Below, in pieces: positions 1-64,000 of a stretch of 64,000 bases of DNA. Source of the stretch: Mesaphorura yosii. Taxonomy: Eukaryota > Arthropoda > Collembola > Poduromorpha > Tullbergiidae. The notes below the pieces were generated by a model. It saw only the letters and a program-made list of their open reading frames with translations. It was not told the origin of the DNA and did not search any database. Every line of letters begins with the position of its first letter. Position 1 is the stretch's first letter. The stretch covers positions 1 through 64,000 of the forward strand of contig WIXG01000062.1 in the NCBI GenBank assembly GCA_009869945.1, given 5' to 3'. The position numbers and the translations under genes were made by a program.

Positions 1-113
1 TTCCCCTTCCGCAGAAGACGATGGATACGACCGACTGGGAACTGGAGTCCAGCACGGCTCGACCGGGACTTTGCCTTTCCCTTCACCTTTCCTCCTTTAC
101 CACGTCCAGACAT
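1..113 (-). CDS. Histone H2A, N-terminal part (cut by window start)
   Basis: Core nucleosomal histone. The minus strand from the ATG at 111-113 encodes [20 protein letters not shown], then the conserved start of the H2A fold ([17 protein letters not shown]), about 37 residues before the window ends. The N-terminal tail and alpha-N region match canonical H2A; a valine within the lysine tract of the tail is unusual but minor. A TATA element lies about 100 bp upstream at 209-218, followed by CCAAT boxes. Only the first third is visible, so a variant such as H2A.X cannot be excluded. Confidence 0.93.
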
Positions 114-208
114 TTTGAGAATGAGATAAAGTCAAAACTTTAGAAATTTAAGATGTGATCGTTGTGAGATCAAGCCAGCGAATGAAGCCAAGATTGGAGC
201 GGAGCTTG

Positions 209-338
209 CCTTTATATGCCTGAGATGAGTTCTCGAGCCTGTCTTCGTGAGTTCTGCGAGCAGAAACTCGAACGACAGTGAGTTCAACTCCCAAAAACGC
301 TCTGATTGGTGCCAATATCAGAGGAGGGCTGTGATTGG
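209..338 (-). promoter_or_regulatory. Histone H2A promoter: TATA box and CCAAT cluster
   Basis: Read on the minus strand, CATATAAAGG at about 209-218 sits about 100 bp upstream of the H2A ATG. Further upstream are three CCAAT-type pentamers (about 304-309, 312-316 and 333-338) on both strands within 35 bp, an arrangement typical of animal histone promoters. A second TATA-like stretch at 360-368 faces the other way. Confidence 0.6.
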
Positions 339-368
339 TGGGAAGTTGAGACTACCGGCTTTTTATAT

Positions 369-881
369 CTCTGCCTTTCTGCACGCGTTCATAACTCATT
401 TCACACAGCTAACCGAGGTCATGTTTGCACGCGTTCAGATTCGTGAATGAATTTGTGCCGTCCAACTTTGAATGCGCGCCTACGCTACTGCGTAGTGTTT
501 ATATTTTGTTCCAACATGCATGTCTCAATTTTTCCGGAAGCGTCGAATGAATTCTACAAGCAAATTCCATTCTACAGATTTCAGTGCCCACTGCTATCGG
601 CTCCCATTTGTCATTCCATGTGATGACGATGCAAAATTCAGGAACCTGCAATGCAATTTGAATTGAACCTGCTGCGCTGCAGAGAAATTATGACACGAAT
701 TATGCATTTTTACTTCATTCGCATTCTGTCCAAGATTTTAACATCTTCCGGTTTGGGCATTCGCATAATGAAACTAAAGCATCATTCATTCACATTCATC
801 ATGTCAAGAGTTTCGAGCATAAGCATGACATTACGGCATAATGGAATTTGCATTGAGATTTTGCTCTTTGGAAAATTTGGT
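369..881. other. Spacer between H2A promoter and H1 3' end
   Basis: There is no convincing coding region here. A plus-facing TATA-like stretch (360-368) would serve a divergent gene, but no histone fold follows. A 45-codon ORF beginning near 520 has no recognisable similarity. Confidence 0.4.
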
Positions 882-897
882 GGCCCTTAAAAGGGCC
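882..897 (-). promoter_or_regulatory. Histone mRNA 3' stem-loop of H1
   Basis: On the minus strand GGCCCTTTTAAGGGCC forms a six-base-pair stem with a four-base loop, 88 nt past the H1 stop. A purine-rich CCAAAGAGC follows about 12 nt downstream, as expected for the histone downstream element that pairs with U7 snRNA. The same 16 bases recur at 10792 and 50383. Confidence 0.93.
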
Positions 898-985
898 GTT
901 GGTTTTAAATACTCAGTAGTTAGTCAGCTTGTAGAAACCAGAATGGGTGCATTTTGGTTTGTGTTATGCCAATGCCTGAGGATGT

Positions 986-1735
986 TTACTTCTTCTTGGG
1001 TGCAGCCTTGTTCGCCTTTGGCTTTGCTGCTGCTGTCTTCTTCGGCTTCGGAAGCTTAACTTTCGGAGAAGCCTTCGCCTTTTTCGCAGCTTTCGGTTTT
1101 GGAGAGGCAGGCGCTGGTGAAGCTGAAGGGGCGGCTGCTGGCGCAGATGCGGCGGCAGGAGCTTCTGCTGATGTAGCTTTCTTCGAAGCTTTTGGCTTTG
1201 GCGCAGCAGTCCTTTTCTTAGGTGATTTCGGTTTCTTAGCACCAGCAGCGGCGGCCTTCTTCGGTGACTTGGACTTCTTGGCTTTCTTCGGTGATGCGGG
1301 TTTGCGAGCGACCTTTGGCTTGCTTGCCTTCGGTTTCTTTGCTGCGGCTTCACCCTTCGCCTTGACTGCCAGCTTGAAAGACCCAGAAGCTCCGGTTCCC
1401 TTGACTTGCACCAATTTTCCGTTTGCGACGGCGGACTTGAGGGATTTGCGGATGAACGGGGCGAGTCTCTCGACGTCGACTTTGTACGTGTCCTGGATAT
1501 ATTTCTTAATTGCCTTCAGAGATGAACCTCCACGTTCATTGAGTGCTTTGATGGCGGCTCCGACCATTTGTGCAGTTGGTGGATGGTCTGATTTTGCTTT
1601 CGGTGCGCGTGGAGCTCTCGGCTTCTTCTCCTTGGGTGCTTTCGGCACTTTCGGTGCGGCAGCTTTCTTCGGGCGTCCTTTGCCCTTTGGACTCGCTGGA
1701 GCGGCGGGTGCAGCAGGAGCGGCGACGTCAGCCAT
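986..1735 (-). CDS. Histone H1 (linker histone)
   Basis: Linker histone that binds nucleosomes at the DNA entry and exit point. Intronless, 249 aa. An Ala/Pro/Lys-rich N-terminal tail (1-48) precedes the H15 winged-helix domain at about 50-122, with typical residues ([26 protein letters not shown]). A long Lys/Ala/Pro C-terminal tail carries repeated SPKK-type sites, which are known CDK and DNA-minor-groove motifs. The ATG at 1733-1735 was preferred to upstream in-frame starts because it begins the usual MADVA sequence and the longer extension lies in the promoter. TATA lies at about 1868-1876, and the histone stem-loop at 882-897 indicates a replication-dependent gene. Confidence 0.96.
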
Positions 1736-1867
1736 GTCGAATGTTGATTGAAAATCACGTATCACGATTTGCTTGTTGTCAGTTAATGAAGGAGCAGTTA
1801 GGCAGTTTGCAGTGATTACAGCGCAACGTACGAAATGCGAATGAAAACAGGGAAGAGCGATGACGTA

Positions 1868-1876
1868 GTATATAAA
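1868..1876 (-). promoter_or_regulatory. TATA box of histone H1
   Basis: The minus strand reads TTTATATAC about 135 bp upstream of the H1 ATG, which would place transcription start near 1840. The element is nearly symmetric, so its direction is inferred from the adjacent gene. Confidence 0.5.
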
Positions 1877-1879
1877 GAA

Positions 1880-3367
1880 GAGGTCGGACGGATTGGAGAC
1901 TGCTGCGAGAAAAGTTCTCAAACTCGAACAAAACTTGCTTGTTTTTCTCACTCGACTGTGTTTTCTTTTTCCAAATTTTTACATTTTTCGGACACTTCTC
2001 GATGGAATTTTGGGAAGCGGTTAGGCTCGTCTTGTAGCCTGATTATCATGCTACAAGACTACCTGGATCTAATTTCGCAATTTTTCAGTGTTCATCAGTA
2101 ATTTTATGATTTTGGGGCTATCAGCAAAGAACTTCCAAATGTTTGGCCTGTTTTTCGAAATTTTAAATATGTTCTCGTGCAGCGATTCATGTCAAACTTT
2201 CCCCATCGAATCTCTGGAATAAGAGTCCCATTTCAGTGCAAGATTCATTGTGGTGGGTCAACGGGGTCAAAAGTTATTACCAATCAAATTCGGCAAAAAG
2301 ACACACCGATGATATGTATACCACGGACATTTTGACGAAATTCGGCCATATGCAGTGGACATTTTGATTAAAATTTTATATCAATGTTTAGCTCTTTTTT
2401 GCGGGGCGTCGAATGACACCGGTTTCGGCTCGCAACTCGACTTTATTGCAATTATTTAGTGAAAAAATCATATCGCATTAATCGCATCTCATCATTTTTC
2501 CGTCGTATGAGGGATTTTCAACTCGTACTCTCTGCTCAGTTGAGTATAGCAAAAGTGGGTTGTGCGAGCATAGCGAGGCGAGAGAACATTCTCATTCGAG
2601 CTGCTCCTTCCTCGTTCATTTCGTTTCGTTCATCTTTCGCAGCTAGATGTGATGTGAAATGTGACACTTTATTACGTGACAGTAGTTTACGGCACGGTAG
2701 CCATCTTGTCGGCAGTGATTGCCAAGATCTCGATGTGGGGCTAAATGTGGCGTTCGATTTTATATCGAATTCGATCAAATTCATGACAGGCGCAATTGAA
2801 CTCCGCCAGATTTGTGAGTTTTGTCATACTTTGAGTTTGAGGCTGTTGCAAATTCTGAAATGATCTTCGCATGACCACTCGTACTAATGCAATAAAACAT
2901 GGCATTTTAAATGGAAAGCTGAGATCATCATTCGGTCAGCAAATTAAGGATGGGAGTAATGAATTCAATTAATAAATTGAAAATTTGAAGACAGCTTCGA
3001 CCATGAATTGCAGCAAAGGAACTGAATTTCCGATGTCCTTTAAATGGCACGATCTAAGATTGTCACGCACGATTTCAACTGGATTGTATTAATTCTCTAA
3101 ATGTGAATTTTCGTATTTTTCGTGGTATGTTTTGGAAATTCTCTGGAATGTATTTCCAGATTTCATGAAATTTCGAGCAATTTTCCTTTGTGTGCTGTCA
3201 AGCATTTCCTCTTCTCACGGAAGTTTCAAACCAAAATATGATTCGTGTGGATGAACCGCGACGAAACACACTCAAAACAAAACTCATAAATAAACATCTG
3301 CTTTCGAGTAGTTAAAGAGTTTGCGCGTGAGCAGGTTGTTAGTTCAAATTAGTGTTGCCTTGTTCTA
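1880..3367. other. Intergenic region upstream of the zinc-finger gene
   Basis: No domain is recognisable on either strand. A plus-strand ORF at about 2459-2863 has unremarkable composition and no motif. The missing first exon of the zinc-finger gene that begins at 3369 probably lies somewhere here. Confidence 0.4.
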
Positions 3368-3368
3368 G

Positions 3369-5491
3369 TGACTCATGATATTGACTATGAGTTTGACGTC
3401 TACAAGAAACATCGCGGTGGACATCTTAACAAATTTCCCTGCGCTTGCGGCAAGTGTACCTACTCCTGTGATCGGATTCAAGAGTTTGAAAGACACACGC
3501 AATGCCATACGTTTGAATATTTTGAAAGAAAACAGCCAAGGGTAATCTGCTCATCTCGGCCTCGGCCATCAGAAGCAAATGGTAAACATCCAAGACGGAG
3601 ACTACAAATGTCAAAATGTCATGCTTCCAAGATGTTACATTGCAATTTTGTATTTATTGATTCTCAGGTGTTACTAGGGAAGAAAATAACGAGAAAGAAA
3701 AAGAGGAGTCTAACCGGAACAATAGTCTGGTGGAAATGAGATCTTACAGTTGCAAAGATCCAAATTGTCCACAGACTTTCCAAAGCATGGCAGACTTAGA
3801 GCTTCACATATTAAGACATGAACGGAAGAGTGAGTTTCGTTGTCATTTGTGCACTTTTACGTCTACTTCACTCGGGCTTATGCAACGACACCTTGAAATG
3901 CATGAAAAAAATGCAAATAGGAGGGGAAGTAAGTAAATCAATTGCCTTTCCCTTGTGTATTTGCAAATGATTCCGGAAAGTTGATTTCAAATAATGATTC
4001 TTGAAACTAGCAAGCGACTCAAAGGAATTCCATCAGCGATCTGCCGCTAGCTCATCTTCGCCGCGTGTCTGCTCACCTTTACCTGAACTGCCTGAACAAA
4101 CGCCAATTTATCTTCCAAGCGAGAACCGATTTATGTGTCCCAGTACGAATTGTCCAATGGTTATGTCCGCTGCAAAAGACGTGTCAATTCACTTAAGCCA
4201 GCACAAAATTCCAAAGCACCCGTTCCAGTGCAATATGTGCAGTTATTCCGCCCGTAACGGATTTCATCTGAGTCAACATAAAGTGCTTCATTTAAAAAAC
4301 AAAGTTTTCTTGGAGCTAAAAGCTCAGCTCAGTGGACGACAGAGTCAAGCAGGTGAATGAATCTTTACATTTCTACCACCTTGACATTACAGTTACGGGT
4401 CGGGTCGTAGAATTTTAAGAATTCTGACGAATACATAATACCTCCCTTGTTTCGTTTTCAGAATCTTCTACCAGTCAAGCTCCTAAGCTCACTCGCTGTC
4501 CCAAGCCATACACATCTGCGTCTCGCGGACCCATTTACAAATGCGCAGATTCCAACTGCCCACAAACGTTTTATAAGCGTTCAGATGCGTTAAAGCACAG
4601 TATCAATTTACATAGTGGCACTGGAATATTTAAATGCGATCAATGCACGTTCAGCTCCTCAGTTTATTATTTTGACAAACATAAGGAAAAGCATTTGCAA
4701 GCGGTTCCCGACAGCTCATTGAAGGCCTTAGACATAAACATGCATACTTCGTTCACGGCCACACCCGAACAAAGTATTCAGCACCGAAATCCGACTTTGC
4801 ACGGATTGAAATTTAAGCCTGCTGTGTATCGTCCAGCATGGTTCAAGAAAACCAAATCGCGTGAGGTTTCAAATATATCGTACTTTGATTTGTACTGATC
4901 ATAGTTTGAGATCATTGTTTGTTTTATGCTGCAGGAAAAACTCCAATTGAGCTTGGAAGGAGGCACAGGAGGAACTTGATCAAAGATGGGTTGGTAACAC
5001 CCACTGAGTTGGAAGTTATCAGGAAAGGGAATCCAAAGTTTACTTATGAAACACACGTAACGTACTCAACTGGCAGAGTCGTAACAGTGAATTTTCGATG
5101 TTTTCACTGTCCCAAGGCGTTTGATAAATTTCAAAGCTACAACAAGCATCAAAGAACTCACACTATCAAATTGAGGAAAAATTCAGCCTGGACTTGTGGG
5201 TTTTGCAACAATGAATGCAACGATGAAGATGATTTTCGTCTGCATTGCATACAACACGCCAGTACAACAAAATGCTGGATAGATGTTAACAGATGTTCAA
5301 TACCAGACTCCGAAGCTCAAGCGGACCCCGGCGGCTCTTTCTGTAAGATTTTTAATGCGATGTTCTCAATGTGTGATAATTTTACTTTGGGCATTTTGTG
5401 TAAAGATTGCACTCGGGACGGAACTCGCGAAGATAATTCAAGGAAAATTGGAAATCCTTTTGATGACGGCATTCTAGAGGTAGATTTATAA
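3369..5491 (+). CDS. C2H2 zinc-finger protein (5' end unresolved)
   Basis: Probable nuclear DNA-binding protein. Exons that keep one frame are 3369-3581, 3668-3928, 4011-4352, 4462-4860 and 4935-5491, with GT-AG junctions. Fingers come in pairs: a CX4C finger such as CKDPNCPQTF (also CPSTNCP and CADSNCPQTF) followed by a CX2C finger with a C-x-F/Y-S pattern (CHLCTFTS, CNMCSYSA, CDQCTFSS). Each of the three middle exons encodes one pair. The fifth exon adds FRCFHCPKAFDKF and CGFCNNECN fingers. Exon 1 starts in phase after TTGTTCTAG, and the first visible residues look like the end of a finger, so an upstream exon is missing. The 3' end may differ, as a GTAAG lies at 5343. No orthologue was recognised. 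Confidence 0.8.
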
Positions 5492-5550
5492 TTGAAGACA
5501 GTTATATTTGTGGTCACACCGTTTTAAACCACTAACAAGCCCCATACAAA

Positions 5551-7240
5551 ATGCTTGAAAATCACTTCCAGACTCCAGACTTCCGTTTGATTTCTATGAT
5601 TGAAGCACACAATTTCATGAAGTTTGACACGTTTGCATTCATGCCCGACGACGGATGTAATTTATGTGGCCTGCAAGGTGTGCATGATTGTGGGAAATCG
5701 TCAATAATTCTCGCATGCCTAATTGGAATGGCTTATGATTTACTGCTGGACCTGAATCAAAACTCTACGCTCTGTGGAGTTTCTTTAGATCGTGAGAATT
5801 TAAGAATACTGTTATAATGTAGGCAGGCAAAGCTTATGACTTTAAAAATTGTGCTTTTGGATTTAGGTATTTTGAGGCACGGAGCATCATCTGGCTATGT
5901 TGAGCTTACACTTGAACTGAATCCATACAAAAGTCTTCTGAAAAAATACGGCAGTCAATTGAAACTGAGGCGTAATTTCGTTCAAGGGCGAGCTTTGTCG
6001 GAATCAAAGTTCGAAATCAGTTATGGGATTGTATCGAAGGAAATCATAAAAACGGAAGATGTAAAAGGCATCATGAACAGAATACTACCGCCGTATGCAC
6101 TGAGGCTCATGGTTCTCAGTAGAGAGAATTTGGATTATTTTCTGCAGACTTCTATTTCTTGGTACAACTTTTACGATCGGCTAATGTGAATTTATTCTAA
6201 GTAGTAAGATTGTTGCCTTTTGTAGTAATGATATCTTTTGGACGGTTGCTTCCCATCAAGAAAATCATCTGCGTCAGAAACTCGAAGCAGTCCGGGATCA
6301 AATTGAGCAGATTAGCATTGACTTAGAATCAAGACAAACGGTTGCTGTTATTCTACCGACCACACATGAAATATGATATGATGACCTCATTTACGTTAAC
6401 CTTTGTATTTCAGAGAATCTCATTCCTGAAAGACAGTCTCAAAGTTTGTGCTCAGGAAGATAAAATGGAAACAGATTGGGGTAGGACTTTGCGTGGCATG
6501 CAAGCAGAGGAGTATAAAGCCGCCCAGGAGCAGTACACAATTCTGGAGGATGAATTTCAGGTACAATTTCATCCATGATTTCGAAAATTAGCAACAATGA
6601 TCTTAGGATTGTGTATCTCTTTCGATGCGTTACAGAGACTGGTTGAAGAAGAAGATAGTCTGAGCACTAAAATGGACACCTGTTTGGAAAAATTGGTCGA
6701 TAAAATGCGAAAACCTTTTAAGGAATATATTCTGGCGCAGAATTATGTTGTAAGTTTTTAGTTTCTCATATACGAACACATGCACTTCCTCCGTTTATTG
6801 TAATCTCTTCAAGGGAGATTTTGTCATTTCTACGGATCCGAAAGAATTTGGAATCTGGATGAAGGATATCAGATCATCTGAAACTGAAAGCCCAAAGACA
6901 ATGTACGCATCTTGTTCTTCAACTCTATTGATTGTGGTTATTAATGTTAAAGCGTAATATTAATTAATGTAGGGATGAAGTTCGACGTATTTGGCGAAAG
7001 GAAATGCTCGTTGGTCATAGGCGACTGGCCATTACCGCTTTGTTCATTGGATTTTGGCGCATACTGAAGACATGTCCAATTATGATAGGAGATACGTACA
7101 GCACAAACCCGTCTGAATTTAGCCTTCCGGACAGCTCAATGCCACTGCTGGTGGACACAATTCGAGAATGTCCAAATCGCCAGTTTTTTATTTCGATTCC
7201 AGGTGAAAGTCCTGATGAATTTGTGCAGAAATATACTTAA
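5551..7240 (+). CDS. Hinge-less SMC5-like protein with degenerate ATPase motifs
   Basis: Seven exons (5551-5791, 5867-6161, 6226-6340, 6414-6560, 6636-6749, 6814-6902, 6973-7240) sum to 1269 nt, 422 aa. SMC5 is a subunit of the SMC5/6 DNA-repair complex and is usually about 1100 aa. Residues 16-51 resemble its N-terminal head (IEAHNFMKFDTF, then GLQGVHDCGKSS at the Walker A position). RILRHGASSGYVELTLEL matches the following strand region. After only about 130 coiled-coil residues comes the C-terminal head. From memory, LVGHRRLAITALFIGFWRIL aligns without gaps to the SMC5 signature segment, but SGGER is replaced by VGHRR and the Walker B DE by DT (374-375). QFFISIPG matches QYFFITPK. The hinge and most of the arms are absent. 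It is probably not an active ATPase. AATAAA at 7430. Confidence 0.8.
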
Positions 7241-7984
7241 GGGAAGGGAATTCGGGTGATGGTGCGCAATTTTTCACAAATAATATTCCCAAGCAAACTG
7301 CAAGGACAAGTATTCTATGCAATCTCTTATGCAACGATCCAACTCACCCAACGGAAATTATTACTAGACTGAAATACGAAACTACTTAGTTAAGAATATT
7401 CAAGTCATCATAATTTGTTATACTTGTATAATAAACAACGTCTGTTATCTACTTATTACTTTCTCTCCAATAATGTATTACGTAGTGACAACAAAGACCT
7501 CTTGCAAAACTCAGCAAATTTTTAATAAAATGATATAATCCGCGGTTCGTATATCTTCACCGCGCTGATTAGCATACAGCACAGTACATAGATCCTGGAC
7601 TAATCCATTGTTTGTAGTCAGAAACACTTCATTGACTAGTTGTCAATTCGATGGTGCAATCTTCAACAAAGATTTCTGATGAATGTTTGCGATTTCTCCT
7701 TTCATAACAAGCAATATGCAAGAAGGCTTGAAGAGTGTGGCGGTCTGGAGAAATATCGAAATCACTTCCGAAATGAGTCAGAAAGCCAGTCTTGAGCGAA
7801 GTTATTCTTTCATCTTCTAACTGTGACCATAATTAAAATGGACTGCGAACTCATCAAGCACTGTCATTGTAATCAAGTCAAGATAGTGTTCTGACGTGTG
7901 ATCTGTCGTTAAGCCAAAGGTCGACTCGGAGCACCGCGGTTTCCATTGTTTTGGACTCGATCTCAGTGTTATCTCTTCTGCATC
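7241..7984. other. Intergenic region between SMC5-like gene and LETMD1
   Basis: It holds the SMC5-like 3'UTR (AATAAA at 7430-7435) and the LETMD1 5' region. No other coding or RNA feature was recognised. Confidence 0.4.
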
Positions 7985-9320
7985 ATGTCAGGGTTTGTGC
8001 TAACAAGGTATCTCCGCTTCCTGGAAAAGTATCCAGCACTGATAGAGAAGAAGTTTCCTACTGCCGTCAATGTCTACCGGGTTTTCGTTTTAGGGTTTAA
8101 GGTAATGATTTCTTTGTCATTCGTATAACTTGGTTGTGTCGTTTTGTCGCATGGCTAAGGTGGATTAATTTCTTTCAGGACTTTCTGGGCGATGTCAAGG
8201 AATATGTTCTCGTTAGGAAGAAAGTGCTGTTGGAGCCTGATGGTGTCAAATCACTCAATCGGAAGGAGATATCACTTTACGCTCGCATGCCGAGGGAAAT
8301 GCTAAAAGTTGGTGAGTGCCCTTCATCGAAATTTCGTATTGCCTATCTCACCTTATCCGAATGTGTAGATTGATGGTGACTAATCGTGCAGGTCCGACGT
8401 TGTTAATCTCTGCGTTGCCCTTTGCGAACTACGTCGTACTTCCGATCGCGTAAGTGAAGTTACGTTACACGACCAGTGAACATTCATCAGATCCGCTGAC
8501 CATGATTTGCTCTATGCTGCCATATCTAGATACTACTTCCCAAAGCATCTACTGTCGTCTCATTTCTTGACTAAACAGCAAATAAATGGCTTCGCCAGTG
8601 ACAACCATAAGAAAAGGCTGCTTATGTCCGAGACCGTACTTTACAAGCTACAAAAAAGTACTGAACGCATAAAAAAGGACGACTCCAGGAATTTGGCTAC
8701 GGACACTTTTCACAAACTCGAGATTGGCAAGCAACTAACCATGAAAGAGATTATGCCTCTAAGACCTCTCTTCCAGAATGACTTTGAATTGGACAAATTG
8801 TCCCGGTCACATGTAGTAAGTAGTAAAGCAGTTTCGATGGATATTTTCATCATTGTAGGACTCCTGTCATCATTATCTGACTTCTGATAACGCAGAGAAG
8901 CCTTTGTTGGATGCACGGACTGCATGCGCGGTGGTTTCGCAAGACGCGCCTATTCGACCATGCTAAATTGATTTATGAAATGGATGCTGCCATACTACGT
9001 GATGGGATATACGACTTAACTGCGGACGAGCTGAGAGAGGTGAGATCATTTCTTCCTAAAATGTGAACTGCCTTTCGTTCATGGTTTACATTATTTTTCT
9101 TATTTAGGCCTGCTTTCTCAGAGGACTGAATGCAAAAACTGCGACCGTTGAAGATATGGTCGACTACCTGCACCTCTGGATGCCCATTTCAGTGACAATA
9201 CAGCCATACTCCTTCTCAATGTTCCTTCACTTGCCACTGCTGTTAGCTTATAATCATCAGCTTAACTTGCTCCTTCTTACTTCTCATGGCTCAGATCGAA
9301 AACCATATCCAGGTCTTTAA
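7985..9320 (+). CDS. LETMD1: LETM1 domain-containing protein 1 (LETMD1-like)
   Basis: Mitochondrial inner-membrane protein of the LETM1 family. Six exons (7985-8101, 8179-8311, 8392-8449, 8530-8815, 8896-9039, 9108-9320) total 951 nt, 316 aa. The order of conserved segments matches LETMD1: an N-terminal RYLRFLEKYP segment, GDVKEYVLVRKK, a LYARMPREMLKV stretch before a hydrophobic segment (LLISALPFANYVVLPIAYYF), then PKHLLSSHFLTKQQ, LRPLFQNDFELDKLS and the LETM ribosome-binding-like end with ACFLRGLNA and YLHLWMPIS. There is no EF-hand, as expected for LETMD1 rather than LETM1. The first ATG may miss a short upstream presequence. AATAAA at 9562. Confidence 0.87.
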
Positions 9321-9889
9321 GAGATATGTAGATAGACTGTAATGTAAATCTCGAAGATTCAGAATTATATCGTAATGCAAGAAACTCGGCTCTATCGCTG
9401 CTTGCACTTGCTGCTGGTCAGTCAATGATCTAATTCTGTAGTTTCTGCTTGCCCCTTGTGAGCATCCTCGTCTACAACCCTGTGTATCACCTCTCGAAAC
9501 AAAAGTTTCTAGTCTCCTAACACAAGGCAAGATGTGTGTCAAAATCTAAGTACTGTAACTAAATAAATCTTTAGTTGAATAATATTCAAACATTCTTCAC
9601 GCATCGTGATATGCATATCGTACTGAAAGTCACAAGCAAATTCATGTTGGGCATGTTGTTTCAGTCTGTAATTTCTGCTAGTCCGAAGTATCTGGATATT
9701 GAATCTACTCTAAGTAAGCTTTATGGTCAACTGTCAGAACTTGGTAATCACTCAAAGCGTTTCGTTGCAGCTTGGCCTACTAAAAATGGAATGTCAGATA
9801 CATAAATAAGATTATGTCAGCGTACTCATCCACTAATTCAGTCTGATTTCTTGAACTCACGAGTTTATCACCTGAACTCAGAAACTTTC
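9321..9889. other. Intergenic region, LETMD1 3' end to H2B-variant promoter
   Basis: It contains the LETMD1 polyadenylation signal (9562-9567) and the promoter of the H2B variant. A 76-codon plus ORF (9575-9805) and an 83-codon minus ORF (9291-9542) show no recognisable domain and are not called. Confidence 0.4.
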
Positions 9890-9901
9890 TATAAATACGG
9901 G
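9890..9901 (+). promoter_or_regulatory. TATA box of H2B variant
   Basis: TATAAATACGGG lies about 145 bp upstream of the ATG. The identical 12-mer precedes the H15-domain gene at 49375, and TATAAATAC precedes the histidine-rich gene at 24318. Confidence 0.7.
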
Positions 9902-10033
9902 TGCCTTCGTAGTGCCTGGCACATTTCTCGTCAAGGTTTCAAGCGGTCCACATCGTCCCTTCTAGCGACTTTTAGCGAATTCTTGCATTTTATTTTATCA
10001 CTTGACCTGAAGTACAACGACGCAAGACGCATC

Positions 10034-10618
10034 ATGGGAAAAACAATTGCCAAAGAAAAGAAGGCAGCCGCCGGCGGTAAGTCCTCGTCAAGCAATACCG
10101 GCAGTAGTAAGGGTCAATCTCCGTCGACATCGAGTCCTACCTCAGCACCATCGAGTCATGAAATCATAACGGAAACGCCGAAAAGAACAGTTGGGGTAGG
10201 AAAAGGTAAAACGTTCGGATTCGGAGGAATTCACGCAGCGCTCAGGGGACGGGGCGCATCAACGAAGAGTATTGGCAAGAGGGATCGGCAGAAGACCCGT
10301 TCGACGACGACCAAAGCCAAGAAGCGTCAGGCGAAGAGGAAGACCACCTACAACTACTTTATTTACAAAGTTCTCAAGCAAATTCATCCCCAGGTTGGAA
10401 TCTCCGCCCGCGCCATGTCTACCATGAACTCATTCGTCACCGACGTCTTTGAGAGACTCGCGAACGAAGCCAGTGCCCTCTCACAACGCAGCGGAGCGAA
10501 GACACTTCTTTCTCGGGACATGCTGACCGCTGCTCGCCTTCTGCTGCCTGGAGAATTGGGAAAACACGCTATTTCTGAAGGAGCCAAGGCTGTCAAGAAG
10601 TATCTCGATTCTGCCTGA
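10034..10618 (+). CDS. Histone H2B variant with long N-terminal tail
   Basis: Core histone, intronless, 194 aa against the usual 120-125. The H2B fold occupies about 104-194 ([60 protein letters not shown]). The tail is about 103 residues, roughly three times normal, with a Ser/Thr/Pro-rich stretch (17-41), a Gly/Phe patch ([17 protein letters not shown], 58-74) and a basic run (79-103). The L2 loop reads SQRSGAKT where canonical H2B has HYNKRST. The ATG at 10034 was chosen because upstream codons lie between the TATA box and the gene. A histone stem-loop follows 173 nt after the stop, so expression is probably tied to S phase. Long-tailed H2Bs are known from sperm of other animals; the germline role is only inferred. 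Confidence 0.93.
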
Positions 10619-10791
10619 GGCTGGCCAACTGACGACGCCTTTCCGAACTTGGACTGTGATTAGGGTAGTCTGCAACTCCGACTTCATTATTCAGCAATGG
10701 TCTCCACTACTGATTGTACGATAGCTCCATAGCCTTAACTTCTTGGATCGTTCGCTTATCTACTTATCTACATACATGACCACAAAAACCC

Positions 10792-10807
10792 GGCCCTTTT
10801 AAGGGCC
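10792..10807 (+). promoter_or_regulatory. Histone mRNA 3' stem-loop of H2B variant
   Basis: GGCCCTTTTAAGGGCC is the same 16 bases as at the H1 gene, followed by ACAAATATTCCGAAGAGC, which carries the cleavage region and a purine-rich downstream element at about 10817-10827. Confidence 0.92.
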
Positions 10808-11060
10808 ACAAATATTCCGAAGAGCAAGGCATCGTTTACATGCATTCTGTCGCTGGTATTTTCGTACTGACTCATTCAAGCGATTCAGGTCTACAAATGC
10901 ACACCGGCCACTGGCCTTTCGAACGGCACGACACACGATTTTATTCATTGTTCACATTTGCACAAGCGCGCATGATTTTCGTAAGACGAGTTCCTAAAAT
11001 CTACTACTTATTACAATTTGGAGCAGATGCTACAAATTTTGAGTTGTTCACCCAGCTCCC

Positions 11061-12449
11061 TCAGTACTCCTGGATGCGAATGGATTTTCTGAGCGGAATG
11101 ACTTTGGTTTCGTCGATGGAGATGGTGTGTGTCTTGATGTTGATCGCGTCCTCCACCTCCAGTTGTTGGCGTCCTATGTTGCGCCGTGCGTTGTGCACCT
11201 GCAGGATGCGAACATTCAGCTTGGCCATTGACTCGTTGTGCTGGTGGATTTCGAGAAGCAGAGTTCGCTGGACGGCGTCCTTCACCAGTTCCATGTTCGG
11301 ACGAGTCTGGCGGAGTTTAAGGCGGGTTTCGGCTAGGGCAACAAGATCTTTCTTTTCCTCGAAGGCGTGGTTTAGTTTGCAGATGACGTCGTCCATCTCG
11401 CGGTACGTCTTCGTGAGCTCCGCGTGCTGCTGTTCGAGAAGCGCCTTGGCCTCGATAACCTCCTTCAGACGGCGTTCGAAAACTGCGTTAACAATGCAGA
11501 CTTGTTTGCTGAGAGCTTCGCACGCCTGGCGTAGGAGACTGTCGACTGTGGTGCGAAGCTGGAATGAAGCGTTGATTTGCTTCTCCGCAGTTAATTTGTT
11601 CTTCATCGTTATCTTCTCCCAGTCACTCTCGTCCACGTTACTAGAAACACAAGCATATCAAAGGTCGAGTCTGTAGTAGTGTAATTAATGACACTGTGAG
11701 AGCTCAGAGTTATACTTGCGTTAGTTCTCACCTGGCATCAGCAACGGTGAGGTCACAATACTGACGAACTTCGGAACGGTGCACGTTGAGAGCTTCCGCC
11801 AAGTCGTCGATTTGGATGGCCTTGTTCTTGTCTTGCAATTCGCGGTCCAGATTAAAGGCAGTTTTGCGCAGGAGACGGAGCTGCTCCGTTAAAAACTCCA
11901 GAGTTCGACTGAGAACTGGTTGAATTCCTTCAGAAATTTTCATCTCTGCGAGAATTTCCCGTTCTGGCTGATCAGTGACCAGGTCGATCCCGACACGGCA
12001 ATTCCTGAACGTTTCGCAAAATGACAATTACAAAAGATGAATGATCATCGAAAATAGGTCGTGGTTACCTACCGGAAGGCGAGGATTTGCCTATCGATTT
12101 CGAGTAAGTGTCCAAAACTGCCCGCAGCCGCCTCAAGACGAGCGCGGTAGACGACAAGAGCATCAATTTCATTGTTGAGCTCTCCAAACTTCTCCAAGAG
12201 TTCGGTTTTCCAGTAGTCGATGGCCTGCTTGCGTTCCTTGAAGCGATGTGCAATGTCCTCGCGTGCTTTCTGGGCAACTTCGTGGGTTTCGTCAAAGGTG
12301 CGGATTGCTTCTGCCTGAATGTGTTCTGCGTACTGTCGGTCCGCCTCAGCAGTGTCGTTGGTACGTTTAGTGGCGAGATTCCATTCCTCGAACGTGAATC
12401 GTAGTGGAGGCTTCATGACAAGGCCGCGGAGGTTGGCCACACACTCCAT
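11061..12449 (-). CDS. Tektin
   Basis: Tektins are coiled-coil filament proteins inside axonemal doublet microtubules. Three exons (12073-12449, 11732-12004, 11061-11640) total 1230 nt, 409 aa, the normal tektin length. The diagnostic nonapeptide-like motif is present as RPNMELVKD (family consensus RPNVELCRD), within a long predicted coiled coil. Paired upstream coils include ESLKQQVCIV-type heptads and a FTFEEWN start where tektins have a D/E-W-x-x-N element. The ATG at 12449 begins MECVANLRG; the ATG at 12416 (MKPPLRF) is an alternative start. The subtype (1-5) is not decided. The neighbouring CFAP43 gene is also axonemal. Confidence 0.88.
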
Positions 12450-12948
12450 GGTTGATCGGACAATTCTGACACTTGTCAATGCTAAAGACTTCAGTACAAG
12501 AAACAGACCAGACTTGTCGGGAAGCTCATTATCGAAATTATCGATCACACAAAGCACTTTTCTTAGACCGTTCAGCCACGGGCCTGTCGGACTTCGTTTC
12601 CACCGACAAGCAGGAGCTATTCGACATGATTTGATTACCTTTGAGTTGGTAGTGTTTACGTTTGATCAAACACAAAGTAAGCATCGGCTTCAGACAATGA
12701 CCGAGGGTTGTCAAGTAGAAACTCATGCATGGGCCAATTACTTCAACATTTCTTCGTTCATTTATAGCTCAGTAATTTTCAGGTTATTGAAATTGATTGC
12801 TCGGTTTTATTGTTGCTGGCTCAAATGCGAATGATACAAGAAAAGCATTTGAATCTTGAACCGTCATCACATAAAATGGTTGCAAGTATATGTACATGTT
12901 GTCTGGTATTTCATTTATTTGTTTCTTCAATACGTCTATAGTACTGAT
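12450..12948. other. Intergenic region between tektin start and secreted repeat gene
   Basis: It holds the tektin 5' region and the 3'UTR of the secreted repeat protein. Overlapping ORFs here have no domain. Confidence 0.35.
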
Positions 12949-13383
12949 TCACGAGGCTTGTGCGGAGGAGGCCGCCGAATCATCGTCGAGACTGAGGTCC
13001 ACGCAGTCTGACATGGCCACCGAGCTTAAGGAGCTCGATCCGTCGGGCTTCCTCTTAATCCGCCCGATTCCCGTGAGTTTGCAAATGGGGTGGAAGAATT
13101 GGATACCGGCACCCAGACGGGCTGGAGCGGCGTTGGCAGCAGCGGCTGGAGCTGAAATGGAGATGGTTGCCGTGATAGGCGAAGTCAGGTTGAGGTTGAC
13201 ACAACCCAACATGGCGACGGAACAAAGACAAAGAGTGCCATCGGGCTTCTGCTTGACCTGGCCAATTTCCGTGAGTTTGCAGTTAGGGTCGAGGAATTGG
13301 ATGCCGGCACCCAGGCGATTGACGCCAGCCTGGGCAATGCCTATACAGAGCAAGGCGACTACGAGAAAGGTGTACGAATTCAT
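12949..13383 (-). CDS. Small secreted protein with two tandem repeats
   Basis: A 144-aa intronless gene. A signal peptide (MNSYTFLVVALLCIGIAQAG) precedes two copies of a 44-residue unit at 23-66 and 89-132, both beginning RLGAGIQF and containing CKLT.IG and KPDG, separated by an Ala/Ser-rich linker and followed by an acidic, Ser/Ala-rich tail. Copy one has cysteines at 35, 52, 54 and 61. Copy two keeps 101 and 127, but the two CxC positions are serines (118 and 120). A TATA element at 13463-13470 gives a normal 5'UTR. The family was not recognised; an extracellular role is inferred from the signal peptide only. Confidence 0.75.
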   Translation of the reverse strand: MNSYTFLVVALLCIGIAQAGVNRLGAGIQFLDPNCKLTEIGQVKQKPDGTLCLCSVAMLGCVNLNLTSPITATISISAPAAAANAAPARLGAGIQFFHPICKLTGIGRIKRKPDGSSSLSSVAMSDCVDLSLDDDSAASSAQAS

Positions 13384-13462
13384 CGTCTAGATTCGTTATA
13401 CGAGGACTTCCTTCAGATTCGAAACGAGTTTTTTGAATGCTTGAAGTAATGATAATGTCCAG

Positions 13463-13470
13463 TATATAAA
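13463..13470 (-). promoter_or_regulatory. TATA box of secreted repeat protein
   Basis: The minus strand reads TTTATATACT, about 80 bp upstream of the ATG at 13383. Confidence 0.55.
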
Positions 13471-13789
13471 CCACGGCCAATTTTCGAATTTTGCATGCGA
13501 AACAGAATTCAGCCTGTGTTGCAAGACCCAAGCTTTTATCTTCAAAAGTGTTTCATTGTAGGAAGGAACAGAGAAGAGACCATGCAGAGATCAAAGTTCA
13601 CTTTGCGGCAGGAGCAAACCAGAATTAGAAACTAGAACTGCCAACCCTCATTGATATTGATCATAAAGACAAGATATGATCAATACCTCAAATTGTTCAT
13701 CTAGGCGTAGAGTGCTTTGATTCACCTCTATTTTATTGTTCATTGGCTTTCAAAATGCTAAAGTATCACATTAAATTGAGTCTATTTAC

Positions 13790-16700
13790 TCAGAGCACGG
13801 GATAAGTTTTGCGGTAGAGGCGGTCGAGCTCCGTCTCCAGCTGGCAGATGTTCGATGCGTTGGTCGCCACAGAGCGCATCATGTTACCCAACTGCATGAG
13901 CATCCTCACACGCTCCTCGTGGAACCGTGCCATGACTTCAGGATGTTGACGTTCCGGACACATGCTGAGTTCCATGTTCACGAGCTGGCTTCGTTCGTCC
14001 AGTAAAACGTCATTAGCTTTGTTTTCAGCCATCTTCCGAGCGGCCAGACGCCGAAACATGTGCGTCAGCCGCCGACGTGCACTCAGCAAGCGTTTGTGAA
14101 ACTTTTCGGACATTTCCCCAAACACTTTCACTCGAGCCATCTTCTGCTCCTGCAAGTACTTGAAGCTGTCAACGCTGCCAGCGCGGATAAAGTCGAGGAT
14201 CTCTTTCGACACACGTATCTGGAGAATGTCACGATGCTTGAGGCCGAGATGCTTCTCCGTCAACTGGGCGCGCCTGTATTTGTACTCGGTCTGCTTCAGT
14301 TGTTGGTGCGTGCTAATGATCCCACGCAGCGTCTTCAGCTTCCGGGCTCCTTCGGTCGCGATCTTGGCGTTGGCGCTGTCTACGTCATCCTGCGGCAGCA
14401 GCACGACGCTGTCGAAGTCCTCACAGGTGAGCGTGCGTGGCAATTCGATGTGACCAGCTTTCATGATTAGCTGCAGCTCTACATCGTGAACTGAGTCAAG
14501 GATCAGCTGGCGGTGAGTGGCGACTTCTGTAAGCACTATGGCCAGGTTTGCACTGAATTCTTCCAGACGGTCATCGCATTGCTCAAGCGCGCTCTGGAGC
14601 TTGACAAGGCCTGCGGCGGCAACTTTGGCTTCATACTCGCAGAGGAGGCGTTCGCGCCGGACGTGGACGAAACGTTCCCACTACACAAACGTGCAAGTTT
14701 GACAATAGCATCAATAAGACACAGTGCATCAGATAGAAATGGTGTACCGTAGAACGAGGACAGCCAGGTGGATTATGAATTGCGTTATCAAACTCGTAGA
14801 TTGCATTAACCGCCTTCTGTCCGAGGTCCCCGTTCTCATGCGCGAACAAGCGGAGATTGGGCGTTCGAAGGGCCTTTATCATGGTGAGGGTGAGAGGCAG
14901 GAGCTGACTCCGGGGTACTGCGAGCTTTGGTCGTTTGCTGTAGAGTTTAAGAAACTGCTCCATGTGGAACTTGCTCACGCCACGGCCCATGTCTGCACGA
15001 AAGGTCAGCTCCAGCGCGTGGTCACGCTCCAGAATATCCTCATAGCGCCGTGTGCACTCTTCCACTTGAGCCTGCAACTGAGCAGCGACCTTCTGAATAT
15101 ACTTGATCTTGTCCTGCTCCTTCGTCAGCAAGCGCCTGACATTTCATTCAGAGAAAGAATTGGAGTCCGTTAAATATGCTGAGCCAAAGCAGAGATACAA
15201 TAGCAGTTTTGTTACCTCTTCAACTCAAACTCTCGCTGAAGACGGAAATACTCAAAGATATGTTTCTGGAGTCGGAGCCATTTAAGTTCCTCCATACGAA
15301 TACAGCGCTCGACTATGATTTTTAATGACAGTAGCGAGTGAGCAGCGTTATCGATGATACGGCGAGCAGTTTTGTTTTGTTGGAGGAGTTTTCTCAGTTC
15401 GAGAGCTAGCTCGGACTGGAAAGTTGTACGGAGCTGCTCCTGCTTCTCGACCTCGTGGTAGTACTTGTCCGCCTGGACGTACTCGTCGTAGTCCCAATCC
15501 CACTGGTTCTTCTGTACCATGAATTCGGGCTTTGGAATGTCTTCCCGGAGCACGGCTGCTCGCCTACGTTTCTCCAGCAGCGACTCGTTCATGCGCATGT
15601 CCAGCAGCTCGTGTTCGCGCTCTTCAATTGCTTCCTTTTCACGAGCTTCGTGCAATAACTTGGCCTCCTCACTTACTGCCGCGTGTTTCTCGTCGACGTG
15701 ACGTTCGAAAGGCACTTCAGAGTCCTTCACCTCGAACACTTGCGCCGTGCGGTCCTCGCAGTGGCAAACCCAGTCGAAGTCGAACAGATGCGGTAGTTTG
15801 TGGAAGAAGTCGTAGATCTCGGCGATGCGCTGATTCCTGGACGCCGTCTCCTTCAGCAGGTGTTCCTTGAAATGCTTCGTCTCCTCGAAATGTGTGTTAA
15901 GAGTATCCTGAAGCTTCCGGATTTCGGCCTGGATGAGCACCATTTGCGAGCGGACTTGCTGGATACTGAAGAGTTCGGTCTGCGAATAGAAGGCGAGGCT
16001 GGGCTCATGCAGCTTCCAAGTCAAACTACCCGCCAACATTTGCGACAGTTGCTCATAGCGCGGCAACTCGTCCGGTGAGATGACGGACTCGGCTAGTTTA
16101 CGCTCCTTCATCAAATCGATGTCTTCTTCCGCGTGCTGATCTGAAGACTCGTCGCTCGAGTCGTCCTCTATCTCGACCACCTCCTGTCCGGTTGCTGAGT
16201 CGATGCCGGTGACAACGGCATGCCGTTTCTTCGGTTTTGGTGGAGTCAACTCTTCTTCCTCCTCGCCACTCGTCTCGATGGAGGATTCACTAGGTGTAGC
16301 GGATGTAAGTCCACTTCTGATGGTCAGTCTGCTCCCGGACATCTCGTCCTTCGCAGCCGCTCGCTTGTCAAAGAGATTTGACGGAGCCTTGTTGCGCTGC
16401 AGTGGTGTTCGTGCCTTCATTTGTTTGCGGAGGGGTTCGCCTCGTGTCTTCTTGGGAGTGTACCTGCGGTGTCGGTGCCTGTACCCCACTGCCACTTCAA
16501 GCTCGTCGTCCCGCAACTGCCAGGCGATGTCATCTGTGATGAGCCCGAAAGCGGCCAGCGCCTGAGGCGACATGGGAACGCCCGCATTGAGCAGAATCCC
16601 CTTTATGTGGGCTGGGTTGATACGAAGCCGCGTCTCTTCGTTTTCGTCACCCTCTTCGAGTTCTGCAATTGAAGCAGCCAACTGCTCGAACTTGGACACG

Positions 16701-19700
16701 GCGAGACTTGGTCGTCTATCAAAGTTTGGTCGTCTGTCCACGCTCATAATGTCGCTAATTGTAGCGCTCTGGTCGTCGTCGTCTGCCTCTTCTGCTTCTG
16801 CGACCTCCTTTTCTTGCAGCTGTTGCAGGAGTTGCTCGTAAAAATCGGACTGCGGGGGTTCCGGAAGTCTAGAAATTGCGGACGAGGCGTTGATCTGCAT
16901 CTCTTCAAGTGCGCGGTGCGCCTGTGGCAACAGATCGACGAGAAGATTCCTGGACTGCCTCCTCTTCATGCGCTCTTCGAGGGCTGTCCACTTTGTGTGC
17001 AAGTGCAGGGAGTGGTTGTAAATGTCGAAAGCGGACCGCTTCAGTTTTCTCTCCAATCGCCGTGTGTGTTTGATGCCCAGGACTTCTTGGCGCCCAGCAT
17101 ATGTTTCATGCTGCTGTACATAATTCTGGATGGTTCTCCTGTCGTGGAATCCGCTGATAGTGCAGCTCGGCGTTGCAAACTGTGCGTAAGTGATTCTGGT
17201 CGTCCTCTGAATCCACTCCTCTCGCACTTCGTAGAGACTGGAGAGAATGATCTTCAGATGTGTGAGGCGCGCCTCACAATCTTTGGCTACGTCCTCGTGT
17301 GCTTCTTGATTGACCTCGAATCTTTCTACGGGCAACCGTTCTTCGGGGTCATATGCGTCGTTTTCCTCAATGAGAGCCTGCACTTCCTCGCGGATACGCC
17401 CGATCTCCGTCAGCATGTCTTCCTTTTCCGGCTGGTAATGTGCTTCCAATTCCTGCTCCTCCAGTTGGGCCAAACTCCAAATGACACCGCGGCCGTCTTC
17501 TTCTCCTTCACGAATGGTGCTTACATCCGGGTTCACTTTGAGGGCGATGTAATACTTTCTCTGCATGTCAAGCACTTTGGGAAAGTCGGCACCATACCCT
17601 AGTGCGTTCCAATCCATCGGAGGTAGTTTGCCAGTTCTCAGCCTCACGCAGGTGAATGTCTTGTCCAGGCCAAAAGCAATGAAGGTAGCCCCATTCATGC
17701 TGACCACCCCTTCGCGAATGCCTCCGTTACCGGGCAGATGTGTCTGAACCAAGTGCTTAGTTACAAGCGGCTCTGATTTGATGGACGTCGGCTTCGGGTG
17801 CACTGTAGCGAGTCCGTTGACTCCAAAGGCAAAGAGACTACCACCAGAAAGCAACATGTGGCTGATGGACAATGGCTGCTCTGACTCGTAGATAGTTTCC
17901 GGTTCCTTGAGCGAGTCAGCCTTCAGGTGGTCGTGGAAGTGGACAAGTCCCACCTGTCGTGAAGTGTACGTGAATGCCAGGAGGAAGCGGGCAAATGGGC
18001 TGAATGCGAGCGAAGAGATTGGCGCCTCAATTTGCTGTGAGCAGACGAGTTCGAAGTAGTCAGTGTTGAGGCGGAAGTTGCTGAGGAGGAACGGCTCCTC
18101 GTCTTGGCGGTGGTAGTTGGAAACCACTTGCAAACGCTGGTCCCGGTAGTGCCACGGCGTGTTGATTCTCCGGATGAAGCCTGCTACGTGGGTGCAGTCC
18201 AGATAGTCGAAATCTGTCGTGGCGTAGCCATTCAGCATGAAGAGGTAGCCTTCGTCCGAGTCTGCAGCAATGAGCAACCTGCCCCGACCTATCCATTCGA
18301 GCTTGTCCAAGACTGAAAAAATGAAATGATTGGGACCATTTTATTGCATAGCCTCAGCTGCAACGATAATAAAGCAACGAAATCAACTAATTTGAATGTT
18401 GGTTCTCACCTGCTCGCATGAGGAACGCTTGGAAGATAATTCTCGGTCTCCTAACGTTCTTAACGCCAATGTAATAGACGTATCCGTTGACTGTCCCCAC
18501 TACCACGTAAGGCAGAACCGGGTGGCATTTGATTGAGCATGCCACGAAAGAGAAGCTCCACTTTGCCTGAATATTTCCCGTGGCAGTGTCCAGGATGAAG
18601 ATGGATCCTTCCTCCGTGACGGCTGCTACAAACTCAGCGTCGCGTTCGATGAAGCACGCACACTGGACTCGAGAGAGGACAAGATCGGTCAAGTGCACTG
18701 TATTGCGAATATACCCATCAGACACAAAGTGTAGTTCGCGGTCAGAGTCGGTGATTCCAAAGAAGGACTTTCTTGGCGAGGTTGTGTCAAGAGGGTTGGG
18801 AAGGTATTTAATAAGACTTGAGGCGAAGGTGATCTTCTTGAGTAGCACCAGTTTTTCCGTGCGGACATGGAGCACAAGGAAGAGCCCATTGTCAGCGATG
18901 GCTGCCAGGCAGCTGGAGTCGTACGGCTCGATGCGTGTAAAATTAGCGTCTGGCTCGAAGCCATCGAGCTGACCGACCATGTAAAGCTTGTGGGCCAGCA
19001 GGTCAACGTGGTGGATGGAGTTGAGGTTGCTGAGGGCGAAGAGATCGCCCGAGTGAGTCCACGCAACGGAGACGATGTCGTAGAGGAAGGGTTCGCCGGC
19101 ACGGGCCGTGTCCGGGTACAGGAAATTCGTGGCGTTTGGAGGCAGATCGACCTCGGTTATCATGACGCTGTTCTCGGTGTACTCCTGAAGATCGTAGAAT
19201 GTGAGATGCGTTGGTGACCATTCCGCCCAGAGGCGATGGTTGGTTGGGCTAAAAACAACCATTTTAACGAGACCATACATGAAATAGGAATGAAATAATA
19301 TGATTAAATTTACCTGATTACGATGCTCGTTGACAGCAGACCTTCAAGTGTCTTGACGGCGATGAGTTGCTGCTCTGTGACCCACTTCCAGACGAAAGTG
19401 GTAAAATGTGGGGCTCCCGTGAGGCAGAAGAGAAGTTCCTCCTTGACGAACTGCACGGAGCGGTAATCGTAGTCAGATTGGCCAGCAAGAGTGGCTAGCC
19501 GCACATCCTCATGCTGGTCTGCTCGGTGAATGGCGATGCAATTGTTGCGGCCGGTCTCAGCTAGAGCGTAAACTTGCATTTTGGGACATCCTTCGATGAG
19601 GGCAATGCCGTCGCATCCAGGATGGAACACACGCACCACCTTCACCTGCTCTTCATCCACTTGCCCATGTTTGATGAGGCAGCCGACGACGTACGTGAAC

Positions 19701-19928
19701 CAGTCCGCTTTGACGAGGGTGAAGAGGAACTTTGGATGGGACACGCCACGGGCCCAGCGACTGAAGCCGTCCCCAAGATTCCTGTTCACGAAAACGAAGA
19801 CCAGTCGTCAAAATGCGAATGTTGTAAAAATCCCTAATCGCAGGCATCTCAGTCACATAAACGAGTTGAGTTCTACCGACTTACCAGGATTGTTCTTTGT
19901 AGAGAGTTTCGAAGGCGTTGGTACTCAT
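13790..19928 (-). CDS. CFAP43: Cilia- and flagella-associated protein 43
   Basis: CFAP43 works with CFAP44 in the tether complex linking inner dynein arm f to doublet microtubules. Six exons (19885-19928, 19314-19781, 18410-19248, 15216-18312, 14748-15135, 13790-14680) sum to 5727 nt, 1908 aa, with in-frame joins throughout. The N-terminal third holds WD-like repeats (HFTTFVWKWV, AGIDLVT-free blades such as GSIFILDTATGNIQAKWSF). The rest is acidic and coiled coil. The C-terminus resembles CFAP43 (RDILQIRVSKEI, and a final LETELDRLYRKTYPVL where the family has an E-L-x-R-L-x-x-x-T-F/Y-P end), which favours CFAP43 over CFAP44. The assignment was made from memory of family sequences. Confidence 0.8.
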
Positions 19929-20465
19929 TTTGGGTATTCGACCACCACCCTCGCTTGCAATTATTTTAAGTAGTGTGAAAAGTTAAATGTAATTGTTCGC
20001 AATTGAATTCTGGCTTGGCTAAATTGAATGATTGTCGAACGCCGATATTTCTTTCAGATTATCGACCAAATAGCGCTAAACTTTCACAAGTAAGGGCATT
20101 CGAACATTCTCAGCTCGCTTTTTACGGACACACACACACAGCGTCCGCAACTGACAAATGATAAAACTCATTCCAACACAGCTATCCGGCTCCAATCAAT
20201 TCCATGACATCATGGCATCAAATCCTGCTATGTAATCTTCTTCCAAACACGCGTGCTCCGGGATCCCGAGGATGAGCAGGAGCCGCCTCGCCGCCAGGAA
20301 ATTGTCACTTGCATCCTGAGACGACACTCGAAGCCACGAACAGTGCTCTGATTGCTCTCGATCCTAGTCCAATCAATTCCCATGCTAGACTCTCATTAGC
20401 TGAGTTTCTAAATTCGTAGACTGAATGTACGAGACTGCAGAGTAACGAGTAACTGATTGCGAATC
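19929..20465. promoter_or_regulatory. Shared upstream region of CFAP43 (-) and STPG-type gene (+)
   Basis: A 537-bp divergent intergenic stretch separates two ciliary genes. A near-palindrome CCATGACATCATGG lies near 20202. I looked for an RFX X-box and saw no good match by eye. Co-regulation is an inference from the arrangement. Confidence 0.35.
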
Positions 20466-21587
20466 ATGGCGTCAGTATCGTTAATGGCTCCAGCATTGAG
20501 TGCCACTTTGGCGGTCGCGGAGAATACCCGCCGCAAGTCCATCCCCAAGAAAGAAATTGCGGATGCGTGTTCCAGCCCGCCCGGTTGTGGCCCCTGCGAT
20601 GTGCCACATAGCTCGGACTTTGACTGGCCCTTTGACCTCTCCATCGATAGTACGTCCCTTCATTTGGGGTTGTGCCGTATTGATTATTTTTGAGTTGGCC
20701 TGAACATTCGCATTCACAGTCAAAAAGTCTGGGAAGCCCAGGATCGCTTTTCTCTCGGGAGAAGAGCGGAAATATTACCACGAGAACCCCGGTCACTCAA
20801 AGGTTGGAGTCATGTTTTCTCTGAACCAGCACAAGGGCGATACTCCGAATCCAACCTACATTCCTCCGCCGTTAGACGACCTGCAGAAACCCATCAGCAG
20901 AAAGGGCTACGGGGGATCGGAGGACTTTCTGCTGCGCGTTTCCCAAAGCACTTGGTTAGCATCCATGAGAAACCACAGGATCCAGGTGCGTACCAGATAA
21001 TGCACATGTACCCTGCTCGTCCTCGCCCTGACGACATTACAAACCGACTTCTCCAGCGCCAATGCTACGTGACCTTTGGTTCTTTCGCCCGTTCTCCGCG
21101 CTTAGAGTTGAATCTAATGCATCGTCGTCCGGGGCCCGGCACCTACTCCTTCGTTCGACCTCCAGCAGTGGTGAAGGCGAGGGAGTCGTTTGGTGGTCGC
21201 AAATGCATCGTACCAACAGTCGTGACCGTCTGCAGATACCCCGACGGAGAGCAATGTAACGAATGTGGGCAGGAGCAATTGTGCGATTACTACCGGACAA
21301 CCAAGCCGATTTATCCTGGCAGCCAGGAGCACGAAGTTCTGTGTCGGGCCTGCTACTGCCTCAAGTGGAACGGACACAACGAGGGATGGAATCGGAAGCA
21401 GCTTGCAAACAGTTTCCAGAAAGCGCGTCACTGCAACTACAAACATGACCATCAAGGCCTACCAAATCCCATCACGAAAGCGAGTGCGAAGGACATCGGG
21501 CGCTTGACGCGGAAGGAAGTCTTGCTAGCTAAATACTTTAAGGACTCCTGCCCTCCCGAAGTTAAGCTGGCTGAAATCTACAAGTGA
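20466..21587 (+). CDS. STPG/SHIPPO-type protein with Cys-rich C-terminus (possible frameshift)
   Basis: Likely a microtubule-associated ciliary or sperm protein. Exon 1 is 20466-20649 and exon 2 starts at 20720. Two Pro-Gly-Tyr motifs of the STPG/SHIPPO kind are visible, QDPGAYQ and RRPGPGTYSF. The C-terminal part is Cys-rich with CxxC pairs (CNECGQEQLC, CRACYC) and a KARHCNYKHDHQGLP segment, suggesting metal binding. The frame that reads GYGGSEDFLLRVSQST runs to a stop at 21000. The second frame, which carries the PG-Y motifs and the C-terminus, overlaps it from about 20905 with no intron-sized GT-AG segment to join them. Either one base is wrong here or the gene carries a frameshift. The exact family member was not recognised. 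AATAAA at 21685. Confidence 0.65.
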
Positions 21588-22161
21588 CTTCTACCAGACC
21601 AAAACAATCGCTCTTCAATACTCAAGTACATTTTCAGTACACACGAATTTATAATTTATTCGCTTCGACTAAACCTAAACATTGAATAAATCGGGCATTG
21701 AAATCCTTCTTAAGAGAAAAAGATCTTCATTTCTTTCACAGTGGTGATACCGATGCCGATTAACATAATTTATCTTCATGAATCGTACATCAATTTATTC
21801 TTTCATGTAGCTTCAACAGTACCTTGGTTTGGCGAGAGCGTATTCTCTTGCATCAAGTCTCAGGACTGTCAGGCTCGGAAAGTTTACTTTTCTGCGAGTT
21901 GTGTGTAATGCTTTGTGCTCCCAAAATCCAGAGTTTATTCGGCGCAGAAATCAAACGCTGTTTTGAAACGAATTCTGCAACTAGTAATTTGCTCCTTATT
22001 AAATCTCTATTAAGTTAACCAAGTAAAAGTACTCGTACAGTTGTACAACATTCTCCAGATTCCGGACATACAACAGAGGAATTCTCCGAATTTTATCCGC
22101 TATATTCCTTCTTGATCTACTGAAAAACGTACTGTGGTGTAACAACTTAAGAGAACTCACG
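21588..22161. other. Intergenic region before LSM4
   Basis: It contains the 3'UTR of the STPG-type gene (AATAAA at 21685-21690) and the LSM4 5' region. No further feature was recognised. Confidence 0.35.
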
Positions 22162-22939
22162 ATGGTGGTAAGTAATTTTAACTTCATGTAAAAACCTTAA
22201 ATAGTGCTCCTGTCTTAATTAATTTCTCTGCTGCTGCAGTTACCTCTTTCGCTCCTTCGGTCAGCTCAGAATTGCCCCACGGTAAGCACTTAACTCGTAG
22301 AAATTCGTGAATATCCTGATTGACGTACTCAGTTCGGCTCTCCTAATTTAATTGATCCTCGATTCGCAGTTAGTTGAGCTAAAGGGTGGGATGACATACA
22401 ATGGACATTTAAAAGCTGTTGATGGATGGATGAATATTTGCCTCCAAGATGTTATTTGTACTTCAAGGGTAAGCATTAACAGCCCTTGTTTGCACAACCC
22501 TGCTTTAATCAGGCATCAATGACCAATAACAACGTTGTAGGAAGGTGATCGATTCTGGAGGATGCCTGAATGCTACATTCGTGGAACGAATATCAAGACT
22601 TTGCGCATGCCTGATGACATACTTCTATCCGTGAAGGAGGAACAAGTCAGCTCCGGTGATCGTGGCCGTGGTAGAGGAGGATTCCGTGGTGGTGATCGAG
22701 GTAGTCGTGGAGGACCAGGAGGAAGAGGTGGCGGTGGCCGCGGTAACTTTTCAATGAAACAACGAATTTTATCAATTCTTTTTCCTAACGTAATAAAATG
22801 ACTCTTGAAACTAGGTGGATTTGGAGGTCGGGGTGGCTTTAATGAGGGAAGAGGAAGAGGCGGAGGACCAAGACCACCGAGAGGAGGAGGACGTGGTGGC
22901 GGCGGCCAGTTTAGGGGAGGCTACAGCCAAGGATACTAA
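22162..22939 (+). CDS. LSM4: U6 snRNA-associated Sm-like protein LSm4
   Basis: Subunit of the LSm2-8 ring on U6 snRNA (splicing, nucleus) and the LSm1-7 ring in mRNA decay (P-bodies). Five exons (22162-22167, 22240-22281, 22370-22468, 22541-22742, 22815-22939) total 474 nt, 157 aa. The first exon contributes only ATG GTG. The Sm1 motif ([22 protein letters not shown]) and Sm2 motif ([16 protein letters not shown]) match LSm4 closely. The C-terminus is an RGG-rich tail (about 91-157), typical of LSm4 and associated with phase separation and arginine methylation. AATAAA at 23040. Confidence 0.96.
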
Positions 22940-24317
22940 TAAGACTTCATCTCGTTCTGTATTTTTTGTTACAAGTATTCAGTGTATGAATTATTTTATG
23001 TGATCTTATTGCTTATTTTGCATGTTTAATTAAATATGAAATAAATGGTCAAAGTTCAGTCTCATTAGTGCAAACGCATTTATTTCGAGTTTAAGCTGCG
23101 CTTCAAGACTCCTGGGAATGACAATGAATGACAGAAGAGAGTCGGAAGAACTGAATGCATGGGTTAAAACACTCACGGATTGACCGACTCCTGAGCGTAA
23201 GAACACACAACAGAGAAGAATCGTGCGATTTTACCAAAATTACTTAACTGCCCCATCAATCTTCGCTGCCCGACTGATTGCTGCGTTGCCGATATCACCT
23301 CTGCCTACGAAATTACTTAACCCTTAATTGTGAGACAATAAACGAATATCTGCCATAATATGCCATTGTAATATGCTCAACACCTTTCTAATGATGCAGT
23401 TCAGTAAATTAAGATCACCTTACTTTCATTGAGAGGAAGCTCGTGAGAATAGAATGGGTACACGTGCAGATCGTGTCGTGTTTCAGAGCATAACCCACAA
23501 TCCATCAATTATCCCGGAATATCGTAGTCGTACCACGACACTTTTCGTCGTAATTGGAGTGGAATGTGAATCAATTACCATTTACCATATTTAGGCCAGC
23601 GTCGTCGGGTAGAGAACAGAAGCAGAGGAAGAAGGGAAGTGTCGCTGGGCGAGCGTCAAGCGTTATGTCATGAGGCCACAGGAGGTTACTCGGACACGAC
23701 GTGACAGGGAAGGAAGGCAGGGTCCGCCGTCACCTGTTCGTCAAGTCAAGCTGGTAGGAATTATGTGAAAAAGCGTGCGCGTACGCGGACTGTGTACAAA
23801 GTAGGTGTTATGAAATGAGAGTTGAGTGCGCACATCTTTACGTAACAATGACCACGTCCCCGTGCAGCAGGTAGGCGCAAGTATAGCACGTTACGTATCG
23901 CGATTTGCGAATCGCGAATGGCGAATCGAGATACGGACGAGATGAGAGAAATTGTGAAAGTAGTCTGTTGGTAATTTCTTATATGCGTACGTGTGTTGTT
24001 CTGTTGCGTTGCTTTTAATAACAAGTTGATTAAGATACTTGTACTGGTTAAGTGTTGGTTCCGTTCCGTCAAACTCCTCAACTTCTCAAGCGGTCTGCTT
24101 GCCCCAACAGCTCGTTTTTCGCTGCGTTTCGTCGTTGTTTTTGTTGGCGAGTTGGCATTAGTATGAGGAAGGAAGGAAGTGCATGCGTTGAGTGCATATT
24201 TAGAGCATTTCCTCATTTATGAATCACGATGATGCACATCAGTTACTTTAATGTGTGTGTAATTCATAATTTTGAATTATGATTATTGTTGGCAAAATGG
24301 ACGGAGTGCGGTAGTTG
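22940..24317. other. Intergenic region between LSM4 and histidine-rich gene
   Basis: It contains the LSM4 polyadenylation signal (23040-23045). Around 23894-23935 there are repeats of GCGAAT flanked by inverted CGTATC/GATACG. A 151-codon minus ORF (23761-24216) is Thr/Arg-rich without a domain and is not called. Confidence 0.4.
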
Positions 24318-24325
24318 TATAAATA
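24318..24325 (+). promoter_or_regulatory. TATA box of histidine-rich gene
   Basis: TATAAATA lies 64 bp upstream of the ATG at 24382, so the 5'UTR is about 35 nt. Confidence 0.7.
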
Positions 24326-24381
24326 CAGCTGGCAACTTTGTTCCAATTCGTATTCATTGTCTGGTCACTCGAACAGTAAAC

Positions 24382-25359
24382 ATGAAGTGGACAATCGTGC
24401 TGGTGAGTCGACACTTTTGTGACTTTTGAGCTTTGGACTCTCGGACGCACGGACTGCCCGATCCCTTGGACGGATTTGGAGCGCTCGCTCGTAGCAAGGA
24501 ACCGAAATAGTCAAATTAGAAAGTGTTCAGCTAAAAGTTCAAGTCGATTACCCTTTGATTTTAAATCGTTTGGATTTTTTGTCTCAACTTTCCCATCCTA
24601 CTTCTAATGCACTTTCGTCTTCGCCTACCTTCCGTTTTTCCCCTCGGGAGACTTGCTGACTTGACCAGTTGACGTGTCTGACAAAATTCGAGTGCCTAAA
24701 CGCAGTATTTTGTGGTCGCAGGTCTCCTTCCTCTTCACCTTCACGGTGGCTGACGAGCAAGCCGCTCCAGCTGAAGCGGTCGAGGACCTCGAGCCTGCCG
24801 CGGGAGGTCATGGCTGGGGTCACGTTCCGGTTGAGTATGGCAAGAATACGTACAGTCATGGACCCACTGTCTACAAGCAATACCACTACCATCAACACAA
24901 AGTCATTCCATCCCACTCGGTGAAGCACTTCCAGACGCACTCTCACCAGCAGAAGAAGGTAATCCATCAACACAACCATAACGAGAAGGTCGTGCACCAG
25001 CATCATCACCACCAACACACCCTCCACCAACACCACCTGCATAAGGTGCATCTGCACAACCTGCATCTCCAGAAACACAATATCCATCAGCATAACCTCC
25101 ACAAGCAGCACGTTCACCAGCCAATCTATCACAGGTTTGTTTCATTGCTTGTTCGGGACAGGTTGTCTTATATCTTTGTTGTTATGCTAAACTGTCCTTC
25201 ACAAATTATAGTCATGTGCAGCATGGCTGGAAGCAGACTGAGGAGCACAAACACAAGCAGACCTACGGAGAGTCCCACGAACACAAACACTCCTTCCATG
25301 AGTCCAAACACCACGCGCCTCCAGTATACAAGCACGGATGGGGAGGCTGGCAGGGTTAG
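24382..25359 (+). CDS. Histidine-rich secreted protein
   Basis: Three exons (24382-24402, 24722-25134, 25212-25359) sum to 582 nt, 193 aa. Exon 1 encodes MKWTIVL and exon 2 continues VSFLFTFTVADEQA, giving a signal peptide split by the intron. The mature protein is extraordinarily histidine-rich in exon 2 (HQHHHHQHTLHQHHLHKVHL and similar, with Gln, Lys, Leu and Asn between), then has an acidic-histidine part (EEHKHKQTYGESHEHKHSFH) and ends HGWGGWQG. A GHGWGHVPVEYGKNTY stretch near the N-terminus recalls structural extracellular proteins. Metal (Zn, Cu, Ni) binding or a cuticle or silk-like structural role is plausible from composition only. AATAAA at 25463. Confidence 0.82.
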
Positions 25360-25588
25360 AAGTCTCGGACTTGTAGGAGCCGTACTCGTAATTGTTGGAT
25401 CACAGTCGCATGGTGAAAAGGTTGTTGTCTTTGTTGTTTTCTTGAACTGTCCTTTACGTAGAAATAAAAACGAGCATTATACCAAGCAACAATGAGCTCT
25501 CATTCTCCATTTTCTCTGACTGGTATTTCATCCATCCATCGATCGGTCTTGAGCCGAATTTAAACACTGCCGACTTACTGGGCCTTAA

Positions 25589-25891
25589 TTAACTGATTTG
25601 GGCTTGCATTACTTTCAACAGCCACTCTGCGCGAAATTGATTGTCAAGCCGTGCAGTATCTGCAATTTCTTCCGTGGATAATTCCGCCTCAATTCTCGCA
25701 ATCGTCATTGGCCAGCTAACGAACACTCTGAAGTGGTAATAAGTTGCCATGAAATACAACATGAACCGAAGCTCGGATAACTGCTTAACAAACATGGCAA
25801 CTCGAAAAATCTCTTGGTTGCATGGAAAAATAAAAATGTACTCAAACGGCGCAACGTGAACGATGAATTTTGAAACACGAAAGACGTGCAT
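25589..25891 (-). CDS. Possible small ORF, 100 codons, function unknown
   Basis: A minus-strand ORF from MHVFRVSKF to MQAQIS has a hydrophobic/aromatic first half and a charged amphipathic second half (ARIEAELSTEEIADTARLDN). It sits divergently 100 bp upstream of the DHHC gene. No family was recognised and no promoter or splice evidence was seen. It could be a chance ORF. Confidence 0.25.
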   Translation of the reverse strand: MHVFRVSKFIVHVAPFEYIFIFPCNQEIFRVAMFVKQLSELRFMLYFMATYYHFRVFVSWPMTIARIEAELSTEEIADTARLDNQFRAEWLLKVMQAQIS

Positions 25892-25991
25892 CCCAGATTA
25901 TTTTCCGCAATCGGCATCCAAGTTAATTCAGACTGTTAGCATTTAGTAGATTTAGTTCATCTGGAGAAACAGAGCTTAAATCAGTATAAAA

Positions 25992-27268
25992 ATGCAAGAT
26001 GAAGAGGCTGCCGCTGCTGACACAATTTCCTCAGATGCTGACTCTCCTGATGCGAATTCGAATCCGAAGCTTGCTGGGGTCCTCGCCTCAACTCAGTCCC
26101 AAGCTGAGATCGACAAGCATCCAGTCGTGAGGCGCGTCTTGGTCAATCGTGGCAACTGGGAAGCCTATCAGTACGGAAATCATAAACTCTACTGCAATGG
26201 TATGCTTATGATCGGTCCGGTTCGACAAGTGTGGTGGCTGCTGGAGCTGCTGGTCGTGGTCGTTTTCGTGGTGTTTCTATTGGAAGGAATTACGTGAGCG
26301 AATCATCTCGTTACTAATCAGGTTGCCAAGCGCTATACGCCAAATGAACAAGCGTAATAATTGTATAACATCACAGGTACAAGGACAGATTTCACCTGGT
26401 TCTTAAATGTTCAGGGAGCACGATTTTCGTGGTGCACCTTCTTGCCGCCTTTAAGACCTTGTTTTGTGATCCGGGAGTAGTGCCGAAGCCTGATTTTGAT
26501 ACGGCGTTGGCTAACGCACGGGAATGTATGACAAAATGAGAGCAATGAGAATGGAGGCTAAGAGAATAATGCAAAGAATCCCTTTTGCTGTGTCTTGCTA
26601 GCTGTCAGAAAAGGTTTGATGCCCACGCGCCAGTTTGTGGTCGAAGACAGAATCGCGTCGTTCCGATACTGCTATCAATGTAATCACTATAAGCCTGCTG
26701 GTGCAGCCCACTGTGGGGTTTGTGGAACCTGCGTAGGTAAGGCGAAGGCCATGTCTGATTTCAGGTTCTGAGTCTGACGACCTTAATGGTGCATAGAGCA
26801 GTGATCTGTTATTTTTTTGTTTACTGTAGAAAAGCTAGATCATCATTGGTGAGTGAACGCTGGAAATCTCAATAGTCCACATGTACTGAATGACTCCATA
26901 ATTTTATCAGTCCTGTATTTGGTGGCTGTGTCGGAAAGAAGAATTTCTACTCATTTGAGGTGATGTGCTTTTCGATCGTTGCATTCTACATATTCAATCT
27001 AATTACCGGGACTGTCATCTTCTCCAAAGGTAAGCTTTTTCGCCGCCTTTGGAGTTAACCGTGTTTCAGTAGTAATATACTTGTATTACTTTTGCTTGCG
27101 CCAGCAGGAATTGGACAACAGGGTGTGGCTGTGGACGCGAGTTTAGTCTTCTCCGCGTGCTACACGTTCGACGTGGTCGTGATTGGCTTGCTGCTTATGC
27201 TGGTTCTGTGGCCACTCATTACTGGACCTCTAATCCCAGCCGAAGAATATAGCCGAATAAACTTTTAG
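25992..27268 (+). CDS. DHHC-type palmitoyltransferase
   Basis: Membrane S-acyltransferase that adds palmitate to cysteines of target proteins. Six exons (25992-26293, 26377-26525, 26602-26736, 26830-26848, 26911-27029, 27108-27268) total 885 nt, 294 aa. An acidic, Ser/Ala-rich N-terminus is followed by TM1 (LLELLVVVVFVVFLLEG), TM2 (IFVVHLLAAFKTLF) and a DPG motif (CDPGVVP). The Cys-rich domain includes YCYQCNHYKP, HCGVCGTCV and the catalytic DHHC in KLDHHCPVFGGCVGKKNFY. Two further TM segments follow and the protein ends EEYSRINF without an obvious TTxE motif. The DHHC cysteine codon is split between a 19-nt microexon and exon 5. The subfamily was not assigned. AATAAA at 27617. Confidence 0.93.
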
Positions 27269-27663
27269 CTTAACGTAACTCTTTCATTTTTAAAGCCGTA
27301 CTTATGACTAAAAGCTTCCAACGTTTGCCTTTTTTTGCTCAAATAGCCTCGTTCGATCTTAAAATCGCGCCGTCATATAACAATCACCATCGAATTCATC
27401 CGATCACTCCACGAGAACTTCAAGCCAGTAAGCACTTCAAAATGTGATTCAACATAATTCATTCGTTTCCGCCTTGTTTTTCAGCAAAAAACGAAAAATC
27501 TGATGTCTGGAGATCATCTTTCTTCCAGGCTCGTGTAACAAAATCTGTCAATTTCGATTTATTCTAAACAAAGTTTATACTTGTGAATGTACAGCTATTA
27601 CAGAATATTCTGCACAAATAAATTAACGTGAAAACAATGGCACGAGGCCTACAACACCGAGGC
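27269..27663. other. Convergent 3' region of DHHC gene and MRPL37
   Basis: It holds polyadenylation signals for both genes: plus AATAAA at 27617-27622 and minus AATAAA at 27557-27562. The two 3'UTRs probably overlap by about 60 bp. Confidence 0.4.
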
Positions 27664-29295
27664 TCAGTTATTTCCATAAAACGCTAAAACATTCTTGAAT
27701 ACGGCCGGGTTGTATCCAATTAACTCTGCTTTTCCCTTATTGTACTTGCACGATTCGAATAAATTCATTCTACCAGTAATCCACAGAATATTCTTTAAAG
27801 CCTCGGGACTTTCGTCGTCCAAATCCAAAGTATTGAGCTGAAATACAGCAAAGTCAAACTCCTTTCCTGTGAGGTGTACCGCTTGCGTTGTAATTGGCGA
27901 TGGCAATACTTTCACATTGTCCTGAAAAGTAAGTTTCGTCTCTTAACATGATGACCATAAAAATAAACAGTAAAGTTCGCTGAAGAGAAGAGGTATGTAC
28001 CCCGAATTTCCGCTTAGCCATAAGCGCTGCTGTCGTAAAACAATACAAGGCCGTTGCTCCACTGTATCTGTCTTCATTCCAACGAGGTCTGATATGAGTG
28101 AACGATCCTGGTATATCGTGTGAGAAGAATGTTGTCTGAATGTTCGGAAAGGGACTATCCGCCTTGACAGCTGCATAAATGAAACCAATGATTATTGACC
28201 CGTTTCCCTTGTAAGAATTGAAATGGACTTACTAACCGAAAAAATCTGTGGTTTTGTACACATTTTCTCTTTCGAAGTTCGCTAAAGAGTTGAAGGGATA
28301 CATCTCCGGCACCGACTTCGCCTTTAACTCATCCGGGCTGACTGAGAAGGAGCTTAACAGGTTTTTTGAGAGAACAGTGGCCAACGTTGGTAGCTTAAAT
28401 TGCGCATAAGATCCATGCCTAGTGATTCCTAAGCGAAAGTCTTGTTGATGTGTGATGACCTTGGTGGTTGAGTGTTGGGGGAACTCCATCTCACATAGAC
28501 GAAGAAAATTTTGAACCACATTGTATCTGCACGTTCAAATTGAGTAATCATTGACCGAAATAAATTTTTTAACGACGAATAGCTGATTAGATTTATTGGT
28601 TTACTGTGATCTTGCCGCAGGTATTCCCCAGTCCACCGGAAACACGTGACTCGGTATCTCCAAATTTCTCAGCCTGGGCAGCTTTTGAAGCATGGCATCC
28701 CATAAGAAAGCTTGCCTGATGGCACTGAAAACATTTACCAATTATTTAATGCTACACTAAAAAAACCTCAAAATATGCCCAAGTTTAAAGTAGATTTACT
28801 TTTCAGCGAGCCGTGTTTCATCTTTGATCTTGGTCGAGTTTCCAACTTGAAGGAGTGACTCGGGCAGCCCTTTCCGTAGTTGCACGCTTCGCGTGAATAC
28901 TTGTGCCTGTACCACACCTTCCACAGGAAAGGTTGTCCTGTCAAAACTATAGCATCGTTCGTCATGCCAGTCCGGGTTGCTTTTGCTGTTCCCTGGCGGC
29001 GTTGGGAATATGGGATCTGGGTTGGGCCTGGCATGAAACAAAAAGGCTTTCAATTATCACATCATTAAGCAAGCTGAGCCGTAGACTGCAATACTTACAT
29101 AGCATCATAGTCTGGTTTTGTTAGTGGGCTTATATCTTTCACAAACTCATTTGCGTCCACTACCGGGATGCCCTTTTCTTCCAGAGCCGCCTTGATCCCG
29201 TCATCTTGCACAACTTGCCTCCTCCAACGAGTCCAAGAAAAGTCTTTCAATCTCTTGTAGTTATGCGGTGACGAAAGAATCGAAGATAAGCGCAT
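27664..29295 (-). CDS. MRPL37: Mitochondrial large ribosomal subunit protein mL37
   Basis: Metazoan-specific structural protein of the mitochondrial large ribosomal subunit. Six exons (29099-29295, 28800-29027, 28605-28724, 28237-28526, 28001-28170, 27664-27921) total 1263 nt, 420 aa, close to the human 423. An N-terminal presequence-like segment (MRLSSILSSPHNYKRLKDF) is followed by HPDWHDE-like NPDWHDERCYSF, EGVVQAQVFTRSVQL and a C-terminal FAVFQLNTLDLDDE plus YNPAVFKNVLAFY. The last part matches the mL37 C-terminus (FQLNTTDLD, and F-R-K-F-L-A-L-Y) as I recall it. Confidence 0.9.
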
Positions 29296-30629
29296 TTTGT
29301 CGCCGTCTTCACGCTTCACTCTTGCGTCGTAGGTTTCATTCGACTTTCAATTGATTTTTACTATTTACCTATGATCACAGACATAGACTTTGTGAGTGGC
29401 TATTATTGTACCGGGCTTGATGATAAAGGCTCAAAAGTTGTATTCCGGACGAGATACGATTTTAAAAGCGCACGTGCCAACTTTGGTGAAAGCAAGCAAG
29501 GATCTCAAGTTGCTGGATCTGTAGACAGAGTTCCGCCTTTGCATTCAACTTGAAGGCTAGCCACTGGCAATGCACTATACAATTACAATACAAGCCCAGC
29601 ATAAAGAGCATAAATCGTCTGAACCTTTTATGGTGAATTGTGTTATTTCTGAATGGCGACAATTTTTTCGTCTGTGAGTTAACTTTGTGTGGAATTAGTT
29701 AATTAATGCATTGTGGCATTGTTACGCTTCTAATTGCGTCAGCCCAACTGAATTGAAAGTGGGTGCGATTGTCGTTATTTACGCTAAGAGTGAATAAACA
29801 CTGCACACGTTCGCAAGTGATAGTCGTGTATTTTATTTAACATAATGTGCATAAAATCTTGAACTTAATTATTAATTCAACTCTAAATATTATATCATGT
29901 CATCGACAGTCGTCGTCGTCGGATCGGGTCGTCGACACTGAACAATCTGTTTAATGATCACTACCGATGCCAGAAGAGAAGATTACTGCATAGTTGATGG
30001 TCCAGCATCATACATATGTATCCAAACTTCTGGACCAGAAATCATAGTGTTTGTAGGCAAAATATTAGTAGGCTCTAAAAGTAAGAATTGTTCGCCAAAT
30101 GCGTGAGTACTTTCATTTAATCGATAGGTTTAGTGATTAGGTAGGTATAATAATTTTTGTAGCCATAAAATCCCAATCCTCTACCTTCCTTTTGTGACGC
30201 GATTATACCAACCACCAAACCTTTACATAATTTCTTGCCCTTACTGGTCGGAGCCTTCTTCCCGTGGTAACCGTCGAGGCGTTCAAGGTCATATTCACTT
30301 CATCCCTATTGTCAATTCGATATTTGTGGTACTTGTTGGATCCACTTGTTAATCGCCATCTTCGGCCACTTAAGTCTAACGATCACTTCTAAAGCAGCGT
30401 CCATCATTGGTTCTGACAGTGGTTATTTCATATGCTGATGGTCATCGTCTACGTTTACCCATTGATTTGGTCTAATTCATAAAGTTATCAATCTCTTTCA
30501 TGGTTAAAGATAACTTTTCGATACTGTTTATCTTCGCCCTTTTTCTCCCTTCGGTGTGTGGTTTCCTGTAAGCAATCGCTGACCAGGAAAAGTTAAGTCT
30601 TCATATTGGTCTCGGCATCATTCCTGAAA
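29296..30629. other. Intergenic region between MRPL37 and LENG8-like gene
   Basis: This is a divergent 1.3-kb gap. Small ORFs on both strands (29371-29553, 29462-29662) have no domain. No RNA gene or repeat was recognised. Confidence 0.4.
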
Positions 30630-33600
30630 ATGTCAGATTTCGATGTCGATATTGATGTTAACGAAGCTGCAGCGGCAGCGAAGAAGTTAGCGTCTTCAAC
30701 CAACACTGTCTCGGGCCTCGGCGGTGGCTTTTACAGTGCTACAAATAGCGGACAGGAATGGGTCAGCAACCCGCTGTTCTATTACTCGTAAGTTAATAAG
30801 TAGATACTTGTGTAAAACGCTGAAACGAGGGGTGAATAATGTTGTCTTCTTTACGTAGGCAAGTCCCTCCTCCTACAGTTCCAACTCAGTGGGGGTACCC
30901 AAGCACGGTAAGAGTTCGAGTTAGATGTATGATTTCTATTGTTTCGAAGCAATTTGCTCAATGTATTCTTCTTTTGCACTTGTAGCAACTGTCTGGCCTA
31001 AATTTCTCGAGCTTCAGCAATTCAAACTCTCCGGTTTCCAGAAATCCAGAAAAGAAGACCCAAAATCAGGGTAGTTTCAATCAATTCCAACAGCAACAGT
31101 CATCTGGGAACAATTTCAATGCCAGTGGAGGAGGGAGCTTCGGCAAAAATCAGGGACAGTCTTTGACAAATCCACTTTACAGTAACGATGTCGTAAAATG
31201 GGGTGTGAGACCGCCTCAGCAAAATTATGCAATGCAGAATCAGCAACAGCAGATGGATTTTGGGTGGAACAACTCCAGCAACAATATGAATGCGAATACC
31301 AACGCAAATTTTATGAATCAAGACAATGCTTCATCCCAAAATGCATCTGGGCCTAAGCCAATCAGGTTCACATTGCAACCAGGCAAGAAGCACACATTTA
31401 CGAAACCAAATCAAAAGAACTCAGACGGTGCAGGGCCAAAGAGTCGTTTTGGACCACCGTTAGATTCATCAAATGAAGGAGTTGATGGGCAAGGGCAGAG
31501 CCAGGCAAACAACCAGGGATTCAATTCTTCACAACAGACGTACTCAGGTAGTCAGCATCAACGAGCACCGAATAATTTCGGGAGAGGAAAAGGATACCAA
31601 TATCAGCCGCCTGTGGCGAGGAATCCATTAGATACTAGTCAGGCAAATAAGAATGCTTCCTACGGTCTTCAAAGCGGAAGCTCCTGGGCAAGCTCTTCCA
31701 GTGCTTCAATGCTGTCTTCACAGTCATCATCTTCCTTTGCAAAATCTAATTCTTTTGATGCTTCCTTCCTCAGCAATGTTGACGACTGGCCAGAAAGTCT
31801 TCGGTAAATACATTACTCTCCTTTGCATTTCAGAGATTTCTAGATATTCTAGAGCTGAACTTATTGCCTGGAATTCTCTTGTTTTGTAGGCAATACAGCG
31901 CGAGGTGCTACAAGGCCGGTCGTGACTTGGCTCTTCCTGAAAATGTCACCGAGAAGCTGCTTAGTGAAGTCATCACAAAAGGTTTCGTCGGTGGTGATTT
32001 AGCCACTAAGGATTGGTCAAAAGAGCCTCTCCCTTATCAGTGAGTTTATGACAATATTATCTGCACAGTTGCACATTTGAATGTTAGTTTGCTGTATAAA
32101 TAACAATATGAAATGATTAATTGTTCTCCTTAAGATTGACACAACTTCTCAATGCAAAAGAAATTCGTGGAGCAATTCCTGGAATAATTACCGGTAAGCC
32201 GATTAAGCCTGAGGAACCTGGACAATTCTCTTTTCCACAACGTGGTCGGGGTCGTGGTCGTGGGAGAGGAATGACTTCGGGTTTAGGAAGAGGTGACAGC
32301 AGAAGTGCTGCGAGAAGAGGTGGAATTCGCGGTAGGAATAGGTTTAGCAGGTCATCATCAAGGTCAAGTTCGAGGTCGCGTTCTCGTTCGAGCTCAAGAT
32401 CATCGTCAGATTCTTCTGATTCAGACAGAAGACGGAAAAAGTAAGAAATTGCTTCGATTGTGGTCCTTGATGGCATTGAACATGACCTCATTAACTTAAT
32501 TTGTCTTCGTTTGCAATAATCCAGCAAGGGAAAGAAGAAAGGTGGAAAGGACAAGAAGAAGAACTCCAAGACTGACAAGAAGAAGAAAAAGAACAGTCCC
32601 TCGAAAGGGTAGGATGCCAAGCGTTGATTAGTGATGATAGTGTTTACTAAGTTTATTGTAACTTTTCAGGGACAAAGGTCGGGCGCCTCATATTTACACC
32701 CTGCACGGTGATATGTGGCTCGATGAGCAAGATACGAAGAAGATTAATGCTAGAGCTGCTAGATTTGCCAAAGATAGTAAGTCTAGTGACTTATTTGAAT
32801 CGGTAATGAAACGAAGTTTCTTCATTTATTTTTGGTTGTTTGTGTAGACCCATCTCCTTCAAAGAAATCTATGAAAAGTCGGCTTGGTGGATTTAATATG
32901 CCCGTAAGTTGGGGTCTAGACACCCTTCCGTCAACTCCACTCGACGATCCCCAAGATTGGATGAAAGCAACAATTGTTGGAACTTGTACAACTCTTGAGA
33001 AACGCTTCTTGAGGCTCACAAGCGTAAGTTGACTGTCTTAAATCTAAACTATTCGCATGTTTTAATAATATACAATAATCTTGCTAATTATTTGCTATTT
33101 CAGGCGCCTGATCCTTCAACAGTTCGCCCTGTGTCAGTTCTTAAAAACTCTCTGAAGTTGGCGAGGACGAAATGGAGAGAGAACGAAGATTATTTCTATG
33201 CATGCGATCAACTAAAGTCTATTCGACAAGATTTAACAATTCAGCACATAAGAGATGAGTTTACAGTCCAAGTGTATGAAACGCATGCCAGAATTGCACT
33301 GGAGAAAGGAGACCATGAAGAATTTAATCAGTGCCAGTCTCAGCTTTGTCAATTGTACAAATCAATGCCAGAATCTGCGAATCGTGTTGAATTCACTGCC
33401 TACCGAATTCTGTACTACATTTTCACTGCGAATACGCTTGGTAAGAATCCCTTGGCTTTCTTGTCACCGGTGAAAGTTATGTAAATGTGTTTGGTTCTAC
33501 TCTACAGACTTGGGGGCCGTTATGACCGAACTTACAGAAGATGTCAAAAAGGATAAGTACATAAGCCATGCGCTTGCCTTGCGATCAGCTTGGGCGCTGC

Positions 33601-34089
33601 AAAATTACACAAAATTTTTTAAGTTGTACACCCAAGCCCCAGGAATGGCTAGTTACTTAATTGATTGGTTTATCAAAAGGGAGCGTAAGAATGCGTTGAA
33701 GAAAATCATCAAAGCGTAAGCCCATTATTTTAAAACTTTTCGTTTTAATTCTTAGCGTTAACTCACGTTGGATCCCACTGCTATTAAGACTTTCTAATCA
33801 GATTTCCATTGCAGGGTAGTGTGAATGACATGAATGAATGAGTGAATGAGTTTATGAATGAACGAAACTTGATTCCATTTCCCTCACTAATTCTTTTTCT
33901 TCTATGTGATTTAGCTACCGGCAAAATATACCCACAGAATTTGTAATTGAGCAACTTGGTCTCACCTTAAATGACTGGACGAACTTTTTGCAAGCTACTT
34001 CTTTGGAGGGAGCTATTGTTTATGTGGACTCTCCACAAAATACCAAAATCAACGCGAAAGATACCCATGGCGTATTATCAGCGTTATAA
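30630..34089 (+). CDS. LENG8: LENG8-like protein with SAC3/GANP domain
   Basis: SAC3-domain proteins act in mRNA processing and export complexes. About ten exons. An Ala-rich start ([20 protein letters not shown]) is followed by a long low-complexity Asn/Gln/Ser/Gly region (about 31000-31800), an RG/RS-rich segment ([13 protein letters not shown], then Arg-Ser dipeptides, 32240-32440) and a Lys-rich stretch. The folded C-terminal part reads [40 protein letters not shown] and [12 protein letters not shown], which is characteristic of the LENG8 SAC3/GANP domain, then [17 protein letters not shown]. The end at 34089 follows the last conserved helix. A TGAATGAA-type simple repeat lies in the last intron. 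AATAAA at 34622. Confidence 0.9.
33821..33864. repeat. Simple repeat of (TGAA/TGAG)n type
   Basis: A degenerate tandem run of GAATGA/GTGAATGAG units lies within an intron of the LENG8-like gene. Confidence 0.7.
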
Positions 34090-35585
34090 CCCTGTCCTCC
34101 ACATATTCGGGGAATTTCATCGTCACAACACACACCCGAAATTATTCCAAGTAGGACCACTGCTACGGAACAAGCTTCTGGAGATCGTCTTCACAGTCCT
34201 ATCCCATTCTTCCTTCCCTCCTGATGCAATTCACTGCACTTCCCACACACTCCACTGAGTTTTTATTAAAAGTTAGAAATTGAAATTGTTCGAGGTTATG
34301 GTTCATCTTGTTATGTTTAGCGGTTGAGAGGAAGGTGGCCATCACGAATAGGAAGAAACTGGACCTCGTGCGGATCGTGTGGTTCCGTATTCGTCAGTGT
34401 TTTGGACTAGAAACACGAATAATCTTAAGATTGTTGTACATCTCTTCAAGCCGCAATCGCATCGTCGCATCGCATCATGGGTGTAAATGAGTGAAAGTGA
34501 AAGTGGGAAGCTGAGGATTTCATCGGTTTAATCCTTAGAATCCGTTCTGCTTATGTATTAAGTATTATGTAGTTAAGAATTTGACCTCAGATTGACAAAC
34601 TTGTGATAACTAAGAACGTGTAATAAATGAAATGTTATTCAGAATCCTCGCCTCACCGTTTAGTTTCTTTGATTCGGACAATAATTCGGGGAACTTGAAA
34701 CTTTCTCTCGTGAAGGGAAATCCGATACATGACGTATAGTCGAGTTTAATTATAGGTTGGGTTGTTCGATAATATTGATTTAGGATTTATTCGCACAGCT
34801 ATTGCATTTAGCATTAGCATGGATTGATGAAGTGAGCAATAGCAATTTGCCGCCAACTCAGGCGTCAGGGTTCGCAGTTGCTGCTGCAATCGAAATTGAG
34901 TGCCAGTACGAGTATGAGTACAATATGACTTGGATGAAGACGTCATACTAATGAATGTGATGAAATCACTGAGAATTTTATCCAACCCACTGCACTGCTG
35001 CAACTGCTCCTACTTACCCATTCAGCGTGTTATTCAAGAGAAGAGCTCTTCTCTTTTACAGCAATGCATAACTTTTTTTGAATGAATAACCCAAAAGACC
35101 ACACACAAACGATTACGGCTTGCGAGTTACGTTCGCTAGACTGAAAGGAGATACAATTTAACATAGAGCACCAAGTACGTAGCAGAATGATGATGATAAC
35201 TGCATAATAATTAAATTTTGCAGTCTAAAAAGTGAGTCGCGTGAGTGCAGCATTTGTATTCGGATTCGAAGGGAGTATTTATATTTCAATTCAGAAGTAT
35301 TCCAATTTTTATTCCACAATGTGACTGACTAAGTGAAAGTTGCTTTGTTGTGTAACTTAACTTTATTTTTGTATCTTTCCGTTATTGACGTTCTTGTGCG
35401 TTTCATATCGGACGTGTGTTTAGTTCCCTGATTTATTGTGATTGTGAGAACCTCACACAAGAAGCACTAGCAATGAGCCATTTACTTTTTCGCTAGAATT
35501 GGGAATTGTGTAGAATGAAATTGGAATAAGAATAGAAATAGAAGGAATCAGGCACCGATGACAATAATCAACAATCAACAAAAGA
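34090..35585. other. Intergenic region before HECT ligase
   Basis: The LENG8 3'UTR (AATAAA at 34622-34627) is followed by a 5' region. No coding or RNA feature was recognised. The start of the HECT gene transcript probably lies here. Confidence 0.35.
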
Positions 35586-39625
<4,040 letters not shown>

Positions 39626-41978
39626 TAAAGTAGGAGATTAGAAAATATGAATCGACTATTCGAGTTCGTGAGTTATTTAATCGTAAACACTATCAATCGT
39701 TTCGGCTTCGAAATATGAATCTATTTATCTCCACATGCGTATAGCTCTAATTATTTTTGCGTAGAATTTAAAATTATGCAAAGCACGTACTACCAGTAAT
39801 CGATGAAGCGTTATAGTTGTTAAGAATCGCTCTAAATAAAAGCACGTCTTAGACAAATTGATTGCTCAATCGTGAAATGAAGTCGAAATCGTGCCGCAAT
39901 TTGCTGCTTTTTCTCACGATTTCTGTGAAACTTTCAAAAACCTTTAATTTGTTTGACATTTAATCTGCATGTTGTACTGCCGCGATGCATTGCCCTACTT
40001 TTGTCATATCATAACACAAGCATTTTCACTTCAAGAACTATGAGTCAAATTCTTCTTTCCGTTTTGGTGCTATTGCTTGCACCATTCCACCTTAACTTTA
40101 GCAACGCGATCATGTGATATCTTCGTCACAGTCACAGATATCTGACTGCAAAAACTCTTAGGGCATTGGCGTACAAGCCGCAAAGCAACGTGAAGTCAGT
40201 CTCAACAATTTGTCAAGACTTTCACTCAATCAGTCTTACCTTCAATCCTAATCAACTTTGTGCATTCCTGGACGCTGCCGCCTCTTTCTGGATATTTTAG
40301 CCTCAACATAACATGATATCCGACAACGAACAATGCATTTCTACTCTGCATTCAATGCAGGTAATAAATATATATGTCCATCAACCTATTGTCATCGTGT
40401 TTCGAGTATCTTTCAAGATGCGAGCGAGAAACCGTCAAATGTCCGGGGATGAACCTTGGGCTGTTTGTTATTCTCGCTCGTGTAATTTCTTTTGTTGCGG
40501 TTGAGGACGAGCATGATTCCGAGTCGGCCGACTGACTGTGACGCAAACACGCAAAGATGTGTAAGTACACCAAGAAACCATGATCAAGTACACGACAGCA
40601 ACATGCACAGAACAAAAACCAAATGTAAACCCTAAAGAGCATGAAATCTTAACACCTGACTGTGTACTGTACTTGGTATTTGTTTTCATACAATGGCCCG
40701 TGCTTTGTCTGAAATAATTGCAGATTGCAATCTTCATTAACGCTAATTCCACGTACACCAACCTCCAACAAGGCAAGGTGGGTTGAACTGTGCTGCGCAA
40801 CTTGCAACAAAGTAAGAATTTCAAAACCAATTGCAGCAACTGCGGTGAGGTTTAAGTTACATTTCATTGTTTGCTACTGCCAGTGCTCGGCTGGCTGGGC
40901 TGTGTTATTTGGATGCATTGTTGTGTAACGAGTCGAGTTTGACTCTTGTGACAATGGGATTACGTCTCGTTCAGTGCTCGGTCAGTGCATTATTGGACAA
41001 TTGCATTGCGTAGCTCTAACGTTAAGTTCTCCCACATCCAACATCCCACTCCGTCGTAAATCGCAATCAGCTGCTTGCTTTCTTGTTGGACTGGCTTCAT
41101 TTGGACTCGAGCTGGGATCTGCATTTCTGATCTGATTTGCATTTGCTGCGACTCTGTGAGACCATTAATCTTATTGCAAACTTTTTTTTACTCAAACGGA
41201 CTTGATTGTGATATCTTGTTTAGCAAATTGTATACCGCGTATGCAATGTGAGTACAGTGCAGGCAGCAGGCCCAAGATTCAAAATTTCTGCACCGCAAAG
41301 AGATTCAGATACCAGGTTAAGGGGATTTGCATTTGCAATAACGGTAATGCGATAAAGCTGTAAAGTGCATACTACATCGAATCAAAACAACAGAGCTTGC
41401 CATGGTCGAGATAGAGAACGGGGAACTCGCTGCGCTGTGCAGCTCATATTTTTTATTTACATTTACGAGGAAGGAATCTGCTATTGGCTATTGTCTTTGT
41501 GGTTTGTTATCAACTGCGTGCATTTAATTAGTGCAAGTGTTCGAGGAGTGAAGCGAGGTTACGACATTCTTCAGCCACAGAAGGAGAAGAAAAGAATGTA
41601 CGTAACCGTAACCTAATTAACTTATTATCGCAGTATAATTTTACGTCGAGGACCTGCAAGATCAGAACCACGAGCTCCTGAATTCTTGATGGAATACCCT
41701 TCTTAACGATTCGAAAAAGTAACTGGGAATTGTAATGAGTTGACGCGTTGATGGTGTTCACATTCATCTCATCGACTCATGTCTCCGTGCATCTGAATCC
41801 GATGGAATTAGAAGTCAAGTTGAAGCGAGGTAAATATCAATTAGCTCCACTTCCGTTAATCCGTTGATTCGCTGGATTATCTGTAAAAATCGGCATTAAC
41901 CGACGTCCTTTTGTAATTCAGCTTTCTTGGAGAATGAGTACGTCGTGAGACTCTAGCATTCAATCCGGCTCCAGCAAA
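39626..41978. other. Intergenic region between HECT ligase and kelch gene
   Basis: This 2.35-kb gap is the largest in the window. ORFs near 40313-40870 and 41365-41616 lack domains and overlap in several frames. It probably holds regulatory DNA and untranslated exons of the kelch gene. Confidence 0.35.
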
Positions 41979-44559
41979 ATGCTTGCGAACGGCTCCGCGA
42001 TGCAGAGCCCCAGCGATATCGAAGATATAAACAGTACGTCAAATGGACCATCATCGGTCGCATCTTCCACCGATGATAATCATACCCTGCAGTTTGAATC
42101 TCCAACACATACTTCGGCGATTCTAAATGGATTAAACTCACTCCGAAATAAGAAACTTCTAGTTGATATCACACTAGTTGCTGGCGGTCAAATGTTTGAG
42201 GTAAAGTTAATAGCAGTACAAGGCGCATCTGAACATAATCTTGACAGGCTTGTTTGCGTGGCTCCATCAGGCACATCGTGTTGTTCTCTCGTCATGTTCT
42301 GACTACTTCCGTGCCATGTTCACAACCGAGGTAAAAGAAAGCAAGGAGAAAGTTGTTACACTGGAAGGTGTCAGTGGTAAGAACAAGGACATTTGTATTT
42401 CCTAAAATTCTAAGATGTGAGATGATCAGGAAACTTTATGCTTTGCCATTTCAGCGATGGGAATGCATTTCTTGCTTGATTATGCATACACATCACGAGT
42501 TGTCTTAAACTTAGCCAATATACAAGACATTCTTTCAGCGGCCAGTCACGTTCAACTGCTAACCGTCGTGGAAGCCTGTTCAAATTATCTCCAAGTAAGC
42601 TCAGTACTTGGCAAATGACGGCCGCTTCAGTAGTTCAGTCCAAATTGGGACCTCATCACTTGACATTATTTTTGTATTTATCTTGCAGAGTCAATTAGAT
42701 TTAGACAATTGTGTTGACATTGTCACACTGGCAGAAACATACTCACTGCATCAACTCAAAAAGAGAGTCTACAAATTCATGTCTGGTCACTTGATGGAAT
42801 TCTCTCAAACTCCTGACTTCCAAAGACTATCAACCTCGCAAATGGACTATTTATTGGACTGTGATTACCCCGTCGATTGTCCTGAATCTGACGTCCTGCA
42901 AATCGTGTTAAACTGGATTGCGTTTGACGAGAGTCGAATTTCACTGTCACCACTTTTACTCAGCAAAGTGCACTATGACGTACGCAATCTTTTTAAAGAA
43001 GGTCGAAGCCTTTGTAATCATGTGGTATATATTTGGAAAATTTCAGAAGATCTCTCATGATGTGTTGAAGTTGGTTTGGAATCACTCCATTCTTCCCTGC
43101 ATTGCTTCTCAATGTCATGATCTTTACGACATGATTGTCAGCAAAATGTTCCCTCCGGATCCGCTGTCTGAAGTTAAGACACTTGCCGCAAATCTAGTCA
43201 ACTCAAGGGGAATGGAGTTGGCCATTCTTAAAGTCGGGTGAGTGACTATTGCCGCCTTCCGCCATAATTTGACTTATTTCTCGGGACTAGACTAATATTT
43301 TTTGTTGTTTCATATGCAGAGGATTTGGAATGACCGGCGTCACTAATGAAGTCACTTATTACTTGCCAAGTGTTGGTCGATGGAAGCGATTGACCACAAT
43401 CCCACACGTTGAACAATGCAATTTTGGCATTGCTGTGCTACACAATCAACTTTACGTGGTCGGCGGCTGCTTTAACCAGTACCTGCAGGTTCGACAACGC
43501 ATTTCTTGAACTATTTACTATCTTAGTCCCTCTGCATGAAAGTAACAATCGTTCACTTGATTTGCCCAGGAAAATATTCATCCCTTCGGCTTCTGCTTTG
43601 ATCCGCGTTGGAACAAATGGTCAACCATTGCGCCAATGTTAACAGAACGGTGCAGGTTCACATTGAATGTTGTCGACGATAAATTGTATGCGATTGGCGG
43701 TGCGAGTGAAAATGTCGAAGACTTGCCGAATACGGAAGAGATTTGTCCCTGTGAAAGCTACGACCCTGAAACAGTAAGCCATCCATTTCATTAACTCGGG
43801 GAGTGACCTCATAAGTTCACCAATTTTCGTGCCATTTTAGGATACTTGGAGAAATATAGCTCCATTGTCCGTTGCGAGAACACAACATGCTGGAGCATCC
43901 TGGAATAATTTGCTATTTATCAGTGGTAGGTTGAGCACGAGTGATTCCATAAGCTGATCGCGTTCGGGGAGAATCAAGGTCATAGCGCAATCATATTTTG
44001 ACCAGGTGGCTTGGAGCAAGACGTTGTGAGCAGTTCCTTACTTTGCTACAACGTATCGAGAAATGAATGGGAATTGAAGGCTGCAATGTTAAGCGGGCGC
44101 GCTGATCATTCCATGGTCATGTACAAAGACAAACTGTTGGTGATCGGTGGATGGTACGAGGACGAAGCAACAGGAAGTCGGCTTCTGGTCCCAACAATAG
44201 ATGAATACGACATACACAAGAATACTTGGAGAAATCTCACCGAAATTCCGACTCCAAGATTTCATTCAGGCATTTGCATCGTCCGTGATAAGCTGCTGAT
44301 CATTGGGGGCTTTCATAGCGAAGCAACGTTCGACAGGACAACAGGTGAGTGAAGAGTGAGCAGTCTAGCTGCTTAAGTGCTTCCAATCTAATAATTTCGT
44401 TTTCTGTCTTCTGTGTCAGGTGTCATAGAATGCTATGATTTGACCGAGACAAAATGGTCCAGCGCTGAACGATACCCGGAGGACATTTGGGAACACTGCT
44501 GCACCACGCTTTATCTTCCTAAAAGTAGAGAAGACATGGACGTTGTTCCTGACAAGTGA
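41979..44559 (+). CDS. BTB-BACK-kelch protein (KLHL family)
   Basis: KLHL proteins are usually substrate adaptors for Cullin-3 ubiquitin ligases. After an acidic/Ser N-terminus, the BTB domain reads [20 protein letters not shown] then [17 protein letters not shown] (exon from 42271 after skipping GTAAAG at 42200) and [19 protein letters not shown]. The BACK domain follows ([34 protein letters not shown]). Kelch repeats run from about 43320 to 44510, with the double-glycine signature repeated ([50 protein letters not shown]). It ends DMDVVPDK. The best-matching subtype (KLHL26- or KLHL15-like) could not be settled by eye. AATAAA at 44694. Confidence 0.92.
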
Positions 44560-44949
44560 TACGCAAACTAACTCACTCACCACACGAGAATTAAAATTTA
44601 GTTACGTTCTAAGGCAAAAACATGCTTGTCTAATGTGCATTAATGTCGAATGCAGTCTAATTTAATATCGCAAGGCTTAAAATATGAAAAAGTAATAAAT
44701 GAAATGACGTTCCTCCTCATTCTTAACTTTGTATTCGTGTTGCTAAATTCGTTTAATACTCAATAAACGAGAAAAGAATTTCGGATTCTGCAAGAAGCGA
44801 CAGTTTATTTCATCAAGGGCTAAGCTATTTTCTATATCATCTTAGTACAAGTACAAGGTAGAACGTAACACTAAAGAGAGGATTAACGACACTTCGCTTT
44901 AATTAAGTATGAAAAACACTTGTCAGAAACATCAAAATCAACCACGGCT
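44560..44949. other. Convergent 3' region of kelch gene and RNase H-like gene
   Basis: It contains the kelch polyadenylation signal (44694-44699). An in-frame minus-strand extension down to 44883 would be coding only if the 83-nt intron at 45052-45134 were retained. Confidence 0.35.
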
Positions 44950-46800
44950 TCAGATTGCGATAAATTTTTGAATGGTATCTTCGCACTGGATGCTGGAATT
45001 CTTCGCGATCTGAAGTTCCTTGAATCTTGTGTCTCGTAAATCACCCAAGGTCTGAGAAGGAAGGAGAAGTACTCAGTTAATTGTGCATGCAAAGCCAAGC
45101 TTGAACAGTCACACGTCATTTGGATCTTACTTACCCATTCGACTTTGACACCGTCAAGCGCTGCACACAGTCTTCGTATTTCGTTGACGTGCTTAACGTC
45201 AATCCAAGTTTCAGGCGTCCAACCCTCGGCTTCCGTTGAATTCACGCCCTTCTTCCATTTCGCCACATTGTCCGTTAAGTACGTGGATTCTGTAACAATT
45301 GTCACTGCGTTCGCTCGAACTAAACGCAAAAATCGTTCACACAGGGGACATTAGGTTCAGAACCATTTCGCAGGCTTGACGAGTTTTACTCTTACAACTT
45401 ACCAGTGTGCTTAGCCAAAAGAATTGCACGCTCCGCAGCAAGCAACTCTGCAGCAACAGGCGTCTGAGGATAGTCTGTTTTAAGACGGCCAGCGCAGTTT
45501 CTAACAAAGAGAGAAGATAAAGGCCAAGATGACTTTACTAAACCTTCAAATGGTAAAAATGCGTTTCGAGTTGCAACTTACAAATGATTTCCCTTCTTGA
45601 AACAGACTCCAAAACTGGCAACGGACGTGAACATGCCTCTTGTACATTTTGGTATGCAATGTCCAAATATTGATACTTGAAGAGAGCCACCAATGTAGTA
45701 AAAATTATCACGAACTTCAGGAACGGGAATAGGTTTATTTGACAAATGACGTCGAAGAAAAAGCTTAATGGCCATTGCAAGCTTCTCGTCCTCCTGTGGT
45801 GAGTCACATTCTGTCGGATTCTTGTACACAGTGTCACCTTCGCCGTTGCTTGCTTCTCCTTTCTGAGCATCTTCAACACCAGAACATATGCCGTCTTCAG
45901 TTTCAGACGAAATGGCGGAAATGGAGTCATCACTACTCTGAAGTTGTACTGGCGACTCTTCTGTTGGACCATGCTGATGAACGCAAACATCTTCTCTACA
46001 TGTTCCATTTGACTGTAAACTTAAATCCTTCATTTTGTGCTCATTCGAAGATGTGGCCCACTCGTAAGACTGTTGCCGTTGTCGCCGCCATATTTCCTCT
46101 GTAGGTACTTCATTTAAGTACTTTCGTAAAGGCGAGCGATGATTTGAAACATCTTGTGACACTGGATTGTTCTGCTGGGAATTCCGTGAAATGCATCCAC
46201 CATTCTCATTGCGCAAATGCCAATCTGGCACATGTAAGTCAGACTGAAATTCATGAAGTTGGTTTGCATTTCGTTGAACAGCATATTCCAAAGGAGTGTT
46301 GGGACGAAGTACATCTTGTCTCCAAACAGGAATAGGTGCATGTTCATAGTTGATTTCATTGCAGTCACGGCGAATGAATTCAGGTCGGGGATACGGAGCA
46401 AATCTTGGTGGCGGTCTAAAATTGACTGGACCACAAAATCTTCCACCACGGCGATTAAACTCATGCCGTGGTCCTGAGTTAAATGGCACAAAGCGTATAG
46501 GTTCCCTGCGTTCACATTGAAAGTCATTCATAAGTTATCAGGCTGACGTTCGCCCACTTGTTATCGAGAATCTTAACGATGTTACCTTTCCCACGGACAA
46601 AATGGCGGAGGTGGGTGTGGCTGCATACCATTCATAGCCTGATCCATATGAATTCTGGGTCCAAAGTCAACGTTTGGGTTGGGATGACGAAACCTGCCAT
46701 ATCCCAGACGTGAGTAATCAAACCGAGGCATCTCCTGAGGATCCCGTGGAATCATGGAGGCAGCACCAGCGTGAGGACCCCAGTCTCCAAAATGTTGCAT
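44950..46800 (-). CDS. Protein with C-terminal, apparently degenerate RNase H1-like domain
   Basis: Five exons (46586-46800, 45582-46505, 45403-45500, 45135-45319, 44950-45051) give 1524 nt, 507 aa. The first two thirds are low-complexity (Arg/Pro/Phe/Asn-rich then acidic/Ser). From about residue 339 an RNase H1-type fold can be followed: FYYIGGS where RNase H1 has YTDGS, VASFGVCF, NCAGRL, PVAAELLAAERAILLAK, then VTIVTESTYLTDNVAKW, GWTPETW, VNEIRRLCAALDGVKVEW. The glutamate of RAEL-type motifs is kept (E398). The first catalytic Asp is replaced (YIGG) and the second is Glu (VTES, E423). The final motif with the last Asp is not recognisable. Enzymatic activity is therefore doubtful. A role in RNA or RNA:DNA hybrid binding is inference. 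Confidence 0.7.
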
Positions 46801-47799
46801 GTTTAGATAGTTGTTGGCAGCAGTTAGCGGTCTTAGCCCTCTTAGACCTAGATCAATATTGAGATGTAATTGACTGATGGCGCTTCACAATTTCAAAATC
46901 CAACTTGAAGGATTAGGCAAGGCGGAGCCCTTCCGCAATTCCGCATCACAAAAGTTACCTGGTGCAATTCCACAAAAGCAGCCCTTACTCATTACAATGC
47001 AATGCACGGAAGCTTTCGCCTTCACCGAAGAATGTTGAGTTGTTTTTGTCTGCATGATTGCTGTGATAGCAATGATACACAAAATGCAAATTGCTGAGAT
47101 TATGAAGTCAAATGCCGCAAAATCAAGACTGCAATTAAAATTTCTAATCAAGCTCGATCGGCTCGATGGAGAAAGTTACAACCGTATTTCGTCATGAAAA
47201 CCAAATTTAGAACTGAAAAACATGAAGAAAAACGACGAGCATCAAGAATTGAGACGTCTGGCACAAGCCAGACGGCTCGAATACGGTAGACTGGTTTGAA
47301 GTATTATGAAAATGTGTATTTGTGTAATCCCGGGGATGATGAATCATGACACTCGTGAGGGCATAAGAGCAATGAACCAAACGTGCACTTGCACAATGAA
47401 CCTTTATAATTCTGAGCTGGATTCGTTGTCTGGGTCAATAGTCAAGTCAAGGGTCAAGAGCAAATGCGGTCGCAATCACGCGTGGATTTGCAGTATTTTG
47501 GCGACAGAGTTGCTCAAGATTCATTGTAAGGTCATTGTCCGATTGCTCTCATGTTCCTGATCTCTTCACGAATTCACCTGAGGACACCATGCATATAAAG
47601 AACACCGATATATTCTCAATGGAACAAAAACCAAAGACTTATACGGAGTTCGTGCTATGGTGGACCCGTGGACCAAGTCATATTGGACGAATTCGACTGC
47701 GGCTTCGACATTCACACACCATTTTCGATGGCTTTTCGAGATAGTAAAGCTTGACAGCGGCATGGTGTGCTTGTGTAGTAAAGGTTCAATTCGAATAGT
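46801..47799. other. Region without a supported gene
   Basis: Several overlapping ORFs of 60-90 codons occur on both strands without domains. A minus ORF at 46885-47151 has one hydrophobic segment but no other support. A perfect hairpin (CGTCTGGC-ACAA-GCCAGACG) lies at 47255-47274. Confidence 0.35.
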
Positions 47800-48771
47800 T
47801 TATTCGTGCAAGTTCCCAAAGAAGCATAACATGGAGAAGAAGCATTAGAGACGAAAAGGTTCATTGTCATGCGAAATAATTCCTTACCCCTGAATGCCCC
47901 GAGTCTCATTGTGGTGCTATTTCTCGGAATCATCATAGCCGGCTCGCCTTCATCCATCCCGTCGTCATTATCAATGTCAAGGGATTTGCGATACACTGCT
48001 CCGTTTATACAAATCTCATCCGGAAGCTGGCCATTCTCCTTCGCCTAGCAAAGTGCACAAGTGTGAATTTCGGGTATGCAATTTTGTATCAGCAGTGAAT
48101 TGACAATTGGGGCATTGACAATTGCGAATTACCATTTGCGGTGTCCCCAGCATGACGTACTCGTCACAGACAACGCTGCTGTATTTCTTGCCTACTTTTC
48201 TTCTTCTAGCTTGTGTCACTTTGAAAGAAACTACATTTTCGCTGTTGGGCAGGGTCACGCCGGACTCCATTCCCTCCGTATTTAACAATGGTCTTGGACC
48301 GCATTCAGACGTTTGCTGGCTTCTAGTTAGCATTACTGGAGCCCCTTTGCAGTCTCTCCCTACAATGGTAACTCATCGGGCAAGAGGAGTGCTATTCCTT
48401 AGAGGTTCAAACTGCATGGTCGCTGTAACGTTATTGATATCATGCAAAGCCTTTCTCGCCCTTTGTTTCAAAAGTTTCAATCTAAGATCCAGCCCATCCT
48501 GTAAAATTAAGCCCAAAGCCCTTTTCAGTTACCATTACCTATTCAATCACAGCAGCACATCCCATAACCGATTACTATTTACAAGAGTCTGGAATCTGCT
48601 CGAGTCCATCTCCGCATCGGTGTCAGCGCCCGTAGTTGTAGCCTTAAATCTGCAACTTCGCTGGAGTCTTAACTTCGTCATCGTTATCACTAGCAATAAT
48701 GACTGTTCTACCAGGAGTATTGCTGCCCGACGGTTGTACGCCCTTGACCCAAACGTACTTGGAGTGGTTCA
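47800..48771 (-). CDS. Unrecognised multi-exon gene (tentative model)
   Basis: Several minus-strand segments look like real exons bounded by GT-AG. About 48361-48499 encodes DGLDLRLKLLKQRARKALHD and continues to NSTPLAR. About 48154-48355 encodes GRDCKGAPVMLTRSQQTSEC, then TLPNSENVVSFKVTQARRRK, and ends LGTPQM before GTAATT. About 47899-48043 encodes AKENGQLPDEICINGAVYRK and DIDNDDGMDEGEP. An N-terminal candidate begins MNHSKYVWVKGVQPSG at 48771, but its link to the next exon was not resolved. AATAAA on the minus strand near 47797 would end the transcript. The protein would be basic with an acidic stretch. I could not assign a family. Confidence 0.4.
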
Positions 48772-48784
48772 TGATTCTTAAATG

Positions 48785-49374
48785 ATTCTTGGAGTAGTTC
48801 AATTAGTCAACAGTATAAAATAAATTCCTGTCGTCAAATTATGAATTAGGATATGCCAACGGGTATGTGCATGTCAATACGAAAAAAAGACGAAATCTGT
48901 CAGTACACCATGTGTCACGCCGTCGTCACTCAAAACGTATGAATAACAACTGCCAATAATCGTACAATCGTCCTTCCATCGTTCCGTCTCAGTCCGTGGA
49001 TTCATGATTCGGAGTCAAGCAGAATTGACCCAATTCGCAAAATTGTCAGAGTCGCCATACCGTTCATTCTGCTTACTCACACAGCAAATACCAGAAAAGC
49101 TCTGGTAAGGGGAAAAAAGAAGGGTTTCCACTTTGCATGCGATCTGCCACCGCGGTAGCTTCGTCATGATCTTGGTCTTCGGTTTTCGGTCTGAGTCAGT
49201 GATTGCTTGATAAACTGATGAACTATGAAAGTGGAATCATCAGCTGTAGCCTTTCTCCCTCTTGTACATTCTGGAGCTGAGGTTCAATGACACGTGAAAA
49301 ATGAAATGAATCGTTTGACACTGCTCACTGGCTAATTGGCTCAAGACCTGAACTTTCTGAATTCGCCAAAATAG
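48785..49374. other. Upstream region of the H15-domain gene
   Basis: No coding region was recognised. A CCAAT pentamer (as ATTGG) occurs at 49335-49339, 36 bp upstream of the TATA box of the next gene. Confidence 0.35.
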
Positions 49375-49386
49375 TATAAATACGGG
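49375..49386 (+). promoter_or_regulatory. TATA box of H15-domain gene
   Basis: TATAAATACGGG lies 106 bp upstream of the ATG and is identical over 12 bases to the element of the H2B variant at 9890. Confidence 0.7.
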
Positions 49387-49480
49387 TTCTCTATTCCTTT
49401 CCGAACTCTTTGCCAATCCTCATCATTCCAATCTTGGACCCTGAGTGGAAAACAACGTCTATCTCTCGCTTTCTTGCAAA

Positions 49481-50356
49481 ATGGCGAACCCTGCTCGACG
49501 ACCGCCGGTATCCTTAATTACCGGAGGATACCCAAGCGGAGCAGGTTTGGGTGGGCCAGCCAATCCAGTTGGGACCATAGTTCAACTTGCCTCACGCAGT
49601 CTCCTGAGATGCAAGACGACTGAAGAACAGCCGCAGCCTCAGTTCGTGGACCTGGTGGAAAATGACACTTCAAGCTCTTCATCTTCATCGGAGGCAACCA
49701 CACAAGAAATGCGTGGACTGAGTCAGACTGCGGTCGTCGTGAAAGCTCTTTTTAGCATCAACAATCCAGATGGGTCCACTGCAATGGAAATCAAAAACTT
49801 CATCCAAAGCAATTATGGAACGGAAATCCCCATCAATACGCTTCGAAGAATTTTAGGGAAAGGATTGGGCAGAGAATTTGATGTAGCTGTAACTGGGCGG
49901 GGCTTGGCGCACAAATACCTGCTGGTACACGGCATCGGCCATAGATCTACTGCAGCACAAGCTCCCTCTTCCCAGAATAGAGTATCAACGCAGTCAACGT
50001 CAACAACACAAGTAGCAGGAAGAGAAGCAGTCCCTCCGCTGCTCCATCGAAGAGATCGATCTCGGTCTCCGCTGAGATCGCCTGCGCCTGTGTACAGTGG
50101 TCCCTCGCGAAGGAACGCTCGAGAAGAAGGTGCCGCAACGAGCTCTTCCACTAATTCCACACCCGTGCGGCCCAACGCTGAAGAAAGGCATGCAGCCATG
50201 ATGCAAGACTTACAGAACGTCAATTCAGCATTACGAGAACAACTTTCGCTCAAGGAAAGACAAATAGAAACACTAGAACAAAAGATGCAAGAGTTGAACG
50301 AGAAGCTCCGCATTCGAAATCAATTTATCGCGGAAACGGTGGCCACCTCAACATAG
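49481..50356 (+). CDS. Linker-histone-like (H15) protein with coiled coil
   Basis: Intronless, 291 aa. Residues about 80-150 fit an H1/H5 winged helix: SQTAVVVKALFSI, GSTAMEIKNFIQSNY, INTLRRILGKGLG, then a glycine-containing wing before HKYLL. The arrangement matches H15 (compare [20 protein letters not shown] in the H1 at 986). Unlike H1 it lacks a Lys/Ala/Pro tail. Instead it has FVDLVENDTSSSSSSSE (55-71), which resembles a SUMO-interacting motif with its acidic/Ser flank, an Arg/Ser stretch (DRSRSPLRSP) and a C-terminal coiled coil (about 235-285, e.g. LKERQIETLEQKMQELNEKL). A perfect histone stem-loop and purine element follow the stop by 26 nt. It is probably chromatin-associated and made in S phase. 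The SUMO and chromatin roles are inferences. Confidence 0.8.
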   Translation: MANPARRPPVSLITGGYPSGAGLGGPANPVGTIVQLASRSLLRCKTTEEQPQPQFVDLVENDTSSSSSSSEATTQEMRGLSQTAVVVKALFSINNPDGSTAMEIKNFIQSNYGTEIPINTLRRILGKGLGREFDVAVTGRGLAHKYLLVHGIGHRSTAAQAPSSQNRVSTQSTSTTQVAGREAVPPLLHRRDRSRSPLRSPAPVYSGPSRRNAREEGAATSSSTNSTPVRPNAEERHAAMMQDLQNVNSALREQLSLKERQIETLEQKMQELNEKLRIRNQFIAETVATST

Positions 50357-50382
50357 ACGATCTACACTTCCATTAATCCAAC

Positions 50383-50398
50383 GGCCCTTTTAAGGGCC
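50383..50398 (+). promoter_or_regulatory. Histone mRNA 3' stem-loop of H15-domain gene
   Basis: GGCCCTTTTAAGGGCC is identical to the H1 and H2B-variant stem-loops, followed by ACCAAATATTCCAAAGAGCA with the cleavage region and downstream element (about 50409-50418). Confidence 0.92.
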
Positions 50399-50472
50399 AC
50401 CAAATATTCCAAAGAGCACATAAAAATGCTGTTATTCAGTTATGATTTAATAAATAACAAATTATCCTACCA

Positions 50473-53400
50473 TTAATGGCAGCCGTGCTTAATTTTGTAG
50501 TCAATAAATCTAGATAAATTAAGTCGTGCAGTGTCAACCACGGCCTTATTCTCGCCCAGCTCTCTCCTTTGCAACTTAATCTGTAGAATTGAAAGAGATC
50601 AATCAGCCTCCATTTCATTTGGCTTATAGTGTAGTTAAATGCCCAGCACTTACAACTTTTTTGAATTGTGGAAGGAATAATTTCAGTTTCTCAACCATCT
50701 TTAGTTGATTCAGCACTTCGTTGTAATCGTCCTCAGAAAAAACGTCGAATAGTGTGTCGAGTGCTTCTGCTGTTCGCCATAATTGTTGCCTATCCGTGTT
50801 CTTGCAAACACAGTCAAGTAAAAATTCCCCAACTTGGAATAATAACGCATCGGCTCCTTCCTGAATATTCTTCTTCCTAACTATTAAGGTTCCAAGACCC
50901 CCGATGATTTTAATTACGTTTGCTTGAATTTTCGTTACTTCAATATTTTCGTAAATGCTACAAAAACCCTGCAAAATTAACCATAAAGAGTCAATTATTA
51001 TTGAACTTATCGTACTTGTTGGGAATGAGTTCTCTGAATATTACCTTGAAGTGTTCAATGGTCAAAGACGATAATAAATCTGAACAATTTTCCTCGACCC
51101 ACTTCTGAACTATTGCCCGCATAGCTGATGTCGCCGCTTCAACTTGATCCATTAAGGCAGCCTTTACGCTTTTGTCCTCTGCAATCAAGAGAATTGCTTA
51201 GATTATCTTTGAGATAAGAAGAGACTTTGTTCAAGTGCAAAATGTAGCAAAACACAGAATCAGGAATGAAATTGGTGGTTTCGACTATTTTCGTCATTCT
51301 TATTCAAGAGTAGCAAATATCAATCATCATGTCCGTTAATTTAAGGTTCTAAAGGTAAGAAATAATTAGCACACTGTACCTGAAGCCTCGACGAGAAGCT
51401 GGCTCAAAAAGTCCCATGTTAGTTTCATCTGGGCAAAGCCACCTAGATCTTTCATGTCCAAACCAGCTACTAGATTTTGATAGCAAATGAGGGCCCGACA
51501 TCTCAATTGAAAAAGTGTTTCCATTATATTGGCAGAGAATGGGCTTTCGGCGATTATTTGCATGACGTTTACTGGCGCATAGTAAGCTTTCACAAGCGAT
51601 TTGTCGACTAAACCGAACGCGATTACACCTTCCACAACCTGGAGATTTATAATTAGGATCAGTATAAAAGATTCATCTTTCTTAAAGAAAATATTCAACA
51701 TTCACCTCCGAAATCACTCCAGAAGGAGATGAGTTCATATCACAGGCTTGTGTCGAATCTTCTTCCATGCATTCCACGATTGATTCTCCACTGTCGTCTT
51801 CGTCGTCTGTTACGTCCGCATCCTCTTCGTCAACGAATAAAATATTTGACAATGTTTCCAGTGCCAATAGTTGAGCATTCAACAGATTTGACAAATTTTC
51901 TGTCGACTGCTCCAGCAATTGGAGTTTTTTCGGCTCAATCTCTTCGCCGTGCAATTTTCCCTCTTCCGTGTCCATTCCAGTATTGATCGAGTTAATAGGA
52001 ATTTCAGAAGAAAATCGCTTGAGGAGTGAGATGTGGTCGTTGCTTAATGCAGAGGACAGGGTCTTCAGTACGACAGACAGCTGAGGCGAAGACAATTTCA
52101 AAACATCTCCCTTTTGCAAATTCAGTACTATTCCTAAAACAAAAAGGGAAGTTATTTTGAGGGCCATCGAGTTTTGGCCGCGTGACGCCGTGACCGTTAT
52201 AAGTAAATATACAATAATCAGTTGCGAAATTGGTGGTTTCGATAATTTTCGTCATTCTTATTCAAGAGTAGCAAATATCTAATCATCATTTCATTACGCT
52301 ATTAGTAAATCGTAAACATGTTGCGATGAATCATTTCTTACCACAGCAAAGCGTTTGCAGATAAATTCCAGTGCTAAAGCTTTCTGAAGTCGAATGCAAT
52401 TCTGTAGTGAGAATCTTTTGTATCGCACTATCGATTTCGCCCAGGTCAGGAGAATCAGCCATATTGTCCTCAGTTACTGCATTCAGGCACCGTGCTGCAA
52501 ATAAAATGCAACATTTAAAACTCAATTAAAACAAGAAGCCAAAAGATAACAGAACAGTCCGTACCTGCAGCGATTGAAACTGCAACCCCATATTTTTCTA
52601 CATTCAGGCATTTACTTATAATCGGTCCCAAATTGTTACGATTAAAAGATTTCAGTGCCAAGTCTGAAAACTCACTGAAATATACAAACAGTGTCAACAA
52701 TTATAAAAATTGTCATTTCGAATCGACATGTAAACAAAGCCTAAGACCCTACCAAAGATTCCAGAGCAGATTCACGGCTTGGATAAACGTATCGGTGAGT
52801 GTGTCAATTTTGCCAAATCTGGTGGCGCCCTTATCTTCAGCTTTGCTTCCAGGCTTGTGAGGTTCCCAATCTCCCACGAAGTACTGCAAATTAAAATAAA
52901 TACGGCTTGAGTTGCTGAATTATGTCCACCGAAGTCATGAAATCATCGTTCTAGTCAAAGGTTAGAAGTTGGTCTGACGCATTCAGCATAACATCGAGAA
53001 TTAGATATAAAAACAAAGCAGTGTGAGAAGAATCCAAATTTTTCTAGTTATAATGTAATTGAGATGTGAGGTTTATCCTTCCGGATGAGATTTCTTCCAG
53101 GAATAAGCAGAAAACACATTTCTTTAGACTGAGACGAAGGAGAAAGGTTTGCGTAGCGTTTGCACTGCAGATAAAGACAAGACACAGAAATCTCTAAGGA
53201 GTTGAAGCTCACAGAAGCGCGCACGAAAAGAAAAGCGAAGTCAAATCTCCAAGCTCATTTCACTAAGTCCCACAACTGCTGAATATAAAAATGGAAACAA
53301 AAAAGTGAAACGAAAATCATAACATTCATTCGTATTACCGAGAGCAAAATAATGTAAAGTATTTCTTTCACATTTATATGCAAAGGTCTCAGAGATGGCT

Positions 53401-56178
53401 TGGCTTGGCTTGGCGTTCAGTCTCTGGAGATTTGGGCAACGAGATGTTGGCTGTAAAATTTCTGTGATTTCGCAGTTGCCATTCTTGCAGTCCCGGCTAG
53501 GTTTCTTTTCGTTCTATATTAAAATTTACTCTTCTCTCAGGAAGGTCTCGCGAAGCAGAATCAAAACCCACACAAAGTCATGATTCATCTTAACCTTTCC
53601 TCCAAAGAATTGAGGCCACGTTATATTTACATCTCCTGAGGCTTGACCTCTTTACCCTTTCTCGCTGCCCAACAAAAATACAGGAACTCAAATCTCAACG
53701 AAACCTGCAACCTGTTGGTTTGAGATTATCGTGCTAGCTCCACTTTATCAGGAACAGAACAAAATATGTCTAATAATGATCTTTAATGTAACGCCTCTGT
53801 AGACAAAAATGTGATATCAAAATGAAAGTTTTAAGAAATCTTGTAGGAGTCGAATTTATGCTCAAAAACGAGGAAACAGAAAAATACACAAATACGAAAT
53901 GCGCGCAGGAATTTACGGCTTTTCCCTCATGTCATTACAAACAGTAACGTAAGTTTGCATAGAGCATGGCAATTTAGTGTATGAGAATCTCCGGAGTCTT
54001 CTTTTTGATATTCTTTGCTTTCAAGAATGCGTACTGGGACCTTTCCCTTTGCATTTGCACTGTTGGTCGCCCTTTTCGCTTTGGCTTTCCTTCAGATTGC
54101 GTGCACTGCACACGCCAGTTCCAGGCCAGGCCCAGGTCGAATCACAGAAGAATACTATTATTATGTTTATCCATATATGATGACATGACGAAGACACAAG
54201 ATCAAAATACAAAAACTTTTCATCTTTCGACTTTTCCTTAGTTTCTCATTTGAAAATGCGCCAGGTCGCCCCACGCGACGCCATGCCATTCCATGTCTGT
54301 TTTGCGTTGTGGGGCTAAGAAACCTTAAAAGTGAGATTGGGTCGCGTCTTGCGCTGATCTCCAGAGGATTCGCCAGGTTCCATGATGGAAAATATACACA
54401 GAGACGTGCGCCGTGCGCGCACCTGCTTAAAGCTCATGCAAGCCCAAAAGACAGGACAAATGTTGAATAAAAAAGGATGAAGTGACAGTGTGTGAAAACT
54501 TTAGCAGCGAAGAAAAAATGATAAAAGTGAGGTGAATTTTCTCGACATAAAAAATTTACGAGTTCAAAAGTCCAGAAACAACAAAGTTGTCATTCTCTAG
54601 CTCCAGTTCGTCGGAGAATGGTCTGGGCTGTCAACTAAAGTATGAGATTGTGCTTGCTTTTGCTAGTTTCAATATTGTCAGCGCCATTTACCACCCAATT
54701 ATTTAATAGGGAATATCTACGGTCAAAAAATGATTCAAGAATCCTTGCAAATGTCTTGGAACACATCGTTTCCGTAAAAAAGGTTCCAGATAATTGTTCC
54801 CGGTTAGTTCTTACTTATTCTTATTCTTAATTCTAGTATATGAGGAAGGTTCGAAAAGACAAGGCTTAAGTTTTGTATCATCACACGTAAGTCAAGCGGT
54901 GGCTGTGGCATTACCGGATGATCTCTGTGGCTCTAGCATGTGCGGTGTGAAATTTTCAATGCCCTAAAACAGTACAAAGTTATTCCAAGCCTTCGTGTGC
55001 ATGGGTCGCTGTTGACATGCGCATGATTACTTGATGGCACTTGGATCTCAAGGGAGGGGTAGAGGTGGATATCACAATTCTAACACGCATACAAAATCAG
55101 AAAACTCACTCAAAATCAGAATTGATATGACAAATAGCAGTCGCACCGTAATTCTACTGGGACATCGCTGTGCTGCGCCTCCGTTAATATTTCTGACAGA
55201 CCTTCTATTCCATAACTCCATTTGCTTGGAGCATGCAAAATACATTCGCGGAAATTTTGGGCTTGCGCCTGGCATTGTGTCGTCGTGTCATCCTTACTAA
55301 GGACTCCTTAGTAAATATGATGTATCTACCTCTGGATTATTACAAAGAGTTCAGCTGCTTTCTGCTGTCTCTAAAAATCAAGACATCATGATAGGAGTCT
55401 CCGTGGAAGTCTTTTCAGGTGTTGCTCAACGTGAGGCTGATATCTTATACTATTTTTGTATCGCACTTTCGCACTTATGATTCTATACTGTCATTGTCAA
55501 GTATATATCAAAATGACGCAATAGGCAAAACCACTAGATCTAATATCATTGTGGGTCGTGGGTAGAAATAGGGCATTAGCATTGGTAGAATAATGGAAAC
55601 TTAAAGCATTCCACTTACCTGCTTAAATAGGTGAACTAGATGCACTAAAACCCCTTGTGATACCATGAAATCGCAAACTTCTGCGCCAATACAGCTGATA
55701 TTTCTGCAAATGAAAAGTTTTTCTAAATGCTCCCGACATCAGCTAATTTCCTTTAATCTTACCTAAGTGCTCCTGCTGCTGAATGTCGAATGATTACACT
55801 TTTATCTAGCATAAGAGGACCAACAGTTTTGATAAGGTCATGCTGCTTCAGCAATTCGTCGAGAAGGGCCGTGTTTGAACAGACGGAAGCTAACGAATTC
55901 AGTCCAGAATCACGTTCCTCGACAGTATGGCTTTTAATCTGTCGAATCACCAACAATAATTGCATTAAACTCCTAGATAACGGTACCGAACAATTCCTCT
56001 AATGAACAGCCAGATTTAAGAGACTTACTTGTTCTAGGATTGTCTGAATGAAGGTAGAATTTCCACCATCTTCCATGGCTTCTGCTTCTTCATGCTGCTC
56101 GAGATCTCGAACACTGGGAATACCAACTGGATTCTGGCGATTGCCGTGATTCCTCCTTTTATTTCTAGTCTTTCCCAT
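50473..56178 (-). CDS. HEATR3: HEAT repeat-containing protein 3 (Syo1 homologue)
   Basis: HEATR3/Syo1 escorts ribosomal proteins uL18 and uL5 into the nucleus for 5S RNP assembly. It starts MGKTRNKRRNHGNRQN (ATG 56176-56178), a basic N-terminus typical of the family. Armadillo/HEAT-like repeats follow (ERDSGLNSLASVCSNTALLD, IIRHSAAGALRNISC, AVNLLWNLCEFSDLAL) with an acidic loop (DEEDADVTDDEDDSGES). It ends LNLSRFIDYKIKHGCH. About ten exons; most introns are 50-130 bp, but one spans 52884-55618 (2.7 kb) between VHLVHLFKQ and YFVGDWEPH. Two introns share a 63-bp direct repeat. The 3' end converges on the H15 gene with a gap of about 75 bp after its stem-loop. Confidence 0.92.
51268..51330. repeat. 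Direct repeat, copy A (HEATR3 intron)
   Basis: Begins GAAATTGGTGGTTTCGACTA and ends AGCAAATATCAATCATCAT. It is nearly identical to 52226-52289, differing at a few positions. Confidence 0.85.
52226..52289. repeat. Direct repeat, copy B (HEATR3 intron)
   Basis: Begins GAAATTGGTGGTTTCGATAA and shares the TTTCGTCATTCTTATTCAAG core with copy A 0.95 kb away. No TE family was recognised; it may be an intron duplication or a short dispersed repeat. Confidence 0.85.
52884..55618. other. Large HEATR3 intron, mostly without recognised content
   Basis: This 2.7-kb intron is far longer than its neighbours. On the plus strand it holds a small ORF with a signal peptide at 54642-54830 (listed separately). 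A 21-bp palindrome (TTACTAAGGA-C-TCCTTAGTAA) lies at 55294-55314. No RNA gene or transposon was recognised. Confidence 0.5.
54642..54830 (+). CDS. Possible nested secreted-peptide ORF inside HEATR3 intron
   Basis: A 62-codon ORF opens with a clear signal-peptide-like sequence (MRLCLLLLVSILSAPFTTQL), then has a charged segment (EYLRSKNDSRILANVLEHIV) and one cysteine. A GT donor (TCCCG-GTTAGT) lies near the end, so it could be the first exon of a larger plus-strand gene, but I could not join it in frame to a following exon. No family was assigned. Confidence 0.3.
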   Translation: MRLCLLLLVSILSAPFTTQLFNREYLRSKNDSRILANVLEHIVSVKKVPDNCSRLVLTYSYS

Positions 56179-57380
56179 TGTTGACTGGAACACTACATAA
56201 ATTGGTTCAATTAATTGATCTTGCGATTGCGAATAACGCGACGCAAACACCAGAAACCGAGCTCAACACTGGAACCCGCAACCACAACGTGCTCGTCTTG
56301 CGGTCGTATGCTTTTACCGCATTTAAAACTTGTTCATTTGTCGCTCTCTGCCACCGCGGGCTTAAGATGGAGCGAGGAGCGCGTCGCACATTACCGTAGT
56401 TAGTAGTTGGGATTGTGCTTCGGGGTTCGGAGTTTGGTCGTTGATTTTAGTGGCAAGTCCACAAATCCGGATTAATTCTTCCCTCGTGGACGGTATCATT
56501 CCAAATTCAGTTATAGTACCACGTATAAAATGATAAAAATGCATATGAATAAACGGCAGGAGGGTTTTCAGAAGCCCAGTAAAGTCACCAGCATCTCAAA
56601 TTGCCTGATAATTGATCATAATTAAAGCAGTCGACCAAATCTAGACTTCATTCTTAACAATTCTGGTTTAATTTTATTCATCATACAAAATCGGCATCAT
56701 TAAAGGCATGAGTACATAATATGCGAATTGGCTACTGAATTAGGTTAGCAATCATGCAAACCTTTGCGCTGTTGCAATAAAATGTACAAACCGAAATTAT
56801 CATTACGTTAATATTAGTGCCAGGACTTAATACTATTATGGAACTTGTTCTAACTTTTAAATATGACGTAAAGCACATTTCAATACAATTGGAGATAACC
56901 AAATAACTTTATGAATCGAAGGTGAGCTTATTCTAGAATGTAAACTTCTATGCTGCGCTACGCTATGACTTGTTCAAATACAAAGGATTACGTTTGTAAG
57001 TTTGTACAAAGAGTGTACGTATTTACAAGATTTCCGGCTAATATCACTTTAACTGAACTACGGCGTGCTCCAATGGGCATGAGCGCATTATTGCAATTAT
57101 TAAATCTATTACTACGTAGTACTTGGATTAGGATAAGAGGAACAATTAATTGGGCCATCATTGCACTGTGCGCATCATCCTGTTTGATGTCAAGTCAAAC
57201 GTACTGCGACTCTGAGCTTAATTCAAGTGGAAATGAAATAATCAAATTGCATTATCATTATTATTCCCATTTAAATCAATGCTCTTGTCCATCATCCTGC
57301 CTGTTATCTGTCTGTCCGTGCCTGAATTCTGAATCCTGCACGCTCTTCCTGCGCTGCGTCTGTGTGCCGCTTTGACTCAG
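56179..57380. other. Region between HEATR3 start and zinc-finger gene 3' end
   Basis: It probably contains the 3'UTR of the minus-strand zinc-finger gene; AATAAA on the minus strand near 56670 is a candidate poly(A) signal. A plus-strand ORF at 56950-57375 has no domain. Confidence 0.35.
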
Positions 57381-60300
57381 TCACGATCTCAATGCTGCTG
57401 CTGCTGTGGCGGCTGTCTCATTATTATCTGCAGCATCATCTACAACCTCCATCTCCTCGTGCTCGTCCTCATCTGCCGGGCCCACGTCTGCGTCCGCATC
57501 CTCATCATCGGCATGATCGAGTTGATCCTCATCAGCGTCACCGTCACCGTGCTCGTCAACGTCTGACTCTGGCTCACGCTGATGTTGATGGACACGATTA
57601 CTTCCACTATTGTTACAGTTATTATTCTCTTGCTTATTAATACCGCCATGATTAGCATCATCGTTATCATCGTCGCCGTCACCGGCACAGTGATTTTCTG
57701 CAGTGCGGACAGGGATTGAGTTCGACGATTTGGCCAGAGTTGGGACGCCTGATTTTGAATCTGAAGGGTTTGCTCGTCGCTTTGCCCTCCTTCGCAATGT
57801 CTTCGACTTGCCTGTCCTGTGGTCTGAAGACTTTGTATATTCGCCGAGGCCGAGGCTGCGATCAGGATCTAAATCCCCGTTAACCATGCTCACGCGTCGG
57901 GATTCCGCCTCCGTTGTATCTCCGTGCTCTTTTTCCGTTGGCTCTTCTTTGACTTCAACCCTTTTGGCATTGGCAGCCTCCACACTGGTCGCTGTATTCG
58001 TGTTCGACCCAACTGACTCCCTGCCCGATTGCGATTCCATGAGTTCTTCGTCAGAGTCATCCGACCGGTAGAAGAATTTCTTTCGCTTTTGATTGGATTT
58101 TGTCTGCGCTGCCTGCATGAGATGATTTTCTTGCGCTTGAGCCTGTTGCAATCTTTGCACTGTAGCCTCCTCCTGCAATTGTAATTGCTGTGCAAGCCCA
58201 TACTCATTTGCCATGCTCAGAAGTTCCTTCATGTTGACTCCTTGTTTATCAAAGTTCAATGACGACAGGAACATGTCCGAAATGCTGTGAAGGTTCATAT
58301 TTCTGTAAGGGCCACTTGTTGACGAGTTTGTCACTTTCTTCTTGCCAGCGTCGTTCTGATTCTGGCCGCTGTGGCTGACCAGTACATGATTTTCAAGTTC
58401 AGCGCGGAAGTAGAATTTCAGGTGACACTGGTTGCAGTCGTAGATTTTATTCGAGAGGCCATGCTCGAAGATGTGTGACTGGAGTCCAGATGCGGTTGTG
58501 AAGACAGCTGAACACATGTAACACGTAAACGAAGAACAGCCTGCAAATGTGTGCTGGATGAGATGACACTGGAGCTTCTGCAAATAATCATAACTTACAT
58601 TATAGTAATACAGTATCCAATTTCCACGCATACAAAGCACGCAATTTTGTTTTCACATTACGAAGCTCCTTGATACATTGTACATTTGAATACTTTCCTT
58701 TAGGTCGCGCCAACGTAATTTTAATTTTCATTCGCGAAGCGTAGACTTTGTTTGCACTTTCTGTTCCTTGCTTGGTATCGATTAAGGCAGTTTAAACTCA
58801 GTATCCAAATTCAATTCAACTCATCAATTTTCTCTCAGTCAACACATTTCCTTATCATATTCAGAGAAGTCAGTGGAGTGCACAGCATAATATCATTAAA
58901 ATGTCCAAAACGGCGTTTCTTCAAGCGTTTGTCTTGAAAACTAAAGGTACTTAAATTCTCTTATGAAGACTAACCATTAGTTCAGGATTTCGTTCCCACT
59001 TAGGGACAAGGAAATATGTTAACAGGTTTAAACCACTGCTATTTAACTAGTACTTAAAATACGCAAAGAACCGAAAATAAACCGACATCAATTACTTAAT
59101 ACTTACCAGAGGTGAGTCAAAGTATGTGATCTGAGTGCAGAGATGACATTCATGTGACGAACCTTCGTTTAGTAAATGTGTTTGCACGTGAGATTGAATT
59201 TCATCTTCGCTGCTAAAGCTCATCTGACATTTGATACACTGATACGTTTTGGCTTTGTTGGTCTTGTCATTGTCTGGCGGTGACGATGCGACGCGACTTG
59301 AGTTATTGCCTGATATGCGACCTTTCTTCGGAGATCTTCCTGAAGTCGTGTTTCCCGTTGATGTTGAAGACAGTCCGTTTCTTGACCTCACACACTCCTG
59401 ACAAATGTGAGACTGAAGCCCGTTCAGGAGGAAAGGAGACTTCTCTTCCACCTTTCCGCAAATTGTACACTGGGCAGTGTGCCCCACTGCATTCCCGTAT
59501 GAGTTTGGGCTTATCATCATCATGCTCATATGCGCATTGTTGTTGTTGGTCTCCACATACGATTTCGTGTGAAATTTTGCGTGCATTTGTATCTCGATTT
59601 CAGTCATAAGTGTCTGCCGGCAAACAATGCATGGCAGCGGCAGTTGATGGTGGTCCGTCGTCTTTGAGCCGTTGGAACCAGCATTTGATCCGTTGCAGTG
59701 CTGCTTCATGTGCAAATAGAAGCTCTCTTCGCTCATGATGCTCTGCTTACAGCCGGTGCAGCTACTTCCAGCGATCACTTTGCAGTGTGTGAGTTTGTGT
59801 TCAGCGAGGAGTGTCGCAGATGGGCAAACTTCATCACAAATATTGCATTTATGTTTGCCAGATGAAATAATTTGATGGGACTTCATGTGGTTCTCGAGTT
59901 CACTGCGATTTTTACAGTTTTCGTTGCAGTAGGCACAATGGAGGGAAAGCGTCGTGGTGGTGGTTGCGGTCGAGCTACCATGTGACGTGCTTGTTGAACT
60001 TGTCATGAGTCCGAGTCCGGGTCCGGAGCCAGAGATTCCGTTGCTGCCACTGCCACTGCTGCTGATGCCATAATTCTGATGTGATTTCAACTTGGCGTTA
60101 TTATGCGAATGCGACTTGTGGCTACTGTTCGCCAATCCTGCTGTTGCGCCTGCCGTTGACAGCGGCGAGGTGATGGAAATGTGATGAACTTGTTTACGAT
60201 GAGACGTCAGTTCCAATTCGTTGCCGATGATCTTGTCACAAATGTCACACTTCAGCTCTTTACCCTGTTGACTGTGATTGTTATTACTGCTCCCACTTTT

Positions 60301-63300
60301 GATGCTGTTCATGCCACCACCGCTTTTCTTGCCTGTTGGTTTTGGATGGGTGTTGTGGTTGCTGAACGCGCTCAGTCCATTGTTTGGATTGTGCGCACTC
60401 GACATGCAATTTCCAGGCGACATGATCTCAGCAGTGCTTGCGGTACTCGTGGGCGAGACTCGCGAGCCGTCACAACCGTTTATGTGGTGGGTCTGCATGT
60501 GTTTATCGAGCAGGAACTCGACGTGGAAAGCTTCATCACAAAATTTGCATCGAAATTGTTTCTGGTGTGTATTCAAGTGGAACTGTAGCTCAAGTTCATT
60601 GCCAAATGTTGCGTTGCACAAAAGGCAGCGATATGGTGACATTTTTCGGAGATGAGCCATTCTGACGTGAACCTGAAACTCGACTTCTGACCTGAACATT
60701 GTTGAACATGTGGTGCATCGAAACAGTTTGCACTCATTGCTGTGTTTGACTGCGAAATGCACCTGAATGGAAACTTTCGAGTCAAACATTTCTTTGCAGA
60801 GAGCGCAACGGTACAGGTGGTGGGCATGAATATCCATCAGGTGCTTCTGGAGTTCGTCCGGCTTGCAAAACAGCTTAAGGCAGGATTGGCAGCCGTATTC
60901 GGTTGTTTGGGCAAGGTAGTGTGTCATTCCGTGGGTCTCGAGCTGCTCCTCACTTTCGAACTCCGAGTCACATTTGTCACACACGTACTTGTGCGTAACT
61001 TCTTCTAAATGTGACTTGAGATGTGTGCGAAACGATTCGAAATCAGGAAATCCAGCATTGCACTGATTGCAGAGGAGATTGTGGGGACCAAACGAAGCGG
61101 ACGCTGCGGCTGGAGATGCTAATAACGGAGCAAGTGCGGCTGGTGTTGGATGACGCTGGTGCTGGAACAGAAGGTTGGGCGATGGAATAGTCAAACCATA
61201 ATCACCGTTGCTGGACCGCTTCTCGTGTTCTTCGTGCTGATGAGACTTTTTTAATTTCTTTGACGATTTTGTGGTGTTCGTCGAACGCTTGAGATTTATC
61301 CCGTCTCCAGTAGCGGAACCAGCATCTGGATTGTTATTACCACCATTTCGGTTACGACCGCCGTCATTACCACCGTCACTCGGAGCCGGCGTACGCGAGG
61401 ATGAAGAGGAAGAGCACGAAGACGATGTTGGAGAACCATGGTACGCAACTTCGGACTTTTTACTCAAATCTGTCGGTTTCATCTGTGGAGGCTCTGGTGA
61501 ACACACCTGTTGATCAAAAATAGTAATTTCTCATTTCATTGGAGTTCCACAGCCACAACAGCAGAATATCAGAACAGGTGAATTATGAAATACAGCGTTG
61601 CACGAATTAATATTAAACGCGCAAAGATAAGCCACTTCAATTCTCTTTGGATTCAATTTATAGTCGTCACGGCATGAGTTCTTTTCATAGCTAACAAATA
61701 CAAATTCTTTTGCCAAGAGCCCGTAACTCAGTTGGAAATTGTGATCTGCTGCTGGTTGCCATTTGCAAAGCAAAAACTGCCTAAATTGAGTTATTGCTTG
61801 CACCTCGAATAAGCATTATTCGTGTATCGCATGCGTATTTATAACCTAGCACATAAATTAAAGAGAATGAGCTCTGCAGGTAATCCGGACTCATTAAGCA
61901 ATACTTTCTCCCTTGCAGAATGCGGGCTCAGGCTCTTGTTCAGCCGTATCCAAGTCTTACATTGCCTCAAGTCGTGTAAAAATAAATGATAAACTGCTGT
62001 TGCATTTACCTGCATTGGTTTGTTGTGGCTCTGGATCATTTGCTGCATTTGGTGAGCCAATTGTGCCTGCTGCTGTTGGAGGGAAGATTGAGACATTGTC
62101 GGTGAAGCTGTTGAGGGGGCTGAAGTTGCATGGAAGATTAGGAAGTGCTCGGCGAAGGCCAGGCTGTTTGGAAAAGCGAGAGCACATTGTGCACAGAAGG
62201 CATTCTCTTTGGCTTTCGTCGCTTGAAGGAATCCGGAAAGCGAGTGGACGCTGACCGAGTGTTTGTGGAGTAAAGGTAGACTGGGGAAATTCATCGTACA
62301 AAATTGACACGTAAAATGACCATCTCCTGTCCCACCTGCAGCAAGATTTTCTGCTGTTGTTGGAGACACTCCTGAGGGGGTCCCGATAGGTGACAAATGA
62401 TGATGCCGTGGACTGGAGTTGAGGTCTCCATTGAGCAACGAACCTGAACAGGAGAAAGAGACATGAAATAAGATTTGCATACTTGCTACGTCGAGCAACA
62501 CCACGCAGCCACGCAGTGACGCAGTCTGTGGCATTGGAATGAATTTGAATGCGTGTCAGTGTCACTGCTCAGTGGCCACAGCGGCAGTGGCATGAGTGAT
62601 TTATTTACAAGCGCGTTAAGGGGCAAAATGAAACTCAGCTCAACTTACTGTGCATGGCCTGAACGTGAAGCTGCAGAGATTCCAGCGAAGTGCAGCTGTC
62701 TTTGCTACAGTAGATGCTTGTCAATTTCGACGGGAGCATACTGCTGGGGAATGGAAGCATGAGACTGTTGGAAGATGAATGTTCCAATTCTGCTGCTGCC
62801 GAGGCAGTGCTTCTAATTCTCCTTCCTCCACCACCGCCACCAAGGCTGCTGGTGCTACTTCCATGATGACTTGAATTCGGAGATGAAGTAGGAGTCCTCG
62901 GAGAGATGGACCGTCTTTTATGGCTGCTGCTCGAATTATTCCCATTACCTTCAGGTTTCTCCGGGGTAGACGCATTAATTGGTCGGTGGTGGTGTGAGAC
63001 GTGCGTCTAAATGAAGAAAATCATAACACATAAATTATACGCTGCGTTCTTCGTTCTCGGGCAGGGCAAAAGCAGAATGTCTTGGCTCTTGGCTGGCAAG
63101 ACCGAGACCAAGACCCTGTAGGACAATATATCCATCCACCTGTCTAATTTTATCTTTCTTATGTGCTATTCCCAAGACAAAACGTTCTCTTGAAAACGCT
63201 ACACCATACTCGTGGGTCACGGCTGCCACAATTCCAATTTCAGTAAATTGGAGTTATTTAGATAGAAAAGCTTCTCGTGTTCTTGCGTTAATGAAAGTTC

Positions 63301-64000
63301 CGACAATGACAACAGCAGCAGACAGACAATAATCGCACTTATGCATATGCACATGAGCGTACGCGGGTAGCGGGTTGGGCTGAAGTTAACTCCCACTATT
63401 CGAGATTGCATTTCTGTAATTATGTGTCACGTCACGAGGAAAGAATCTCTCACTTTCTCTTCGAGCGTCGCCTCTCATTCACATACTCGACTCGAGTAAT
63501 TACGAAATACATCATTGCTCCTCGATCCAGAAGTACAATGGAACTAATTTAAAGTCGGCATTTGCATCGTTTATTGGGACTTGCTAAAGTACAAGTACAA
63601 ATTACTCCAGATTCTGATTTTGCATTTGCATTCCCGTCAGTGCGTTACGATTCAGTGGTTTTCGTCTCTCATTTCTCATGAGCATAGGCCAGAAGATAAG
63701 ATTAAAGAAGCCGTGAGCGAGCGAGATCAAGAATGATTTACCTGTAACTCATCCCCTGTGAGAAATGTCCCAGTACACTGAAGACATCCTAAAGTGAGCA
63801 AATGTATGCAATAAAACATGTGCGACTAAATCACAGTGAAGCTTTACGCAATCAACTTTGACGGACGGTAATTTATTGCGTACTGCCCACTGTGTATTCC
63901 GTATGAATTAGCATCAACTTACTGAATGGTCCAGGACTAGGCGTGCTCCCATGTAAAGACTCCTTTTTGTGATTTTGCATATGCGAAGTGAGTGCAGCGG
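57381..64000 (-). CDS. ZNF423/ZNF521 (Oaz)-type multi-C2H2 zinc-finger protein, 5' end cut
   Basis: A large nuclear transcription regulator; vertebrate ZNF423/521 partner EBF and SMAD proteins. Minus-strand exons are 63923->64000, 63742-63788, 62649-63006, 62010-62443, 59107-61506 and 57381-58577. Many C2H2 fingers run through them ([100 protein letters not shown]) with Ser/Gly/Asn linkers. The last exon has [20 protein letters not shown] and [20 protein letters not shown], which match the C-terminal fingers of ZNF423/521, then a VKEEPTEKE stretch and a very acidic, Asp/Glu/His-rich tail ending AAAALRS. The 5' part lies beyond the window. Orthology was judged by eye. Confidence 0.86.

Follow-up and report, generated by a model that had tools for sequence, protein, structure and literature searches.

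SMCHD1 and plant DMS3 are partial SMC-related proteins outside the classical rings, and both possess an SMC-type hinge and no SMC heads. The module described here is their converse, heads without a hinge. To our knowledge, no described protein has an architecture of zinc fingers plus an SMC6 head. Among the matches listed in the open-licence PMC literature, none described an SMC6/zinc-finger fusion or a hingeless SMC6 paralogue. Duplication of SMC6 itself is not unusual, as Daphnia pulex is reported to have SMC6A and SMC6B (PMC2680839). One report has Nse4 binding the SMC6 neck and bridging to the SMC5 head (PMC7297730), and another describes the Smc6-Nse4 contact of Smc5/6 as a neck gate opened by the loader Nse5/6 (PMC10191858).

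The locus lies in the window, the whole 64,000-nucleotide stretch analysed (C62:1-64000 of a 93-Mb genome in 1127 contigs), and has a paralogue on contig C531; the window copy and the C62 copy are the same. Like SMC6, the module has both head halves, a neck and counterparts of all six of its introns. In contrast to SMC6, it is devoid of hinge and outer arms, its Walker B glutamate is changed, C2H2 fingers are attached to it and, in the window copy, the C-loop is changed as well. It shares a superfamily with SMC5, which provides the second-best profile for its N-terminal half; by contrast, its C-terminal half gives no SMC5 match, no intron in common is seen, and SMC5 is a separate gene on C8. 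Similarly, the likeness to RAD50 heads is confined to a weak match of the N half in a profile search of the PDB, whereas the C half has none. With ten paired finger motifs in C531 and nine in the incomplete window gene, the proteins resemble C2H2 zinc-finger proteins, from which they differ by carrying a C-terminal SMC6-like head module.

A sequence-only reading of this DNA had described seven in-frame exons encoding 422 amino acids, and we found the same exons (5551-5791 when read from the ATG, then the six that follow from 5867-6161 to 6973-7240 in Table 1, all on the plus strand). The introns are all GT-AG (75, 64, 73, 75, 64 and 70 nt, in order), and with the donor after 6161 the frame is open for 422 codons. 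An alternative donor after 6185 would give 430 codons, but it would leave an intron 2 of only 40 nt. At the two ends of the module are SMC-like head halves, separated by about 125 residues of coil-like appearance that give weak matches to Pfam coiled-coil families. This linker leaves no space for a hinge, in agreement with the earlier statement that the hinge and most of the arms are missing.

A search of the same genome with the window protein returned one other locus, on the minus strand of C531 (38% and 41% identity in two pieces). With the C531 module as the query, the C531 and window loci were returned together with a C8 match at E 3.98; these counts are lower bounds. The C531 gene model comprises 12 exons and 1081 aa, with an ATG, a stop codon and GT-AG introns throughout. 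Ten C2H2 motif matches, arranged as five pairs, lie in its N-terminal part, the SMC-like module takes up the last seven exons, and the frame is open across the junction between the two parts. Among open frames of at least 50 aa in the 9 kb around the C531 gene, the gene itself aside, none matches the window at E 1e-3.

Finger exons homologous to those of C531 were also recognised upstream of the window module (Table 1). When the finger and linker exons of 3369-5479 are joined to 5572-5791 and the remaining module exons, a 980-aa open frame results, with nine C2H2 pattern matches (the ninth irregular) in this still incomplete gene; with the C531 N-terminus as query, no usable match to its 5' exon(s) and start codon was found. 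The window and C531 genes agree in the phase of the junction intron (0) and in those of the six module introns (1, 2, 0, 0, 0 and 2). More than half of the fused protein consists of fingers and finger linkers. The best Pfam finger-family matches have E 0.003 (window) and 2.9e-5 (C531), and none reaches its curated cut-off.

Table 1. Features of the candidate zinc-finger/SMC6-like gene (positions in the window)
Feature	Positions	Strand	Basis
Recognised exon lying farthest upstream, with the second finger of the first pair, phase 1 entry	3369..3581	+	32% identity to C531 exon-1 fingers, E 1.3e-5
Exon with one C2H2 finger pair	3668..3928	+	homology to C531 fingers
Exon with one C2H2 finger pair	4011..4352	+	homology to C531 fingers
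Exon with one C2H2 finger pair	4462..4860	+	homology to C531 fingers
Last finger exon, homologue of the C531 exon joined in frame to the SMC6 module	4935..5342	+	E 1.2e-7; 40% identity over 55 aa, E 1e-9
Putative linker exon, ends GNPFDDGILE, phase 0 exit like C531 (..ESDDILKERVQ)	5406..5479	+	predicted from frame and paralogue
Putative phase-0 intron GTAGAT...TTCCAG, holds the ATG at 5551 of the sequence-only reading	5480..5571	+	sequence and C531 comparison
SMC6-like N-terminal head part 1, including P-loop	5572..5791	+	profile and gene model
P-loop GVHDCGKS, fits GxxxxGK[ST]	5677..5700	+	sequence
SMC6-like N-terminal head part 2	5867..6161	+	profile and alignment
Coil-like exon (N-terminal neck), 115 nt	6226..6340	+	exon comparison with SMC6 genes and C531
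Single 49-aa exon at the place of SMC6 outer arms and hinge	6414..6560	+	exon comparison
C-terminal neck exon, 114 nt, length and phases equal to both SMC6 genes	6636..6749	+	exon comparison
C-terminal head start, GDFVIS.. (cf. SMC6 GTLTID / GSLVID), 89 nt	6814..6902	+	exon comparison
C-terminal head, degenerate C-loop and Walker B, stop codon	6973..7240	+	profile and alignment
C-loop position, LVGHRR instead of SGGER	7007..7024	+	alignment
Walker B CPIMIGDT, Asp retained, Thr in place of the catalytic Glu	7073..7096	+	alignment

From this comparison, the window module is probably the C-terminal tail of a longer zinc-finger gene and not a separate gene. The ATG at 5551 is probably intronic because the C531 gene is fused, homologous finger exons lie upstream in the window, and an in-frame phase-0 junction is available. 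Thus the module exons of the sequence-only reading stand, and its gene start at that ATG is probably wrong. An acceptor after 5539 was also considered as the junction, but splicing exon 5406-5479 to it breaks the frame, which is restored only by leaving this exon out. The acceptor after 5571 agrees better with the C531 gene.

An alternative to a fused gene is that two genes lie side by side, the finger gene stopping at 5489-5491 and the SMC6-like module (422 aa) being expressed from the ATG at 5551, perhaps under a promoter of its own or through trans-splicing that uses the AG of 5538-5539. The window finger frame is indeed open to a stop of its own, the module is open from that ATG, which lies 11 nt past an AG, and fusion requires the acceptor at 5571 and so bypasses a plausible start. 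Against this, C531 is one frame across the junction with a phase-0 intron, and the window has the matching in-frame exon and acceptor, so that we consider separate genes unlikely. A search of the genome for SL1 RNA gave no match, but its control was equally silent.

We next consider which SMC gene the module descends from. The genome carries a separate SMC5 gene on C8, two SMC6 genes (SMC6a on C61 and SMC6b on C65) and SMC1-4 type genes. The SMC5 and SMC6 genes keep intact motifs, and we judged them full-length by inspecting their open frames by eye. Five loci of the genome matched the Pfam hinge model, none of them in the window, C8, C61 or C65; as the genome's own SMC5 and SMC6 genes are likewise missed, this search carries no weight for the window.

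The introns weigh most in favour of an SMC6 origin of the module. Each of the six is matched at an equivalent place in SMC6b by an intron of its phase. The first (phase 1) precedes LVKTG, the second (phase 2) interrupts KD(K)YKLF, and the third (phase 0) follows KTRE; the fourth and fifth, both in phase 0, come ahead of the 114-nt neck exon and of GTLTID respectively, and the sixth (phase 2) falls ten residues upstream of SGG. In SMC6a, where the third intron was placed by eye from the sequence, five of the six are matched in this way, the first being absent. The window and both SMC6 genes share a C-terminal neck exon length of 114 nt, where C531 has 108 nt. Between the second and third introns, the exon of both modules measures 115 nt and that of the SMC6 genes 109 nt (by eye in SMC6a), which places the third intron 38 residues after the second in the module versus 36 in SMC6. 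The exon that ends at the last intron is longer in the SMC6 genes (116 and 128 nt) than in the modules (89 nt in the window and 92 nt in C531). Because of these small length differences, the intron places are equivalent and not residue-identical. In the SMC5 gene on C8, we saw no intron in common with the module: its frame is open through the places of five module introns, and the intron nearest to the first is two codons off and in another phase.

The stretch between the third and fourth introns occupies about 3.1 kb of the SMC6b gene and is a single exon in the module, of 147 nt in the window and 135 nt in C531. The matching exon boundaries on either side suggest that the route to this mini-SMC was the loss of middle exons. 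On the simplest account, an SMC6 gene would have been duplicated, one copy would have shed its middle exons and become attached to a zinc-finger gene, and the resulting gene would then have been duplicated as a whole. A retrocopy was rejected because the introns are kept. A prokaryotic or viral source was lightly tested by an alignment-based pattern scan of viral contigs (142 stretches), none of which is a relative.

Profile comparisons point to the same parent. Profiles were built for SMC6 and SMC5 (human, yeast and own sequences each) and for SMC1-4 (own sequences); RAD50 was represented by two reference sequences for the N half and only one for the C half. The N halves of the window and C531 copies scored 25.7 and 21.6 bits against SMC6, 15.2 and 11.1 against SMC5, 1.5 and 0.9 against SMC1-4, and -0.9 and 5.6 against RAD50. 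The corresponding C-half scores were 9.7 and 13.0 (SMC6), -0.7 and -0.3 (SMC5), -1.9 and 6.8 (SMC1-4), and -1.3 and -2.3 bits (RAD50). By hhalign, the N half reached a probability of 97.4% with SMC6 (E 3.6e-11), 94.0% with SMC5, 1.5% with SMC1-4 and 4.8% with RAD50; that of the C half with SMC6 was weak (7.9-10.3%). In a leave-one-out control with two SMC6 and two SMC5 proteins, both halves were assigned correctly in all eight cases. As the genome's own SMC6 proteins scored 152 and 196 bits in the N-half control, far from the 25.7 and 21.6 of the modules, the module would be a very diverged member of SMC6.

To both halves of both paralogues the SMC6 profile gave scores above those of every scored shuffle (1000 made each; N half, 735 and 847 scored; C half, 782 and 757 scored). 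A repeat for the C half, with 747 and 744 scored, gave the same scores and again no shuffle as high. The N half was also above its scored shuffles against the SMC5 profile, and so was the C half of C531 against SMC1-4 (6.8 bits). In the reverse search with an N-half profile of the pair, yeast SMC6 was followed immediately by the genome's own SMC5, with the other SMC6 ranking lower. A tree of 12 sequences is consistent with an SMC6 origin: the pair forms a very long branch next to SMC6 (support 81.9/63 for the SMC6 group and 77.1/64 for the group of SMC5 and SMC1-4), a support too weak to place it inside SMC6.

General database searches are nearly blind to the module. In Pfam, the whole 422 aa matched AAA_23 at E 1.5e-4, below the cut-off, the N half alone matched it at E 0.075, and the C half gave no match; the whole C531 module matched SMC_N at E 0.0022, also below the cut-off, and its N half alone matched nothing. 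A phmmer search of the PDB with the window protein returned no SMC. With a profile of the pair, Rad50 heads came first (E 0.023) and no SMC5/6 chain appeared up to E 10.

On these comparisons we take SMC6, and not SMC5, as the parent of the module, the match of the C half being weak. SMC5 parentage, which the sequence-only reading had proposed, was rejected because SMC6 is the best-scoring profile for each half (with a weak score for the C half) and the introns agree with SMC6 and not with SMC5; RAD50 identity was set aside because the halves do not match RAD50 best. Nor is the alignment gap-free, contrary to what had been stated: insertions lie immediately on either side of the P-loop region and also ahead of the C-loop.

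Concerning function, every step beyond the sequence anatomy is one that we infer. A copy of an SMC6 gene may have dropped its middle exons and then joined a zinc-finger gene, and the window module would be translated as part of a zinc-finger protein. Its two halves would fold into an SMC6-like head with a coiled-coil stub; without a hinge, the usual hinge dimer with SMC5 and the formation of a ring would be impossible. The fingers would bind particular DNA sites. The head and neck would bind the normal partners of SMC6. The likeliest of these is the NSE4 kleisin, contacted at the neck, and the SMC5 head may be another; such binding could recruit, anchor or block SMC5/6 at finger-bound sites, the protein being an anchor or a competitor. 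The module would bind ATP at most and hydrolyse it poorly. A DNA-tethered, hingeless SMC6 head, produced by zinc-finger fusion and binding NSE4 and/or the SMC5 head, is the interpretation that we tentatively prefer, at a confidence just short of even. It is favoured by the retention of the neck exon together with the presence of candidate partners, the SMC5 gene on C8 and three loci with Nse4_C matches above the cut-off (C176:4450-4770, C414:12079-12192 and C457:41387-41539). A role as a decoy or scaffold for SMC5/6 partners is plausible. The three Nse4_C loci also raise the possibility that the SMC5/6 kleisin was duplicated together with SMC6.

If kept by selection, a hingeless SMC head with a DNA-binding array would split partner binding from ring formation and loop extrusion. 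If NSE4 or SMC5 is bound, the protein would be a naturally occurring, site-directed modulator of SMC5/6; it would also be an experiment of nature on the head residues that partner binding, as opposed to catalysis, requires.

The retained fold may instead have a purely structural role as a platform for an unrelated partner, such as a chromatin repressor, in an ordinary zinc-finger transcription factor that has no link to SMC5/6. Such a role would fit the divergence of the paralogues in the active-site motifs and their conservation over much of the remaining module, and the share of fingers and linkers in the protein. It is at odds with the retention of the neck exon and its surrounding intron structure, and positive evidence for another partner is absent; we regard it as quite unlikely.

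The active site appears eroded rather than erased. Walker A had been called abnormal, which is not the case in the window copy, as GVHDCGKS matches GxxxxGK[ST]. The losses noted earlier at the C-loop (SGGER to LVGHRR) and at the Walker B glutamate (CPIMIGDT) are real. In C531 the P-loop reads PGGRGKT, without the first glycine, the C-loop MSGGKK and Walker B CPVMLSDA, so that SGG is kept in C531 and lost in the window, and the Walker B glutamate is absent from both. In ABC-type ATPases, loss of this glutamate makes hydrolysis unlikely, and with the residue gone from both paralogues, hydrolysis by either is unlikely. The module is thus probably non-hydrolysing, and the earlier description as apparently ATPase-dead holds for the eroded catalysis and is too strong for nucleotide binding.

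The motif losses are complementary, C62 keeping GxxxxGKS without SGG and C531 keeping SGG without the first P-loop glycine, while neither has the catalytic glutamate. The two proteins might therefore pair, with the P-loop of C62 and the signature motif of C531 forming one composite nucleotide site in a stable zinc-finger head dimer that bridges two DNA sites independently of SMC5/6. Complementary loss in two sequences may be chance, however, and PGGRGKT of C531 may still bind nucleotide, so that such pairing seems distinctly improbable. The bolder version, in which two zinc-finger proteins with complementary incomplete SMC6 heads form a heterodimer around a single non-turnover ATP site and an SMC motor has thereby become a nucleotide-locked bridge between DNA sites, would be highly improbable.

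We also compared the two genes for selective constraint. Over 387 aligned codons of the module, pS was 0.81 (0.75 when codons were shuffled) and pN was 0.42 (0.74 when shuffled, the lowest of 200 shuffles being 0.70). Over 492 codons of the gappier finger alignment, pS was 0.82 and pN 0.52. As synonymous sites are saturated and dS cannot be computed, no dN/dS value is given. Unsaturated pN alongside saturated pS, with the frame and splice sites kept, speaks for constraint on both genes during most of the period after their split. In addition, the occurrence of a second zinc-finger/SMC6-module gene in the genome suggests that selection keeps the architecture. Motif erosion and the long branch would suit a decaying SMC6 pseudogene, but with modelled exons free of stops and frameshifts, modelled introns all GT-AG, pN far from saturation against the paralogue while pS is saturated, and similar branch lengths for the two copies (0.62 and 0.76), decay is extremely improbable. 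The earlier idea of a repurposed SMC paralogue is supported by the C531 paralogue of the same architecture, by the frame kept at saturation and by the separate SMC5 and SMC6 genes with intact motifs.

Several other open frames were noticed by eye. In the window, a 423-codon open frame on the minus strand (57384-58652) begins with C2H2-like finger motifs and is perhaps another zinc-finger gene. A 275-codon open frame on the plus strand (924-1748) is rich in A, F and G, and the strand opposite to it may carry a lysine/alanine-rich (histone H1-like) gene. Elsewhere in the genome, open frames resembling the SMC6 hinge region (RPKGPLGACISV..) lie at C65:236000-236723, upstream of the SMC6b gene, and are perhaps a third, tandem or partial SMC6 copy. 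Two SMC3-like genes were seen at C42:294827-298924 and C44:216256-218599.
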